Source: Arboricoccus pini
GTDB taxonomy: Bacteria; Pseudomonadota; Alphaproteobacteria; Geminicoccales; Geminicoccaceae
NCBI RefSeq assembly: GCF_900187945.1
Contig: NZ_FYEH01000005.1
Coordinates: 62,001-126,000, forward strand
Direction of reading: 5' to 3'
DNA: 64,000 nucleotides
Positions 1 to 64,000 of this stretch are shown here, piece after piece. Position numbers and translations under genes: made by a program. The notes beneath the pieces were generated by a model. That model worked only from the letters and a program-made list of their open reading frames with translations. It had not been told where the DNA came from and searched no databases. Each line of letters starts with the position of its first letter. The stretch's first letter is position 1.

Positions 1-103
1 AGGGGATGGCTTGCGCCTGAACGGGGGTAGGCGTCACGTAACCTTCGGCGTCCAGCGCCTTCAGCAGGGGCTGAGCCAGACCGAGTTCGGTAAATGTCGT
101 CAA
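1..103 (-). CDS. DEAD-box RNA helicase, N-terminal fragment (RhlE-like)
   Basis: The minus strand encodes a protein running off the left edge. Its first residues are M-TTFTELGLAQPLLKAL followed by DAEGYVTPTPVQAQAIP. This is the Q-motif region of DEAD-box RNA helicases: an aromatic residue, then the G-(Y)-x-x-PTPVQxQ motif that contacts adenine. RhlE-type helicases of alphaproteobacteria start almost exactly this way, so TTG at 103 is chosen as the start. No in-frame ATG lies just upstream and the Shine-Dalgarno sequence is weak. Only about 34 residues are present, so motifs I (GKT), II (DEAD) and later ones cannot be checked. The family unwinds structured RNA in ribosome assembly, RNA decay and cold adaptation. 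Confidence 0.75.
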   Translation of the reverse strand, partial: MTTFTELGLAQPLLKALDAEGYVTPTPVQAQAIP

Positions 104-399
104 GGAGGAAGTCTTTCGAATGCGTGCACAAGCCGCATGACTACATGCGGTCGACCACGCGGGGTTGATGTCACGCCCCGCGTGCACGGGCGATGCAAGA
201 GTTGCGACGCTTAGTAAATCAGGCGGACGGACGAAGTCCGATCCGATGCTTACACGCGGCCTGAAGCGTCGAGCCTCGTTTTCGAGATAGACCTATTGTG
301 CGGTAGCGAGATAGAATTTTCAAGGGCCGTCTCGGCACACAGGCTTGAATTCCGCCGCAGGTGGCAGAGATTGCCTAGTTGCATGGATGGAGATCTTGG
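104..399. other. Intergenic region between divergent rhlE-like gene and msrP, with two perfect hairpins
   Basis: I see no convincing gene here. Two tandem hairpins lie close to the helicase start: CCGCATG/CATGCGG at 133-150 with a 4-base loop, and ACGCGGGG/CCCCGCGT at 157-183 with an 11-base loop. Read on the minus strand they would sit in the 5' leader of the helicase mRNA. Neither is followed by a T-run, so they do not look like intrinsic terminators. The region must also hold the msrP promoter, but I cannot place its -35 and -10 boxes with confidence. Confidence 0.5.
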
Positions 400-1353
400 A
401 TGCTGACTCGCTCGCGTCGTGTCTGGGAGGTCTCCGAGGGCAAAGTGACGCCGGAGGCAATTTATCTAAGGCGCCGCAATATTCTCGGCGCCGCAATCGG
501 GGGGAGCCTTGGGTTATCCTTCCCAGCTGTCGCTGACGAGGCCACCCGATTCAGCGATGCGGTCTACCCAGCCAGGAAAAATCCAGCTTACGGTGTCGAT
601 CGACCTGTTACCGCAGAGAAGCTGGTGACCAGCTATAATAATTTCTACGAGTTCGGAACGTCCAAAGACATCGCTGACGCGGCGCAGATGCTCAAGACGT
701 CGCCTTGGACCGTGAAGATCGCGGGCCTGGTCGAGCAGCCCAGGGATATCGATATCGAAGAGCTCGTTAAGGCGATGCCGGTTGAGGAACGCATCTACCG
801 TCATCGCTGCGTCGAGGCTTGGTCGATCATCGTGCCATGGACGGGATTTCCGCTCAAGGCGTTGGTCGACTATGCCAGACCTCTCGGCAGTGCCCGCTAT
901 CTCAAGATGCTCACGTTTAACGACCCCAGCATGGCTCCAGGGCAGCAGAGTTTTTTGTATTCGTGGCCTTATGTCGAAGGGCTGACGCTGGCCGAGGCCG
1001 GCAATGAGTTGGCATTCATGTCAATCGGCGTCTATGGCAAGCCTTTGCCCAATCAAAATGGTGCGCCACTGCGGCTGACCATCCCTTGGAAATACGGATT
1101 CAAGTCGATTAAGTCGGTTGTATGCTTCGAGTTTACCGACGAGCGACCGAAGAGTTTCTGGGAAGCACTACAAGCTAGCGAATATGGCTTTTGGGCTAAC
1201 GTCAATCCGAAAGTCCCCCATCCGCGCTGGAGCCAAGCTACCGAGGAGGAAATAGGCACGGGCCAGCGGATTCCGACACTTCTTTTCAATGGTTATGCCG
1301 AGCAGGTAGCGGGCCTCTACACAGACCTGGAGAATGAGCCGCTTTATCGCTGA
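400..1353 (+). CDS. msrP: Protein-methionine-sulfoxide reductase catalytic subunit MsrP (YedY)
   Basis: Periplasmic molybdopterin enzyme that reduces methionine sulfoxide in oxidised envelope proteins. The ATG at 400 has an ideal GGAG seven bases upstream and gives 317 residues; a TTG at 379 would add seven. An RRRNIL twin-arginine motif precedes a hydrophobic stretch, matching folded export with bound cofactor. The family motif YNNFYEFG follows, then RHRCVEAWS with the Mo-ligating cysteine near residue 137. WKYGFK and NVNPKVPHPRWSQATE near the C-terminus are also diagnostic. In most proteobacteria the heme-binding membrane partner MsrQ is encoded directly downstream. Here the next gene is a convergent LysR regulator, so the electron donor must be elsewhere or different. 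Confidence 0.95.
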   Translation: MLTRSRRVWEVSEGKVTPEAIYLRRRNILGAAIGGSLGLSFPAVADEATRFSDAVYPARKNPAYGVDRPVTAEKLVTSYNNFYEFGTSKDIADAAQMLKTSPWTVKIAGLVEQPRDIDIEELVKAMPVEERIYRHRCVEAWSIIVPWTGFPLKALVDYARPLGSARYLKMLTFNDPSMAPGQQSFLYSWPYVEGLTLAEAGNELAFMSIGVYGKPLPNQNGAPLRLTIPWKYGFKSIKSVVCFEFTDERPKSFWEALQASEYGFWANVNPKVPHPRWSQATEEEIGTGQRIPTLLFNGYAEQVAGLYTDLENEPLYR

Positions 1354-1416
1354 TCGTAGGCGTGCCGTAAGTCAATATGTGGCTTGACGGCAACGTTCAA
1401 GGGGATTATTATAAGT

Positions 1417-1542
1417 TCAATTCGTTAGAAAAGCGTGCGCGGCTAAAAGCCCGGCCAAGTAGATCAGGGCCGCTAAAAGTCCCAGACATCGAAGCAGCCA
1501 GTTGACGCTTCCGTCATTTGGCGCGGAGCCCGCTGCGAGCAC
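1417..1542 (-). CDS. Possible 41-residue single-span membrane protein
   Basis: A short minus-strand ORF with a GTG start lies between the convergent msrP and lysR genes. It begins MLAAGSAPNDGSV and ends in one strongly hydrophobic helix (LLRCLGLLAALIYLAGLLAA, then HAFLTN). No clear Shine-Dalgarno sequence precedes the GTG, and no family is recognised. The clean hydrophobic segment is the only argument that it is translated. It could be chance, or the end of a degraded larger gene, because the frame stays open for only about twelve codons above the GTG. Confidence 0.2.
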   Translation of the reverse strand: MLAAGSAPNDGSVNWLLRCLGLLAALIYLAGLLAAHAFLTN

Positions 1543-1639
1543 GGCAATGCGGCGATTGTACCTACGGTGAGGATATTGGCCTCACCGAGAACACTAGGTC
1601 ATGGACTCGCACAGTGTGGCATCATCCGTCCCGGTCGAA

Positions 1640-2548
1640 TCACCAAGCGTTATGTGCCGCGACCTTTTCGAGAAGAAAATCACGAAAGACGGCCACACGT
1701 TTCGAACTGCGCAGTTCTTCAGGATATACGAAGTAGGCGGTAAAGATCGGCCCCTCGATTTCGGGAAGGACGCGCTCCAAGTGGGGATGCGCCCAGCTCA
1801 GATAGTCTGGCAACGAGGCCAGACCCATGCCCGCGCCGACCGCGCGTAGCATTCCATAGACATTGTTACAGGTGAAATGGGCCATGCGCGGCCTGCCGTT
1901 CTGCTCGTCGTCTTCACGTCCTGCATGCAGTATCCAATTGAGGGATACGACCGGTGCCTGCGCCTCGTCGCCATAGGCGACAAGGCGGTGGTTCTCCAGT
2001 TCGGCCACTGTCGTCGGTCGGCCGTTCTTTTCGAGATAGGAGGGGGCGGCGTAGAGGTGGGTGTGAAATGTCGTCAATCGGCGTTGAATGAGATCGGCCT
2101 GGGTCGGGCGATGCAGCCTCACCGCGACGTCCGCCTCACGCATGCTGAGATCGACCTCGGTGTCGGAGACGATCAGCGATACCGAGATCTCAGGATACCG
2201 GTCTAGAAACTCGGAGAGATGCTCGGTCAACCATACCGTACCGATGCCCACGGTCGTGCTGATGCGAAGATGACCGGCGGGAACATCGCGACTCTCCTTG
2301 AGCGCGGACTGCGCAGCCGCCATCCGACGCGCAACCTCGCGCGCGGTCTCCAGCAGGATATCACCCTGTTCGGTAAGCACGAGACCACGTGCATGGCGGT
2401 GGAAGAGGGGGGCGCCCAGATCCTCTTCAAGCGCACCGATCTGCCGGCTGATCGCTGATTGGCTCAGCCCTAGTCGATCAGCCGCCCGCGTAAAGCTGCC
2501 GGCTTCCGCTACGGTATGAAAGATCCGAACTCTATCCCAATCTATCAT
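1640..2548 (-). CDS. LysR-family transcriptional regulator
   Basis: 302 residues, full length for the family. The N-terminal winged helix-turn-helix is clear: FHTVAEAGSFTRAADRLGLS followed by QSAISRQIGALEEDLGAPLF. The C-terminal part matches the two-lobed LysR substrate-binding domain, with the hinge around residue 90 and the typical segment SDTEVDLSMREADVAVRL. The effector and target genes cannot be read from the sequence. It lies downstream of trxB on the same strand with a 100-base gap and converges on msrP, so a redox-related role is conceivable. That is inference from position only. Confidence 0.92.
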   Translation of the reverse strand: MIDWDRVRIFHTVAEAGSFTRAADRLGLSQSAISRQIGALEEDLGAPLFHRHARGLVLTEQGDILLETAREVARRMAAAQSALKESRDVPAGHLRISTTVGIGTVWLTEHLSEFLDRYPEISVSLIVSDTEVDLSMREADVAVRLHRPTQADLIQRRLTTFHTHLYAAPSYLEKNGRPTTVAELENHRLVAYGDEAQAPVVSLNWILHAGREDDEQNGRPRMAHFTCNNVYGMLRAVGAGMGLASLPDYLSWAHPHLERVLPEIEGPIFTAYFVYPEELRSSKRVAVFRDFLLEKVAAHNAW

Positions 2549-2648
2549 GACATCCCAACTCGACCTCGTTGATTGTCTGAATGGCTCGAAATGGGGGCAA
2601 TGCCGTTCAGTTGGTTAATGCGGCAGAGACATGCCGCCGTCATTGTTA

Positions 2649-3653
2649 TCACGATGCCGATTCTGCCAATGTCGGCGTTCTGTCCGGCTGTGACGCACCT
2701 TCCCTTGTCTGTGCGCGTAAGAGGAGATAACGCTCAGCCTCGAGAGCCGCCATGCACCCGGTGCCGGCCGCCGTCACTGCCTGGCGAAAAACGCGGTCCT
2801 GCACGTCGCCCGCCGCAAAAATTCCTTCTACGCTCGTAGCGGTGCTATCTGGGGCCGTCACGATATATTTCTCAGTATCCATGGCGAGCTTGCCGTCGAA
2901 CAACTGCGTTGCAGGGTCGTGGCCGATCGCCACGAACACCCCTTCAACGGACAATTGTCTAAGCTCGCCGGTCCGAACGTGACGCAGTCTGACGCCGCAG
3001 ACACCTCGCGGTTCGCCGTCTGCCAAAATCTCCTCAACCTCGTGGTCCCAGAGCACATTGATCTTCGGGTGCGTGAAGAGGCGATCCTGCAGGATGCGCT
3101 CGGCGCGAAGATTGTCGCGACGATGGATGAGCGTGACCTTCTCGCACATCTGCGCCAAATAAAGCGCCTCTTCCACCGCCGTGTTCCCGCCTCCTACGAC
3201 CACGACGGCCTTGTTCTTGAAGAAGAAGCCATCGCAGGTGGCGCAGGCAGAAACGCCATAACCCTGCAGCAGCTTTTCGCTTTCAAGCCCGAGCCAGCGA
3301 GCCTGGGCGCCGGTGGCAATAATGACGGCCTCACTCTCAACGATGTCGCCGCTATCCATCTCAAGTCTAAACGGACGTGTTTCGAAATCGACGCTGGTGA
3401 CGACGTCAAAAAGCAGTTCCGCGCCGCATTTGGCCGCCTGCTGCTCCATTTGCTGCATCAACCAGGGACCCATCACGGGATCAGCAAACCCAGGATAATT
3501 TTCGACATCCGTCGTGATGGTGAGTTGACCTCCCGGTTGGATGCCTTGAATCAAAAGAGGGGAGAGATTGGCGCGGCCCGCATAGATGGCAGCTGTGTAA
3601 CCGGCAGGGCCGCCGCCAATGATCACGAGGCGGGTGCGACGCAAGCTGGACAT
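2649..3653 (-). CDS. trxB: Thioredoxin-disulfide reductase TrxB
   Basis: FAD-dependent enzyme that passes electrons from NADPH to thioredoxin in the cytoplasm. The 334-residue length fits the low-molecular-weight bacterial type. GGGPAG at residues 13-18 binds FAD, CATCDG at 137-142 is the redox-active cysteine pair, and GGGNTA near 154 binds NADPH. The FAD-contacting segment GIFAAGDVQDRVFRQA lies near the end. It is followed on the same strand by the LysR gene and preceded by greA 107 bases upstream, with no obvious terminator between. The C-terminus extends about 15 residues beyond the usual end. Confidence 0.97.
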   Translation of the reverse strand: MSSLRRTRLVIIGGGPAGYTAAIYAGRANLSPLLIQGIQPGGQLTITTDVENYPGFADPVMGPWLMQQMEQQAAKCGAELLFDVVTSVDFETRPFRLEMDSGDIVESEAVIIATGAQARWLGLESEKLLQGYGVSACATCDGFFFKNKAVVVVGGGNTAVEEALYLAQMCEKVTLIHRRDNLRAERILQDRLFTHPKINVLWDHEVEEILADGEPRGVCGVRLRHVRTGELRQLSVEGVFVAIGHDPATQLFDGKLAMDTEKYIVTAPDSTATSVEGIFAAGDVQDRVFRQAVTAAGTGCMAALEAERYLLLRAQTREGASQPDRTPTLAESAS

Positions 3654-3760
3654 ATATCATCTCCCAGAACGTCACGTTCACCGCCATATGCGAGGCAGAT
3701 CCGTCGCTCGGCGGCAAGGTGGCGGCAAAATCTATTAGAGTCTCGTCAAGATCCGTGGCC

Positions 3761-4237
3761 TTAACCGAAGGAGACCTGCAATATCTCGAAATAGCGCAGT
3801 CCGCGAGGCGTCTGCACCTCGATCGTATCGCCCGCCTGCTTGGCCAGCATTGCCTGCGCGACGGGTGATTGAATCGAAAGTAGGCCCTGCGTTATTTCAG
3901 CCTCTTCGGGTCCGACGATCTGGTAGGTGACTTCTTCGTCCGTTTCTTCGTCGACAAGCTTCACTCTGGCTCCAAACATGACTTTGGAGCCGCTCAAATT
4001 TTTGATGTCGATAACTTCGGCGCGGCTAAGCTTGTCCTCGAGTTCAATCACCCGACCTTCGATGAAGCCCTGCCGCTCCCTCGCAGCGTGATATTCGGCG
4101 TTTTCCGACAAATCGCCGTGTTCGCGCGCTTCGGCGATCGCCCGGATGACTGCTGGCCGCTCATCCGCCTTGAGACGCTTGAGCTCGGCACTCAGGCGGG
4201 CATGACCCTCGGGTGTCATGGGTATGCGGTTCGACAT
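3761..4237 (-). CDS. greA: Transcription elongation factor GreA
   Basis: Rescues backtracked RNA polymerase by stimulating cleavage of the extruded transcript through the secondary channel. At 158 residues it has the standard size. The N-terminal coiled-coil carries the family signature ([20 protein letters not shown]), which includes the acidic tip residues. The C-terminal FKBP-like domain contains [20 protein letters not shown] and the closing [18 protein letters not shown]. It lies just downstream of carB on the same strand, separated from it by an intrinsic terminator, so it probably has its own promoter. Confidence 0.97.
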
Positions 4238-4267
4238 CGGCTCACGTTCCGTACAGCGATTAAGGAT

Positions 4268-4296
4268 AAAAAAAGAGGCGCCAGGCGGAGCCTCTG
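4268..4296 (-). terminator. Intrinsic terminator downstream of carB
   Basis: On the minus strand an AGAGGC stem with an inner CC/GG extension pairs with GCCTCT and is followed directly by seven T residues. It lies between the carB stop codon and the greA start, ending the carB transcript. Confidence 0.85.
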
Positions 4297-4308
4297 CCGC
4301 CGGCGTCC

Positions 4309-7300
4309 TCAGGAACCAGCCTTGTCAACATATGATTGGAGTGGCGTCACTTCAAGCTTGCCGCTTTGGAGCTGGCGGAGGGCACCGACGATCGCCCGCG
4401 CGCCGGCGGTGGTTGTGTAGTAGGGTAGCTTGGCCATGAGCGCGGCGCGGCGCAGCGCGTAGCTGTCGCGCACAGCCTGGTGGCTCTCGGTTGTATTAAC
4501 CAGGAGGTTAATGCCTCCGTCCTTAAGCATGTCCAGCACGTGCGGTCGCCCCTCATGCACCTTATTGACGGCGCGAACGGGTACACCCGCAGCCGCGAGC
4601 GCTGCTGCTGTGCCGGACGAGGCGACGATCGTAAAGCCCAGTTCGACGAACCCGCGGGCGACATCGACTGCGGCAGGCTTGTCGCGATCACGCACCGAGA
4701 TGAAAACGGTGCCACCCGATGGCAGGTCCACGCCGGCGGCAATCTGCGACTTTGCAAACGCGGTCGCGAAGTTGCGGTCGAGACCCATCACTTCACCCGT
4801 CGACTTCATCTCCGGCCCAAGGATGAGATCGACCCCCGGAAAGCGGGCAAAAGGAAAGACAGCCTCTTTGACAGCCACGTGGCTCGGGCCGCCGGACCTC
4901 AGATCGAATTTAAGAAGTGGCTCGCCGGCCATTACCCTTGCGGCAATTTTCGCAAGCGGTTTCCCGATCGCCTTCGCAACGAAAGGTACGGTCCGACTGG
5001 CACGAGGATTGACTTCGATAACGTAGATCTCGTCATCCTTGACGGCGAATTGGACATTCATGAGCCCTTGCACGCGAAGTGCATGGGCGAGGGCCGAGGC
5101 CTGACGTTCGATTTCGGCGATGGTCTCGCTCTTTAGCGAGTAGGGCGGCAACGAGCAGGCGCTGTCGCCTGAATGAATGCCCGCTTCCTCGATATGTTCC
5201 ATGACGCCGGCAACGAAGACCGTCGTTCCGTCCGCCAGTACGTCGACATCAACTTCGATGGCGTCGGACAGGTAACGGTCCAGTAGCACGGGGCCATCCT
5301 CGGATGCGTTGCGAGCTGCTGAGAAAAAGCTCTTGAGCTCGTCCAGCGTGTGAACAATCCGCATCCCCCGGCCGCCCAGCACATAGGAGGGGCGGAGTAC
5401 CAGGGGCAGGCCGATCGCCTCGGCCTTGGCCAGCGCCTCGGCTTCGGTCGTGCATATATCGTTGGCCGGCTGCTTTAGCCCTTGCTTGCGTAACAGCTGC
5501 TGGAAGCGGTCCCTGTCCTCGGCAAGGTCGATGGCGTCAGGTGAAGTGCCAAGGATAGGCACGCCGGCCGCCTCGAGACCCCGTGCGAGCTTGAGTGGCG
5601 TCTGGCCGCCGAGCTGCACGATCACGCCCAGCAGCGTGCCATTCGACCGTTCGACTTCGACGATCTCAAGGACATCCTCAAGCGTCAGTGGCTCGAAATA
5701 GAGGCGATCGGAGGTCTCAGGGTCGGTAGATACGGTCTCGGGATTACAGTTGACCATGACGGTCTCGTAACCCGCTTCCTTCAGTCCGAAGGATGCGTGT
5801 ACGCAGCAATAATCGAACTCAATACCCTGTCCGATGCGATTAGGGCCGCTCCCAAGGATGATGACCTTGCGCCGGGCACTTGGTCGGCTTTCGCATTCGG
5901 CGGGCGAGCCAAGCGCGCCGCGTTCATAGGCGCTGTACATGTAAGGAGTCTTGGCCTCGAATTCGGCCGCGCATGTGTCGATGCGCTTGAAGACCGGTCG
6001 GACGCCCAGGGCGCTACGCCTAGCCCGCACCTCGGCTTCAGGCTTTCCTGCGAGGTAGCCCAGGCGCCTATCCGAAAAGCCCATGGCCTTCAGCCGCAAA
6101 AATCCCTCGACGTTGTCGGGCAATCCAGTCCGCCGGATTGTCGTCTCCACGGCGACGATGCCCTCGATCTGGCCAAGAAACCAAGGATCATAGAGACAAG
6201 CTCGGCGGATCTGTTCGAGACTGAGGCCATATCGGAACGCCTGGGCGATTGTGCGCAAGCGGTCAGGAGTGGGTCGCGCCAACTCGGCAAGGATGGCGGA
6301 CTGATCAGGAACCTCGGGGTCGAAATCGGGGATATCGATCTCGTCGAGCCCGCTTAGGCCCGTCTCCATGCCGCGGAGCGCCTTCTGCAGCGATTCCTTG
6401 AACGTCCGGCCAATCGCCATGACCTCGCCCACCGACTTCATCGCGGTCGTAAGCAAGGGCTCCGTCTCGGGGAATTTCTCGAAGGTGAAGCGAGGTATCT
6501 TGGTGACGATGTAATCGATCGATGGTTCGAACGAGGCTGGCGTGACACCTGTGATGTCGTTCATGATTTCGTCGAGACGATAGCCGACAGCAAGCTTGGC
6601 GGCGATCTTGGCAATCGGAAAGCCTGTGGCCTTCGACGCCAGGGCCGAGCTGCGCGACACGCGTGGATTCATCTCGATCACCACCATGCGACCGGAGTTC
6701 GGATCGATCGCGAACTGGACGTTCGAGCCGCCCGTATCGACGCCGATTTCCCGAAGCACGGCGATCGAGGCATTGCGCATCGACTGATATTCTTTGTCGG
6801 TCAGCGTCAGCGCCGGTGCCACGGTGATGCTGTCACCCGTATGCACGCCCATCGGATCGATGTTCTCGATCGAGCAGACGATGATGCAGTTGTCCGCATG
6901 ATCGCGAACAACCTCCATCTCGTATTCTTTCCATCCCAGAACCGACTCGTCGATCAGGACCTCATGGATAGGCGAAGCGTCGAGTCCGCCTTTGACGATC
7001 TCTTCGAACTCTTCCTTGTTGTAGGCGATGCCGCCGCCGGTTCCAGCCAGAGTGAAGGAGGGGCGGATGATGGCGGGAAGGCCAACCCAGGATAGCGTCG
7101 CACGAGCTTCCTCGAGCGATTTCACGGTCCGGCTCTTCGGCATATCGAGGCCGATTTTCTCCATCGCTGCCCGAAACAGCTCGCGATCTTCAGCTTTGTC
7201 GATTGCAGCGCGGTTGGCGCCGATGAGCTTCACGCCGAACTCGACAAGCGTCCCGTCTTCATCGAGGGCGCGCGTGGTGTTCAGTGCTGTCTGGCCGCCC

Positions 7301-7569
7301 ATGGTGGGCAAGACTGCATCCGGCCGCTCCCGCTCGATGATCTTGCGGACAAATTGGGGCGTGATGGGCTCGATATAGGTCGCATCCGCCACGTCCGGGT
7401 CCGTCATGATCGTGGCAGGGTTGGAATTCACGAGAATGACGCGGTAGCCTTCCTCGCGAAGCGCCTTACAGGCCTGGGTGCCGGAATAATCGAACTCGCA
7501 GGCCTGACCGATGACGATCGGGCCAGCGCCGATGACGAGGATCGAGGAGATGTCGGTGCGCTTGGGCAT
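4309..7569 (-). CDS. carB: Carbamoyl-phosphate synthase large subunit CarB
   Basis: Makes carbamoyl phosphate from bicarbonate, ammonia delivered by CarA, and two ATP, feeding pyrimidine and arginine synthesis. The 1086 residues contain the expected internal duplication: two ATP-grasp halves, each opening with a glycine-rich segment ([20 protein letters not shown] near residue 11 and [20 protein letters not shown] in the second half). Matching [18 protein letters not shown] and [18 protein letters not shown] motifs follow in the two halves. The C-terminal MGS-like allosteric domain contains [20 protein letters not shown]. It follows carA on the same strand after a 151-base gap. Confidence 0.98.
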
Positions 7570-7720
7570 GGGGCCTGTTCAAACAAGGATCGACCCCGCT
7601 TAATCTCCTGTTGACGCCGCCGGCGGCGCCATAGCCGACAACCCGTTCCACGGGCGGCGGGGATGGACACCCGGGACGGCGCGCCCTCAATGCGAGGCGC
7701 GTCCAGCAATTACGACGATG

Positions 7721-8905
7721 CTAGAGCGATCCTTCCTTCTGGCTCTTGTATCGCCGGACCAGCTCAAGAAAGCGATCGAAGAGATAGTGGCTGTCCATCG
7801 GCCCAGGCGATGCCTCTGGATGATATTGGACCGAGAAGATGGGGTGACCTTTGATTCGCACACCTTGAATGGTTCCATCGAACAGGGATCGATGGGTTAC
7901 CTCGAGATTTGCGGGCAGCGCCTCGTCGGCGATGGCGAACCCATGATTCTGGCTGGTGATCTCGACCTTGCCGGTTAACAGGTCCTGAACCGGGTGATTG
8001 GCTCCGTGGTGGCCTGCCCGCATTTTCATCGTCCGCGCGCCCGCCGCCAGTCCCAGCATCTGGTGCCCGAGGCAGATGCCAAAAATCGGCCGGTCACCTT
8101 CGAGTAACGCCTTGATGACGGGAACCGCGTAGTTGCCGGTGGCGGCGGGATCGCCGGGTCCATTGGACAGTACGATGCCATCCGGTGCCACCGCTTCGAT
8201 CTCGGCATGCGTGGCTGTCGCGGGGAGAACGGTCACCTCGCAACCGGCGTTGGCGAGGCCGCGAAGAATATTTCTCTTCACGCCGTAATCAATGACGACG
8301 ATGCGCAGGCCGGAATCTTCCTGCGGCAGGGCATAGCCTCCCTCGAGGTGCCAGAGGCCTTCGCGCCAACGGCTTCTCTGCGTACTGGTCACGGCTGGCA
8401 CCAAGTCCATGCCGGCCAGGCCCGGCCATTCCGCGGCTGCCTTGCGAGCGGCCTCGATGTCAAGATCTCCCTCGGGAGAGACCAGAAGCGCTGCATTAAG
8501 CGAGCCCTCCCGCCGAAGCCGGCTGGTGATCTGGCGCGTATCGACGTTGGCAATGCCGGCAAGGCCGTTCGCCGTCAGCCAGCTCTCCAGGGATTGCAAG
8601 CTACGCCAGTTGGACGGATCGGTGATGTCGGCCCGAATAACGAGGCCAAGGGCCGCATGGGTCGTAGCTTCGAGATCCTCCGCATTGGCGCCGGTATTGC
8701 CGATGTGCGGAAAGGTGAACGTGACGATCTGGCCGGCGTAAGAGGGGTCGGTAAGGATTTCCTGGTAGCCGGTCATGGCCGTATTGAAGACAAGCTCGCC
8801 GACCTTGAGCCCAGGCGTGCCTATGCCATGACCGAGAAAGCAGGTGCCATCGCTCAGCACGAGTGCCGCCGTTGGGGGCAGTTCCTCTCCGCTATCCATG
8901 GCCAT
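7721..8905 (-). CDS. carA: Carbamoyl-phosphate synthase small (glutaminase) subunit CarA
   Basis: Hydrolyses glutamine and channels ammonia to CarB. At 394 residues it is the usual length. The N-terminal CPSase_sm_chain domain (GELVFNTAMTGYQEILTDPS) is followed by a class I glutamine amidotransferase domain. The nucleophile elbow is GICLGHQML, and the catalytic His-Glu is in QYHPEASPGP. It is first in a carA-carB unit on the minus strand and divergent from dnaG, so the 212 bases between them carry both promoters. Confidence 0.98.
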   Translation of the reverse strand: MAMDSGEELPPTAALVLSDGTCFLGHGIGTPGLKVGELVFNTAMTGYQEILTDPSYAGQIVTFTFPHIGNTGANAEDLEATTHAALGLVIRADITDPSNWRSLQSLESWLTANGLAGIANVDTRQITSRLRREGSLNAALLVSPEGDLDIEAARKAAAEWPGLAGMDLVPAVTSTQRSRWREGLWHLEGGYALPQEDSGLRIVVIDYGVKRNILRGLANAGCEVTVLPATATHAEIEAVAPDGIVLSNGPGDPAATGNYAVPVIKALLEGDRPIFGICLGHQMLGLAAGARTMKMRAGHHGANHPVQDLLTGKVEITSQNHGFAIADEALPANLEVTHRSLFDGTIQGVRIKGHPIFSVQYHPEASPGPMDSHYLFDRFLELVRRYKSQKEGSL

Positions 8906-9117
8906 CCGTATCCAGCGAACGCTTTGCCGTCGACGCGCGCGCAGCGAAAGCCCCCATGCCTCTCAAGGAAGGCGGGGCGCTTATGCGTCTCGACGGTTTT
9001 TAGACGTTCCGGGTTCTAACATCCCGGATTCTTGCGTCAAGAGCCGTGCGCTCGATCCTTGATCGTTCCCCCGTCATCGGGGCATCATGCGGCACAAGCT
9101 TAGTCACTTTTTTGGCC

Positions 9118-10878
9118 ATGGCTCGAGCGAGAGGAAGCGAATTGGTCGAGCAAGGGCTCACGCTGGACGAATTCAAGTCACGCCTCCCGCTTGCCGACAT
9201 CGTGGCGCGCCACGTCAAGTTGACGAAGCGGGGGCGGGAATTTACTGGACTTTGCCCTTTCCATCAGGAGAAGAGCCCTTCGTTCAACGTCGTCGAGACC
9301 AAGGGTTTCTACCACTGCTTTGGCTGCGGGGCGCACGGCAACGCCATCGACTTCATCATGGCGATCGAACGGCTGGAATTTTCCGAGGCATTGCAACGCA
9401 TAGCGGATTTAACCGGTCTTCCCGCTCCGAAAGGTGGCGGGCTCGGCCGCCCTCGCGTTGATAAGACGCTCTATGACGTTAACGCTGCCGCCGCTTTGTG
9501 GTTTGAGCAGCAGCTGCTTCTGCCTGAGGCTAAGGCTGCACGCGCCTACCTGAAGCAACGTGGTCTATCGGGCGCCGATGCGAAGCGTTTCCGCCTGGGG
9601 TGGGCGCCCGGAGGATGGCAATCCTTGCGCGATGCTCTCGTGGCGCAGGGTATGACGGAAGAAAAGCTTGTCGAGGCAGGCCTTCTGGTTCGTGCCGAAG
9701 ACCGACGCCCAGCCTATGACCGGTTTCGTGAGCGGATTATTTTTCCGATCGCCGATCAGCGCGGCCGGGTAATCGCCTTTGGCGGCAGGGCGCTGGGCGA
9801 TGCCAAGCCCAAATATCTCAATTCGCCCGAAACGCCTTTGTTCGACAAAGGGCGCCAGCTCTATGGCCAGGACGGTGCGTTCGTCGCTGCCCGAGACGCG
9901 GGCCCGGTTATCGTTGTCGAAGGATATATGGACGTCATCGCACTGCAGAAATCAGGCTTTGCGATGGCGGTCGCACCTTTGGGCACCGCGGTGACCGAGG
10001 ATCAGCTCAAGCTGCTATGGAAACTGGGGGACGAGCCGGTCTTTTGTTTGGACGGAGATGCGGCGGGGCTGCGGGCCGCAGTGCGCGTGACCGAACGGGC
10101 GCTGCCACATCTGGCGCCCGGCAAGAGTCTACGCTTCGTCATTCTCCCGTCGGGCGAGGATCCCGATAGCATGGTGAACGGGCCAGTGTCCGGTGGCAGC
10201 AGCGGAATTGATCGCTTCCGCATGCTGCTGGACGCGCCGATTGGGATGGGAGAATTTCTCTGGCGGCACCTGACTGCCGCCGGCATTCCGGAAACCCCAG
10301 AGCGACGTGCGGCCTTGCGGCGCGATCTGCGTGCGCTTGTGACATTGATCAACGCGCAGGATGTGCGTGCCGATTATGTCCAGTTTTTTAAAGACAAGCT
10401 CGACCAAGCTGGACTGGCGCGACGCGCCTCGAATGGTTCTCGCCGAGAGCGCAGACCGCGACAAGGCAGTTCTTTGGGCGCGCGGCACTCCTTTGACGGG
10501 CCGATGCCCGGAACGGCTGCGGGGCTCCTGGCGTCCCGGATCGATCGCGAATTGATAAGGCCGGTCTTGAAAGAGCCGGAACTCCTCGAAACCTATGAGG
10601 AGGCGTTTGCGAGAGCGCCATTGCAGACGGCAGTGTTGCGCGAACTCCGCGCTGAAATTCTTGCATGGTATGCGCACACGTCACATCTTGACGCTCACGC
10701 GCTCTTGAACCACTTGACCCAGTATGGTTTTGGTAAGCTCGTCAGCACTTTGCTCGCCGAGCAGCCATTCCTCTCGGGTAAGCAAGCGGTGGGCTTCACT
10801 GACGGCGAGCGAGCGAGATGGCAGAAGAGGCTTTCTGCCGTATCGACGAATAGCCGTTCGGTTCTAGGTTCTGCGTGA
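9118..10878 (+). CDS. dnaG: DNA primase DnaG
   Basis: Synthesises RNA primers for chromosomal replication. The ATG at 9118 gives 586 residues. A TTG at 9142, preceded by AGAGGA, is a possible alternative. An upstream ATG at 9046 would add a non-conserved tail. The N-terminal zinc-binding motif reads CPFHQEKSPSF then YHCFGCGAHG. The TOPRIM catalytic core appears as VIVVEGYMDVIAL and then CLDGDAAGLRAA, with the acidic metal-binding residues. The C-terminal region that contacts DnaB is less conserved. It is followed by rpoD, a classic arrangement of the macromolecular synthesis operon (here without rpsU). Confidence 0.97.
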   Translation: MARARGSELVEQGLTLDEFKSRLPLADIVARHVKLTKRGREFTGLCPFHQEKSPSFNVVETKGFYHCFGCGAHGNAIDFIMAIERLEFSEALQRIADLTGLPAPKGGGLGRPRVDKTLYDVNAAAALWFEQQLLLPEAKAARAYLKQRGLSGADAKRFRLGWAPGGWQSLRDALVAQGMTEEKLVEAGLLVRAEDRRPAYDRFRERIIFPIADQRGRVIAFGGRALGDAKPKYLNSPETPLFDKGRQLYGQDGAFVAARDAGPVIVVEGYMDVIALQKSGFAMAVAPLGTAVTEDQLKLLWKLGDEPVFCLDGDAAGLRAAVRVTERALPHLAPGKSLRFVILPSGEDPDSMVNGPVSGGSSGIDRFRMLLDAPIGMGEFLWRHLTAAGIPETPERRAALRRDLRALVTLINAQDVRADYVQFFKDKLDQAGLARRASNGSRRERRPRQGSSLGARHSFDGPMPGTAAGLLASRIDRELIRPVLKEPELLETYEEAFARAPLQTAVLRELRAEILAWYAHTSHLDAHALLNHLTQYGFGKLVSTLLAEQPFLSGKQAVGFTDGERARWQKRLSAVSTNSRSVLGSA

Positions 10879-11107
10879 GTTACCTTGGGTTGACGGATCG
10901 ATATTCCTCATGTCCGGCGATGACGTCGATGAACGCGCGTTGGTGACACGCAAGGAAGGCGGCCGGTGAGTGCGAGGACCTGTCGGCCAATGCCAACGGG
11001 GCTTTGCACGTTACACGTAACGGTTTGTCGGACGGTGACGTCCGAGGAGTCGGTCGCGGGGTGCGCCCAGGCTCGTCATCAACTTTTTAATGTAGGAGGT
11101 CGCTTGC

Positions 11108-13102
<1,995 letters not shown>

Positions 13103-13118
13103 GCGGCAACTTTGCCGC
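13103..13118 (+). other. Perfect hairpin directly after the rpoD stop codon
   Basis: GCGGCAA and TTGCCGC pair with a two-base spacer starting at the base after the TGA. No T-run follows, so it is not a standard intrinsic terminator. It may protect the rpoD mRNA 3' end or mark a processing boundary before the tRNA. Confidence 0.4.
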
Positions 13119-13173
13119 AGCATACTTGCCTATCGAGTAAGGCTGCGGCTAAAGCGATGCGCATTCGCCCGTG

Positions 13174-13249
13174 GGGCCTGTAGCTCAGTGGTTAGAGCTG
13201 GCCGCTCATAACGGTCTGGTCGCAGGTTCGAATCCTGCCGGGCCCACCA
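13174..13249 (+). tRNA. tRNA-Ile2 (anticodon CAU, lysidine-modified)
   Basis: A full 76-base cloverleaf with encoded CCA. The acceptor stem GGGCCTG pairs with CGGGCCC, the T stem GCAGG with CCTGC, and the anticodon loop is CTCATAA. The D arm (GCTCAGTGGTTAGAGC) and variable loop (TGGTCGC) match the minor isoleucine tRNA read as AUA after TilS modification better than elongator tRNA-Met. Ile2 is therefore my call; elongator Met is the alternative. Position behind rpoD is common in Rhodospirillales. Confidence 0.85.
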
Positions 13250-13275
13250 TGCGACATCAGGGACGAAATTGCCTG

Positions 13276-14724
13276 ATGCGCCGCGCTGATACGAAAATGT
13301 CGAGATCGTGGAGGCGGGAGGCTGATCTGCCCAGGCTTGTTGTCAAAGAGCTGATTGATCTCGATGTGCTCTTGGCAGCAGATCGCCTGGCTGGTTTGCC
13401 TGCGCTGACCTTCCTGGACAGCGCCATGCGCCATGCGCATCTCGGGCGCTATTCCTTTATTGCCGCTGATCCATTTGGCTCGTTCCGTGTCGACCGGCAG
13501 GGCACGTTTTGGAACGAAGAGCGGTATGAAGGCGAACCCCTCTCGTTTTTGCGGAGCCTGCTCGAACGCTACAGGCAAGAGGCGGAGCCGGAACTGCCGC
13601 CCTTCACCGGCGGTGCTGCAGGGTTCATCGCCTACGAATTTGCGCATCATCTGGAGCGGCTGCCACCCACAACGGACAATGGCCAGCCGGACCTGCTCCT
13701 GCATTTCTACGACGTCGTGCTCGCGTTCGACCATCACCGAGGGCGCGCGTGGCTGATATCCAGTGGATGGCCAGAGGACGACGGGGATCGCCGGCTCTTG
13801 CGCGCCGAGGCCAGGGCCTCTTGGTTTCTGGATCGTTTGGCCAAAGGCCAGACGGCTCAGGCGGTCAAGCCGATCAAGCTGGAGTGGGCGCCAGCCGTCG
13901 ACCGCAGCACCGTCGAGGCATCGATCGGAAGGGTCATCGAATACGTCCTGGCGGGCGATATTTTCCAGGCCAATCTGTCGCATCATTTCGAGGCTCGCTT
14001 GCCGGAGACGCCACGCCGCTGGCTGGACGTCTATCTGAATCTACGTCGTGCCAATCCCGCTACGTTCGGGGCGTGGCTGGACTATGGCGACCTCAAGATC
14101 GCCTCATGTTCGCCCGAGCGATTCATTCGCCTTGAGGGAGACGCGGTTGAAACGCGCCCCATCAAGGGTACGGCGCGTCGATCCGTGGATCCCTTGGAGG
14201 ACGACCAACTGGTTGCGGCCTTGACGGGCTCGGAAAAAGAGCGGGCCGAAAACGTCATGATCGTCGATCTTCTCCGCAATGATCTTTCACGGGTCTGCCT
14301 GCCGCACTCGGTCCAGGTGCCGAGTCTTTGCGCAGTCGAAAGCTATGCGGGCCTGCATCACTTGGTCTCGACCGTCACCGGCCGGCTGCGCCCAGGACTT
14401 GATGCGCTGGATCTTCTGGCGGCGTCTTTTCCTGGCGGCTCCATCACCGGTGCTCCGAAGCTGCGCGCCATGGAGGTCATTGCCGAGTTAGAAAAGCGGC
14501 CTCGTGGGATCTATTGCGGCTGTATCGGCTATATCGGCTTCGATGGGCGCATGGACACCAACGTCGCCATCAGGACTCTGACGCTCGCCAATGGGGTAGC
14601 AAGCTTCGATGTCGGTGGCGGCATCACCGTCTTATCCGATCCCGCGCGTGAATATGAGGAGACGATGGTCAAAGCCGCTCGCCTTTTCGCCGCTTTCAGC
14701 GAGCAGATTGAGCCTCGGTTATGA
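13276..14724 (+). CDS. pabB: Aminodeoxychorismate synthase component I PabB
   Basis: Converts chorismate and ammonia into 4-amino-4-deoxychorismate for folate synthesis. The reading frame is open through the tRNA, so the start must lie beyond it. ATG codons occur at 13249 (sharing the last base of CCA), 13276 and 13297. I take 13276, which has GGGA about ten bases upstream, giving 482 residues. The chorismate-binding domain shows RPIKGTARR with the PabB-type lysine, and PGGSITGAPKLRAMEVI. An EKERAENVMIVDLLRNDLSR segment is typical of the TrpE/PabB fold. PabB rather than TrpE is supported by the downstream pabA and pabC, joined by overlapping codons. Confidence 0.93.
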   Translation: MRRADTKMSRSWRREADLPRLVVKELIDLDVLLAADRLAGLPALTFLDSAMRHAHLGRYSFIAADPFGSFRVDRQGTFWNEERYEGEPLSFLRSLLERYRQEAEPELPPFTGGAAGFIAYEFAHHLERLPPTTDNGQPDLLLHFYDVVLAFDHHRGRAWLISSGWPEDDGDRRLLRAEARASWFLDRLAKGQTAQAVKPIKLEWAPAVDRSTVEASIGRVIEYVLAGDIFQANLSHHFEARLPETPRRWLDVYLNLRRANPATFGAWLDYGDLKIASCSPERFIRLEGDAVETRPIKGTARRSVDPLEDDQLVAALTGSEKERAENVMIVDLLRNDLSRVCLPHSVQVPSLCAVESYAGLHHLVSTVTGRLRPGLDALDLLAASFPGGSITGAPKLRAMEVIAELEKRPRGIYCGCIGYIGFDGRMDTNVAIRTLTLANGVASFDVGGGITVLSDPAREYEETMVKAARLFAAFSEQIEPRL

Positions 14725-15314
14725 TCGTCCTGATCGACAATTATGACAGCTTCGTCTTCAACGTGGCCCGCTACCTGGAGGAACTCGGCAATTCGACCGA
14801 TGTCGTTAGAAACGACGCGATCGACGTGGCGGCGCTGGAAGCAAAGGAGCCCGAGGCGATCATATTGTCTCCCGGCCCGTGCACGCCCAACGAGGCTGGC
14901 GTCTCGCTGGATATCGTGTCCAAACTCTCAGGAAAGATCCCTCTTCTAGGAATTTGCCTCGGACATCAGTGCATTGGCCAGGCCTTCGGCGGCGAGGTTG
15001 GTCGTGCGCGCTACCCGATGCATGGCCGGTCCTCCCTCATAGCCCACCCGGCAACGGGACTCTTCGAAGGGTTGCCATCACCCCTGGCGGTGGGGCGCTA
15101 TCATTCGCTCATCGTCGATTTCGACGAGACGGCAAATGCGGACCTAGCCGTGACGGCGCGATCTTCGGAAGGGGAGATCATGGCGCTCCAGCATAAGAAG
15201 CATCCTACCGTCGGCATTCAGTTTCACCCAGAGTCAATTCTCACCGAGCACGGGCATCACATGCTCGCCAATTTCGTCGCCATCGCTAAGGCTTGGCGTC
15301 GTGTTCTGGTATGA
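14721..15314 (+). CDS. pabA: Aminodeoxychorismate synthase glutaminase component PabA
   Basis: Class I glutamine amidotransferase that supplies ammonia to PabB. The 197 residues contain the oxyanion region ILSPGPCTPNEAG, the nucleophile elbow GICLGHQCIGQAFGG and the catalytic His-Glu in QFHPESILTEHG. Its ATG overlaps the pabB stop as ATGA, a sign of translational coupling. TrpG would look nearly the same; the pabB/pabC context favours PabA, though one protein may serve both pathways. Confidence 0.92.
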   Translation: MIVLIDNYDSFVFNVARYLEELGNSTDVVRNDAIDVAALEAKEPEAIILSPGPCTPNEAGVSLDIVSKLSGKIPLLGICLGHQCIGQAFGGEVGRARYPMHGRSSLIAHPATGLFEGLPSPLAVGRYHSLIVDFDETANADLAVTARSSEGEIMALQHKKHPTVGIQFHPESILTEHGHHMLANFVAIAKAWRRVLV

Positions 15315-16146
15315 TGGAGCGATCCGACAGCTCCCACTACAGGCGTTCGACTTGCGCGACCGTGGGTTGCTCCTGGGCGACGGTGTGTTCGAGACGGTCG
15401 CCATCCGCAATCGCACGCCCTTCCAGATCGATGCGCATCTGACGCGCCTGAACGAGGGTGCCGCACGGCTCGGCATTTCCTTCGCCATCGCGCGAGCGAG
15501 TGACGCCATCCATGAGCTTGCAGCGGCCTATGACCGTCCCGACGCGATCTTGCGCTTGACGCTTACGCACGGCCCCTCGGATCGTGGCCTTGCCCGACCC
15601 CGCTCGCCGGAGCCGACAATCTTTGCGAGCATTTCGCCATGGACGCCTCCGCGCAGGGCCGAGCCGGTACGTCTAGTAACGGCGTCGATTAGACGGAACG
15701 AGACGTCGCCCTCATCCCGTCACAAGACACTCAATTACCTGGACCAGATCGCGGCTCTGGAAGAGGCGGGACGCCGGGGGGCGGACGACGCGCTCTTACT
15801 CAATACGGAAGGCCGTCCGGCCTGCGCGTCCGCTGCCAATCTCTTTGCCGTGCACGGCAGAACCTTGTTGACGCCCGCGCTCGACGAGGGAGCATTGCCG
15901 GGGACTGTCCGTCGTGCCTTGATCACAGCGGCGCCGACTCTTGGCTTTGAGCCCAAAGAAACGCGAATCAGTTGCGCCGAACTCCTGGCCGCCGACTGCG
16001 TGTTCCTTACAAACAGTGTCCGTTTCGTCCGCCATGTGCGAATGCTCGACGAAAAGCGTTATCTCGATCAGTCCCCTTATCCTGACCTGATCGTCAACTG
16101 GCTGTGGGCGGAAATGCAGCGCGAGTGCGTGGAGTCTAAACGCTGA
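15301..16146 (+). CDS. pabC: Aminodeoxychorismate lyase PabC (fold type IV PLP enzyme)
   Basis: Releases pyruvate from aminodeoxychorismate to give 4-aminobenzoate. It starts with GTG at 15301, overlapping the end of pabA by 14 bases. The 281 residues fit the branched-chain aminotransferase/4-amino-4-deoxychorismate lyase fold. The start reads RDRGLLLGDGVFETV, the PLP-lysine segment is HKTLNYLDQI, and the cofactor phosphate-binding stretch is GALPGTVRRAL. Annotation systems often call such proteins D-amino-acid or branched-chain aminotransferases. The operon with pabB and pabA makes PabC the better call. Confidence 0.88.
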   Translation: MFWYDGAIRQLPLQAFDLRDRGLLLGDGVFETVAIRNRTPFQIDAHLTRLNEGAARLGISFAIARASDAIHELAAAYDRPDAILRLTLTHGPSDRGLARPRSPEPTIFASISPWTPPRRAEPVRLVTASIRRNETSPSSRHKTLNYLDQIAALEEAGRRGADDALLLNTEGRPACASAANLFAVHGRTLLTPALDEGALPGTVRRALITAAPTLGFEPKETRISCAELLAADCVFLTNSVRFVRHVRMLDEKRYLDQSPYPDLIVNWLWAEMQRECVESKR

Positions 16147-16312
16147 CGCCGACGGCCACCATGATGGCCAGCCAGAGCACGAACGTGAAGATGAGAACTG
16201 GTCCAAGCTCGCCGAATGCCTCGACATCCTGGACCCTCGCCGGGGTCGCTGGAAGTCCAGCTTGCGTTGTAACTGAAGCTGGGGCAGGGGAGGACGTCGA
16301 AGTCGTTGTCAT
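16136..16312 (-). CDS. Small single-span membrane protein, unknown function
   Basis: A 58-residue ORF using the second in-frame ATG; a longer form starts at 16345. It has a Thr/Ser/Pro/Ala-rich N-terminus and one C-terminal membrane helix (LGPVLIFTFVLWLAIMVAVG). Its end overlaps the convergent pabC by 11 bases. No family is recognised, and the Shine-Dalgarno sequence is weak. The sharp split into a polar half and a clean helix makes translation plausible. Confidence 0.4.
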   Translation of the reverse strand: MTTTSTSSPAPASVTTQAGLPATPARVQDVEAFGELGPVLIFTFVLWLAIMVAVGVSV

Positions 16313-16345
16313 TATTCTCGTACCGGGCAAGCGATGGGCAATCAA

Positions 16346-16694
16346 CCGTCCGCCGGTGCTGGTATTCCAGCTTCCCGGGCCGACGGAGGAGATTTAGGTC
16401 ATCGCGATCTTTGATGCTGTAGATTTACTGCAACGTGTCGTTGATCGACGACCATGTGTGCTCGTACGGGCACGCTCGCGGGGCCCTGCCGATTGCGCTC
16501 GCTCGATCGCGGCCCTTATCGTTTGGCGGCTTCGCCCGGTTGACAAAACAGGATGCGCGCGAGTACACGACCGGACCCGGTGGGCGCCGATGTCGCCCGC
16601 TGCGGTTGGTGTTGTACATAGTCGCATGGAAGTTCATTGGGCGACTGCCTGAAGAACAGGCGTCCCCGCGGCTTAAGCTATAGGCTCGGACAAG
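16346..16694. other. Non-coding region upstream of rplM
   Basis: About 350 bases with no convincing gene. A TTGACA at 16540-16545 is the best -35-like hexamer for the ribosomal protein operon, but the sequence 17-18 bases further (TACACG) is only a weak -10. A long leader before rplM would leave room for ribosomal-protein feedback control, though I cannot define a structure for it. Confidence 0.35.
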
Positions 16695-17180
16695 ATGAAG
16701 ACCTATTCCGCCAAGCCCGGCGAGATCGAGCGGGGCTGGTTCATTATCGACGCCGAGGGCCTAGTTCTCGGTCGGCTCGCTGCCATTCTCGCCAATCGTT
16801 TGCGCGGGAAGCACAAGCCGACGTTCACCCCCCATATGGATTGCGGTGACCACATCGTTGTCGTGAATGCGGAAAAGGTCGTCCTGACCGGCAACAAGCC
16901 GAAGCAGAAGATCTATTATCGTCACACCGGCCATCCGGGCGGATTGAAGGAGACGGTCGCGGACAAGATTCTTAGCGGTCGCTTCCCTGAGCGTGTCATC
17001 GAGGCGGCAGTCAAGCGCATGGTGCCGGCGGGCCCGCTTGGCCGTGACGTGCTGCGTAAGCTGCATGTTTATAAGGGCAGCGAGCATCCCCACCAGGGGC
17101 AGCAGCCGCAGTCGCTGGATATAGCCGCCTTCAATTCCAAGAATTCGATCGCCAGCGGCAAGGAGCAGGCCAATGTCTGA
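16695..17180 (+). CDS. rplM: 50S ribosomal protein L13
   Basis: Early-assembly large-subunit protein. The 161 residues start [20 protein letters not shown]. The family core follows ([20 protein letters not shown], then [17 protein letters not shown] and [20 protein letters not shown]). It is followed by rpsI with an 8-base overlap, the conserved L13-S9 operon. Confidence 0.98.
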
Positions 17181-17655
17181 GGTCGCCCATTCGTTTGACG
17201 AACTTTCCAAGCTGCGGGGCGGAGAGGGAGAAGTTAGCTTCGAGCCGGCCGAGCCCAAGATCGACAAATTCGGCCGTGCCTATGCAACGGGTCGCCGTAA
17301 GGAGTCGGTGGCTCGGGTCTGGATCAAGCAGGGTACCGGTAAGTTCACTGTCAACGGTCGCGAGATGCCTGTCTATTTCGCTCGCCCGACCTTGCAGATG
17401 GTTATCAATCAGCCCTTCGCGACGATTAATCGCGAGGGCACATATGATGTGATCTGTACGGTCGCTGGGGGCGGGCTCTCCGGTCAGGCCGGTGCTGTGC
17501 GACATGGTCTGAGCCGAGCGCTCATCAACTTCGAGCCGGCTTTGCGCCCGGCCCTGAAGCACATGGGCTTTCTCACGCGCGATGACCGTGAGGTTGAGCG
17601 CAAGAAGTACGGTAAGGCCAAGGCTCGTCGAAGCTTCCAGTTCTCGAAGCGTTAA
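17173..17655 (+). CDS. rpsI: 30S ribosomal protein S9
   Basis: Small-subunit head protein whose C-terminal tail reaches the P-site tRNA. The 160 residues carry an alphaproteobacterial N-terminal extension of about 35 residues before [15 protein letters not shown]. The core [18 protein letters not shown] leads to the basic tail [11 protein letters not shown]. The ATG lies inside the end of rplM. A strong terminator follows. Confidence 0.98.
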
Positions 17656-17683
17656 TCTCGTCCGCTTCGAAACGGCTGTTTGT

Positions 17684-17711
17684 AAAACGCCCGGGCTTGC
17701 CCGGGCGTTTT
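17684..17711 (+). terminator. Intrinsic terminator of the rplM-rpsI operon
   Basis: AAAACGCCCGGG pairs perfectly with CCCGGGCGTTTT around a CTTG tetraloop, and the final T-run belongs to the stem. Because both arms end in A or T runs it could also act on transcripts coming from the other side. Confidence 0.9.
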
Positions 17712-17789
17712 CGTTTGGGTGCAAGCTTCGTTTCGATGTCTTGCCCGGCCGCCCCTTATCAAGGCTCGCGGCCGGGCCAGGCGATTAGG

Positions 17790-19031
17790 CTAACCTTGAG
17801 ATGGTCTCATAACGGTCTGAACGACATCGATTGATCCCGTCCTGAATCCAGCTTCACAATAAGCCAGATAATAGGTCCAGATACGGCGAAAGCGTTCGTC
17901 GAAGCCCCGCTCTACGATCGATGACCAAGCGAGGTCGAAGCGCTCCCGCCAGAGGCCAAGGGTCCTGGCATAGTCACCGCCGAATGTAATAGAGTCTGTT
18001 TCCTGAAGACCCGCAGATCGGCTAACGGACTTCAAGATCGATGGCGACGGGAGCATCCCGCCGGGAAAGATGTAGCGCTGAATGAAATCGGGCGTGCGCC
18101 TATATTCGCTGAAATGATCATCGGCAATCGTGATGATCTGTAGGCCGGCGGCACCGTCTGGCGTCAGGCAAGCGCGGAGCTTGTCGAAGAACGTGCGCCA
18201 GTAGCTTTCGCCAACTGCCTCGAACATCTCGATCGACGCAATTTTATCGAACTGGCCCTCGACGTCGCGATAATCCTGAAAACGGATTTCGACCTGTTCG
18301 TTCAGCCCTTCCTCGGCGACGCGACGCCGCGCGTATGTCAGTTGCTCCTGCGAGATGGTCAGGCTCGTCACCTTCATCCCGTATTCCTTGGCCGCGAGAA
18401 TGGCGAAGGTGCCCCAGCCGCTGCCTATCTCAAGGAGCCTTTGGCCGGGACCGGCACCAATCATCTTGAGCAGTCGACGGCACTTCGCCAACTGAGCCTC
18501 TGCCAATTCCTTGGTCCCGTCGACGAAAGCGGCGGCCGAATAGAGCATGGTTGGATCGAGCCAACTCGCGAAGAAGTCGTTGCCCAGGTCGTAATGCGCG
18601 TGGATGTTTCGCCGACTTCCATGTTTGGTGTTGGTTCGAAATGCGTGCTGCAGGCGCCGGATGGCCCGATTGAGTGTGCTCCCGTAGTAGGACGTGCCCC
18701 AGGCATCTTGATTTCGATCCAAAAGCTCCAGAAGTGTCGACAGATCCGGACTATCCCAATCGCCATCGAGAAAGCTCTCGGCAAAGCCAACCGCACCGCC
18801 AGTCATATAGCGACGCATGATTCGCCCGTTGCGCAGGACAATCGTCGCTGCCGGGCCGGGATTCTCACCTTCGACCACCCGTTGTGATCCATCGGGCAGA
18901 ACGATGGTCAAGCGCCCAATGACGAGTCGTTCGGACATGGCAAGGAGTGCGGCGATCGCCGGTCCGTGGCGCCCCAGATTACCTATGGCTCGCCCACGAC
19001 CATCCGCGGTTCGATGCCCCACCATCTTCAT
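17790..19031 (-). CDS. cfa: Cyclopropane-fatty-acyl-phospholipid synthase family protein
   Basis: SAM-dependent methyltransferase acting on unsaturated acyl chains of membrane phospholipids. The ATG at 19031 has GAGGA seven bases upstream and gives 413 residues; the frame is open to an ATG at 19049. The N-terminal half carries AHYDLGNDFFASWLDPTMLY, typical of cyclopropane synthases. The SAM site is LLEIGSGWGTFAILAA, and the later stretch QFDKIASIEMFEAVGESYW holds the conserved acidic and aromatic residues. In bacteria these enzymes harden membranes against acid and stationary-phase stress. Paralogues with other methylation products exist. Confidence 0.92.
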   Translation of the reverse strand: MKMVGHRTADGRGRAIGNLGRHGPAIAALLAMSERLVIGRLTIVLPDGSQRVVEGENPGPAATIVLRNGRIMRRYMTGGAVGFAESFLDGDWDSPDLSTLLELLDRNQDAWGTSYYGSTLNRAIRRLQHAFRTNTKHGSRRNIHAHYDLGNDFFASWLDPTMLYSAAAFVDGTKELAEAQLAKCRRLLKMIGAGPGQRLLEIGSGWGTFAILAAKEYGMKVTSLTISQEQLTYARRRVAEEGLNEQVEIRFQDYRDVEGQFDKIASIEMFEAVGESYWRTFFDKLRACLTPDGAAGLQIITIADDHFSEYRRTPDFIQRYIFPGGMLPSPSILKSVSRSAGLQETDSITFGGDYARTLGLWRERFDLAWSSIVERGFDERFRRIWTYYLAYCEAGFRTGSIDVVQTVMRPSQG

Positions 19032-19226
19032 GCCCAAATCCTCTGTCATGTCTGGCTGGCGATTAATCTAACGAGGAGATTGGCGGCGGTCGACGGCGAG
19101 CATCGCAAGGATGGATTGGAAACGTCACCTTTGGTACATCCATGTTCTACATGGGTTCCGGTGACGAACGCCTGTTAGACTACAAAGTCATGTTAAAAGG
19201 CCTCGCTAGAGGCATGAGGCCAGAAC

Positions 19227-20219
19227 ATGGAGACGACCGTGGCTGACGAGAACTATGGGGAAACGACGATTGATCGGCCGGGCAGAGGTCGCATCTACGA
19301 TTCGATCGCGGAGACAATCGGCAACACGCCGCTCGTACGACTGCATCGCCTTTCCGAGACAGCAGGATCGAAAGCCGACATCCTTTTAAAATTGGAGTTC
19401 TTCAATCCGCTTGCCAGCGTCAAGGATCGCATCGGTGTCGCGATGGTCGATGCGCTGGAGCGCGAGGGCAAGCTCAAGCCAGGCGGAACCCTTATCGAGC
19501 CGACGTCGGGCAATACGGGCATCGCATTGGCGTTCGTTGCGGCAGCAAGGGGCTATCGGCTGATTTTGACCATGCCCGAATCGATGTCTATGGAACGGCG
19601 CAAAATGCTGAAATTCCTCGGCGCGGAAATTGAGCTGACGCCGCGGGAAAAGGGGATGAAAGGAGCCATCGCCCGCGCACACGAGCTGCTCGAGGCGATC
19701 CCGGGAGCTGTGATGCCCGGACAATTTTCCAATCCGGCCAATCCCGCCATCCATCGTCGGACGACCGCCGAGGAAATTTGGCGCGATACGGATGGAAAAG
19801 TGGACGCGTTGATCTCGGGCGTCGGGACGGGCGGTACGTTGACCGGTACTGCGCAAGTGCTGAAGGAGCGCAAGCCTGCCGTCAAAGTGATCGCTGTAGA
19901 GCCGGAGGCTAGTCCCGTTCTTTCGGGCGGTGCGCCGGCGCCCCACATGATTCAGGGAATTGGTGCTGGCTTCGTGCCGGAGATCCTCGATACCGACCTC
20001 ATCGACGAAATCATCAAGATCGCCAATGAGACGGCTTTCGACACGTCGCGCAAGCTCGCTCGGCTCGAAGGTATTCCTGGTGGGATTTCTTCCGGCGCCG
20101 CCGTGGCGGCCGCTCTCGAGATCGGCAAGCGTCCAGATTATGCTGGGAAGACCATCGTAGCGATCATCCCATCTTTCGCCGAGCGCTATATGACCACGCC
20201 CCTCTTCGAGGGTCTTTGA
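19227..20219 (+). CDS. cysK: Cysteine synthase A (O-acetylserine sulfhydrylase)
   Basis: PLP enzyme producing cysteine from O-acetylserine and sulfide. The 330 residues include a roughly 20-residue extension before [20 protein letters not shown]. The PLP-lysine is in [14 protein letters not shown], the substrate loop is [13 protein letters not shown], and the phosphate-binding glycine loop is [14 protein letters not shown] at 19239 with GGAG upstream is a possible shorter start. It converges on a tRNA-Val gene. Confidence 0.95.
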
Positions 20220-20238
20220 GGATGGGCAGATCCGAGCA

Positions 20239-20313
20239 TGGTGGGCGGTATAGGGATCGAACCTATGACCCCTCCCGTGTGAAGGGAGTGCTCTACCGCT
20301 GAGCTAACCGCCC
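20239..20313 (-). tRNA. tRNA-Val (anticodon CAC)
   Basis: A 75-base minus-strand cloverleaf with encoded CCA. The GGGCGGT acceptor strand pairs with the complementary 3' strand, the anticodon stem CTCCC/GGGAG encloses TTCACAC, and the T arm contains GGTTCGATCC. It lies between convergent cysK and co-oriented gph. Confidence 0.95.
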
Positions 20314-20349
20314 GGTCGCGGCTGTCTATGATGATCAGTGGCAGGCTTG

Positions 20350-21018
20350 TCAAGCGCTGGAGCGAACCTCGCCCAGCGCCTGACAGAGCTCGCCAAAGCC
20401 ATCAATGACGCGATCCGGGCCGAGCTCTCGGGCAGGGACGGATGTATAGCCGAACGATACGAGAATGCAGGGTACGCCAAGGGCTCTGGCGGTCAGCAGA
20501 TCATTTTGGCTATCGCCAACCATCACGGCATCGCAGCGATCGGCCCCCATTCGATCAAGTGTCGTCTGCAGATGGCCTGGATGGGGCTTGCGTATGTCGA
20601 GTGCGTCGCCACCGACGACGGCATCGAAAAACTGCGAGATGTTCAGGGCCTCGAGCAGCAGTTCAGAAGGACGCTGTGGCTTGTTTGTACAGACCCCGAG
20701 CTTGGCGCCCTGCGCGCGGACTTCCTCAAGCGCCGTGGTGACGCCGTCATAGAGATGGCTGGTCCGGCAAGGCTCGCTTGTATAGCGGTCTATAAACTCG
20801 GCATAGAGATGATCGATCTCCTGCGAAGTCCGTTCTTGTCCGGCTGCGGCCAGGGCACGGTCCAGCAACGCTCTGGCGCCGTCGCCAATCATTCCACGCA
20901 CCGCGGACAAAGGCGGGGCGCTCAAGCCCAGCGTCTGCATCACCTCGCTCAAGACCAGATGTAAGTCTGGTGCGGTCTCGACAAGAGTCCCATCGAGGTC
21001 GAAAATGATCGCCTGCAT
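20350..21018 (-). CDS. gph: Phosphoglycolate phosphatase (HAD superfamily)
   Basis: Dephosphorylates 2-phosphoglycolate arising from DNA repair or oxygenase activity. The 222 residues start with HAD motif I, IIFDLDGTLVETAPDL, carrying the nucleophile and general-acid aspartates. Motif II follows as VCTNKPQRPSELLL, and motif IV as AVMVGDSQNDLLTA. The length and the cap helices after motif I match the Gph/PgpB-like group. A pyrophosphatase or other HAD substrate cannot be excluded on sequence alone. Confidence 0.88.
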   Translation of the reverse strand: MQAIIFDLDGTLVETAPDLHLVLSEVMQTLGLSAPPLSAVRGMIGDGARALLDRALAAAGQERTSQEIDHLYAEFIDRYTSEPCRTSHLYDGVTTALEEVRAQGAKLGVCTNKPQRPSELLLEALNISQFFDAVVGGDALDIRKPHPGHLQTTLDRMGADRCDAVMVGDSQNDLLTARALGVPCILVSFGYTSVPARELGPDRVIDGFGELCQALGEVRSSA

Positions 21019-21191
21019 GCGGTTCTGCTCAGTCAGTCAGAAAGGGCAGCGGCATTTTTGAGATCGTGGGCGGCTTGAAATCGCTTCCAGCCGTCGTCTG
21101 CCGATTTCATCGCCGCTGATATCGATATAGGAGGAAGCGTTTCGGGTCCCGGCGCAAGGACCCTATCGCCGCAGGCTGGAGATCAATCAAG

Positions 21192-22547
21192 ATGACCGAT
21201 CGCGTGTCCGTGATCATTTTAGCGGCGGGGCGCGGGACGAGGATGAGAAGTCCGCTGCCCAAAGTACTGCATTCGATCGGTGGTCTGTCGATGATCGGGC
21301 ATGTCCTGCGAACGGCAAGATCGCTTCGCCCGGCCAATATCGTTGTCGTCCTGGCGCCTGAAATGGAGGACGTCGCGATCGAAGTGCGTCGCCTCGTCCC
21401 AGAAGCGATTATCGCCTTGCAGCGTGAGCAGCATGGCACAGGCGATGCCGTCCGGTCGGCCGTCGAGGCATTGCCTGCCGAGGGTGCCTGGCTCGTGCTC
21501 TATGGCGATACCCCGCTCATGACGAACGCTACGGCGACCGCGATGATAACATCCATCGAGCGCGGTGCGGCCGTCGCGGCTTTTGGCATGACGCCACCGG
21601 AATCGCGCGGGTATGGCAGGCTGCAGCTGCGTGGCGACCAACTGGCCGCCATCGTCGAGGAACGCCACGCCGATGAAGAGTTACGGCGCAACGGCCTATG
21701 CAATGCCGGTGCCATGGCTTTCGATGGCACCCGCGCGTCGACTCTCCTCGATGCCATGGAATGGCGAGCTGACAAAGGAGAGTTCTACCTGACTGATTGT
21801 GTTCATCTCGCCGATCAAAGGGGGTGGTCGTGCGAGGCGATCGAGGCTTCCTGGGTCGATGGGGTTGGCGTCAATTCTCAGGCTCAGCGAGCCGAAGCAG
21901 AGCAACTGTTCCAGGAGCGACGTCGAACTGAATTCATGGACGCAGGCGTAACGCTGACCGCGCCTTCAACCCTGTTCGTTTCGGCCGACACGAGCATCGC
22001 TGCCGGTGCGAGGATCGAGCCCTATGTGGTGATGCGGGGCAACGTCGCGGTCGGCGCGAATGTCCATATATTGGGCTTTAGCCACATCGAGGATGCTACC
22101 ATTGCAGCCGACGCCGTCATTGGACCATTCGCCCGACTTCGGCCGGGCGCAAATATTGGCGAGCGGGCGCATGTGGGGAATTTCGTCGAGGTCAAGAACT
22201 CCACCCTCGAGACGGGGGCCAAGGCAAATCACCTGTCTTATCTGGGTGATGCCGACATCGGTGCCGGCGCCAACATCGGAGCAGGCACGATCACGTGTAA
22301 TTATGATGGAGTTGCCAAGCACCGGACGACAATTGGCGCCGGAAGCTTCGTCGGTTCCAACAGTTCGCTCGTCGCGCCTGTGAGAGTGGGTGAGGGGGCC
22401 ATTGTCGCCGCAGGCAGCGTCATCACCGCCGATGTTCCGGATGAGGCATTGGCGCTGGCGCGAAGCCGGCAGACGGTGCTCGCGGAGCGGGCGCCCGTCC
22501 TTCGACAGACATTCAAGGATCGTGCCGCAGTGAAGAAAGCGCGCTGA
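21192..22547 (+). CDS. glmU: Bifunctional N-acetylglucosamine-1-phosphate uridyltransferase / glucosamine-1-phosphate acetyltransferase GlmU
   Basis: Makes UDP-GlcNAc for peptidoglycan and LPS. The 451 residues start with the nucleotidyltransferase loop LAAGRGTRMRSPLPKVLHSI, followed by QREQHGTGDAVRSA and LYGDTPLM. From about residue 250 the left-handed beta-helix hexapeptide repeats run to the end, with the acetyltransferase segment NFVEVKNSTLETGAKANHLS and ITCNYDGVAKHRT. It stands alone between gph (divergent) and a TPR-SH3 gene; the usual neighbour glmS is not here. Confidence 0.98.
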   Translation: MTDRVSVIILAAGRGTRMRSPLPKVLHSIGGLSMIGHVLRTARSLRPANIVVVLAPEMEDVAIEVRRLVPEAIIALQREQHGTGDAVRSAVEALPAEGAWLVLYGDTPLMTNATATAMITSIERGAAVAAFGMTPPESRGYGRLQLRGDQLAAIVEERHADEELRRNGLCNAGAMAFDGTRASTLLDAMEWRADKGEFYLTDCVHLADQRGWSCEAIEASWVDGVGVNSQAQRAEAEQLFQERRRTEFMDAGVTLTAPSTLFVSADTSIAAGARIEPYVVMRGNVAVGANVHILGFSHIEDATIAADAVIGPFARLRPGANIGERAHVGNFVEVKNSTLETGAKANHLSYLGDADIGAGANIGAGTITCNYDGVAKHRTTIGAGSFVGSNSSLVAPVRVGEGAIVAAGSVITADVPDEALALARSRQTVLAERAPVLRQTFKDRAAVKKAR

Positions 22548-22596
22548 CGCCGATGACGGTTCGTGCGCCCTTAACGACCTAACGCCCGGGATTTCC

Positions 22597-23352
22597 ATGC
22601 GCTCATCAAATGTCTTGCTTGTTCTCGTCTGCCTCGTCGTGTCCTCACCAGCATGGAGTGCTGCACTGGACGACGCACGCCAGGGTTCAGCCGCCTACAT
22701 TCAAGGTGACCTGAAAGGTGCTCTTGCCAGTCTATCGAGGGCGATCGATTCGGGCGAGCTTTCGGGTGGGAACTTGGCAGCGGCGCTAAATAATCGAGCC
22801 GTCATCTACGATGCGATGGGAAAGCAAAGCGAGGCGATTGACGACTATGAGCGTGCTCTCTCAACGACGCCTGATAATGACAAGCTGAAAGCAAATCTGG
22901 CCCGAACCCTTCTGCGGCAAGGTGATGCGGCGCTCGGCAAGGGCGATAAAGGTACCGCACGCAGAGATTATGAGCGAGCTATCGCTCTCATGCCCGACTC
23001 GCCCGAGGCCGCCGCTCGGCAAAATGCCATCAGGTCCGTTCAGGGCAATCCAGCAGGAACTCAGGGTAGCGTGGCCAAAGGACAGAATGCAGCGGTCGGT
23101 GATTCGGGATCTCAGGTCGAGCAAAGTCAGGTGCCCCCCGAGACGCATGGCAACAATTCGGGTGCCGCCAGCTACAGCGTTGTCAAGGCGGTCAATGTGA
23201 GAGGCGGCCCGGATACAGGCGCGCCTATCCTCTCGACCCTGAACGAGGGCGAGATTGTTGAAGCGATTGGCGAAACCAATGGTTGGCTGGCTCTACGCCT
23301 AGGCGATGGCGGCACGGGTTACGTTTACGGCACCTATCTGCAACGCCGCTGA
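22597..23352 (+). CDS. Exported TPR and SH3-domain protein
   Basis: The 251 residues begin with a Sec signal peptide (SNVLLVLVCLVVSSPAWSA). Residues 25-150 form about three tetratricopeptide repeats, visible as LAAALNNRAVIYDAMGKQSE and the later GDKGTARRDYERAIALMPDS. A Ser/Gln/Gly-rich linker follows. A C-terminal bacterial SH3 domain starts near YSVVKAVNVRGGPDTGAPIL and ends GYVYGTYLQRR. Bacterial SH3 domains usually bind peptidoglycan or peptide stems. Sitting 151 bases before a D,D-carboxypeptidase, it probably has an envelope role; the exact function is unknown. Confidence 0.8.
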   Translation: MRSSNVLLVLVCLVVSSPAWSAALDDARQGSAAYIQGDLKGALASLSRAIDSGELSGGNLAAALNNRAVIYDAMGKQSEAIDDYERALSTTPDNDKLKANLARTLLRQGDAALGKGDKGTARRDYERAIALMPDSPEAAARQNAIRSVQGNPAGTQGSVAKGQNAAVGDSGSQVEQSQVPPETHGNNSGAASYSVVKAVNVRGGPDTGAPILSTLNEGEIVEAIGETNGWLALRLGDGGTGYVYGTYLQRR

Positions 23353-23502
23353 AAGAGATGTGAAGAAAGCTAAAATTCCGAAGACCGCGGTATTCTTAAC
23401 ACAATAGATTAGGATTTCCCGCTAAGTCCTAGGAAGATAACGAACAGCGTGCCATAGTGGGGGTATCGAGAGCTGTGGGACACGCTATGGGCGGGAGCCG
23501 CG

Positions 23503-24834
23503 ATGCCTAAAAGCATGAGGTCTGGATCCGTTTGGGTGGGGGCAATCCTGCTGGTGTTGCTTACCGCCACCAGCGCCATTGCTCGCACGACCTACATCGT
23601 GGTGGACCATCTGTCCGGCAGCATAATCTCCTCCGATGGAGCAGATGAAGTCAATTATCCAGCGTCGCTGACAAAAATGATGACGCTGTATCTTCTATTC
23701 GATGCTCTAGAACAGCATCGATTAACCTTGGACTCGCCCATACATATTTCCGCGCATGCAGCGTCGATGCCACCCACGAAGATGGGATTGAAGCCAGGAT
23801 CCACGATCCGCGTTGAAGACGCAATCTATGCTGTGATCATCCGCTCGGCGAACGATGTTGCTGCTGCCATAGGCGAAGAACTGGGTGGAAGCGAGCAACG
23901 GTTCGCGCAGATCATGACCCGCACAGCTCGGCAGATAGGCATGCGCTCGACAACCTTCCGCAATGCTTCAGGTTTGCCGGATGACCAGCAGGTCACGACG
24001 GCCAGAGACATAGCGACGCTTGCTCGCCACCTTATCAGTGATCATCCCACCTACTATCACTACTTCTCGGCGGAAGGTTTTAATTTCAGGGGGCGGCGCA
24101 TCAATACGCATAATCCGCTCGTGATTACCTACAAAGGCATGGACGGCCTGAAGACAGGCTATATTCATGCCGCCGGCTATAACCTCGCCTCTTCTGCTGT
24201 GCGCGATGGCCGTCGCCTTGTGGGCGTGATCCTCGGCGGCCAATCCACGGCTCAGCGAAACCAGACGATGGTGCGCCTCCTGGACGCTGCCTGGAACAGC
24301 GTGCCGCAAAAGCCGATGGTTGCTGGCTTGTCGCGCAACACAACTGTAGCCAGCACGTCGACCGAGACGATACCGGTCAGTGGGCGGCAAGTTTATATCG
24401 CCAAGGCAGCACCCCAGTTCGTCGCGCCGAACGACTCGGTGCAGGGATTTGTCGACGCATCCACACCGATGCCCCAGGCGGGGGGCGAGGAGGCCGCCAC
24501 TCGAAGAAGCGTCAGGAGCCGGCCGACGCCGCCCGCTGCCTCGGTCGCCACGAAGTCGCGGCGCGCGACGACGGGGGCTTTTGCCCTGCAAGTTGGTGCT
24601 TTCAAACAGCGATCTTCGGCGCTTGACATGGCAAAGACTTCCATGAAAAGCCTCCGTGGGTTGCCGTCCGGGGCAGGTGTCGACGTCGCCCGGGCCAGCA
24701 GGGGTAAGGCCGTCTATCTGGCACGGATCGTTGGTCTCGACCGGGCCGCGGCCGACAGGGCCTGTGCCGTCCTGAAAAAGTCCTCGCATCAGTGCTTCGT
24801 CGTTCCCGCGGGGGAGATTATGGCCGCGAACTAG
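23503..24834 (+). CDS. D-alanyl-D-alanine carboxypeptidase with C-terminal SPOR domain (PBP5/6 type)
   Basis: Trims terminal D-Ala from peptidoglycan stems in the periplasm. The 443 residues start with a signal peptide (VGAILLVLLTATSAIA). The three serine-peptidase S11 motifs are present: S55-L-T-K58, S115-A-N117 and K217-T-G219. After a low-complexity Ser/Pro/Arg linker, a SPOR domain (ALQVGAFKQRSSALDMAKTS) fills the C-terminus. SPOR binds denuded glycan at the division septum, so the enzyme is probably directed to the division site. Where canonical PBP5 has its own C-terminal membrane anchor, this protein has SPOR. Confidence 0.93.
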   Translation: MPKSMRSGSVWVGAILLVLLTATSAIARTTYIVVDHLSGSIISSDGADEVNYPASLTKMMTLYLLFDALEQHRLTLDSPIHISAHAASMPPTKMGLKPGSTIRVEDAIYAVIIRSANDVAAAIGEELGGSEQRFAQIMTRTARQIGMRSTTFRNASGLPDDQQVTTARDIATLARHLISDHPTYYHYFSAEGFNFRGRRINTHNPLVITYKGMDGLKTGYIHAAGYNLASSAVRDGRRLVGVILGGQSTAQRNQTMVRLLDAAWNSVPQKPMVAGLSRNTTVASTSTETIPVSGRQVYIAKAAPQFVAPNDSVQGFVDASTPMPQAGGEEAATRRSVRSRPTPPAASVATKSRRATTGAFALQVGAFKQRSSALDMAKTSMKSLRGLPSGAGVDVARASRGKAVYLARIVGLDRAAADRACAVLKKSSHQCFVVPAGEIMAAN

Positions 24835-24936
24835 CTGCTCCGGCTCGGGATTATACCGCACTGAAGTGGCGAAGATTAGGTCCATGGAGGCGGCGTTGCC
24901 CAGGGGCCGGGAGCCCCAGGGCGACGTCGCAGACGT

Positions 24937-25896
24937 TTAGAAATGAACCCAGCCGGTCTGCGCAAGTTCCAATTGCTGACCCTGCCGATCCAGCGCCCTG
25001 ACGCCTCGGCGTTCAGTGACGCGACCAATCTGGGTGATCGGAACGCCTGCGCGTTTCGCCGCCATTAGGGCTTCTTCGATCTTCCCAGGCGGTACCGTGA
25101 AAGCAAGCTCATAATCGTCGCCTCCGCTAAGCGCTGCCTCAAGCGCTCCCGGGAGCGAGCGAGCCGCTTCTGACAGCGGTAAATTGACAATGTCGATATC
25201 GATGCCCACCGCCGAAGTCGAAGCGATGTGTCCCAGGTCGGCAAGCAACCCGTCTGAAACATCAATGGCTGCGCCCGCCACTCCCAGGAGTGCCTGGCCG
25301 AGAGCTATGCGGGGGCGAGGAAGGCGATAGCGGTCCACGAGAGCTAGTGCCTCGTCCTCGGTGGCGGCAAGGCCACGCAACACGCGCAGCCCTAGCGCCG
25401 CATCACCCAAGGTGCCTGAGACAAAAACGAGGTCGCCGATCTTAGCGGCGCTGCGGGTGAGCGCATGTCCCTTCGGAACAGAACCGAGGATCGTCAAGCT
25501 AAGAACGAGCGGGCCTGAGGTCGAGACCGTGTCGCCTCCTAAAAGATGGACTGCGAATTCACGCTGGTCCGCCGCCAGCCCTTTGGCGAAAGTCGGGAAG
25601 AAATCGGCCTGCAATGTGGGCGGCCAAGCGATCATCGTCAGGTAGCCGAACGGTTTTGCTCCCATTGCGGCCATGTCCGAAAGATTGGTCCGCAATAGCT
25701 TGCGGGCGATCAGATCGACCGGATCACTGCTCAGAAAATGCACGTTCTCGACGAGTGCATCTTTCGCAATGACAATTTGCTCGTTAGAGCAACAATCAAT
25801 CAGAGCGGCGTCATCCGTAAGAGCCAGAGCGCCAGGAAAGCCCTTTGCCAGCGGCTTCAGGTAGCGATTGATCATGCCGAATTCGTCGAGACTCAA
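24937..25896 (-). CDS. thiL: Thiamine-monophosphate kinase ThiL
   Basis: Phosphorylates TMP to thiamine pyrophosphate. The 319 residues belong to the PurM/AIR-synthase-like fold. The N-terminal ALTDDAALI carries the metal-binding acidic residues. VENVHFLSSDPVDLIARKLL and NLSDMAAMGAKPFGYLTMI are typical of ThiL, and DVSDGLLADLGHIA is the second metal site. It is the last gene of the nrdR-rib-nusB operon and overlaps nusB by four bases. Confidence 0.95.
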   Translation of the reverse strand: MSLDEFGMINRYLKPLAKGFPGALALTDDAALIDCCSNEQIVIAKDALVENVHFLSSDPVDLIARKLLRTNLSDMAAMGAKPFGYLTMIAWPPTLQADFFPTFAKGLAADQREFAVHLLGGDTVSTSGPLVLSLTILGSVPKGHALTRSAAKIGDLVFVSGTLGDAALGLRVLRGLAATEDEALALVDRYRLPRPRIALGQALLGVAGAAIDVSDGLLADLGHIASTSAVGIDIDIVNLPLSEAARSLPGALEAALSGGDDYELAFTVPPGKIEEALMAAKRAGVPITQIGRVTERRGVRALDRQGQQLELAQTGWVHF

Positions 25897-26366
25897 GCCG
25901 CGCCCTCCTTGGGGCGCAGCTCACTTGCGATGCCGTCCAGAACCGCGTTGACGAGGCTCGCCTCGTTGCCGGGGAGAAAGAGCTTCGCAAGATCGATATA
26001 CTCGTTGATGACGACGCCAACAGGTATGTCAGTACATTTTGCAAGCTCGAATGACGCTGCACGCAGGCAGGCGCGGAGCATGAAGCCGCAACGTGCGAGC
26101 GACCAACCCTGACCCAGCCGTGCCGCTATCAGGGGGTCGAGTTCAGCAATCGCTTCGGTTGTCCCGATCACCACCCTTTGGAACATGTCGCGATCCACCT
26201 CCGGTGACGGCTCCTGCCCCAGAGGTTCGAGTAGCTTGCTCAGCCGATGCTCGCTGAATTCACGCACCACGTCCAAGGGTTCGGCATTGTTGAGCTCGAT
26301 CTGATAGAGCGCTTGGACCGCTGCGAACCGAGCCGCCCGCCGTTTGTTGAGCAGAGGCTTTTTCAT
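25893..26366 (-). CDS. nusB: Transcription antitermination factor NusB
   Basis: RNA-binding component of the rRNA antitermination complex with NusE (S10). The 157 residues show RRAARFAAVQALYQIELNNA at the start, and VVINEYIDLAKLF followed by FVNAVLDGIASELR-like sequence at the end, matching the all-helical NusB fold. It overlaps ribH and thiL by four bases each. A ribH-nusB-thiL order is widespread in proteobacteria. Confidence 0.95.
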   Translation of the reverse strand: MKKPLLNKRRAARFAAVQALYQIELNNAEPLDVVREFSEHRLSKLLEPLGQEPSPEVDRDMFQRVVIGTTEAIAELDPLIAARLGQGWSLARCGFMLRACLRAASFELAKCTDIPVGVVINEYIDLAKLFLPGNEASLVNAVLDGIASELRPKEGAA

Positions 26367-26839
26367 TTGGGCGCACCGCTCAGACGTCTCGTCAAGGCTA
26401 ACAGGGCAATGGCTGCGGCAGCTGCGCCCCCACCCTTATTCTGGTCTTTTGGGTCGGCGCGTACCACGGCCTGCTGCTCGTTCTCTGTTGTCAAAATGCC
26501 GTTGCCGATCGCGAGCCTGCCACGAACGCCTAGATCCATCAGGCCACGGCAGCTTTCCTCGGACACGAGTTCGTAATGCGTTGTCTCACCACGGATGACG
26601 CAGCCGAGTGCCACATAGGCATCGAATCCGCCAGCGGCTTCGGCTCGCGCTATCGCCGGCGGTATCTCCAGTGCTCCTGGAACGGTCACGAGTTCCGCCT
26701 TCGCGCCGGCCTCTTCAATGACCCGCAACGCGCCTTCGATCAGCATGTCGTTGATATGGGAATGATACCGTGCCTCAACGACCAGTATGGTTGCACCGTC
26801 AACGCGTTCGACGGTCAAATCGGCTCCTTGGCCGGCCAT
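26363..26839 (-). CDS. ribH: 6,7-dimethyl-8-ribityllumazine synthase RibH
   Basis: Condenses the ribityl-diaminouracil with 3,4-dihydroxy-2-butanone-4-phosphate, the penultimate riboflavin step. The 158 residues show the segment VTVPGALEIPPAIARAEAAG, then VALGCVIRGETTHYELVSEE with the catalytic histidine. LAIGNGILTTENEQQAVVRA completes the active site. It ends in overlap with nusB and starts at the last base of ribBA. Confidence 0.96.
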   Translation of the reverse strand: MAGQGADLTVERVDGATILVVEARYHSHINDMLIEGALRVIEEAGAKAELVTVPGALEIPPAIARAEAAGGFDAYVALGCVIRGETTHYELVSEESCRGLMDLGVRGRLAIGNGILTTENEQQAVVRADPKDQNKGGGAAAAAIALLALTRRLSGAPK

Positions 26840-27993
26840 CAGTCACCTTGCCCTTCGATCAGACGTGTCTCGATCACGCGCAAATGAAATCCCTCAAGAC
26901 CGATAATCGTGCGGTCACTGTTCGCTAACAGTATCATATCGCGGACACCAAGGGCCGTCAGAATCTGCGCGCCGATGCCGTAGACGCGGAGATTGACCGG
27001 CGGTGGCGGAGTGAGTCCAAGGCGCTGCTTCAGCCGTTCCGTGATCCCGCTCGGAGCTGGCTCGCGAAGCAGAAGGACGACGCCGCGACCTTCTTGCCCG
27101 ATCAGCCGCATGGCTTGCTGCAAATGGTCCCCGCGTCCACTTTCACCTTCGCCTAGCAGGTCCTCGAGGATATTGATGGCATGGACTCGAACCAGCACGG
27201 GTTCCGGTGTCGTGACATCGCCCTTGATGAGGGCCACATGCTCAACACCATCCAGGACATTGACGAAGATCTGCATGCGGAAATCACCGCCAAAGCGGCT
27301 ATGAAATCGCTCCGTCATCAGCGGCTCGACCAGCCGTTCGGTGCGGACGCGATGCTCGATCAAATCAGCTATCGTGCCGACTTTCAGGTTGTGATGCTGT
27401 GCGAAGGCCACCAAGTCTGGCAGCCGCGCCATGGTACCGTCGTCTTTCATGATCTCGCAGATCACGCCGGCCGGCTTGAGGCCGGCCAAGCGGGCAACGT
27501 CGACGGCGGCTTCGGTATGGCCCGTTCGCACAAGCACGCCACCGTCACGCGCCATGAGCGGGAAGACGTGTCCAGGAGAGACGAGATCGTCCCGACTACT
27601 CGCATCGTCGATGGCGACGGCAATTGTCTTTGCCCGATCGGCCGCGGAGATCCCGGTCGTCACGCCCTCGCGCGCTTCGATACTGGTGGTAAAGGCGGTC
27701 GTGCGCCGCGGGCCGTTGCCTTGCGTCATAAGTGGCAGAGCAAGTTCATGGCAGCGGTTCTCGGTCATGGCCAGGCAGATTAGTCCACGGCCATAGCGCG
27801 CCATGAAATTGACCGCCTCTGCGTTGCAGAACTCCGCGGCGATGACGAGGTCACCCTCGTTTTCGCGATCCTCGTCATCGACGAGGATGAACATCCGGCC
27901 TCGTCGCGCCTCTTCGATGATCTCGTCGGCAGTGGAGAGAAATGCGACATCCTCAGGGGCTAGCCGCGCGAGCCCGGCTGGATCAGCGCTCAC
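26839..27993 (-). CDS. ribB: 3,4-dihydroxy-2-butanone-4-phosphate synthase fused to a degenerate GTP cyclohydrolase II domain (RibBA-like)
   Basis: The N-terminal half (about residues 15-215) is an intact DHBP synthase: [19 protein letters not shown] with the metal-binding acidic residues, [33 protein letters not shown] and [11 protein letters not shown]. It converts ribulose 5-phosphate to the four-carbon riboflavin precursor. The C-terminal half aligns with GTP cyclohydrolase II only in outline. Where active enzymes have VHSECLTGD followed by a CDCG motif, this protein reads [18 protein letters not shown] and lacks all three zinc cysteines. The QEGRGI-type motif survives as [14 protein letters not shown], but the following catalytic arginine and tyrosine region is lost. 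The second activity is therefore probably absent, and a separate RibA should exist elsewhere. Confidence 0.92.
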
Positions 27994-28586
27994 GCGGCTC
28001 TCCCGAGTTGGCGAGCAACGTATCGTGCGAGCATGTCAGCCTCCAGATTGACGGCGTCGCCAACTTGCCGGTCATGCAACGTGGTCTCTTTATAGGTGTG
28101 CGGGATAACGCTCACACTAAAGCTGTCGGCATCGACGGCGGCAACGGTTAGGGAGATGCCGTCAACAGCGATCGACCCTTTGACCGCGACCAGCGGGGCA
28201 AGGTCGGGCGGCAGCTCGAAGACAAAGGACCAGTTGCCGTCCGCCAGGGATTCGACCTTGCGGATGCTGGCGATGCCGTCGACATGCCCGAACACCAGAT
28301 GACCGCCCAGGTCGTCGCCTATTTTCAAGGATCTCTCGATATTGACGCTGGTGCCGGGTTGCCATGAGCCGATCGTGGACCTCGCCAATGTCTCCGGCGA
28401 AACATCAACCCAATAGTTGGACCGATCCTTGCTTGTGACAGTCAGACACACACCCGAGTGAGACACGGATGCGCCAATATCAAGTTTATCCAGCGCGAAG
28501 CCCGGTTCGACCTCCAGCCGTCTCGTCGATTCCTCGCCTGCAACCCGCCTGACAATTCCACGATGCGTCACGATACCGGTAAACAT
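27990..28586 (-). CDS. ribE: Riboflavin synthase (alpha subunit)
   Basis: Dismutates two lumazine molecules to riboflavin. The 198 residues form two similar beta-barrel halves. The N-terminus is [15 protein letters not shown], the first half ends near GVCLTVTSKDRSNYWVDVSP, and the duplicated equivalent is DGISLTVAAVDADSFSVSVI. It overlaps ribD by 19 bases and ribBA by four, so translation is probably coupled. Confidence 0.96.
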   Translation of the reverse strand: MFTGIVTHRGIVRRVAGEESTRRLEVEPGFALDKLDIGASVSHSGVCLTVTSKDRSNYWVDVSPETLARSTIGSWQPGTSVNIERSLKIGDDLGGHLVFGHVDGIASIRKVESLADGNWSFVFELPPDLAPLVAVKGSIAVDGISLTVAAVDADSFSVSVIPHTYKETTLHDRQVGDAVNLEADMLARYVARQLGRAA

Positions 28587-29692
28587 GTTTGAGCCTTGGT
28601 ATCCAATCGCTGAGCAAAAACAGTAAGATGGTCGTCGCCCAGGCTTCGATGATCGATGGCACGCCAGCGCGGAGCGTCGGCGGGAGCCGCTAGTTCAAGG
28701 TCGCCGATCGCCGGCCTGGCATCTCCACCCATGAGAAGAGGGGCGGTGAACCAATAGATGCGATCGACGAGGTTGTCTCTCAACAGCGCCGTCGACAGGG
28801 TCGCACCACCTTCGACGAGAAGGCGCGTGAGACCACGGTCAGCCAGCCACGCGAGCATGTCTGTTAAAGATGTCTCGTCGGGAAGGGCGGCAATCTGCAG
28901 CCCGGGCCTCTCACCCAGCAAGGCAGCTCTTTTAAGGCCGGTCTCGCTGGTGATCAACACAACCGGCTTTGTGGGCGAGGCGGAAGCGGTCAATGAACGA
29001 TCCAGTCCCGCTCGAAAGCGCCGGTCCAGCACAATGCGTAGGGATGCGCTCTCCGTCATTCCAGGCAGCCGGCAGGTAAGATCTGGATCATCGGCCAGGA
29101 GTGTGCCACTGCCTATCATCACTGCGTCATGCGAAGCGCGCAGGAGATGGCCAAAGGCTCTTGCTTCCTTGCCCGTAATCCAGCGGCTTGATCCATTGGC
29201 CGCTGCAATCTGGCCGTCCTGGCTGGCCGCGATCTTAAGGCTTATCATCGGCCTGCGGTCGCGGATGCGGCGATACAATCCCAGATGGTCAAAGAGCGCC
29301 TCTTCTTGAAGGCAACCCACAACGACGTCCAGCCCCGCTTCACGCAGCCAGGCGATACCTTTGCCGTTCACGCGGGGGTCGGGATCGCCGCAGCCGATCA
29401 CGACACGGGCAACCCCGGCCGCGACGAGCGCAGCGGCGCAAGGTGGGGTCCTGCCGTAATTGGAGCATGGTTCAAGAGTGACATAGACGGTCGCCCCGTA
29501 CGCTTCGGGTCCGGCCTGCCGCAGCGCCTCGGTCTCCGCATGGGGGCGGCCGCCTTCCTGTGTGATCCCCCGGCCCAGTATGCGGCCATCCTTGACGATG
29601 ATGCATCCGACCGCCGGATTCGGGCTGACCCGACCGAGTCCACGCCGTCCCAGTGCCAGCGCCGCCCGCATAAAGCGGGCATCGTCAGTCAT
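28568..29692 (-). CDS. ribD: Bifunctional riboflavin deaminase/reductase RibD
   Basis: Carries out the deamination and ribosyl reduction steps after GTP cyclohydrolase II. The 374 residues start with a zinc deaminase domain, [14 protein letters not shown] then [20 protein letters not shown], which provide the His and two Cys ligands and the catalytic Glu. The C-terminal dihydrofolate-reductase-like domain shows [20 protein letters not shown] then SRWITG, and [20 protein letters not shown]. It overlaps nrdR by four bases. Confidence 0.96.
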
Positions 29693-30189
29693 CGGACCGC
29701 CTCTGGAGCGTCGTTCCCGGCCCTGTCGCCTTCGCCGTCAGTTGCCGCGATGTCGTTGATGAATTCCTGAAAATCGCGAGCCGTGCCGAAATCCTTGTAA
29801 ACGGATGCGAATCTCACATAGGCGACTTCGTCGAGTTCCGCGAGGCTCTCCATCGTCAACTCACCGATCCTGGTCGAAGGGGCCTCGCTTTCGCCTGACG
29901 TCTCGATACGGCGCACGATACCGTTTACGATTCGTTCGATCTGATCCTCGTCGATGCCGCGCTTGCGCGTGGCGATCCTGATCGAGCGGATTAGCTTGTC
30001 ACGGTCGAAGGGAACGCGCTTGCCGTCCTTTTTCACCACAACCAGATCGCGGAGTTGGACACGTTCGAACGTCGTGAATCGACCGCCGCAGCTTGGGCAT
30101 TGTCGCCGGCGCCTGATGGAGGTCGAGTCCTCGACAGGCCGCGAGTCCTTGACTTGTGAATCCTCGAAACCGCAAAATGGGCAACGCAT
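29689..30189 (-). CDS. nrdR: Transcriptional repressor NrdR
   Basis: Nucleotide-sensing repressor of ribonucleotide reductase genes. The 166 residues begin with the zinc ribbon [17 protein letters not shown] and [15 protein letters not shown] (Cys 3, 6, 31, 34). The ATP-cone follows, with [20 protein letters not shown]. The linkage nrdR-ribD is conserved in proteobacteria. Here nrdR is preceded by an ABC exporter gene only 29 bases upstream instead of the common glyA. Confidence 0.97.
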
Positions 30190-30218
30190 AGAAAATGAGC
30201 CTTTAGTGCGCTCTGAAG

Positions 30219-32117
30219 CTAAGGCAGATCGTCTTCGTCTGGAAGACGGGTCAATCTCTCTCCCTGCTCGCCGGATTGGCTGGCCGGCATCAAGTCACGC
30301 GAATTATCATCCTCGGCCGGCTCCCCATCCAAGGGTCGCTGACGTTGCCATAGGCGCGCATAAAGCCCCCGGTGTTGCAAGAGCGATCGATGAGTTCCTT
30401 GTTCTGCAATCCTGCCCTCCGCAAGGACGATGATCTCGTCGCTGTCGATCACGGTGGAAAGCCGGTGGGCGATGACCACCGTCGTTCGTCCGGCCGAGAT
30501 TCTCTGCAATTGGATTTGCAACTCACGCTCCGTACGGCTGTCGAGGGCGGACGTTGCCTCGTCGAGTACAAGAATCACCGGGTTTTTCAAAACGACGCGC
30601 GCGATCGCGACCCTTTGCTTCTCGCCGCCCGACAACTTCAGCCCACGTTCACCGACCAGCGTGTCGTAGCCCTCCGGAAGGGTGCGGATGAACGTGTCGA
30701 TCTGCGCGACCCGCGCGGCCTCAACGATTTCGTCGCGGTCGGACCCTGGCCTTCCATACGCGATGTTGGCGGCAATGGTGTCGTTGAACAGCACAGTGTC
30801 CTGCGGCACTACACCAATCACATCATGCAAGGAGGCGAGCTTGACTTGGCGAAGGTCGTGGCCATCGATTTCGATCCTGCCGTCGCTGGGGTCATAGAAA
30901 CGGAAGAGCAACCGGGCGATCGTCGATTTACCGGCACCGGAGGCGCCGACGATGGCGAGCTTGCGCCCAGGACGGACTTCGAAGTCGATACCTTCCAGAA
31001 TGGGGCGGCGCGCGTCGTAGGCGAAAGATACCTGGATGAATCGCAACCTGCCGCCAGCGATACGGATGGGCTCAGCGTTCGGAGCATCGGCGATTTCCGG
31101 CCGCCTTTGCTTAAGACTGTGGATCATTTCGAGGTCGATTACGGCCTGCTTCAATTGGCGGTAGACAAAGCCCAGCAGGTTCAGCGGGACATAAAGTTGC
31201 AGGAGAAAGGTGTTGAGTAATACCACGTCGCCCGCCGTGAGCTTGCCCGCCACGACGTCGGCCGCCCCAAGAATCATCAGGATCGTCAAACCGGCTGCGA
31301 TGATCGCTCCCTGGCCGGCGTTCAGGAAGGCGAGGCTGGTGGCTGATTTCACGGCCGCATCTTCATAAGCTGCGAGCGATCGATCCAGCCGCGCGACCTC
31401 GAGTGCCTCGTTGCCGAAGGCTTTGACGACTTCGAAGTTGATGAGGCCATCGACAGCGACCGCATTAAGGTCGTTGTTGCGCGTGTTCATCTCGCGGCGA
31501 TATTGCGTTCGCCATTCGGAAGTGACAATTGTGAACAGCGCGTAAGCGCCGATGGTCAGAAAAGTTATTGCCGCGTAGATCGGCGAATAATGGACAAGCA
31601 GGACGACTAGAACGAGCACGAACTCAATCGCCGTCGGTACTAGGCTGAAAATCAGTGAATCCAGGATGACGTCCATGCTGGCAACGCCGCGGTCGACAGC
31701 GCGAGCCAATTCGCCCGAGCGTCGCTCGAGGTGAAAACGCAGCGAAAGCTCGAAGATGTGGGCATAGGTTGAGCGCGCCAATTCACGGCCAGAACGATAA
31801 TTGACCCTGGCGAAAAGCGTCTCCTTCACCTGGGCCAGGAAGCCATTGCCAAAGCGCGCGGCCCCGTAGCCCATTAGTGCGCCTAAAGGCAGAATGCCAA
31901 AACCGGTAACGCGAAGCGCGTCGACCACTGTGCGAAGGAAGAACGGTACTGTCAAGTTGACGAGCTTGCCGGCAATCATGACAACCAGCGCCATCACGAT
32001 GCGTCGGCGAAGCGCGGGTGTATCCGCCGGCCAGAGATAGGGAAAGACCAGGCCCGCGAGATCCCGCAACGTGATCTTGCCTTCGGGCTGTGTGTGGTCA
32101 ATAGGACGAGCTTTCAA
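30219..32117 (-). CDS. ABC exporter, half-transporter of the Atm1/HMT type (permease-ATPase fusion)
   Basis: The 632-residue fusion has six transmembrane helices in the first 330 residues (for example [19 protein letters not shown] and [19 protein letters not shown]) and one ATPase domain. Walker A is [15 protein letters not shown], the signature is [16 protein letters not shown], and Walker B is [12 protein letters not shown]. The loop [20 protein letters not shown] followed by [16 protein letters not shown] is characteristic of Atm1-like exporters, which move glutathione-linked sulfur or metal conjugates. As the first gene before nrdR, it may share a transcript with the riboflavin operon. 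Substrate assignment is inference from family. Confidence 0.9.
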
Positions 32118-32232
32118 TCATTCCTGCCGAGTTGTGTCCGGTGCCCAGCAGAGAGTTGGGGCCGGAGCTTGCTCTGCCGCAGCGACGTCGCGATGAAATG
32201 TCGTTGGCCGATCTTGGAGGAAGTGCAACAAA

Positions 32233-33612
32233 ATGGCGAATGCCGCGCACTTACTCGACTTCGTGATCGGTAGCGTGGGCACTGCCGGCGGCCTTCTGGC
32301 AAATCGGATTTCGGCAAACGGGCGCTGGCTTGTCCTCCTCCTGGAGGCTGGTGGGAGCGACAAGCAGTTCTGTGACCACGTACCGTCGGATATCTCTACA
32401 CGTATAATCGCCAGAAGATCGACTGGTGCTTGAAGACCGGCCCGAGGCAGGCTGAACGGCCGCGAACTGGACTATCCGCGCAGCCGCGTCCTGGGCGGCT
32501 CGTCGTCGGTCAATAGCATGATCTGTATGTGCGGCCAGGAGCGTGACTATGGCAGCTGGACGCAGCAAGGTAATCCAGGCTGGTCTTGTGACAAGGTGCT
32601 CCCATTCTTCAGAAAAATTAGAAGATCATTTTGCCGCTGCCAGCGCCTATCATGGCAATCGGGCGAGGAATGGCGCGTTGAAAGACGGCGACTTCGATGG
32701 TCTATCCTCGAAGCCTGAAATCGCGCGGCCGTCGAGGTGGGTATCCCAGCCGTCGATGATCTCAATACGGGCGACAATGAGCGCTCCTGCTATCTCGAGG
32801 TCAATCAGCGCCGCAGCGTCCGTTGGAACAGCAGCAAGGCTTTTTGCGACCTGCGAGGCACCGACTGAACCTCGAAGTGAAAACCGACCTCCATGTCCAG
32901 CGTCTGTTGCGTAAGGACGGGCGTTGCCACGGGCTGTACTATATACGAGCTGAAGGAAGGATTGCGCGGGTCGCAGTGGCGCGCGAGGTCGTGCCTGCAG
33001 TCGGTGCCATACGCTCGCTGCATACCTTGCAGCCCTCCGGTATTGGCGACGGGCGAAGCTCGCTTCTGTTGGTATCTTGGCTCAGCATGATTTGCCGAGT
33101 GTGGGCGCCAATCTCCGAGATCGTTTGCAGCAGCGGGCAGTTTATGGCGTCAGCCTTGAAAGGACGTTGAACACGATGGCGCTCAGCCCCTGGTCCCAGG
33201 TCAAGATCGCTAAAGAATACGCCCTTTTTCGCAGAACGCCGCTGACGATGGCGCCGTCGCAGTAAGTTGCTTTTACCCGTAGCGATCCCCGTTTCGAGAC
33301 ACCCAATGTGCAACTCCACGTCCAGTCGCTTTCACTCGATCAGCCGCTCCACCGGTTTCCAGCCATGACGGTATCAATCTGCGACAGAGGAGCCGTGGGA
33401 CGGTATTGCTTGTCACCGCTGATCTGATCGCTCCTCCTTTCAATGCGCCGCGCTATCTTTCGACCGAGAAGGATTGCGGGGTCGCGGTAGAATCGCTGCG
33501 TCTCGCTCGCTGCCTGATAGCGGTGACGGCATTGGTAATACGCGATTGCCTTTAAGAGGTTGATCGGGATGATAGTCAAAACAGCCCAAGGCCGAGCCGC
33601 CAGATCTTGCCC
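32233..33612 (+). pseudogene. GMC-family oxidoreductase (choline-dehydrogenase-like) pseudogene
   Basis: Pieces of one flavoprotein occur in order in shifting frames. The FAD-binding start is VIGSVGTAGGLLANRISANG with VLLLEAGGSDK. Then come YLYTYNRQKIDWC in another frame, GRELDYPRSRVLGGSSSVNS (GMC signature 1) with RDYGSW and NPGW, GEEWRVERRRLRW, VNQRRSVRWNSSKAF, SVGANLRDRLQQRAVYGVS, YALFRRTPLTMAPSQ, and finally RYLSTEKDCGVAVESLRLAR. A full gene would need about 530 codons in one frame. Here several frameshifts and internal stops separate the pieces, so it is not functional. It is bounded by the ABC exporter gene (divergent) and the helix-hairpin-helix gene. Confidence 0.88.
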
Positions 33613-33622
33613 GGAGGTAATT

Positions 33623-34144
33623 ATGGATTTGTGGTCACTTTCTATCGGGTTTCTTCTCGGCGTTGTCGTAGCGATTGTCATTGCTTGGGTCGCTGTCAGC
33701 CGTGCCAGCGAGCGGCGACTTGTGGCAATCGAGAAGGATGCGCAGGATCAGATCCAACGAGCGATGCAAGAGGCTCGTGACGCCGACCTTGCCCATCGCG
33801 AAACGAAAGAGCGGCTGATCGCGCTGGAACTCGCGCGCGCCGCGGTGCCGGTCGCGCAACCCGCAGCGGACAAAGCCCCAAGCCTCGCTAACTCAAATAG
33901 GGACCGCCCCTCCTATTCGCGGCCGGCAGCCAACAATCTCAAGCGCATTCGTGGCATAGGTCGGGCGGTCGAAAAGCGTTTGAACGGCATGGGCATCACA
34001 ACGATAAGCGCGCTGGCCGAACTTGGGCCCGATCAGATCAAGTCGATCGAGGAAAGGCTGGGCTTTCCTGGTCGTGTCGAGCGAGAGGCATGGATCGTGC
34101 AGGCTCGGGCTTTGTCGGAAGCCGACGCCCGCGATCGTGCTTGA
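33623..34144 (+). CDS. Membrane-anchored protein with C-terminal helix-hairpin-helix domain
   Basis: The ATG at 33623 has GGAGG directly upstream and gives 173 residues. An N-terminal membrane helix (LWSLSIGFLLGVVVAIVIAW) is followed by a charged, probably coiled-coil stretch (residues 25-75). A Pro/Ser-rich linker leads to a helix-hairpin-helix domain: LKRIRGIGRAVEKRLNGMGI, then TTISALAELGPDQIKSIEER. This resembles the HhH domain appended to alphaproteobacterial proteins such as some L21 and NuoE homologues. Such domains usually bind DNA or mediate protein contacts. A membrane-tethered HhH is unusual; function unknown. Confidence 0.75.
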   Translation: MDLWSLSIGFLLGVVVAIVIAWVAVSRASERRLVAIEKDAQDQIQRAMQEARDADLAHRETKERLIALELARAAVPVAQPAADKAPSLANSNRDRPSYSRPAANNLKRIRGIGRAVEKRLNGMGITTISALAELGPDQIKSIEERLGFPGRVEREAWIVQARALSEADARDRA

Positions 34145-34155
34145 GTCAACGACAG

Positions 34156-35136
34156 TTATTCTCGTGATGGAGCAGGTCGATCCAGGAGTTGCTCAATGGC
34201 GCGCTCGATTGTCACCTCATTCTTGACGATGCGATCGACGGCATCCGTGATTGGAAGATCAACCTTCAATTTTGCGGCCAGCGCCATTGCCGCACCCGCC
34301 GTCCAGACGCCCTCGGCCAGCGCATGCGATGGGCCTAACAGGTTCTTCCGCTCACCTCCCGTCGCCAGTTCATAGCCAAGGCGCGTATTGCGTGACGTCA
34401 GGCTGGTAGCGGTAAGCATGAGGTCGCCCAGGCCCGCTAGTCCAAGCAATGTCGTCGGCCTGCCGCCTATCGCCGCCGCGAGCCGTCCGATTTCCGCCAA
34501 GCCTCGGGTGATGAGCGCGGCACGGGCATTCTCTCCCAGTTCTTTGCCCATGCAGATGCCTGCAGCGATTGCGATCACGTTCTTCATGGCCCCTGCAATC
34601 TCAACCCCCGCCACGTCATCAGAGGGGTAGAGGCGGAAAGCCGGCGTCTTGAGGAGGTGGGCGATGTGGGCGGCGTCTTCGATACTTTCGGCGGCTAGCG
34701 TGACCGCTGAAGGTTTTTCTAGAGCAACCTCCGCTGCGAAAGCCGGCCCGGACAGAACGGCGATCCTGCGCGTTGGGTTAAGGGCGCGGGCAACCTCGCT
34801 CAAACGCGCCCCGCTAGGCCGTTCGAGGCCTTTCGCGCAGATCACCAGAGATGAAGTGCCAGTGGGTAGAAGGCGGCAAAGTTCGCGCAAGGCTTGAGCG
34901 GGGACGGCCACCAAGATGCAATCTGCCGCGTGAAAATCTTGGATGGCGGCGGCTATCGTGATTCGACGATCCAATGTCAGGCCTGGCATCCGCCGGCGAT
35001 TTTCCCGCGTCCGACGAACATCGCTCGCCTGTTCGGTGTCGCGCATCCACCAGATGACACTATTGTCCGCTCGGGCGGCTGTCTGGGCCAGAGCGGTTCC
35101 CCATGCCCCTCCACCGACAACGGCGATCTTTGCCAT
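34156..35136 (-). CDS. gpsA: Glycerol-3-phosphate dehydrogenase [NAD(P)+]
   Basis: Reduces dihydroxyacetone phosphate to sn-glycerol 3-phosphate for phospholipid synthesis. The 326 residues start with the dinucleotide fold IAVVGGGAWGTALAQTAARA. Later come LSGPAFAAEVALEKPSAVTL, the catalytic lysine segment EIAGAMKNVIAIAAGICMGK and LAGLGDLMLTATSLTSRNTR. It is divergent from the PEPC-like gene, with 166 bases between them. Confidence 0.96.
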   Translation of the reverse strand: MAKIAVVGGGAWGTALAQTAARADNSVIWWMRDTEQASDVRRTRENRRRMPGLTLDRRITIAAAIQDFHAADCILVAVPAQALRELCRLLPTGTSSLVICAKGLERPSGARLSEVARALNPTRRIAVLSGPAFAAEVALEKPSAVTLAAESIEDAAHIAHLLKTPAFRLYPSDDVAGVEIAGAMKNVIAIAAGICMGKELGENARAALITRGLAEIGRLAAAIGGRPTTLLGLAGLGDLMLTATSLTSRNTRLGYELATGGERKNLLGPSHALAEGVWTAGAAMALAAKLKVDLPITDAVDRIVKNEVTIERAIEQLLDRPAPSRE

Positions 35137-35302
35137 CCCTCGACTTGGCTCCCTTCCGCTACATACGCGATTCGATCATCTAACAGGCCTTGCTATCTGG
35201 CGACAGCCGATAGCGGATGAGATCGCTATTCGAGCAAACTGATATTGCGCCGCAGCATCCAGCGGGGCAGTTTCGAACAGCAATCAGGGGGGAACTGGGG
35301 AT

Positions 35303-38254
35303 ATGACTATCGCTGCCGTCAAACAGGAAAAAGGACGATCAGCGGGATCCCCCTCCCTGAATAAGGACAAAGGCGGATCGGCTGTGGAAGAGCTGCGCTC
35401 TCGGCTGTATCAGCTCAGGGAAAAGAGTGAGCAGGATCCTTATACCAGTCCGATCAAGCTGCTGGCTTTGGATATAAGGCAACGTCTTGCCGACGGTAGG
35501 ATTTCGGAAGAATCGCTCGAGCCGCTCGTCCAAAGGCTGACTGTCACCGCCGCGCGGAGCCGTGCCGGCATTCTTCGGCGCTATCTGGGCGAACTTGGCG
35601 AAGCATCGAACAACGAGACGATCGGGCGGCTCATTCGCGGTCTGGCGTTTGAGAACGATAGTTTGGTGCCATTCGAAACCTTCAAGGAGCGGCTGGAGCG
35701 TGCCTATTATGGCTTCGTGATCACCGCGCATCCCACTTTCAGCCTGGCGGTGGATTTGCAGCGTGACCTCATGGCACTGGTCGAGAGGGAAGACGACCCG
35801 CTTGCAATTGAACGGCTGGAGCGATCGGCGCATCGCCCCGATCCCCTGGTTACTCTCGACTATGAGCAAGATCGCGCAAATGAGGCGATCCTAAATCTTC
35901 TGACGGCGATCTCGAACTGTTATCGTATCGCACTCGACGTCGGCGCAGAACTATACCCTGAACAATGGCGGACGCTCTCGCCGAAGCTCGTCACGCTCGC
36001 GACCTGGGTCGGGTATGATACCGATGGCCGGTCCGACATCCTCTGGTCGACGACCTTTGCCAAGCGGCTCCGCATGAAGCACATTCAGCTTCTGCGATAT
36101 CGCGAGACGATCCAGGCGATCGTGCGCGCGGCCGGTCCCACCTCCGTGCTCATTTCGAGCCTCGAACTGATCGAGGCCAGATTAAGCTTGGCCATCAAAA
36201 CGGCCGCCGATGAACTACAGGTTCTGGACAGGGCCGCTGTCAAACCGTTCACCAAGCAGGAATTGGCGCGCCTCTCAAAGCAAATGATCGAGAGCGGCAC
36301 GGGTAGGTTGGTGCACGCACGGCAAATCCTGGAACTCATGGACCGTGCTATTGCGCAAGCCGAAGATCCGGGCCTTGTTCGCGAACTCCTGGTGCTCAAG
36401 GCCGAGATCAAAAATCACGGCTTGGCCGCGGCGCGCTCGCATCTGCGGATCAATAGCCTGCAACTGCATAATGCGATCCGCAAGCAGATCGGCATGGACC
36501 ATGCGGCCGATGATCCCAGCTATCGGTTGAGCTACCTGCGAGCGATCACGGAAGAGCTGAATAACGTCAGACCGGTTCAAGTCAATTTCGGTACTGTGCA
36601 AGACGAAAGGGCCACGGCGCGTCGAGTCTTCATGACGATGGCGCAGATGCTGAAGTTTATTGACGCGGGCGAGCCCATCCGCTTCCTGATCGCCGAATGT
36701 GAAAGCGGCTTTACGTTGTTGGTGGCGCTATATTTTGCCAAGCTTTTTGGCATTGAGCGACTGATCGACATCTCGCCTTTGTTTGAAACACGCAACGCCC
36801 TTGAGCGGGGTGTGCAGATCATCGACGAGGCACTCAGCGTGCCAGTCTATCGCGACTACGTTAAGGGCAGGGGCCGTCTTTGCCTTCAGGCCGGCTTCAG
36901 TGATGCCGGACGATATCTCGGCCAATTGGCGGCGGCGGTGGCGATCGAGCGCGTGCGACTGGGCCTGGCCGAGGTTCTGCAGGCGAAAGGCCTCGACGAT
37001 ATCGAGGTGATTTTCTTCGATACACATGGCGAGAGCATTGGCCGTGGTGGCCATCCTCTCAGCCTCGCGGATCGCTTTCGTTACTTGGATTCGCCTGAGA
37101 GTCGACGGCGCTTTCAGCGTGCGAATATCCGCCTGCGTGAGGAGACCAGTTTCCAAGGAGGGGATGGCTATCGATACTTCCTCTCGAGCAAGACGGCGCT
37201 TGCCGTCCTCACGCGTTCGCTCGAGCATTTTCTTGGCACGCCCCAGGAAACGGACGATCCTTTCTATGTCGACACCTCCTATATCGACGAGTTTTTCGCC
37301 ACCATCGAGCAATTCAACGCGCGCGTGATCGCGGACCCATGCTATGCGGCGCTACTGACGCTTTTCAGTTCGAATTTACTCTATCCGTCGGGGTCGAGAT
37401 CGTTACGTCGGCAATTCGACGCCCCTGGGGCGAAGCAGGCGATCGATCATCCTTCGCAAATCCGTGCCATTCCCCATAACAGCATCCTGCAGCAGTTTGG
37501 CATTCTCGCCAACACGATCGGCGGTCTCGGACAGGCAGTCGGCAAGAACCCCGAACGTTTCCTTGAGCTATATCGTGAAAGCGCGAGGTTCCGCCGGCTG
37601 ATGACGATGGTCGAGCATGCCTTCATGTTCACCGATCTTGAAGTCGTTCGCGGCTATCTCGATCTCTTCGATCCTGCTTCCTGGCTAAAAGCCGCTTGGG
37701 ATGCACGCGAACCGGTGGAACGCGAGCAATGCATGTCGATTGCAGCACTCATCGAGCACGCCAATCTTCACGATCGAGTCTCACGCATCTTCCGTATCTT
37801 CCGACGTGATCATCTGGACCTGGCTTGGGCACTGCGTGCCCACCGCCGGGCTACCAGGAGCGTCGGCGACGAGCCGATCGCGGTCGATCCAGAAACGCGC
37901 GACAATATGCATCTGTTGCACGCGACTCGACTGGCGCTCATCGAGCGGATCATGCGCCTGGCTGTGCAGGTGCCCGACTTCAGCGACCGCCATCCAACGA
38001 CCAGGGCCGGTCTCGTCATGGCGATTATTCAACTCGACATTGAACCTGCTCTCCAGCTTTTGGGCGAGGTATTTCCTCTGGTCGACGGTGCTGACGAGGC
38101 CGTCGATTTCGGGGAACCTTCCACCTATCAGGAAGGCGGCGCTCACTCCTACGCGCAAGAGCACATGACGATATTTCGGCCGATCGCACGGGATTACGAC
38201 CTGATCCGCCGTATTAGTACGGCTCTCGTCCACCATCTCGGAGCGTTGGGATGA
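35303..38254 (+). CDS. Phosphoenolpyruvate carboxylase family protein with altered catalytic motifs
   Basis: A 983-residue protein of the PEPC superfamily. Homology is seen at VITAHPTFSLAV (His 143, matching the TAHPTE catalytic His), IDISPLFETRNALERGVQII, FSDAGRYLGQLAAAVAIERV, IFFDTHGESIGRGGHPLSLA (about 570-589), SGSRSLRR and RAIPHNSILQQFG. Compared with classic PEPC, TAHPTE has become TAHPTF, and the loop lysine of the YSDSxKD motif is replaced (FSDAGR). The FHGRGGSIGRGG loop reads FDTHGESIGRGG, losing its first His and Arg but keeping the second Arg. The two late arginines appear retained. It may be a divergent anaplerotic PEPC or an enzyme with another activity. It stands alone, followed by its own terminator. 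Confidence 0.8.
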   Translation: MTIAAVKQEKGRSAGSPSLNKDKGGSAVEELRSRLYQLREKSEQDPYTSPIKLLALDIRQRLADGRISEESLEPLVQRLTVTAARSRAGILRRYLGELGEASNNETIGRLIRGLAFENDSLVPFETFKERLERAYYGFVITAHPTFSLAVDLQRDLMALVEREDDPLAIERLERSAHRPDPLVTLDYEQDRANEAILNLLTAISNCYRIALDVGAELYPEQWRTLSPKLVTLATWVGYDTDGRSDILWSTTFAKRLRMKHIQLLRYRETIQAIVRAAGPTSVLISSLELIEARLSLAIKTAADELQVLDRAAVKPFTKQELARLSKQMIESGTGRLVHARQILELMDRAIAQAEDPGLVRELLVLKAEIKNHGLAAARSHLRINSLQLHNAIRKQIGMDHAADDPSYRLSYLRAITEELNNVRPVQVNFGTVQDERATARRVFMTMAQMLKFIDAGEPIRFLIAECESGFTLLVALYFAKLFGIERLIDISPLFETRNALERGVQIIDEALSVPVYRDYVKGRGRLCLQAGFSDAGRYLGQLAAAVAIERVRLGLAEVLQAKGLDDIEVIFFDTHGESIGRGGHPLSLADRFRYLDSPESRRRFQRANIRLREETSFQGGDGYRYFLSSKTALAVLTRSLEHFLGTPQETDDPFYVDTSYIDEFFATIEQFNARVIADPCYAALLTLFSSNLLYPSGSRSLRRQFDAPGAKQAIDHPSQIRAIPHNSILQQFGILANTIGGLGQAVGKNPERFLELYRESARFRRLMTMVEHAFMFTDLEVVRGYLDLFDPASWLKAAWDAREPVEREQCMSIAALIEHANLHDRVSRIFRIFRRDHLDLAWALRAHRRATRSVGDEPIAVDPETRDNMHLLHATRLALIERIMRLAVQVPDFSDRHPTTRAGLVMAIIQLDIEPALQLLGEVFPLVDGADEAVDFGEPSTYQEGGAHSYAQEHMTIFRPIARDYDLIRRISTALVHHLGALG

Positions 38255-38257
38255 AAG

Positions 38258-38286
38258 AAAAAAGGCGACCTTCCGGCCGCCTTTTT
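38258..38286 (+). terminator. Intrinsic terminator of the PEPC-like gene
   Basis: AAAAAGGCG-A-CC pairs with GG-C-CGCCTTTTT (one A/C mismatch) around a TTCC loop, starting just after the stop codon. The T-run on this strand and A-run on the other suggest it can also end the convergent hspQ transcript. Confidence 0.9.
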
Positions 38287-38308
38287 GCATATTTTATGAT
38301 GTCCAGAT

Positions 38309-38662
38309 TTAGTTCCGCAGCGTTCGCTTCGGCTCGTAAGAGCCATCCTTCAATTGGGAAAAAAAATCGGTAAGCTGCGGATGCTCGATCGGCTCGCCCG
38401 TCTGGTCGGCCAGAAGGTTCTGTTCTGAGACATAGGCCACATAGTAGCTGTCTTCATTCTCGGCCAGCAGATGATAGAAGGGTTGGTCACGCTCGGGACG
38501 GACATCCTCTGGAATGGCCTCATACCACTCCTCGCTATTGGAGAATGTCGGGTCAACGTCGAACACCACGCCACGGAAATCGTAGCGACGATGCCTTACC
38601 AATTGCCCGATCGAGAATTTCGCCGCACGTTCCATCTTCGCAATTCCGCTGTCGACCGGCAT
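38309..38662 (-). CDS. hspQ: Heat shock protein HspQ (hemimethylated-DNA-binding-like domain)
   Basis: Small protein with the YccV/HspQ fold. In enterobacteria it modulates Lon-dependent proteolysis and binds hemimethylated DNA. The core reads KFSIGQLVRHRRYDFRGVVF, then FDVDPTFSNSEEWYEAIPED and QPFYHLLAENEDSYYVAYVS. Starts are possible at 38683, 38662 and 38635. I use 38662 because GGGGGAG lies upstream, though E. coli-length homologues begin just before KFSIGQ. It converges on the PEPC-like gene and shares the terminator region. Confidence 0.9.
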   Translation of the reverse strand: MPVDSGIAKMERAAKFSIGQLVRHRRYDFRGVVFDVDPTFSNSEEWYEAIPEDVRPERDQPFYHLLAENEDSYYVAYVSEQNLLADQTGEPIEHPQLTDFFSQLKDGSYEPKRTLRN

Positions 38663-38761
38663 TTTTGTTGAACGCTCCCCCATGCTGGAGATCTCATGCG
38701 ATCAAATCGTTAGGCACATATTGTGTTTCATTTCGGCGACGCCAAGCGGTTGGGTGGATCC

Positions 38762-39631
38762 TCAAGGCTTTCGCAGGTTCACGATAAGGCTGGAGGTGTC
38801 ATAGCGTGAGCCACCCTGTTGCTGGACCATCCGGTAGAGTTGATCGACTGCGGCGATGATGGGGAGCGGTGCGCCATTGTGACGTGCCTCTTCGATTGCA
38901 ATACGCAGATCCTTTCGCATCCAATCGACGGCAAAACCGAAGTCAAATTTCCCTTCGACCATTGTCTTCCAGCGATTTTCCATCTGCCAGGACTGCGCCG
39001 CTCCTTTGGATATGGTCGCCAGAACGCGATCCGTATCGAGCCTCGCCGCGAGCGCAAAGTTGACCGCTTCCGCAAGCCCCTGCACGACGCCGGCGATGCA
39101 GATCTGGTTGACCATCTTGGTCAGTTGTCCTGCGCCCACCGGACCCATATGGGTGATCGTCCGGCCATAGGCCTGCATGATGGGCTCGGCTCTGGCGAAA
39201 GTCTCTTCATTTCCCCCACACATGATGGTCAAGATGCCATTCTCTGCGCCGGCCTGCCCACCTGAAACCGGGGCATCCATGAAGAGCGCGCCTTTTTCAC
39301 GCGTCGCTAGGTCCAACTCACGGGCAATGTCGGCAGAGGCGGTCGTATGATCGACCAGAATGGCACGCTTATCGAGAGCACCGAGAACTCCCTCATCGCC
39401 ATAGACGACTGAGCGAATATCGTTGTCGTCGCCAACCATCGTGAAGACAATTTCGGCACCTTGTGCGGCATCCCTGGGTGTGTCGTGGGCCGAGCCACCG
39501 TGTTGTTTGACCCAGGCTTCGGCCTTTTTCTTCGTTCGATTGAAGACACGAAGCTCGTGGCCCTTCGCGGCGAGGTGACCTGCCTGCGGATATCCCATGA
39601 CCCCAAGGCCGATGAAGGCAATCTTCACCAT
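38762..39631 (-). CDS. NAD(P)-dependent beta-hydroxyacid dehydrogenase (3-hydroxyisobutyrate dehydrogenase / tartronate semialdehyde reductase family)
   Basis: 289 residues with the N-terminal dinucleotide-binding motif VKIAFIGLGVMGYPQAGHLA, the substrate-binding loop DAPVSGGQAGAENGIL and the catalytic lysine in GAGQLTKMVNQICIAG (about residue 171). The C-terminal all-helical domain ends DTSSLIVNLRKP. The family oxidises or reduces short 3-hydroxy acids such as 3-hydroxyisobutyrate, tartronate semialdehyde or succinic semialdehyde. The substrate cannot be told from sequence alone, and no pathway neighbours are present. Confidence 0.88.
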   Translation of the reverse strand: MVKIAFIGLGVMGYPQAGHLAAKGHELRVFNRTKKKAEAWVKQHGGSAHDTPRDAAQGAEIVFTMVGDDNDIRSVVYGDEGVLGALDKRAILVDHTTASADIARELDLATREKGALFMDAPVSGGQAGAENGILTIMCGGNEETFARAEPIMQAYGRTITHMGPVGAGQLTKMVNQICIAGVVQGLAEAVNFALAARLDTDRVLATISKGAAQSWQMENRWKTMVEGKFDFGFAVDWMRKDLRIAIEEARHNGAPLPIIAAVDQLYRMVQQQGGSRYDTSSLIVNLRKP

Positions 39632-39818
39632 GTCGTTCGTCCCCTCGATAGCTCTGTTGTGCCCAGAAGCTAGACCACTGCTCTCGTGGCCTCAAGGTGA
39701 CCTCCCAGGTGCCGCCTGGACCCCGGGGGGAGCGACTGCCACTATGGGCGAAAGCATGCGCCATCATGCAAGTTAGGCCGCCGGGCCGTCAGTACCTCCA
39801 TCCTTAAGGACGATCGCT

Positions 39819-42458
39819 TTGTCGCCGACGACGCACCCAGAACCGATCCGATTGGCGGACTACAGGCCGCCAGTCTGTGAGTTTGAAGAGATCAGCCTCG
39901 ATTTCGTACTCGACCCCGATGTGACCACCGTCACCTCGCGCCTTAAGGTTAAAACCCGTTCCGGTGCACCAGAAACGCTCGCTCTCGATGGTCGCGAACT
40001 GACGCTAAAATCAATCAAGATCGACGATCGACCGCTGGGTCGGGACGAGTTCCAGGTAGATCGTGAACATCTGACGCTTATCGATGTGCCGAGCACCTGC
40101 CTTATCGAGATCGTCACTACGATCGCGCCTCGATTGAACTCGGCGCTCATGGGACTTTATCTGTCGAACGGAATCTATTGCACGCAATGCGAAGCTGAAG
40201 GCTTTCGCCGCATCACCTATTTTCTCGACCGACCCGATGTCATGACCCGTTACAAGGTGCGAATCGAGGCCGATCTTGCGTCGTGCCCGGTTCTTCTTTC
40301 CAACGGCAATCCGGTAGGTGGCGGCAAGCTTGCCAACGGCCGCCATTTCGCCCTGTGGGAGGACCCTTTCCGTAAGCCGGCCTACCTCTTCGCGCTCGTC
40401 GCTGGCGATCTCGCTTGTTTAGAAGATCACCATGTGACGCGATCCGGTCGTCGTGTCGCATTGAAGCTCTATGCCGATTCTGCGGCCATTGACCAATGCG
40501 CGCACGCGATGGACTCCTTGAAGCGATCAATGCGCTGGGACGAGGATGCTTACGGTCTCGAATATGATTTGGACCTGTTTCAGATCGTCGGGGTTGGTGA
40601 TTTCAATTTCGGTGCCATGGAGAACAAAGGGCTAAATATATTCAACACATCGGCACTCCTGGCTCGGACCGATACATCGACTGATGGAGATTTCCAGCAA
40701 GTCGAGAGAATTGTCGCGCACGAATATTTTCATAACTGGAGTGGAGACCGTGTTACTTGCAGAGACTGGTTTCAGCTCACGCTCAAGGAGGGGCTCACCG
40801 TCTTCCGGGATCAGCAATTTTCGTCGGACATGCATTCGGCCGCAGTGAAGCGCATCGCCGACGTCATGCTTCTGCGCGAAACGCAGTTTGCGGAGGATGC
40901 CGGCCCTCTTGCTCATCCCATCCGTCCGGAGTCTTACGTCGAGATCAATAATTTCTATACTCGTACGGTCTATGAGAAGGGCGCCGAGGTCGTGCGCATG
41001 CTGCACACGCTTCTCGGTGCTGAACTCTTTCGCAAAGGCATCGACCTCTATTTCGCGCGTCATGATGGATCGGCGGTGACGTGCGAGGATTTCGTCCAGG
41101 CAATGGCGGACGTTTCAGGGCGCGACCTACGACGCTTCATGCGCTGGTATAGCCAAGCTGGTACCCCCGAGGTGCGAGTGACTCGTGAGTTCGATTCGTC
41201 CACGGGCAGCCTGACGCTGGAATTTACGCAGTCGACACCACCCACGCCCGGGCAACAGGCCAAGCTGCCGCTTCATATTCCGATCAGAGTCGGACTTGTT
41301 GGCCGGGACGGCCAAGCGTTACCTCTACAACTCGCCGGTGAGAATGCCAAAGGGGAGACGGCCAGGGTTCTTGAACTCACCGAAGAACGACAGAGTTTTA
41401 CTTTTGTCGGGCTGGATGCGGCGCCGGTCCCTTCGATCTTGCGTGGGTTCTCCGCGCCGGTCCGTCTGCGGAGCGATCTCACGAAAGACGATTTGCTGCA
41501 TCTCTTGAAGCATGACGAGGATGCCTTCAATCGCTGGGAGGCAGCACAGAGTCTGGCGGCCGAGGCCATCGTCCAGGCCATAAGGATGAGCCCGCAACGA
41601 CAGCCCGTACCCGATGCCGACCTCATCCAGGCCTATAGCCGCCTACTGGAAGGCTCGATCGAGCAAGACCATGCCTTCGTCGCGCGGACGCTCAGCCTGC
41701 CCGGCCGTTCGTTCATCGCGCAGCAACTGAGCGTCATCGACGTGGACGCGATGCATCGCGTCTTCAAGACCTTCCAGGAGACAATCGGAAGAGAACTGGA
41801 GGCGCCCTTGCTTGCCGCCTATCGGAGCATGGCGCGAATTGACGATGGTTCGACCCGCACGGCGGCGATGGCAGCACGTACGCTGAAGAACGCCGCACTG
41901 GCTTACTTGGTCATAGGGCAGCCCGCGAAATTCGAGCCCCTGGCGGTGTCGCAGTACCGCCAATCGTCTATGATGACGGATCGCCTCTCTGCTCTTCGCA
42001 TTCTAGCAGAAATCGACGGGGCGGCCGGCGCATCGCTTCTCGAGGATTTTTATGGACGCTGGCAGAATGAACCATTGGTTGTGAACAAGTGGTTTGCGCT
42101 GCAGGCGGGCATTGAGGACTACAAGTCTCCCGAGCGTGTCGAAGCGTTGATGCAACATCCGGCCTTCACACTAGCTAATCCCAACCGCGTACGGGCTTTG
42201 CTGGGAACGTTCTCGATGGCGAATTTGATCGGCTTTCATCGGGAGGATGGTGCTGGCTATCGGTTACTCGCGGACAAAGTCATCGAACTTGATAGCAAGA
42301 ATGCCCAAGTGGCCGCTCGCCTGCTGACGACGTTCGGTCGTTGGCGGCGTTTCGATCTTCATCGTCAACAGATGATGAAGTCGCAATTGGAGCGGATCCT
42401 GGCTGTTCCGGGGCTGTCACGTGACTCCTACGAGATCGCTAGCAAGAGCCTAGGCTGA
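39819..42458 (+). CDS. pepN: Aminopeptidase N (M1 family)
   Basis: Zinc aminopeptidase that removes N-terminal residues from peptides in the cytoplasm. It starts with TTG at 39819, with AAGGA eight bases upstream, giving 879 residues as in E. coli PepN. The exopeptidase motif GAMENKGLNIF is followed by HEYFH at 301-305 and the third zinc ligand Glu near 324 in LKEGLT. The region TRYKVRIEADLASCPVLLSN and the C-terminal helical domain (FNRWEAAQSLAAEAIVQAIR) are typical. It is the last housekeeping gene before the accessory region. Confidence 0.97.
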   Translation: MSPTTHPEPIRLADYRPPVCEFEEISLDFVLDPDVTTVTSRLKVKTRSGAPETLALDGRELTLKSIKIDDRPLGRDEFQVDREHLTLIDVPSTCLIEIVTTIAPRLNSALMGLYLSNGIYCTQCEAEGFRRITYFLDRPDVMTRYKVRIEADLASCPVLLSNGNPVGGGKLANGRHFALWEDPFRKPAYLFALVAGDLACLEDHHVTRSGRRVALKLYADSAAIDQCAHAMDSLKRSMRWDEDAYGLEYDLDLFQIVGVGDFNFGAMENKGLNIFNTSALLARTDTSTDGDFQQVERIVAHEYFHNWSGDRVTCRDWFQLTLKEGLTVFRDQQFSSDMHSAAVKRIADVMLLRETQFAEDAGPLAHPIRPESYVEINNFYTRTVYEKGAEVVRMLHTLLGAELFRKGIDLYFARHDGSAVTCEDFVQAMADVSGRDLRRFMRWYSQAGTPEVRVTREFDSSTGSLTLEFTQSTPPTPGQQAKLPLHIPIRVGLVGRDGQALPLQLAGENAKGETARVLELTEERQSFTFVGLDAAPVPSILRGFSAPVRLRSDLTKDDLLHLLKHDEDAFNRWEAAQSLAAEAIVQAIRMSPQRQPVPDADLIQAYSRLLEGSIEQDHAFVARTLSLPGRSFIAQQLSVIDVDAMHRVFKTFQETIGRELEAPLLAAYRSMARIDDGSTRTAAMAARTLKNAALAYLVIGQPAKFEPLAVSQYRQSSMMTDRLSALRILAEIDGAAGASLLEDFYGRWQNEPLVVNKWFALQAGIEDYKSPERVEALMQHPAFTLANPNRVRALLGTFSMANLIGFHREDGAGYRLLADKVIELDSKNAQVAARLLTTFGRWRRFDLHRQQMMKSQLERILAVPGLSRDSYEIASKSLG

Positions 42459-42466
42459 TCGAACCG

Positions 42467-42500
42467 AGGGGTGGCCTCGCTCAGGCGATGGCCATCCCCT
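42467..42500 (+). other. Long imperfect hairpin just after pepN
   Basis: AGGGG-TGGCC-TCGC pairs with GCGA-TGGCC-A-TCCCCT around a TCAG loop with two single-base bulges, ending about 40 bases after the pepN stop. There is no T-run. It could protect the 3' end of the mRNA or act with Rho, and it marks the boundary with the accessory region. Confidence 0.5.
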
Positions 42501-42597
42501 ATCTCCGGCAACTTCCTCGGCATTGGTTCAGGCTTAATATAAGAATATCATCCTCCTGCTGTCGCGGTCGAGACTGCAGTTGCAAGGAGCGGGATCG

Positions 42598-43188
42598 ATG
42601 GCTTACGCGGCGCGGAATCTGTCGTGTCCGCTCTACGTGAATGGCCGCACTCTTTGGCATTGCAGGATGTGTGACCGGAGCACGACGGTCGTTACGACGG
42701 GGTATCTCAACGAAACGGTTTCGATTGCTCCGCATTAGGGCTTCATTCTCGATAATACGCGGACCGACAGGAGCGGTGGCGACAGCGGCGTGATGGTCGT
42801 GCTGTTCAACGCTGGCGGTATCGTCGACGTTTCGAACGCCGAAAGCTTCGTGTCGGCCGTGTCAACCGCAGCCCCAGACGCTGCGCCCGCCATAGTGTTA
42901 TCGGGTGTGCCGACGCAGATCTGCTCCGCGTTGTCTTTCTCCGACATGGCCTCTCAGAGTGCGAGTCTTGTCGACAAGACCGCCGACGACAATGGGCGTG
43001 CCTACCGCGTTGCAATAGCGGCCGGCGGTGCCGAGGTCCGTATTGCCGAATCCTGTGATGGGCATCGCGCATTCCGTTCAGGTAGCGGCCACGAATGCTT
43101 TGGGGAGGGGCCGGTGGCGCTCGCAATTGCCTTCTGTACGGCAGGTGTGGCGACCGATCCAAACGATCGGCCCCGGCATCACGAATGA
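42598..43188 (+). pseudogene. Phage-type protein remnant with an in-frame amber stop
   Basis: The first 46 codons (MAYAARNLSCPLYVNGRTLW ... VSIAPH) resemble small proteins common in alphaproteobacterial phages and prophages, which begin MAYxAxNL and continue xGxTLWxYxTxDxxxxVxTxGYF. After a TAG at 42736-42738 the same frame continues for 150 codons: GFILDNTRTDRSGGDSGVMV with NAGGIVDVSN, matching the expected continuation of the family. It ends in sequence that no longer fits. The family assignment is pattern recognition, not a search result. Suppression of the amber is possible but unlikely, given that the following genes are also broken. Confidence 0.55.
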
Positions 43189-43195
43189 GTATCAG

Positions 43196-43883
43196 GTCAC
43201 GGCGGAGTTGATCGTGGGTTGGCGAACCCTCGTCGGCACAGCGATTGGGCCGCGACATGGCGGTCTTGCGGTGGCGTCAACGGTAATTTCTTGCAAGCGA
43301 CCTAGATCAAAGGGGCAACAATTGGCACCGGCACGCCAATGCGCGGCCCGACTCTATAGCGCGGCCCTGAGTTCGTCCGTCGCGGATCGAGTCTATATCG
43401 ATGGCGGCTATAATGACCTCCGCTACATGCCCCAAGACGCCGTCACCAACGCAGCCTGACGTTGCGATTTCAGACATATGATCTCGGTGTTGCTGACGTC
43501 GGGTCTCTACACGTCCGACAATATTGTTATCGGCTCACCCTATTGCGTTCCGGCTAACATGTTCAACAACAAGACCACGCCCTTCGTCGTGGCTGATCGA
43601 ACGATCTTTGAGGGTTATGTGGCGGCGGGTCGCGACCATCCTGGGCACAGCACTTGCCATGTCGTCCCAGCACAAACTGGCAATCGTCTACATGAAGTCG
43701 ATAAATAGCTTTCTAATCTACATCGACAGAGCGGCGCAGGCGGCGGCCCAGAACTCCGTTCTCGCGGGCAGCCAGGGCACCGGAACGGGCTTTCAGGTTC
43801 GTCAGGGCAGTGTGGAGCCCGCCTGTGCCAACGCCTATATCTCGCAGTCCGTCAGGTTCGGAACCGGAACATATGCGCCATGA
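43196..43883 (+). pseudogene. Further phage-like coding debris in several frames
   Basis: Short stretches of protein-like sequence occur in alternating frames. IQTIGPGITNEYQVTAELIV followed by GW begins just upstream, around 43155-43210; VADRVYIDGGYNDLRYMPQD lies near 43380. Then LYTSDNIVIGSPYCVPANMF with NNKTTPFVVADRTIFEGYVAAG (43500-43630) is followed, after a one-base frame change, by ILGTALAMSSQHKLAIVYMK, SINSFLIYIDRAAQ and NSVLAGSQGTGTGFQVRQGS up to 43883. The pieces read as one or two decayed genes, likely phage structural or tail-associated because of the neighbouring remnant. No specific family is claimed. Confidence 0.4.
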
Positions 43884-44043
43884 GCAGGTTAATATCGCTT
43901 ACGATGGCCCCATGACTATTAAACTGCCGACCCTATCTGTGTTCGTGGCTGGCGTGCCTTGATCTTTTTCTCAATCTACGGTCAAGACTCTCTCCGGCCA
44001 GCGGCGGACGACCTTTTTTGGGGATCTGGAACTGAGCGAGCGA

Positions 44044-44373
44044 TTGATGAAAGCGGAAGGGTCGCTAAGGCGCCGTTTCTGCGTGGCGGTTTTCGTGGTC
44101 TTGAGCGGCTGTCAGTTGATGACGTCAGAACAGACTGCCCCTAGCGCTCCGGCCCCCGTTCTTTCGGGCAATCCGCAAATTCCAGCTCCTCCCCCGCCCA
44201 AGCCTCGGGTTATTACACGCACCCAGGTCAAGACGCTGGTTAAGGCTGAGAAAATCTGTCCGTCAAAAGGGCCTATAACCTTGACCCAGCAGGATATTGC
44301 CTCACTCAGCCAAAGTCTAATGATGCAGATCGACCAGCATAATCAGGAAGGCGCCGCCGCTGGTTGCTGGTGA
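44044..44373 (+). CDS. Small proline-rich lipoprotein, possibly phage-derived
   Basis: 109 residues with a lipoprotein signal: basic start (LRRRFC), hydrophobic core and lipobox VLSGC at about residue 22. The mature part begins with a Ser/Ala/Pro-rich stretch including PAPPPPKP, followed by RTQVKTLVKAEKICPSKGPI and a C-terminal helical region (SLSQSLMMQIDQHNQEG). A short outer-membrane lipoprotein with a Pro-rich linker near phage remnants recalls Rz1-type o-spanins, but it is longer than those and no inner-membrane partner is seen. A second ATG at 44047 would serve equally. Confidence 0.5.
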   Translation: MMKAEGSLRRRFCVAVFVVLSGCQLMTSEQTAPSAPAPVLSGNPQIPAPPPPKPRVITRTQVKTLVKAEKICPSKGPITLTQQDIASLSQSLMMQIDQHNQEGAAAGCW

Positions 44374-44644
44374 TCGCCGTGAGCCCGGATGGATTGGAGA
44401 CGGATCGAGGGCGCGTGGCCAGGAGAACGCCGGACGTCTTTCCCACCACTGGCATATCGAATGCCGGATGCGATTGGCTGTCTATCAAGGCTGCTTGAGC
44501 TGAGAGAGAAAGTTTCGTCGGTTCCGGGGAGGCTGCAATTGACTATCCTACGACCCATGAGCCAGTTCGATTGCAGGCGAGCCTTGCCCGCAATCGCACA
44601 TAATACTGCGGAACGGCGGACTACTGAGAATCTGCGACCAAGCC

Positions 44645-45460
44645 GTCTGGACTAGGCCGTAGACTCATAACCGCGCAGCCACAGCCGTATTGAGGCGAGT
44701 TGGACCATGGCGAGGAAGTTGACGGCGAGCTTGTCGTATCGGGTGGCGATCCGGAGGAAATGCTTCAACTTGGAGAAGAAGCGCTCGATCAGATCGCGTT
44801 CTCGGTAGAGCCGCTTGCTGAAGCACGGCTTCCAGCGGCGGTTGCTCTTCGGCGGGATGTTGGGCGTGGCGCCCTGTTCCTGAATCAACTCGCGGATGCG
44901 GTCGGCTTCATAGGCTTTGTCGGTCAGCACGATAGTGCGCGGACCGAGATGGTCGAGCCGGGTGTCGGCGATCTGGCCGTCGTGGGTTTGCCCGGCCGTC
45001 AGGGCGAGCCGGATCGGGAGGCCTTGCGCGTCGACGACGACGTGGATCTTGGTCGTGAGCCCGCCTCGTGATCGACCGAGACAGTGATCTGCCCCCGTTT
45101 TTTTGCTGTCGCGGCCTGTTGGTGGGCACGAACGGAAGTGCTGTCGATCATCTGGATGGCGCCGTCATGGGCGGCGGTGATGGCGTCCATCAGCCAGTCC
45201 CAAACACTTGCCTTCCGACATCGCACGAAGCGGTTGTAGCAGGTGGTGCGCGGACCATAGCGCTCGGGCAGATCGCGCCATGGCGCTCCGGATCGCAGCA
45301 CCCAGAAGATGCCATTCAGCACACGGCGATCTTCGACGCGCGGCACACCTCGCGGCTTGTTGGGCAAGAGTGGCTCGATCACGCGCCACTCGAAGTCGGT
45401 TAGGTCATATCGGCTCATACCCGCTTGAATCATCAACCGATGACCTACGGAAGGCCGGAC
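44645..45460 (-). mobile_element. IS5-family insertion sequence (IS427-like group)
   Basis: About 816 bases. Imperfect terminal repeats are visible: the left end reads inward GTCTGGACTAGGCCGTAG with ACTCAT, and the right end, on the other strand, GTCCGGCCTTCCGTAG with GTCAT. One transposase gene fills the element. I could not identify a target-site duplication. The element separates the phage-like debris from a small orphan ORF and may have helped break up this region. Confidence 0.85.
44652..45418 (-). CDS. IS5-family transposase, two frames joined by a -1 shift
   Basis: The first frame starts MSRYDLTDFEWRVIEPLLPN, with NGIFWVLRSGAPWRDLPERY and the first DDE aspartate in IQMIDSTSVRAHQQA. 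It would terminate at 44999. The rest of the transposase (DHCLGRSRGGLTTKIHVVVD, then TDKAYEADRIRELI and ERDLIERFFSKLKHFLRIAT with the catalytic Glu) lies in the -1 frame and ends at 44652. The join falls at an A7 tract (complement of 45098-45104), giving A-AAA-AAC, a classic slippery site. The fused product would be about 256 residues. The element may thus still be active. Confidence 0.88.
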
Positions 45461-45495
45461 TTGATCTCGAACGGTTGTCCTCGCATCTATAGGCA

Positions 45496-45789
45496 ATGGC
45501 CGTGACACTGCTCCCTTTATCGAATGGACACTACTCGTTGGAGTTCGAGCCTGCGGACCTGCCGTCGGTGTCATCGGCCATTCGCGATCGCTACGGCGTG
45601 CCCGACAAACGCCAATATCCGACATCTGCCGAGTATCGGTTCGGTGGGTGCAGTTTCACCTTCCAAAACGAGTGGGATGATCCCTGCCTTACTTCTGGAT
45701 CAGCCGAAGGCGACGACATCCTTAAGAGCCTTCACAGCGATCTCAGCACCGGCGCCTGTTACGCCCGCCTTTATGGATTCTCGGCCTAG
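45496..45789 (+). CDS. Hypothetical 97-residue protein
   Basis: An ORF starting MAVTLLPLSNGHYSLEFEPA and continuing through AIRDRYGVPDKRQYPTSAEY and FGGCSFTFQNEWDDPCLTSG. Its composition is balanced and globular-looking, with alternating hydrophobic positions, unlike a chance ORF. There is no clear Shine-Dalgarno sequence. The IS5 element lies only 35 bases upstream and may have removed its promoter or start. I do not recognise a family. It does not look like a transposase accessory protein. Confidence 0.45.
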   Translation: MAVTLLPLSNGHYSLEFEPADLPSVSSAIRDRYGVPDKRQYPTSAEYRFGGCSFTFQNEWDDPCLTSGSAEGDDILKSLHSDLSTGACYARLYGFSA

Positions 45790-45887
45790 ATCGGTTGAGC
45801 AAATCAAGATTGGTCGCCAACATAGTGCGCCGCTGACGTTTTGATGGAACCGCTCGATAAGCGGCGTGCTGTGGAAGGTTCAGAGGC

Positions 45888-47357
45888 CTAGTAGGCTCCC
45901 TCGCGGGCGAAGACGACACGTGCGGTCATGAAGAGGATCATGATGTCGCGTGTGAGACTCCAGTTCTGGACGTAGAATGCGTCCATGTCGACCCGACGCT
46001 GGAAGTCGATGTCGCTGCGACCGCTCACCTGCCAGAGACCCGTGATGCCCGGTCGGTTCTGCATGTAGTAGACGCGATGCTCGCCATATTGGAGCACCTC
46101 GTCATGGGTGACCGGTCGGGGACCGACCAGGCTCATATCGCCCCGGAGCACGTTGACGAGCTGCGGCAGCTCATCGAGGCTGGTCTTGCGCAGCCAGGCG
46201 CCGATTTTGGTGACCCGCGGGTCGTTCTTGAGCTTGCGGGTGAGACGCCATTCCTCCGCCGCTGCCGGATCCGTCCGCAGGATCTCCTCAAGCCGTTCCT
46301 TGGCATCGACCGCCATGCTGCGGAATTTCAGGCACTTGAACGGCTTGCCGTGCCGGCCGATCCGCTCATGGGCGAAAAAGATCGGTCGTCCCGACGTCGC
46401 CACCAGCAGCGAGAGAATGCCGAACAAGGGGGCCAGAAAGAGCAGGATGCAGCTCACCACGACGATGTCGAAGGCACGTTTCACACCCGCCTGAAAACGG
46501 GCATCGAAATCACGTCGGACACGCATCAAGGTAAGATCATGATTTACAAAACGGCTTTTGTACGATCGACGCATCGGCAGACCGCGCAGCGGCAGGACGA
46601 CATCGACGAAGCGATGCGTTCTACTCAATCGATCGACGAATTCCTTGGAGGCTTTGAAGTCCTCGATATCAAGGGCGACGATGATGCGGGTCCGGGCGAA
46701 GCGACGCAGGAGTTCGAAAGGGTTATTGCCGACCCCGACGACGGGCAGGCTCGTCTGCTCGTCGAGCCTTAGCCGCTCTTCGTTGCCAACCTCACCAGTC
46801 GGTGAGACGAAGGCAATAGGCCGATGCGCCGGCACCGGCTCGTCCAACATGGCAAGCGCCAGGTCGCGGGCGTTCCTGCCCTTGCCGACGATGACGACCG
46901 GCATCGTCCAGAGACCTTGGTGCATAAGCCAGGACTTGACCAGGAAACGCATCGTCAAGACGAGGATGCAGCTCACCGTCCACATGCCGAACACGACGAG
47001 GCGCGAGGCCTCGATCTGGAAAAAGAAGAGGATGGCGGCCTCGATTGCCATCGCCGCGACGAAGGCCTTGATGACCTCGCCGGCTTCCTGCCAGAAGGGC
47101 CGCCTTTCCTGGTAATGCCCAAGATGGCGCAAGAAGAGCACGAGGCCCGCCGTCACCACAATCTCGATCCCGATGCGGGTCAACATGATCTGGTTGAAAG
47201 CGGCAAATTCCGGGTTCGATCGTACGATGCCCAGAACAATGATGAAACCGCATATGATGGCGAGAATATCGATCGACGGAAGAGCCAGATGCCGATGGCT
47301 GGCGCTGACAACATCGCGCTTATTTGCCATCGGGTAGGCCGACGTTCCTGTCATCAT
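45888..47357 (-). CDS. Exopolysaccharide polyprenyl-phosphate sugar-1-phosphate transferase
   Basis: Integral membrane enzyme that starts polysaccharide repeat-unit synthesis by loading a sugar phosphate onto undecaprenyl phosphate. The 489 residues show about four N-terminal membrane helices (for example LAIICGFIIVLGIVRSN) and a central nucleotide-binding-like domain (MPVVIVGKGRNARDLALAML). A fifth helix (FDIVVVSCILLFLAPLFGIL) leads to the bacterial sugar transferase domain with FKCLKFRSM, KTSLDELPQLVNVLRGDMSL, VGPRPV, and NRPGITGLWQVSGRSDIDF. A second ATG at 47330 is possible. The WbaP/ExoY/WcaJ substrate (Gal, Glc or other) cannot be assigned. Confidence 0.92.
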   Translation of the reverse strand: MMTGTSAYPMANKRDVVSASHRHLALPSIDILAIICGFIIVLGIVRSNPEFAAFNQIMLTRIGIEIVVTAGLVLFLRHLGHYQERRPFWQEAGEVIKAFVAAMAIEAAILFFFQIEASRLVVFGMWTVSCILVLTMRFLVKSWLMHQGLWTMPVVIVGKGRNARDLALAMLDEPVPAHRPIAFVSPTGEVGNEERLRLDEQTSLPVVGVGNNPFELLRRFARTRIIVALDIEDFKASKEFVDRLSRTHRFVDVVLPLRGLPMRRSYKSRFVNHDLTLMRVRRDFDARFQAGVKRAFDIVVVSCILLFLAPLFGILSLLVATSGRPIFFAHERIGRHGKPFKCLKFRSMAVDAKERLEEILRTDPAAAEEWRLTRKLKNDPRVTKIGAWLRKTSLDELPQLVNVLRGDMSLVGPRPVTHDEVLQYGEHRVYYMQNRPGITGLWQVSGRSDIDFQRRVDMDAFYVQNWSLTRDIMILFMTARVVFAREGAY

Positions 47358-47504
47358 CCTATGGGATTCCGAATATCGTCAGATATATGACTGAGCGAAA
47401 TTAACTATGATTTTTATAAACCACGAGGCGTGCTGCGACGCAATAAATACCTGTTGCCGCTGCCCTGTCTGCTTAGACGGTGCGGCATGAGGAACTGATT
47501 AAAA

Positions 47505-48509
47505 TCAGGACGAGGTCGGCCGACCCAGATCACGACCGCCGGCAAGCTTGCGTTCCCAGTTCCAGGCACTTTGGACGATCTCGTCCAGATCGTCGTGGTG
47601 TGGCGTCCAGCCCAAAAGCTCACCGATCCGGCTCGCATCCGCCACGAGGCTGGGGGGATCGCCCGGGCGGCGCGCGCCGATCTCGATCGGGAACATGACA
47701 CCCGAGATGCGCTGGACCGTGTCCAGCACTTCCTTGACACTGTAGCCATGGCCGTAGCCGCAATTGGCGATGAGCGAAGGCTTGCCGGCAAGCAGATGTT
47801 CGAGCGCGGCCAGGTGAGCCGCCGCCAGATCGTCGATATGGACGAAGTCACGCACGCAGGTGCCATCGGGCGTGGGATAGTCGGTTCCGTTGATCCGCAT
47901 GCCCGGCCGCTTGCCGATGGCCGTCTCGCAGGCAACCTTGATGAGATGGCTGTTCTCCGGCGTCGCCTCGCCCACGCGCCCCTTGGGATCGGCACCGGCG
48001 ACGTTGAAATAGCGCAAAATGCCATAGGCAAAGCCATAGGCGCCAGCCGCCTCGATCAGAGCCTGTTCGGCCATCAGCTTGGAGGCGCCATAAGGATTGA
48101 TCGGCGCCTTTTGCACATCCTCGTCAATGGGCTGCTTCAAGGGTTCGCCATAGACGGCCGCCGTCGAGGAAAAGACCACGGCCTTCAGCTTATGGCGCGC
48201 GCAGGCATCGAACAAGGTAAAGGCGCCAGCGGTGTTGTTGCGGTAATATTTCAGTGGATCGCGGACCGATTCACCCACCCAGATATGGGCGGCGCAATGA
48301 ATGACAGCATCAAAGCCGCCTTTGCCCAGAACCTCGTCCAGCCGTGCCTGATCGTTGATGTCGCCTTGATGGAGAGGGGCGTCGCCAACGGCCCAGCGAT
48401 GCCCTGAATAGAGATTATCATAGGCGGCTACCTCGTGTCCGGCATCCGCGAGCTTGAAGAGAATGTGACTGCCTATATAGCCAGCACCGCCTGTTACCAG
48501 GACACGCAT
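47505..48509 (-). CDS. galE: UDP-glucose 4-epimerase GalE
   Basis: Interconverts UDP-glucose and UDP-galactose. The ATG at 48509 has GGGGA upstream and gives 334 residues; the frame is open for 51 more codons that have no homology. It begins MRVLVTGGAGYIGSHILFKL, an extended SDR fold. The catalytic serine segment is VVFSSTAAVYGEP, the Tyr-Lys pair is in NPYGASKLMAEQAL, and CVRDFVHIDDLAAAHLAALE is typical of GalE. It supplies UDP-galactose close to the sugar transferase gene on the same strand. Confidence 0.95.
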   Translation of the reverse strand: MRVLVTGGAGYIGSHILFKLADAGHEVAAYDNLYSGHRWAVGDAPLHQGDINDQARLDEVLGKGGFDAVIHCAAHIWVGESVRDPLKYYRNNTAGAFTLFDACARHKLKAVVFSSTAAVYGEPLKQPIDEDVQKAPINPYGASKLMAEQALIEAAGAYGFAYGILRYFNVAGADPKGRVGEATPENSHLIKVACETAIGKRPGMRINGTDYPTPDGTCVRDFVHIDDLAAAHLAALEHLLAGKPSLIANCGYGHGYSVKEVLDTVQRISGVMFPIEIGARRPGDPPSLVADASRIGELLGWTPHHDDLDEIVQSAWNWERKLAGGRDLGRPTSS

Positions 48510-48733
48510 GATCGATCCCCAATAGGGGCTGGCCTGAATGTGCCAGCCAGAAAGAAGACAGGCGACCTTGGCCGCCGCGCCAACATAATGAAGCTCCAGG
48601 CCCGTAGGGCCATCGCGAACAATATCACCCCAGGTCAAAAACGACTGGCGGCGCCCAACCATAGCGAGAAAGATGAAGCAGGTTCAACGCAACCCCTTTC
48701 CTCGCCTTCGTCCTCTTATCGCTACGCTGGCAT

Positions 48734-50821
48734 TCATGGCATCAACGCCACATCGTAGAGTTGGACGCTGCAGGCGGCGATGGCCAATTGATCTCCACAA
48801 AAGATAGGTAGGAGGAGCTGGTCTTCCAGCGCCGTATCGAGCAAGAGCCTGAGGCGGGCAGGCTTCACCGGTTCGTGTGGCATCTGCAGCAAAGCCTTTT
48901 CCGGCCCGGCATTGAGGACGACGAAGAGCGAGCGTCCCCCTTCCGTCAAGGCCAGGAGAACGGCTCTTCCATCGGGCTGGCGCCAGTCCTCCGACGACAT
49001 CGGCCGGCCATCCAGCCGGAACCAGCCGATCTCCAGCCCGTCATGCTGCGAGACCGAATCCAAGAGCGGATGCCGATTGCGGATCTCGACGAGGCGGCCA
49101 ACGAAAGCAATGAGATCAAGCGTCGCCGGATCACTAGCCCAAAGATACCAGCTGATCTCGTTGTCCTGGCAATAGGCATTGTTATTGCCCTGCTGGCTGC
49201 GCATCGACTCGTCGCCCATGGTCAGCATGGGCACGCCCCGTGCCACCATGAGGGTAGCCAGCATATTGCGTATCTGGCGCAGACGCCGGTTGTTGATCAC
49301 CGGATCGTCGGTCGGCCCCTCGATGCCGTTGTTGCTGCTGTGGTTGTCGTTCGTCCCATCGCGATTGGCCTCGCCATTCGCCTCGTTATGTTTGTCTGCA
49401 TAGGCGACGGTATCGAAAAGCGTGAAGCCGTCATGGCTGGTCAGGAGGTTGAGACTGGCATGGACACCACGCATGCCCGTGTCGCGGTTGGCGCCAAAGA
49501 AGCCGCGCGAGCCCATGAGAACATGGCCGATCTCCGGCAAGGCACCGTCATCGCCACGCCAGAAGCGGCGCACGCTGTCGCGAAAATGGTCGTTCCACTC
49601 GGCGAAAGGCGAGGGAAAATGGCCGAGCTGATAGCCATCGGGACCGATATCCCAAGGCTCGGCAATCAGCTTCAGTCCGGCTAGCAGCGGGTCCTGGGAG
49701 ATCGCCTGGAGCAAGGGAGCCTCGGGATCGAACGCTCCAAGCCGCGTGCGGCCAAGAACCGATGCCAGATCGAAGCGAAAGCCATCCACGCCCAGAAGCG
49801 CAAAATAGCGCAGGCTGTCGAGGACGAGCTGCATTGCCCGCGGATGCGCGGTGTTCAACGTGTTGCCGCAGCCCGTATCGTTCACATAGAAGCGCGGATC
49901 GTCTGCCTGCAGTCGGTAATAGGAGAGATTGTCGAGCCCGCGCAGCGACAAAGTGGGCCCGAGATGGTCGCTCTCGGCCGTATGATTGTAGACGACATCC
50001 AAGATGACCTCGATGCCCGCCGCATGCAGGCCGTCCACCATGGCCTTGAACTCGAAGAGCGGATCGCTTTGCGCGTATCGCCCCTCCAGCGCCATGAAGG
50101 CGTGCGTGTTGTAGCCCCAATAATTGACGAGCCCGCCCTCGATGAGCCGTCTTTCGTCGAGGAAGGCCATGACGGGCAGGAGCTCCACCGCCGTGACGCC
50201 CAGGCGCTGTAGATGTTCGATGACCTTGGGATGGGCCAAGGCGGCAAAGCGCCCACGATCCTGGGTGGGTACATCCGGATGCAGACGCGTCAGGCCCTTA
50301 ACATGCGCCTCATAGATGACGGTCTTGGCCCAGGGTATCGCCAACCTGTCTTGCGGATCGACACTTTCGGCCAGCGCCAGGCCCGGCAGCATCACGCCTT
50401 TCATGACGAAAGGGGCGGAATCGCGCGGATCGAGGGCCAAGGGATTAGCCTCATCGACAAGATTGGGTCCCTCCCAGCGAAACCGGCCGGTCAGCCCACG
50501 GGCATAGGGATCGAGCAGCAGCTTTGCCGGGTTGAAACGATGGCCGTGCGCGGGGTCGAAAGGACCATAGGCCCTAAGGCCATAGATCTGCCCTGGCCGC
50601 ACGCCCGCGAGATGGCCATGAAAGACACCATCGGTCAAAGACGGCAACCGCAACCGTGCCGTCTCGACCAAACCCGAATCGTCAAACAGGCAGAGCTCGA
50701 TCGCCTCCGCATGCGCCGAAAAGACGGCAAGATTGATTCCGTCCTCCGTGAAATCGACTCCCAATGGCCATGAACGGCCCGGGCTCATGACATCGGCAGT
50801 GGAGGAGCGGCCCTTGGCCAT
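48734..50821 (-). CDS. glgX: Glycogen debranching enzyme GlgX (GH13, isoamylase type)
   Basis: Hydrolyses alpha-1,6 branches of phosphorylase-limited glycogen. The 695 residues start with a CBM48 domain (PLGVDFTEDGINLAVFSAHA). The GH13 core follows: VIEHLQRLGVTAVELLPVMA, EVILDVVYNHTAESD, GVDGFRFDLASVLG with the nucleophile Asp, LIAEPWD with the acid/base Glu, and LLTSHDGFTLFD. AGGAAG precedes the ATG at 50821. glgA, glgB and glgC are not in the window; glgP lies 4 kb away on the other strand. Confidence 0.94.
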   Translation of the reverse strand: MAKGRSSTADVMSPGRSWPLGVDFTEDGINLAVFSAHAEAIELCLFDDSGLVETARLRLPSLTDGVFHGHLAGVRPGQIYGLRAYGPFDPAHGHRFNPAKLLLDPYARGLTGRFRWEGPNLVDEANPLALDPRDSAPFVMKGVMLPGLALAESVDPQDRLAIPWAKTVIYEAHVKGLTRLHPDVPTQDRGRFAALAHPKVIEHLQRLGVTAVELLPVMAFLDERRLIEGGLVNYWGYNTHAFMALEGRYAQSDPLFEFKAMVDGLHAAGIEVILDVVYNHTAESDHLGPTLSLRGLDNLSYYRLQADDPRFYVNDTGCGNTLNTAHPRAMQLVLDSLRYFALLGVDGFRFDLASVLGRTRLGAFDPEAPLLQAISQDPLLAGLKLIAEPWDIGPDGYQLGHFPSPFAEWNDHFRDSVRRFWRGDDGALPEIGHVLMGSRGFFGANRDTGMRGVHASLNLLTSHDGFTLFDTVAYADKHNEANGEANRDGTNDNHSSNNGIEGPTDDPVINNRRLRQIRNMLATLMVARGVPMLTMGDESMRSQQGNNNAYCQDNEISWYLWASDPATLDLIAFVGRLVEIRNRHPLLDSVSQHDGLEIGWFRLDGRPMSSEDWRQPDGRAVLLALTEGGRSLFVVLNAGPEKALLQMPHEPVKPARLRLLLDTALEDQLLLPIFCGDQLAIAACSVQLYDVALMP

Positions 50822-51053
50822 CTACACTTCCTGACTTCGTGATCGAGGCAAAGGGCTTTGCCTCGCTTATACTTGGTCGCCTAGAGCAGATCGGCCACGC
50901 TGGGAGCAAGACCGCAAAAGTCAACGACCCGCCTCTCGCAGGGCTGATCTGCGTTCATTGATCACGATGCCCTCGTGATCCACTTGACCCACGCCTGACC
51001 AGCTACCGCTATCAGGCTCAAACTGTAATTGCTTAAAGGGTTCTGCTGTTCGC
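50822..51053. other. Divergent promoter region between glgX and emrA
   Basis: 232 bases with no convincing ORF. It must hold promoters for both divergent genes, but no clear -35/-10 pair stands out. No regulator gene adjoins the efflux pair. Confidence 0.4.
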
Positions 51054-52460
51054 ATGGATCTCGACCCTGCGCCTTCCGAGGCCGACGCCAAGAAAAGACC
51101 CGCCGCCCAGGCACTACCCGCGGCTGAAAAAGGAAGCGATGCGGCCAGGGAAGAGGCCAGACCTGCCCCTCCCGGACCAGCCGCGAATGCCAGGCCGGAC
51201 CAGCCCGAAGGCGTGGGGGGCGATCTCGGCCAGAAACAGGGGCCGGACCAGCCACAAAAGCCGCGTCGCAAGCGGGCCTTTCTCATCTTTTTCCTCGTAC
51301 TGCTGGTTTTGGCCATCGGCGGCGGCATCTATTGGTGGCTCAACCGAGGCTATGAGAGCACCGACGACGCCTTCATTGACGGCCACCGCGCCACCATCGC
51401 TCCCAGGGTAGGTGGCCTCGTCATCCGACGCCTGATCGACGACAATCAGTTCGTCAAGCAGGGCGACCTTCTGATCGAGATCGACCCGCGTGACTATGAA
51501 GCGGCCCGGGCGCGTGCCCAGGCCGATCTCGCCTCCGCCGTCGCCGCCCAGGCCCAGGCCCAGGCCAATCTCGACCTCGCCCGCATCCAGCTGCCAGCGC
51601 AATTGCAGCAGGCGGATGCCAATGTCGGCAGCGCCCGCGCCCAGGCCGACCAGTCAAAGGCCAATCTCGCCTCCGCGCAGGCCGAGCTCGCGAGGGCCCA
51701 GGCCGACGCCACACGCTACACGCAGCTCAACCGGGAACAATTCGCCTCCCGACAGACCTTCGACCAAGCCAACGCCACGGCCAAGACATCGGCTGCCTCG
51801 GTTCAGTCCGCCCAGGCGCAAATCGAAGTAACGGAAGCGCAGATCGGCAGCGCCATCGCCCAGCGCGCCGCGGCCGACACGGTAGCCCAGCAACTAGCCG
51901 CCAAGGCAGCCGCCTTGCGCTCGGCGGACGCCCAGGTGGCCCAGGCAAAGGCCTCCCTGCAAACGGCCGAGCTCAACCTCTCCTATACCAAGATCTACGC
52001 CCCCGCCGATGGTTGGATCACCCAACGCTCGGTTGAAGAAGGCGATGTCGTGCAGGCGAACCAGGCGCTCACCTCCTTCGTCTTCGGCACGCCTTGGGTG
52101 ACCGCCAATTTCAAGGAGACACAGCTTGCGGGCATGCAGCCGGGCGATCCCGTCGACATCGTCGTCGACGCCTATGGCGGTGCCGTGTTCAAGGGCAGGG
52201 TCGACAGCATTCAACGGGGCACGGGCTCGGTCTTCACCCTCCTGCCGCCCGAGAACGCTACCGGCAATTATGTGAAGATCGTCCAGCGCATGCCGGTCAA
52301 GATCGTCTTTGACGAGCCACCCGACCGCAAATATTCCCTGGGTCTTGGCATGTCCGTCGTGCCAACCGTGCATGTGGGAGCCGGAACGCCTCCAGGCCAG
52401 GCGGGAGGCGAGGCAGGAACCCATCCAGACACCAAGCCCGCCGCCGGCACGAGCAACTGA
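51054..52460 (+). CDS. emrA: HlyD/EmrA-family membrane fusion protein
   Basis: Periplasmic adaptor linking an inner-membrane drug exporter to an outer-membrane channel. The 468 residues have a cytoplasmic Pro/Ala/Asp-rich N-terminus of about 75 residues, unusually long. One membrane anchor follows (FLIFFLVLLVLAIGGGIYWW). The biotinyl-lipoyl start is STDDAFIDGHRATIAPRVGG and YESTDD is typical of EmrA. A long Ala/Gln/Asp-rich coiled coil covers residues 150-300, and the second lipoyl half is ELNLSYTKIYAPADGWITQR. It lies three bases upstream of emrB. Confidence 0.9.
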   Translation: MDLDPAPSEADAKKRPAAQALPAAEKGSDAAREEARPAPPGPAANARPDQPEGVGGDLGQKQGPDQPQKPRRKRAFLIFFLVLLVLAIGGGIYWWLNRGYESTDDAFIDGHRATIAPRVGGLVIRRLIDDNQFVKQGDLLIEIDPRDYEAARARAQADLASAVAAQAQAQANLDLARIQLPAQLQQADANVGSARAQADQSKANLASAQAELARAQADATRYTQLNREQFASRQTFDQANATAKTSAASVQSAQAQIEVTEAQIGSAIAQRAAADTVAQQLAAKAAALRSADAQVAQAKASLQTAELNLSYTKIYAPADGWITQRSVEEGDVVQANQALTSFVFGTPWVTANFKETQLAGMQPGDPVDIVVDAYGGAVFKGRVDSIQRGTGSVFTLLPPENATGNYVKIVQRMPVKIVFDEPPDRKYSLGLGMSVVPTVHVGAGTPPGQAGGEAGTHPDTKPAAGTSN

Positions 52461-52463
52461 GCG

Positions 52464-54080
52464 ATGGCAAGGGAAGATGCCATCGACGCGGCCGCCAAGG
52501 GGGGCCAGGGACCGGCGGTCAAACCGCAAGGCATGCTCATCGCGGCCGTCGTTGCCATGGCTGCCTTCATGGAGGTCTTGGACATCTCCATCGCCAATGT
52601 GGCGCTCAACTACATAGCCGGCGGCCTCGGTGCCAGCCAGGACGAGGCAACCTGGGTCCTGACATCCTATCTCGTCACCAACGCCGTCGTTCTGCCGGTC
52701 AGCGGCTGGCTGTCGACGCTGATGGGCAGGAAGCGCTTCTTCCTGGTCTGCATCATCGGCTTCTCGATCGCGTCGGCCATGTGCGGCTTCGCACCGACCT
52801 TGTCGATCTTGATCGTGGCGCGCGCGCTCCAGGGCATGGTGGGCGGCGGCCTGCAGCCGATAGCTCAGGCCATCCTGGCGGACGCCTTCCCCCCCGAGCG
52901 CCGTGGCGTCGCCTTCGGCATCTTCGGCATGGCGGTCGTCTTCGCGCCGGCGATCGGGCCCACGCTGGGCGGCTGGATCACCTATAATTACGACTGGCGC
53001 TGGATCTTCTTCCTAAACGTGCCGATCGGCATCATTCTGGCCATCCTCATCCAGCAACTGGTCAAGGATCCGCCCGCTTTCACGGCGGATCGCGAACGCC
53101 GGATCGCGAAGGGCATTTCGATCGATTATATCGGTTTTGGCCTCCTGGCGCTGGGGCTTGGCTTCCTCCAGGTCATGCTGGACCGCGGCCAGCAGGATGA
53201 CTGGTTCAATTCCAGCTTCATCGCCACCTGCGCCATCATCTCGGCGATCTCCGTCGTCGCCTTCGTCATCTGGGAATGGACCAGCGACGATCCGATCGTC
53301 GATCTGAAGCTCCTAAAGACGCCGAGCTTTGCCATCTCCAACGTCTTCATGTTCATCCTGGGCTTTGCCCTCTTCGGCACCACCGCGACGATCCCGCAAT
53401 TTGTCCAGACCCTGCTGCATTACACGCCCGTCGATGCCGGCCTCGTCATATCGCCGGGCGGTTTCGCCATCATGCTCATGATGCCCATTGTCGGCAGGCT
53501 TGTGGGCGTGATCGACCCTCGTTACATGATCGCCTTCGGCTTTGCCGTCTCGGGGGCCGCCCTCTGGCACATGACCGGTTTCGATACCCAGGTCAGCTAC
53601 TGGACCGTGGCCCTGGCACGGATCTACCAGACGATCGGGATCGCCTTCCTCTTCATTCCGATCTCGACCGTCTCCTATGTGGGCATACCGCCTGAGAAGA
53701 ACACCAACGCGTCGGCCCTGGTGAACCTGATGCGCAACCTGGGCGGCAGTGTCGGCATCTCGATCATGCAGGCTCTGGTGACAAGGCGAACCGCGACCCA
53801 CCAGAGCTATCTGGTCGAGAGCGCAACTTATGCCAATCCCGCCTACACGGACCGACTGGCCTCCTTGCAGCAAAAATTCGAGGCTCTCGGCCAGGCACCG
53901 ATCGATGCGAATCGCTCGGCGCTTGGCGTCATGGCGCAGCAGCTCGTCGGGCCGCAGGCGCAGATGCTGGCCTATATCGACGTCTTCCTTTTCGTTTGCA
54001 CACTCCTGGTCATCGTTATCCCCTTCGTCTTCTTCATCAAGAAGCCCCAAGGCGGCGGCGGCCCGGTCGCCGCTCATTAG
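52464..54080 (+). CDS. emrB: DHA2-family MFS drug exporter EmrB
   Basis: 538-residue, roughly 14-helix proton-driven multidrug exporter. Motif D1 of the DHA2 group is seen as MEVLDISIANVALNYIAGGL, with WVLTSYLVTNAVVLPVSGWL after it. Motif C is GPTLGGWITYNYDWRWIFFL followed by NVPIG. The C-terminal half has TNASALVNLMRNLGGSVGIS. With emrA it forms a two-gene operon. The outer-membrane TolC partner is not in the window. Confidence 0.93.
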   Translation: MAREDAIDAAAKGGQGPAVKPQGMLIAAVVAMAAFMEVLDISIANVALNYIAGGLGASQDEATWVLTSYLVTNAVVLPVSGWLSTLMGRKRFFLVCIIGFSIASAMCGFAPTLSILIVARALQGMVGGGLQPIAQAILADAFPPERRGVAFGIFGMAVVFAPAIGPTLGGWITYNYDWRWIFFLNVPIGIILAILIQQLVKDPPAFTADRERRIAKGISIDYIGFGLLALGLGFLQVMLDRGQQDDWFNSSFIATCAIISAISVVAFVIWEWTSDDPIVDLKLLKTPSFAISNVFMFILGFALFGTTATIPQFVQTLLHYTPVDAGLVISPGGFAIMLMMPIVGRLVGVIDPRYMIAFGFAVSGAALWHMTGFDTQVSYWTVALARIYQTIGIAFLFIPISTVSYVGIPPEKNTNASALVNLMRNLGGSVGISIMQALVTRRTATHQSYLVESATYANPAYTDRLASLQQKFEALGQAPIDANRSALGVMAQQLVGPQAQMLAYIDVFLFVCTLLVIVIPFVFFIKKPQGGGGPVAAH

Positions 54081-54113
54081 GCGGGAGGGGCATTCCCTCC
54101 CCCGATACCGCGC

Positions 54114-54320
54114 TCAACCGCGCTGGAGCACGTGGGCGGTGCGCTGGTCGATCGCCGCGAACAGCGCATCCCACTCCTCGGCCGTCGGATCACGATTCTC
54201 GTTGACCATCTTTTGCACTTCCGCCCGGCGCTGCATCAAAACGGTATAGGCAGCCGAACCCGCCTCGACGAGCGAGACGGCGAAATCCAGGATTTTCAAG
54301 GCGACAAGCACGTTACCCAT
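54114..54320 (-). CDS. Small hypothetical protein, phage-like
   Basis: The ATG at 54320 has AAGGA upstream (inside the end of the preceding gene) and gives 68 residues. It starts MGNVLVALKILDFAVSLVEA, an amphipathic to hydrophobic helix, and continues with QKMVNENRDPTAEEWDALFA, ending HVLQRG. Short proteins combining such a helix with the phrase 'x-R-x-P-T-x-E-E-W-x-x-L' are seen in phage and prophage genomes near lysis or tail genes. That is pattern memory, not a search. It is encoded two bases after the lipoprotein gene and probably cotranscribed. Confidence 0.6.
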   Translation of the reverse strand: MGNVLVALKILDFAVSLVEAGSAAYTVLMQRRAEVQKMVNENRDPTAEEWDALFAAIDQRTAHVLQRG

Positions 54321-54322
54321 GA

Positions 54323-54772
54323 TCAGTCTTCCTTGGCAGCGGTTGCCGGGGTGGCTTCCCGGGCGGTCAGCACCTGTGCCCGCAAGGTGGCGGTCACGGT
54401 CGAGAGAAGCGACGTCAAGGAGCCGAGCTGGCTTTCCTCCTCGGTCGACAAGGTGGACTGCGCCACCAGTGCGCGCGCGCTCGTCACGTAGCTGTCGGCA
54501 TCCTTGACAGTGGTCTGGATCGCCTGTCGCAAGCTTGCTTCGACACACCCCCCAGCTGGTGCCGGCGCGTCGGCCGTGCAGTCCGGCTTAGGCGTGCAGG
54601 CCGCCGAGAAGTCGCCGGCATTCTGGCAAAGATAGGTATCGGCTGCCGCAAGGGCGGCATCGTAGTCCGAGAGGGCCGCATAGGCCCCCTGGCGAACCGT
54701 GTCGGTCCTGACACCCACGCAGGCCACAAGGCCGAAGGCGAGCATCGTTAGGACCATCATCGCACTGCGCAT
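54323..54772 (-). CDS. Hypothetical lipoprotein, cotranscribed with a small phage-like ORF
   Basis: 149 residues with a lipoprotein signal (MMVLTMLAFGLVAC, lipobox LVAC at about residue 18). The mature protein holds several cysteines in CTPKPDCTADAPAPAGGC and a long helical region rich in Ala, Ser and Thr (SLTSLLSTVTATLRAQVLTA). AAGGA lies six bases before the ATG, and the upstream 60 bases are AT-rich, consistent with a promoter. No family is recognised. With the following 68-residue ORF it forms a two-gene unit on the minus strand between plus-strand emrB and glgP. Confidence 0.65.
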   Translation of the reverse strand: MRSAMMVLTMLAFGLVACVGVRTDTVRQGAYAALSDYDAALAAADTYLCQNAGDFSAACTPKPDCTADAPAPAGGCVEASLRQAIQTTVKDADSYVTSARALVAQSTLSTEEESQLGSLTSLLSTVTATLRAQVLTAREATPATAAKED

Positions 54773-54925
54773 GGGTTATCCTTATTATTTTGTGGGTATA
54801 TAATCCTATCGTAATTTGCAAATGAGGTCGAGCATGGATGACCCATGCGCTGCGCTTGTTCCCTTCGGGGATCACTTTAAACTGCGAGTCGACCGCGACG
54901 TGACCTGCAAGAAGCGAGCGCCTTT

Positions 54926-57367
54926 ATGTCCATTGCGTCCAAGCCGATCGATCCGGCCGCCCTGAAGTCGGCCATTCTCGATAAGCTCGTCTATAGCGTC
55001 GGCAAGGATCTCGACCGGGCCACCCGACACGACTGGTTCTTCGCCACGACCCTGGCGGTCCGCGATCGGATCGTCGATCACTGGATGCAGACGCATCGCG
55101 AGCAGGCCGGCGATGGCCACAAGCACGTCTATTATCTCTCTTTGGAATTCCTGATCGGGCGCCTCCTGGCCGATGCCCTGAACAATATGCAGCTCATGGA
55201 GCCGGTCGGTATCGCCTTGAGCGAACTTGGCGTCGATCCGGACGAGGTCTTGAAGGTCGAACCCGACGCGGCGCTCGGCAATGGCGGTCTCGGCCGTCTC
55301 GCCGCCTGCTTCATGGACAGCATGGCGACCTTGGGCGTGGCCGGCATGGGCTATGGCATCCGCTACGAGCACGGCCTCTTCAAGCAGGGCTTTGATTCCG
55401 GCTGGCAGGTGGAGCGGCCGGAAGACTGGCTGGCCTTCGGCAATCCATGGGAATTCGAACGACCGGAAGCAGTCTATCCCATCCGCTTCTTCGGCACGGT
55501 CAAGGAATCCGAAATCGAGGGTCGCAAGATCTATCTTTGGGAAGGTGGCGAGCGCGTCCTGGCCGTCGCCTGGGATACACCCATCGTTGGCTGGCAAGGT
55601 CAGACCATCAACACATTGCGCCTCTGGTCCGGTCAGTCGGGCAATCTGATCGACCTCGATGCCTTCAACCGCGGCGACTATGTAAAGGCGGTCGAGGAGC
55701 AGGTGAACGCGCAAAGCATCAGCCGCGTGCTCTACCCCAATGATTCGACCGAAGCCGGCCAGCTCTTGCGCCTCAAGCAGGAATATTTCTTCACCTCGGC
55801 CAGCCTACAGGACATCCTGCGCCGCCATCTGGCCCGCTTTGAGACATTCGACAATTTAGGCCAGCAGGTGGCGATCCAGCTGAACGACACCCATCCGGCG
55901 ATCGCCGTGCCGGAACTGATGCGCCTCCTGATCGACGATTACGAGATCGCCTGGGACAAGGCGTTCGCGATCACCTCCTCGGTGATCAATTACACCAACC
56001 ATACCTTGATGCCCGAGGCGTTAGAGCGCTGGCCGGTCTCGCTCATGGAGCGGCTCTTGCCCCGCCACATGCAGATCATCTACGAGCTCAACGCCCAGGT
56101 CCTCAACGAGCTGCGCAGCAAGCCGGAGACGCGTGATCCCGATCTGGCCGAGGTCTCGATCATCGGCGAGGGTCGCGACCGCATGGTTCGCATGGGTAAT
56201 CTCGCCTTCCTGGGCTCGCGTCGGGTCAATGGCGTCTCCGCCTTGCATGGCGACCTCATGAAGGAGACTGTCTTTAAGCAGCTGCACGCTTTTTATCCGC
56301 AGAAGATCACGGCGATCACCAACGGCGTCACGCCCCGTCGCTGGCTGCTCTCGTGCAATCCCGGCCTGGCCGCCCTCATCACCTCGGCGATCGGCGATCG
56401 CTGGATCACCGATCTCGAGGCTCTGGACGAACTCACGCCGCTTGCCAAGGATGCCAGCTTCAAGGAGCACTTCGCCCGCATCAAGCGGAGCAACAAGGAG
56501 GTGCTGGCCGCGCTGATCGCCAAGCGCAATGGCATCGGCGTCGACCCGGACGCTCTCTTCGATGTCCAGATCAAGCGCATCCATGAATATAAGCGCCAAC
56601 TTTTGAACATCCTGGAGGCGATCGCCCTCTATTTGGCGATCAAGCAGCGGCCGGACGCCGACTGGCAGCCCCGCGTCAAGATCTTCGGCGGCAAGGCCGC
56701 ACCCTCCTATGTCCGCGCCAAGCTCGTGATCAAGCTCATCAACGATGTCGCCCGCGTGGTGAACGGCGATCCCGACATCGACGGCAAGCTTCGCATCGCC
56801 TTCCTTCCCAACTACAATGTGAGCCTGGCAGAGCGGATCATCCCCGCAGGCGAGCTTTCCGAGCAGATATCGACGGCAGGCCTGGAGGCCTCGGGAACCG
56901 GCAACATGAAGTTCGCCTTGAATGGCGCGCTTACGATCGGCACGCTGGATGGCGCCAATGTCGAAATCAAAGATCATGTGGGGGACGATAATATATTCAT
57001 CTTCGGCCTGACCGCCGAGCAGGTGCTGGAACGGCGAAGCCACGGCCACAATCCACAAAGCACGATCGAGACTACGCCCATCCTGCGCGAGGCGCTGGAT
57101 GCGATCGGCCAGGGTCGCTTCTCAGTGGACAATCCCAGCCTCTTTCGACCTCTTCTAGAAGACCTCCGCACGACTGACTGGTTTCTCGTCACCGACGATT
57201 TCAAGAGCTATTTCGACACTCAACGCCGAGTCGACAAAGTCTATGCTGACCAGTCGATCTGGACGGAAAAGGCCATCATCAATACCGCCAAGATGGGCTT
57301 TTTCTCCTCTGACCGCTCCATCCGTGAGTATGCCGATGTCATATGGCAGGCGCCGCTGGCCCACTGA
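54926..57367 (+). CDS. glgP: Glycogen/maltodextrin phosphorylase GlgP
   Basis: PLP enzyme releasing glucose 1-phosphate from glycogen. The 813 residues show VYYLSLEFLIGRLLADALNN, LGNGGLGRLAACFMDSMATL, QLNDTHPAIAVPELMRLLID, and the PLP-lysine in ASGTGNMKFALNGALTIGTL (Lys about 662), followed by DGANVEI. Glucose 1-phosphate from here can feed UDP-glucose synthesis for GalE and Ugd, or Pgi through phosphoglucomutase (not in the window). The Shine-Dalgarno sequence is weak. Confidence 0.97.
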   Translation: MSIASKPIDPAALKSAILDKLVYSVGKDLDRATRHDWFFATTLAVRDRIVDHWMQTHREQAGDGHKHVYYLSLEFLIGRLLADALNNMQLMEPVGIALSELGVDPDEVLKVEPDAALGNGGLGRLAACFMDSMATLGVAGMGYGIRYEHGLFKQGFDSGWQVERPEDWLAFGNPWEFERPEAVYPIRFFGTVKESEIEGRKIYLWEGGERVLAVAWDTPIVGWQGQTINTLRLWSGQSGNLIDLDAFNRGDYVKAVEEQVNAQSISRVLYPNDSTEAGQLLRLKQEYFFTSASLQDILRRHLARFETFDNLGQQVAIQLNDTHPAIAVPELMRLLIDDYEIAWDKAFAITSSVINYTNHTLMPEALERWPVSLMERLLPRHMQIIYELNAQVLNELRSKPETRDPDLAEVSIIGEGRDRMVRMGNLAFLGSRRVNGVSALHGDLMKETVFKQLHAFYPQKITAITNGVTPRRWLLSCNPGLAALITSAIGDRWITDLEALDELTPLAKDASFKEHFARIKRSNKEVLAALIAKRNGIGVDPDALFDVQIKRIHEYKRQLLNILEAIALYLAIKQRPDADWQPRVKIFGGKAAPSYVRAKLVIKLINDVARVVNGDPDIDGKLRIAFLPNYNVSLAERIIPAGELSEQISTAGLEASGTGNMKFALNGALTIGTLDGANVEIKDHVGDDNIFIFGLTAEQVLERRSHGHNPQSTIETTPILREALDAIGQGRFSVDNPSLFRPLLEDLRTTDWFLVTDDFKSYFDTQRRVDKVYADQSIWTEKAIINTAKMGFFSSDRSIREYADVIWQAPLAH

Positions 57368-57590
57368 CACCCGGCCCGAGCTCGTCTAGGTGCTCGTATG
57401 CGATAGGGTGCCAGAAGGCATCATCGCGGGGCCAGCAACTCCCGATGATTGGCCTTGCTGCCTCCTCGCGGGGTCGCTCCCAGGCGGCGCGCAGGTATAA
57501 GACATCATCCACAACACCATGACCCCATCCCTTCTCTCGCCGACCCTCTCCGGTCGACGCCACACTCTTTGGCAGGAAGCCTGACACGCC

Positions 57591-58907
57591 ATGCGCATCG
57601 TCATGATCGGTGCCGGCTATGTGGGGCTCGTCTCCGCTGCCTGCTTTGCCGAATTCGGCATCGAAGTCGTCTGCGTCGATAAAGATCGCCATCGGATCGA
57701 AGCCCTGAGGGCAGGTCGGATGCCGATCTTCGAGCCCGGGCTCGAAGACCTGGTGAAACGGCACGTGGCCAGTGGCAGGCTCGGCTTCACTTTCAATCTC
57801 AAATCCGCCTTGCAGGGTGCCATGGCAGCCTTCATCGCCGTGGGTACGCCCTCAAGGCGAGGCGACGGTCATGCGGACCTCTCCCATGTCTTTGCGGCCG
57901 CGGGCGAAATCGCGACAGCCCTGAGCCATCCGCTGCTCGTCGTCACCAAGTCGACCGTACCGGTCGGCACGGGGCGTCGGCTTGCCGCCTTCTTTGCCGA
58001 AACGAGGCCGGATCTGAAAATCGAGGTCGCGGCCAATCCCGAGTTCCTGCGGGAGGGGGCCGCGATCGAGGACTTCATGCGGCCGGACCGCATCGTCTGT
58101 GGGATCGACGGCTCGGGAGCGCAGGCTCTCCTGGAAGCGCTCTATCGTCCGCTGGCCCAGGCCGGAACACCCCTTCTCTTCACGGGCCGCGAGACGGCCG
58201 AACTCATCAAATATGCGGCCAACAGCTATCTTGCGACCAAGATCACGTTCATCAACGAGATGGCCGATCTCTGCGAGGCCACGGGTGCCGACATCGAGGT
58301 GGTTGCCAAGGGCATGGGCCTGGATGGGCGGATCGGCGGGCGTTTCCTGAAGCCCGGCCCCGGATATGGCGGCTCATGCTTTCCCAAGGACGTCCAAGCC
58401 CTCCTCCACACGGCCAGGGAACAGAGTGTGCCGCTGCGTATTGTCGAGGCGGTTGAGGCCGCCAATGCAGCGCGCAAGCTGAAAATGGTATCGCGCATCG
58501 TCGCGGCCTGCGACGGCAAGGTGCGCGGCAAGCGGATCGGCGTCCTTGGCGTTACCTTCAAATCGGGCACGGATGACGTCCGTGACAGCCCAAGCCTCGT
58601 CGTTTTGCCGGCCTTGCAAGAGCTGGGCGCCAAGCTCTGCGTCTTTGATCCCGCCGGCATGGAAGAAGCGCGAAAACGGCTTCCTGGTCTGACCTGGGCG
58701 CAAAACGCCTATGAAACCGCCCAGGATGCGACAGCCCTCGTGATCCTGACCGAATGGGAAGCCTTCGGCAGCCTCGATCTCGACCAGCTCAAAACCCTCA
58801 TGCACACACCCGTCATCATCGATTTGCGCAATGTGCTTTCTCCTGCGGCGGCCCGGGCAAGGGGATTTGCCTATCATTCGATCGGACGGCCCAAAGCGCG
58901 CATATAG
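57591..58907 (+). CDS. ugd: UDP-glucose 6-dehydrogenase
   Basis: Oxidises UDP-glucose to UDP-glucuronate with two NAD+. The 438 residues start MRIVMIGAGYVGLVSAACFA. Segments include FIAVGTPSRRGDGHADLSHV, STVPVGTGRRLA, AANPEFLREGAAIEDFMRPD, and KPGPGYGGSCFPKDVQALLH with catalytic Cys 263. The C-terminal domain shows GVTFKSGTDDVRDSPSLVVL. Product UDP-glucuronate is a usual acidic component of exopolysaccharide, in line with the nearby sugar transferase. Confidence 0.96.
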   Translation: MRIVMIGAGYVGLVSAACFAEFGIEVVCVDKDRHRIEALRAGRMPIFEPGLEDLVKRHVASGRLGFTFNLKSALQGAMAAFIAVGTPSRRGDGHADLSHVFAAAGEIATALSHPLLVVTKSTVPVGTGRRLAAFFAETRPDLKIEVAANPEFLREGAAIEDFMRPDRIVCGIDGSGAQALLEALYRPLAQAGTPLLFTGRETAELIKYAANSYLATKITFINEMADLCEATGADIEVVAKGMGLDGRIGGRFLKPGPGYGGSCFPKDVQALLHTAREQSVPLRIVEAVEAANAARKLKMVSRIVAACDGKVRGKRIGVLGVTFKSGTDDVRDSPSLVVLPALQELGAKLCVFDPAGMEEARKRLPGLTWAQNAYETAQDATALVILTEWEAFGSLDLDQLKTLMHTPVIIDLRNVLSPAAARARGFAYHSIGRPKARI

Positions 58908-58991
58908 TCGCAGTCTTTTCCGGCGATCCTCTTGTCTTGGGGTTCCTCCAGATGGTCAAAGACCTTCCTCAGCCCAAGCAGGAGATGCCTC

Positions 58992-60641
58992 ATGCCAACG
59001 CCTACCGAGCTTCCCGCCTGGAAAAAGCTCAAGGCTCATGCCGCGCAAGTCAGAAACCTCGATCTCAGACAGGCCTTCGCCAGCGATCCTGCGCGTGTCG
59101 AAACGTTCAGCCTCACCTTCGAGGATCTCTTTCTTGACTACTCCAAGAACCTCGTCACCGAGGAGAGCATGCGCCTGCTCTTCGAGCTGGCGCGTGAGGC
59201 CAAGGTCGAGGAACAGCGTGCCCGCATGTTCGCGGGCGAAGCGGTCAATTTCACCGAGGGTCGCGCCGTCCTGCATGTGGCCCTGCGCAACAGGAAGGCA
59301 CGCGCCTTCAAGGTCGACGGCCAGGACGTCATGCCGGAAGTGCGCGATGTCCTTAGCCGGATCGAGACCTTCACCGACGAAGTACGCTCCGGCCGGTGGC
59401 TGGGCCATACCGGCAAGAAAATCACCGACGTCGTCAATATCGGGATTGGCGGCTCCGACCTTGGGCCGCTCATGGCCTGCCATGCGCTGGCCCCCTACGC
59501 CTCCAAGGACCTGAACGCCTGGTTCGTCTCCAATGTCGATCCGGCGCACATCGCCGACACGCTGGCAAAGCTGGACCCGGAGCGCACGCTTTTCATCGTC
59601 GCCTCCAAGACCTTCACTACGCAGGAGACGATGACCAATGCCGGCAGCGCCCGCGACTGGCTGCTGGCAAGTCTCAAAGACGATGCCGCCGTCGCCAAGC
59701 ATTTCGTCGCTGTCTCGACCAACGCCAAGGCGGTCAGCGCCTTCGGTATCGATACCAAGAACATGTTCGGCTTTTGGGACTGGGTTGGCGGACGCTATTC
59801 GCTCTGGTCGGCGATCGGGCTCGTCATCGCCCTTTATGTCGGCTTTGAGCGCTTCGCCGAACTGCTGGCGGGTGCCCAAGCCATGGATGAGCATTTCGAG
59901 ACAGCACCGCTCGAGACCAACCTGCCGGTCGTGCTCGGCCTTTTGGGCATCCTCTATAATGACTTCATGGATGCACAGTCTGTCGCCCTCTTGCCCTATG
60001 ACCAGCATTTGGACCGCTTCGCCGCGCATTTTCAGCAGGTCGACATGGAGAGCAACGGCAAACGCGCCGATCGGGATGGCCATCTGATCAAGGACTATCA
60101 AACGGGTCCCATCGTCTGGGGCGAGGCTGGCACCAACGGCCAGCACGCCTTCTACCAGCTCCTGCATCAGGGCACGAAGCTCGTTCCTTGCGATTTCCTG
60201 GTAGCGGCGCGAAGCCTCACTCCTTTGGGCGACCACCATCAAAAGCTCCTGGCCAACTGCTTTGCGCAGACCGAAGCCCTGGCCTTCGGCAAGACCGAAT
60301 CCGAGGCTCGAGCGGAGCTGGAACAGCAAGGGGTCGAGGGCGAGACTCTGGCAAAGCTGCTGCCATCCAAGATCTTTCCAGGCAATCGTCCTTCGACCAC
60401 ACTCCTCTACAAGGAGTTGACACCACATCGCCTGGGCTCGCTCATCGCCCTCTACGAGCACAAGGTCTTCGTCCAGGGCGCCATCTGGAACATCAACAGC
60501 TTCGATCAGTGGGGCGTGGAACTAGGCAAGGCCCTGGCAGGCAAAATCCTGCCGGAACTCGATCCAAAGGCGCCCCTGCCCACCGGACACGATGCCTCCA
60601 CCAATGGGCTGATCGCGCGGGCGCGCCACTTCATGGCATGA
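58992..60641 (+). CDS. pgi: Glucose-6-phosphate isomerase
   Basis: Interconverts glucose 6-phosphate and fructose 6-phosphate. The ATG at 58992 has AGGAGA eight bases upstream and gives 549 residues, the standard length. The motifs are [52 protein letters not shown], and the signature segment [20 protein letters not shown] followed by LVPCDF. The C-terminal signature [20 protein letters not shown], then [12 protein letters not shown], completes the active site. Confidence 0.98.
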
Positions 60642-61166
60642 GTTCTGCATAAAAAATCGCAGGCAACGGAACGTCACGCTTTCGCGACCATCCGTCACAA
60701 CGCGAAAATGTTGTATTTTAGCAACTATGAAAACGGAAAAACGCAAGAAAGGGTTTTTGGGGGCTCCATAGGATGAGTTCTTCGGCTTTTTAACCGATAG
60801 GAGCATTCGGGCATCACCTGAAGGGAGACCGCCAGGGTTTTGAGATCGTGGAATATCGCGATCCATGTCGACAACAGGCAAGATCGAGGGATCATCGAGT
60901 GTTCATCAATGATTTCTGTACATTGTCATGTAATAATCGGGATCTTGTGCAGGATGGATTTATATCGGCCGCTTGAGGCCAGTAAATCTTTCGTGACAGC
61001 TTGGATTCCGGAGCATGCTGATTGATCTTGTCGGCTGTCATCACTTTTTGTAACAAAATATTGCTTAAGACTGCGGAAGCGGTTAGATGGCGGGCAAGTC
61101 TTGCCCAAAATGAAACCTGTATACATGCCGCGGCGCAGTCCGTCGGTGCAGCCTGGAGGAGATAGA
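60642..61166. other. AT-richer intergenic region between pgi and the DUF882 gene
   Basis: 525 bases with no ORF I would support. It is noticeably richer in A and T than its surroundings. TTGTAACAAAATATTGCTTAAG near 61050 is the most promoter-like stretch for the downstream gene but cannot be resolved into boxes with confidence. No clear intrinsic terminator for pgi is visible. Confidence 0.4.
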
Positions 61167-61958
61167 ATGACCGACGAAGCGGATCGTTCGCCAAAGTCGC
61201 GCCGCTGGCTTCTTGGCGGCCTCGTCCTTCCTACCCTGGCGATGGGTGCTGTGAGCTTGTCGCCTCTCTCTGCCCTGGCGGCAGTCAAGAAGAAGCATCT
61301 GGCAACCAAGATCGTCTCCCAGCATTCCAGCCGAAAGCTGGCGCACACAACGACGCGGACCGCTGCCGGTACGGCTAGGCACACCCGCACGCTGGCAGGC
61401 TTGCCTTCGGGCGTCACACATCAGACCCATGGCCAGCCTGGCCTCGTGGTCCCCTATGGGGCGAATAACGGTGCGCCCTTGAACGCGCCGGTGCGTCAGC
61501 TTGCTCTCTATAATCGTCGCAACGGCGAATCCATCCGGCCCATATATTATCAAAACGGCCAGTATCGTCCGGACGCCATGGAAGCGATCAAGCGCTTCAT
61601 GCGCGACTGGCGCAGCGATAGTACGATCGACATCGATCCGGGCCTCGCCGATATCCTCTGGTCGCTGCAGCGGCGCCTCGTTCCCGAAGGCTGCATCGAC
61701 ATGGTCTGCGGCTATCGCTCACCCGCAACCAACGCCATGCTGAGGCGTACCAATCGCGGTGTCGCCCTCAACAGCTTCCACATGTATGGGCGAGCGATGG
61801 ACGTGCGCATCGCCAATGTGTCGCTCCAGGCCCTGCACACGACGGCGCTCAAGCTCGGCTCCGGCGGTGTGGGCTACTATCCAAGCTCGAATTTCGTCCA
61901 CGTCGATAATGGGCCGATCCGCCAATGGGGCCAGAACGGCCACAGTTACGGCGCCTGA
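61167..61958 (+). CDS. DUF882 family protein (YcbK-like, peptidase M15-type), Tat-exported
   Basis: The ATG at 61167 follows GGAGGAGATAGA and gives 263 residues. An N-terminal SRRWLLGGLVLPTLAMGAVS resembles a Tat signal. A Thr/His/Lys-rich linker follows. The C-terminal domain reads KRFMRDWRSDSTIDIDPGLA, CGYRSPATNAMLRRTNRGVA, NSFHMYGRAMDVRIANVSLQ, and VGYYPSSNFVHVDNGPIRQW. The His/Asp/His pattern (SxHxxGRAxD, then FVHxDxG) corresponds to the zinc ligands of M15/VanY-like murein peptidases. A role in peptidoglycan cleavage, as for E. coli YcbK/MepK-type enzymes, is likely. Confidence 0.88.
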   Translation: MTDEADRSPKSRRWLLGGLVLPTLAMGAVSLSPLSALAAVKKKHLATKIVSQHSSRKLAHTTTRTAAGTARHTRTLAGLPSGVTHQTHGQPGLVVPYGANNGAPLNAPVRQLALYNRRNGESIRPIYYQNGQYRPDAMEAIKRFMRDWRSDSTIDIDPGLADILWSLQRRLVPEGCIDMVCGYRSPATNAMLRRTNRGVALNSFHMYGRAMDVRIANVSLQALHTTALKLGSGGVGYYPSSNFVHVDNGPIRQWGQNGHSYGA

Positions 61959-62039
61959 TCCAGCTACCCTCTTTGAGGGCTCCCTCCCCCCGAGAGAGAC
62001 GAGCCGAAAGCGGCCCTTCTTCCTCGGGGGAGCCGGTTC

Positions 62040-62732
62040 CTAGTTCCGGCGGCCCTGACCGAAGAGGATACTCTTGGCCTCATCATCCATGGAAGTGGGC
62101 CTGGTCTTGACGGCATCGGCCTTGGCATAGGCCCTGGCGACGGCCGGACGCGCGCGCACGGCTTCGAACCACCGCGCCACATGAGGGTACTCCGCGAAAT
62201 CGATCCCCTGGTTCGCGTGCGGCACGGCCCAGGGATAGATTGCCATGTCGGCGATGGAATAATCGCCGGTCACGAATTCGCTCTTGCTCAACTGCTCGTC
62301 CAGAACGCCATAGAGGCGCTGGGTCTCCTTGCGATAGCGTTCGATGGCGTAGGGGATCTTCTCGGGCGCGTAGATGCTGAAATGATGGTTTTGTCCCAGC
62401 ATCGGGCCGAAGCCGCCCATCTGCCAGTAAAGCCACTGCAGCGTCGTGTACCGCGCCGCACCGGACTTGGGCAGGAAAAGCCCCGTCTTGTCGGCCAGAT
62501 ACTCCAAGATGGCGCCTGATTCGAACAGTGACAGCGCCCGGCCACCGCCTGGAGGCTGCAGGTCGATGATCGCAGGAATGCGATTATTAGGAGCGATCTT
62601 TAAGAATTCCGGCTGGAATTGCTCGCCTCGACCAATATCGATCGGCTTTATCTCGTAGTCGAGGCCGGCCTCCTCAAGAAAGATCGTGATCTTATGGCCG
62701 TTAGGCGTCGTCCAATAGTAAAGCTCGATCAT
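62040..62732 (-). CDS. Glutathione S-transferase family protein, YfcG/YghU-like disulfide reductase
   Basis: 230 residues with the N-terminal thioredoxin fold beginning MIELYYWTTPNGHKITIFLE and the cis-proline stretch NNRIPAIIDLQPPGGG, then SLFESGAILEYLADKTG. The C-terminal helical domain includes QWLYWQMGGFGPMLGQNHHF and DYSIADMAIYPWAVPH. The TPNGHK start is typical of the Nu-class (YfcG-like) group, which reduces disulfides with glutathione rather than conjugating it. Confidence 0.9.
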   Translation of the reverse strand: MIELYYWTTPNGHKITIFLEEAGLDYEIKPIDIGRGEQFQPEFLKIAPNNRIPAIIDLQPPGGGRALSLFESGAILEYLADKTGLFLPKSGAARYTTLQWLYWQMGGFGPMLGQNHHFSIYAPEKIPYAIERYRKETQRLYGVLDEQLSKSEFVTGDYSIADMAIYPWAVPHANQGIDFAEYPHVARWFEAVRARPAVARAYAKADAVKTRPTSMDDEAKSILFGQGRRN

Positions 62733-62840
62733 CGATCATCCTTATCAAAAGCCAAGAGTGAAGAAAGGGCGGTGGACCGCCGGCACGAAACCGGGCTGGC
62801 ACGAAAGCCGATTGCATGAAGCTATGTGAGGTGGATGGAA

Positions 62841-63968
62841 CTAAACATCCAGAGCTCTCCCAAGCGGCAGTTCGCTTGCCGCCTCTTCTCGTGCCGCGGC
62901 TACGGTCTCCGCGGCGATCGCGCGGTCCTCGAGCCGTGGCGGATCGGGTGTCTGATGCGTTTTGGCGCGGGGTGCATGATCGAGTTCGACCATGATGGGA
63001 AAATGATCCGAACCAAAGGCTGGCAGCCGCCGAAGTCGTCGCAGGACGAAGTCCGGACTGTGGAAGACATGATCGAGCGGCCAACGCAAGGGCCAGATCC
63101 CGGCGTGGAAGCTATTATAGAAGCCGCGACCCACACGAGGATCGACGAGTTGGCTCAGGCGCAGGAAGGCGCGGGTCGTCCTGGACCAGGCAACGTCGTT
63201 GAGATCGCCCATGACGATGACCGGTCGTTCGTCGCCATGGCGGCGACGCGCTTCGATCGCGCGTGCAACCAGGATGAGTTCCGCATCGCGCGATAGCGAA
63301 GTTGGCGCCTCGGTCGGACTGGGCGGCTCCGGATGAACGCCCCACAAATCGACGATCGCACCCGAGTCCAGTCGCACCCCTACCCGCATGGAGGGAATTC
63401 CGTCTTTCAAAAGGAAGGACAATGACTGGTCAACGAAGGGAAGCCGGGAGCGGAGAACCATGCCATAAGTATTGCCAAGGGGACAGCTTAGGACGTGCGG
63501 ATGGGTGCAGCTCAGCATCTCCGCCAGTTGCTGGGCCCACCACGTATCGGTCTCGACGGCCAGGACGATATCGGGCGCCATGCGCTCGAGGCTCCTTTTG
63601 AGCCGCCCGACCTCGCGATTATCCATGAGGACATTGACCGCCACGAGCGAGAGGGACCGCTCGGATCTGGGTCGGCGGCTGCGCAGTACCTGGCGCCGCC
63701 AAAAGGGGGTAAAGGGTGCTATCGCTGCCGCCTGCGCAAACAAGGCCAAAGCCAGGCCGGCACCCAGGAGGAGGTCTTTCCAACCATAGAGAGTTCCGCT
63801 CGCTGCCCTGAGGACAACGGCGATCACCATCAGTCCGACGAGTTGTAGACGCGGAAACTCCCAGATCCGCACCCACCAGGCCGCATGCCGCCAGAAGGGC
63901 AGGAACGTAAGGGCGATGCCGCCGACCGCCAATGTACAGGCCAGCGAATACAAGAAGCAGCTCATCAT
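62841..63968 (-). CDS. Membrane-anchored endonuclease/exonuclease/phosphatase family protein
   Basis: 375 residues. Three N-terminal hydrophobic helices (for example YSLACTLAVGGIALTFLPFW and LLLGAGLALALFAQAAAIAP) precede an EEP-fold domain. Its motifs are LVAVNVLMDNREVGRLKRSL, DIVLAVETDTWWAQ with the metal-binding Glu, VIVMGDLNDVAWSRTTRAFL, WPLDHVFHS and FGSDHFPIMVEL with the terminal His. The family includes nucleases, lipid phosphatases and sphingomyelinases. The membrane anchor suggests a lipid- or envelope-linked substrate, but this cannot be decided. ATG codons lie at 63968 and 63965. Confidence 0.85.
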   Translation of the reverse strand: MMSCFLYSLACTLAVGGIALTFLPFWRHAAWWVRIWEFPRLQLVGLMVIAVVLRAASGTLYGWKDLLLGAGLALALFAQAAAIAPFTPFWRRQVLRSRRPRSERSLSLVAVNVLMDNREVGRLKRSLERMAPDIVLAVETDTWWAQQLAEMLSCTHPHVLSCPLGNTYGMVLRSRLPFVDQSLSFLLKDGIPSMRVGVRLDSGAIVDLWGVHPEPPSPTEAPTSLSRDAELILVARAIEARRRHGDERPVIVMGDLNDVAWSRTTRAFLRLSQLVDPRVGRGFYNSFHAGIWPLRWPLDHVFHSPDFVLRRLRRLPAFGSDHFPIMVELDHAPRAKTHQTPDPPRLEDRAIAAETVAAAREEAASELPLGRALDV

Positions 63969-64000
63969 CGGTAAAGTCGGTGGGGCTTTCGCGCCGGCCC

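Follow-up and report, generated by a model that had tools for sequence, protein, structure and literature searches.

Does the stretch at 42598-43883 of the analysed window hold a row of decaying phage genes or a single dead one, and what would its intact form have done? The window is the whole stretch of DNA under study, 64,000 nucleotides at positions 62001-126000 of contig C12 of the Arboricoccus pini genome (4.07 Mb in 28 contigs). A first-pass annotation, made from the letters alone, had seen here a chain of decaying phage-like genes, remains of a prophage end module that was possibly tail-associated. Overall, we find that the locus is a real phage-derived pseudogene of unusual design, and we favor, with a probability of about 0.6, one dead gene over a chain of genes. 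The features that bear on this are as follows.

39819-42458: peptidase M1 gene, left neighbor
42584..42589, plus strand: putative ribosome-binding site AAGGAG, read directly
42598..42858, plus strand: first domain, in segment A, a phrog_18004 member with an amber inside (profile match and two alignments)
42736..42738, plus strand: amber TAG, at a column of Gly identical in 140/140 placeable intact relatives
42859..43059, plus strand: remainder of segment A, Ala/Pro/Ser-rich, first frame, likely a linker or small domain (no match)
43061..43627, plus strand: segment B, second frame, SGNH-hydrolase-like (aligned part about 43220-43627; codon statistics)
43629..43883, plus strand: segment C, third frame, C-terminal part (codon statistics; no match)
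44652-44930 and 44999-45625, minus strand: IS4/5-family transposase in two ORFs

Layout and lesions of the locus

The relic begins at the ATG at 42598 with MAYAARNLS, the MAYxAxNL start noticed at first pass, 8 bases behind the AAGGAG motif, and meets its amber at codon 47. Family-like sequence continues in frame past the amber, as had also been noticed, and this first frame stays open, in phase with the ATG, until the TGA at 43186-43188. The second frame runs from about 43060 to 43627, and the third from 43629 to the terminal TGA at 43881-43883. Of the two frame switches that had been proposed, the one around 43628 holds, but the other had been placed around 43190, whereas the first change lies near 43060 and 43186-43188 is merely the next stop of the first frame. 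The earlier list of lesions was likewise right about the amber and the frame changes but missed a nonsense TGA inside the second frame (43457-43459).

Codon usage, trained on four neighboring genes, marks all three segments as coding in the predicted frame: the observed score was reached by 2, 0, and 0 of 300 first-order resamples for A (42598-43059), B, and C, respectively, against 203/300 for a control made of the 138 bases before the ATG (42460-42597). Since the frames were picked by eye beforehand, these statistics serve as support and not as independent discovery. The length of the open frame is not significant by itself (an equally long run occurred in 18% of 500 shuffles). The class of GC content by codon position switches between windows 42900-43139 and 43020-43259, and the first-frame pattern persists to about 43019, beyond the end of the phrog_18004 domain.

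The surroundings agree with the earlier description of housekeeping genes on the left and an IS5 element on the right, given the peptidase M1 gene and the IS4/5-family transposase; the latter separates the relic from a bacterial sugar-transferase gene. IS inverted repeats were not found within 44560-45560, nor a tRNA within 22 kb of the relic. Among the ORFs tested within 42598-45789, none was recognized as a phage structural gene, so that the proposed prophage end module is not visible beside the relic. An ORF at 44047-44373 has a lipoprotein-like start and is not clearly coding (28/300 resamples reach its score); it hits an Rz-like spanin weakly (E 0.008), and its other hits are no stronger than weak.

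The first domain and its capsid-associated relatives

With the amber written as X, the relic falls into phrog_18004 (E 2.4e-7 over residues 1-82), a phage family of unknown function. Intact members are proteins of about 89 residues whose gene adjoins the major capsid gene in a compact podovirus-like block, and 158 of the 184 intact family open frames outside the window are exactly 89 residues long (redundant loci included). The relic departs from this form through its amber and through a frame that continues past residue 89. It also lacks an adjoining capsid gene, the only capsid match found in the genome lying ~137 kb away.

The relic protein has relatives in 25 of 31 Geminicoccaceae-family genomes (E ≤ 0.001), single-copy in 24 of these 25, the exception being the genome studied here, which carries two: the relic and, ~137 kb along the same contig, an intact family protein of 97 aa. 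A profile search at E ≤ 1 extended this to 27/31 genomes and found second, mostly weaker copies in five other family genomes, one of which has three side by side. In genome G003, three family matches stand in a row adjoining a capsid gene (L203:8381-9185), and three genomes of one genus carry weak second members away from the block (L204:5470-5817, L205:6677-7039, and L206 near 818-931), those of L204 and L205 being about 115-120 aa long and the latter matching phrog_18004 at E 7e-6. More broadly, the phrog_18004-type domain was matched in 69 of 385 alphaproteobacterial genomes. Three genomes of ~0.9 Mb from one family, 99-100% complete, have one family match each (G098:C4, G217:C2, and G387:C5), a phage-type gene kept in small genomes.

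In our scans, relatives were encoded on 512 genome contigs and 384 viral contigs, and the best 80 of each were kept. Of the 80 genome loci, 79 have a detected capsid gene and 77 a tail-tube A gene; tail-tube B was detected in 71, terminase in 55, and portal in 53, and truncation at contig ends explains at least part of the missing genes. The capsid protein of this genome's own block matches Phage_capsid_2 (E 7.3e-80), and in Pelagibacter phage EXVC031P an 81-aa product encoded directly after the matching capsid gene aligns with the family.

We then compared folds using a model of the domain built solely from intact members (50 aligned sequences, pLDDT 84.9). The best solved fold is 9eg4_H, a chain of 89 residues in the icosahedral capsid of LME-1 phage (Z 10.1 against 5.0 for the next row; rmsd 1.7 over 74 residues; 23% identity). 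Foldseek returned no PDB match at E ≤ 0.001, with 9eg4_H absent among the 50 matches listed, and six matches among viral models, five named "uncharacterized" and one nameless. Sequence searches of PDB with the domain returned 4 and 3 matches, none better than chance, and 9eg4_H was missed by sequence profiles. From its size, its presence in a capsid structure, and its gene position, the domain is a putative "decoration protein", and a phage family of unknown function acquires a probable structural identity through its fold, which is that of a capsid chain. The tail association suggested at first pass gives way accordingly: the first domain belongs to a capsid-associated, not a tail, family.

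Closer counterparts of the relic itself were sought in several ways. For an intact copy of its locus at the DNA level, two of 60 genomes matched, namely its own, the sole representative of its genus among them, and another with a 31-base piece. Protein searches of annotated phages returned nothing for any of the three segments or for the second half of B taken alone. Single-protein pattern scans, which reach close relatives only, gave no match to A, to B, or to its second half on viral contigs, and none to 42790-43188 on genome contigs. A tree of the domain places the relic among Geminicoccaceae rows, on a branch of 6.05 and with an odd composition, and the placement is therefore not relied on.

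Segments B and C and the case for one gene

Neither B nor C matches Pfam, PHROG, or NCBIfam, and Pfam likewise returned nothing for the read-through; C had no match anywhere searched. Segment B reaches E ≤ 0.01 in 8 of the 385 genomes, this one included. Its sole strong match elsewhere is an intact 481-aa SGNH protein in genome G140 (E 1.8e-6 within its genome), the other six outside matches being no better than 7e-4. This protein matches PF13472 at E 1.6e-17, has a weak LamG-like match, and also matches tail-fiber and virion PHROGs. Its local alignment with B scores 42.4 bits (29% identity over 139 columns), against at most 26.2 bits when B and C of the relic were shuffled 200 times. At the GxND block, GYNDLRY of the relic (GYND at 43406) aligns with GLNDLRY. 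Where the catalytic serine block GDS is expected, the relic has GPG (43169, at the expected distance, placed by eye), and the DxxH block is missing at the expected end, the only D..H of the three frames standing in the wrong place at 43466.

Among the 31 family genomes, weak matches of B occur in 14 at E ≤ 0.1 (best outside its own genome, 0.0012), and these fell away with a longer piece of B, for which the window alone stands at E ≤ 0.001. PDB returned nothing for B by sequence, and a single-sequence model of it was unusable (pLDDT 34.7). As read by eye, the 481-aa SGNH gene has no phage structural block beside it; with a 119-aa gene it stands alone among apparent housekeeping genes (L222:5199-6948).

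Of the three blocks that the first-pass annotation had advised searching against phage proteins, the first has many intact phage-type relatives, the second resembles an intact SGNH protein, and the third has none. The phage-type relatives of the first block and the lesions support its view of the locus as phage-derived and decaying; neither non-phage homologues nor a failure of every block to match outside the strain, the outcomes it had named as contrary, was observed.

For the nature of the locus, a single decayed gene is the simplest reading, its three frames having presumably once encoded one protein. That the relic could instead combine the remains of two or three distinct genes from one prophage or block (a capsid-associated gene of ~89 aa, an SGNH fiber gene, and perhaps a third) we regard as rather unlikely: intact family members do nearly always end at ~89 residues, and G140 has its 119-aa gene directly before the SGNH gene, but the first-frame GC pattern reaches ~43019 with no stop until 43186, and locus L210 provides a precedent for a longer gene with the domain at its head. 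The 446-aa protein encoded there (L210:4480-5820) matches phrog_18004 over residues 1-72 (E 0.0031), three repeats following the domain, and its gene is flanked by the capsid gene on one side and by a family member of 93 aa on the other. An intact protein joining the MAY and SGNH parts was not found: a motif scan of loci L042 onward for the two together returned only the G140 protein (present twice) and one L143 protein, and in 16 loci the stretch from the capsid-associated gene to tail-tube A, read by eye over at most five ORFs each, held no fusion. ORFs in this position at L128:10377-11610, L149 from 11510, and L200:10823-12030 resemble CPBP-type membrane proteases.

It is also possible, though we consider it improbable, that the first domain is real and B and C derive from an unrelated phage or host gene, with the SGNH match arising by chance. 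B lacks any match in Pfam, PHROG, or NCBIfam, and the G140 match is one of 8 at E ≤ 0.01 in 385 genomes, another being the window itself; the alignment score nevertheless lies well outside the shuffled range, NDLRY is in common at the GxND block, and both segments carry a coding signal. Finally, a gene still in use through reading of the amber would be consistent with the family match of the frame beyond it. The first-pass annotation had already judged recoding a poor fit and had proposed looking for the amber in relatives. A motif located this column in 140 of 147 distinct intact family proteins, and all 140 have Gly there with an adjoining Asp, both lost in the relic. Since Gly is found in every placeable protein, and with three further lesions downstream (a nonsense codon and two frame changes), we reject a recoded amber as highly improbable.

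Returning to the single gene, the relic is most likely a dead capsid-docked, receptor-processing protein, for which we infer the docking and outward display on the capsid, the function, the substrate, and the origin. In the intact protein, the phrog_18004 domain would dock on the shell of a podovirus-like particle, and a flexible Ala/Pro/Ser-rich linker would join it to the hydrolase domain. The SGNH-type domain, held outwards, would then bind and probably deacetylate surface polysaccharide, as SGNH phage fibers do. The proposed activity follows the SGNH domains in fibers of phages G7C and Possum, which deacetylate surface polysaccharide according to PMC9569702. With two nonsense codons, two frame changes, and no recognizable catalytic serine or Asp/His block, the relic can no longer work.

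A conserved podovirus-like block and comparison with known systems

Taken alone, the relic is a pseudogene; the stronger lead is the conserved podovirus-like block to which it points in these bacteria. The block reads HTH/S24-type regulator, small protein, portal, T7-like scaffold (weak), capsid, and capsid-associated protein, followed by tail-tube A and B, a gp14-like protein (weak match), and terminase. It is seen in many Rhodospirillales-type genomes (L026-L032 and L122-L201) and at L025:4354-14253 in the genome studied here (G000:C12:237353-247252). In flanks read by eye at a few loci, this genome's block has a serine recombinase on one side (L025:2582-4231), close beside a split terminase, and an N-formylglutamate amidohydrolase gene on the other. 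Its terminase (L025:4699-6109) and tail-tube A (L025:8527-9065) are each split over two frames; for five relatives (L026-L030), each matching gene of the eight queries aligns in one piece, and L031 and L032 are cut by contig ends.

In a tree of the domain, computed from 82 rows and 89 columns and with a bootstrap that had not settled, the grouping largely follows the host: the Geminicoccaceae rows and most Azospirillum rows form groups, for example, and scattered Magnetospirillum and a few stray Azospirillum rows are among the exceptions. Capsid dN/dS ranged from 0 to 0.12 in nine close pairs chosen by us. The intact family protein of this genome has an identical counterpart on a 10.9-kb IMG/VR contig (L042). 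On the phage side, the relative MT838907 shares 59% identity in the capsid protein and 61% in the small protein, the latter over about half its length, and the capsid protein also matches a further 125 phage records.

Such a block could represent a domesticated particle, and a group of temperate phages is also a possible fit. We tentatively raise the further idea, to which we assign a low likelihood, that the relic was once the receptor-processing protein of a so far undescribed gene transfer agent (GTA), a single-copy, podovirus-derived block of ~10-13 kb now being lost here, of which the ~10-kb Azospirillum lipoferum particles could be the product. The hosts named for this candidate block are Geminicoccaceae, Azospirillum, Magnetospirillum, Ferrovibrio, and relatives. 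According to PMC3899980, particles of Azospirillum lipoferum and B510 contain ~10-kb DNA and were tentatively assigned to regions with an RcGTA-like gene order; the podovirus-like block is an alternative candidate source of these particles. Three GTA lineages are classified in PMC9662315, the main text of which mentions neither Azospirillum nor Rhodospirillales, and at the level of listings and abstracts our literature search recognized no paper on a podovirus-type GTA in these bacteria. If the block were a GTA, it would form a lineage apart from the three types of PMC9662315, and the genes behind the ~10-kb Azospirillum particles would become directly testable.

The NCBIfam model GTA_spike_fiber was over its cut-off in 0/31 family genomes. 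Among 14 control genomes it gave a signal in 5, of which 3 exceeded the cut-off, and is therefore by itself no sign of a GTA. A fiber gene inside the Ferrovibrio block matches this model (L132:14041-15252, E 6.4e-49).

With the head spike fibers of RcGTA, the proposed relic protein would share a role as a surface-binding protein on the head; the comparison is one of function rather than of sequence, with GTA_spike_fiber finding nothing over its cut-off in the 31 genomes. The RcGTA head spikes are encoded away from the main cluster. Among the relatives described above, the phrog_18004 proteins (e.g., L025:9199-9492 and L132:10001-10270) have the first domain in common with the relic by sequence profile, but the relic is broken, continues into further coding sequence, and is not beside a capsid gene. 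The L210 protein resembles it in design, with a phrog_18004 domain heading a longer gene, although there the gene is intact and adjoins the capsid gene, and the remainder consists of three repeats and is not SGNH-like. The relic suggests that other modules can use a small capsid-associated domain as their anchor. It would be akin to the SGNH fibers G7C gp63.1 and Possum gp66 (PMC9569702) in virion-bound deacetylation of surface polysaccharide, a likeness by proposed action and not by direct sequence comparison. Unlike these fibers, the relic has an unrecognizable serine block, and its anchor would be a capsid-associated domain rather than a tail-fiber anchor.
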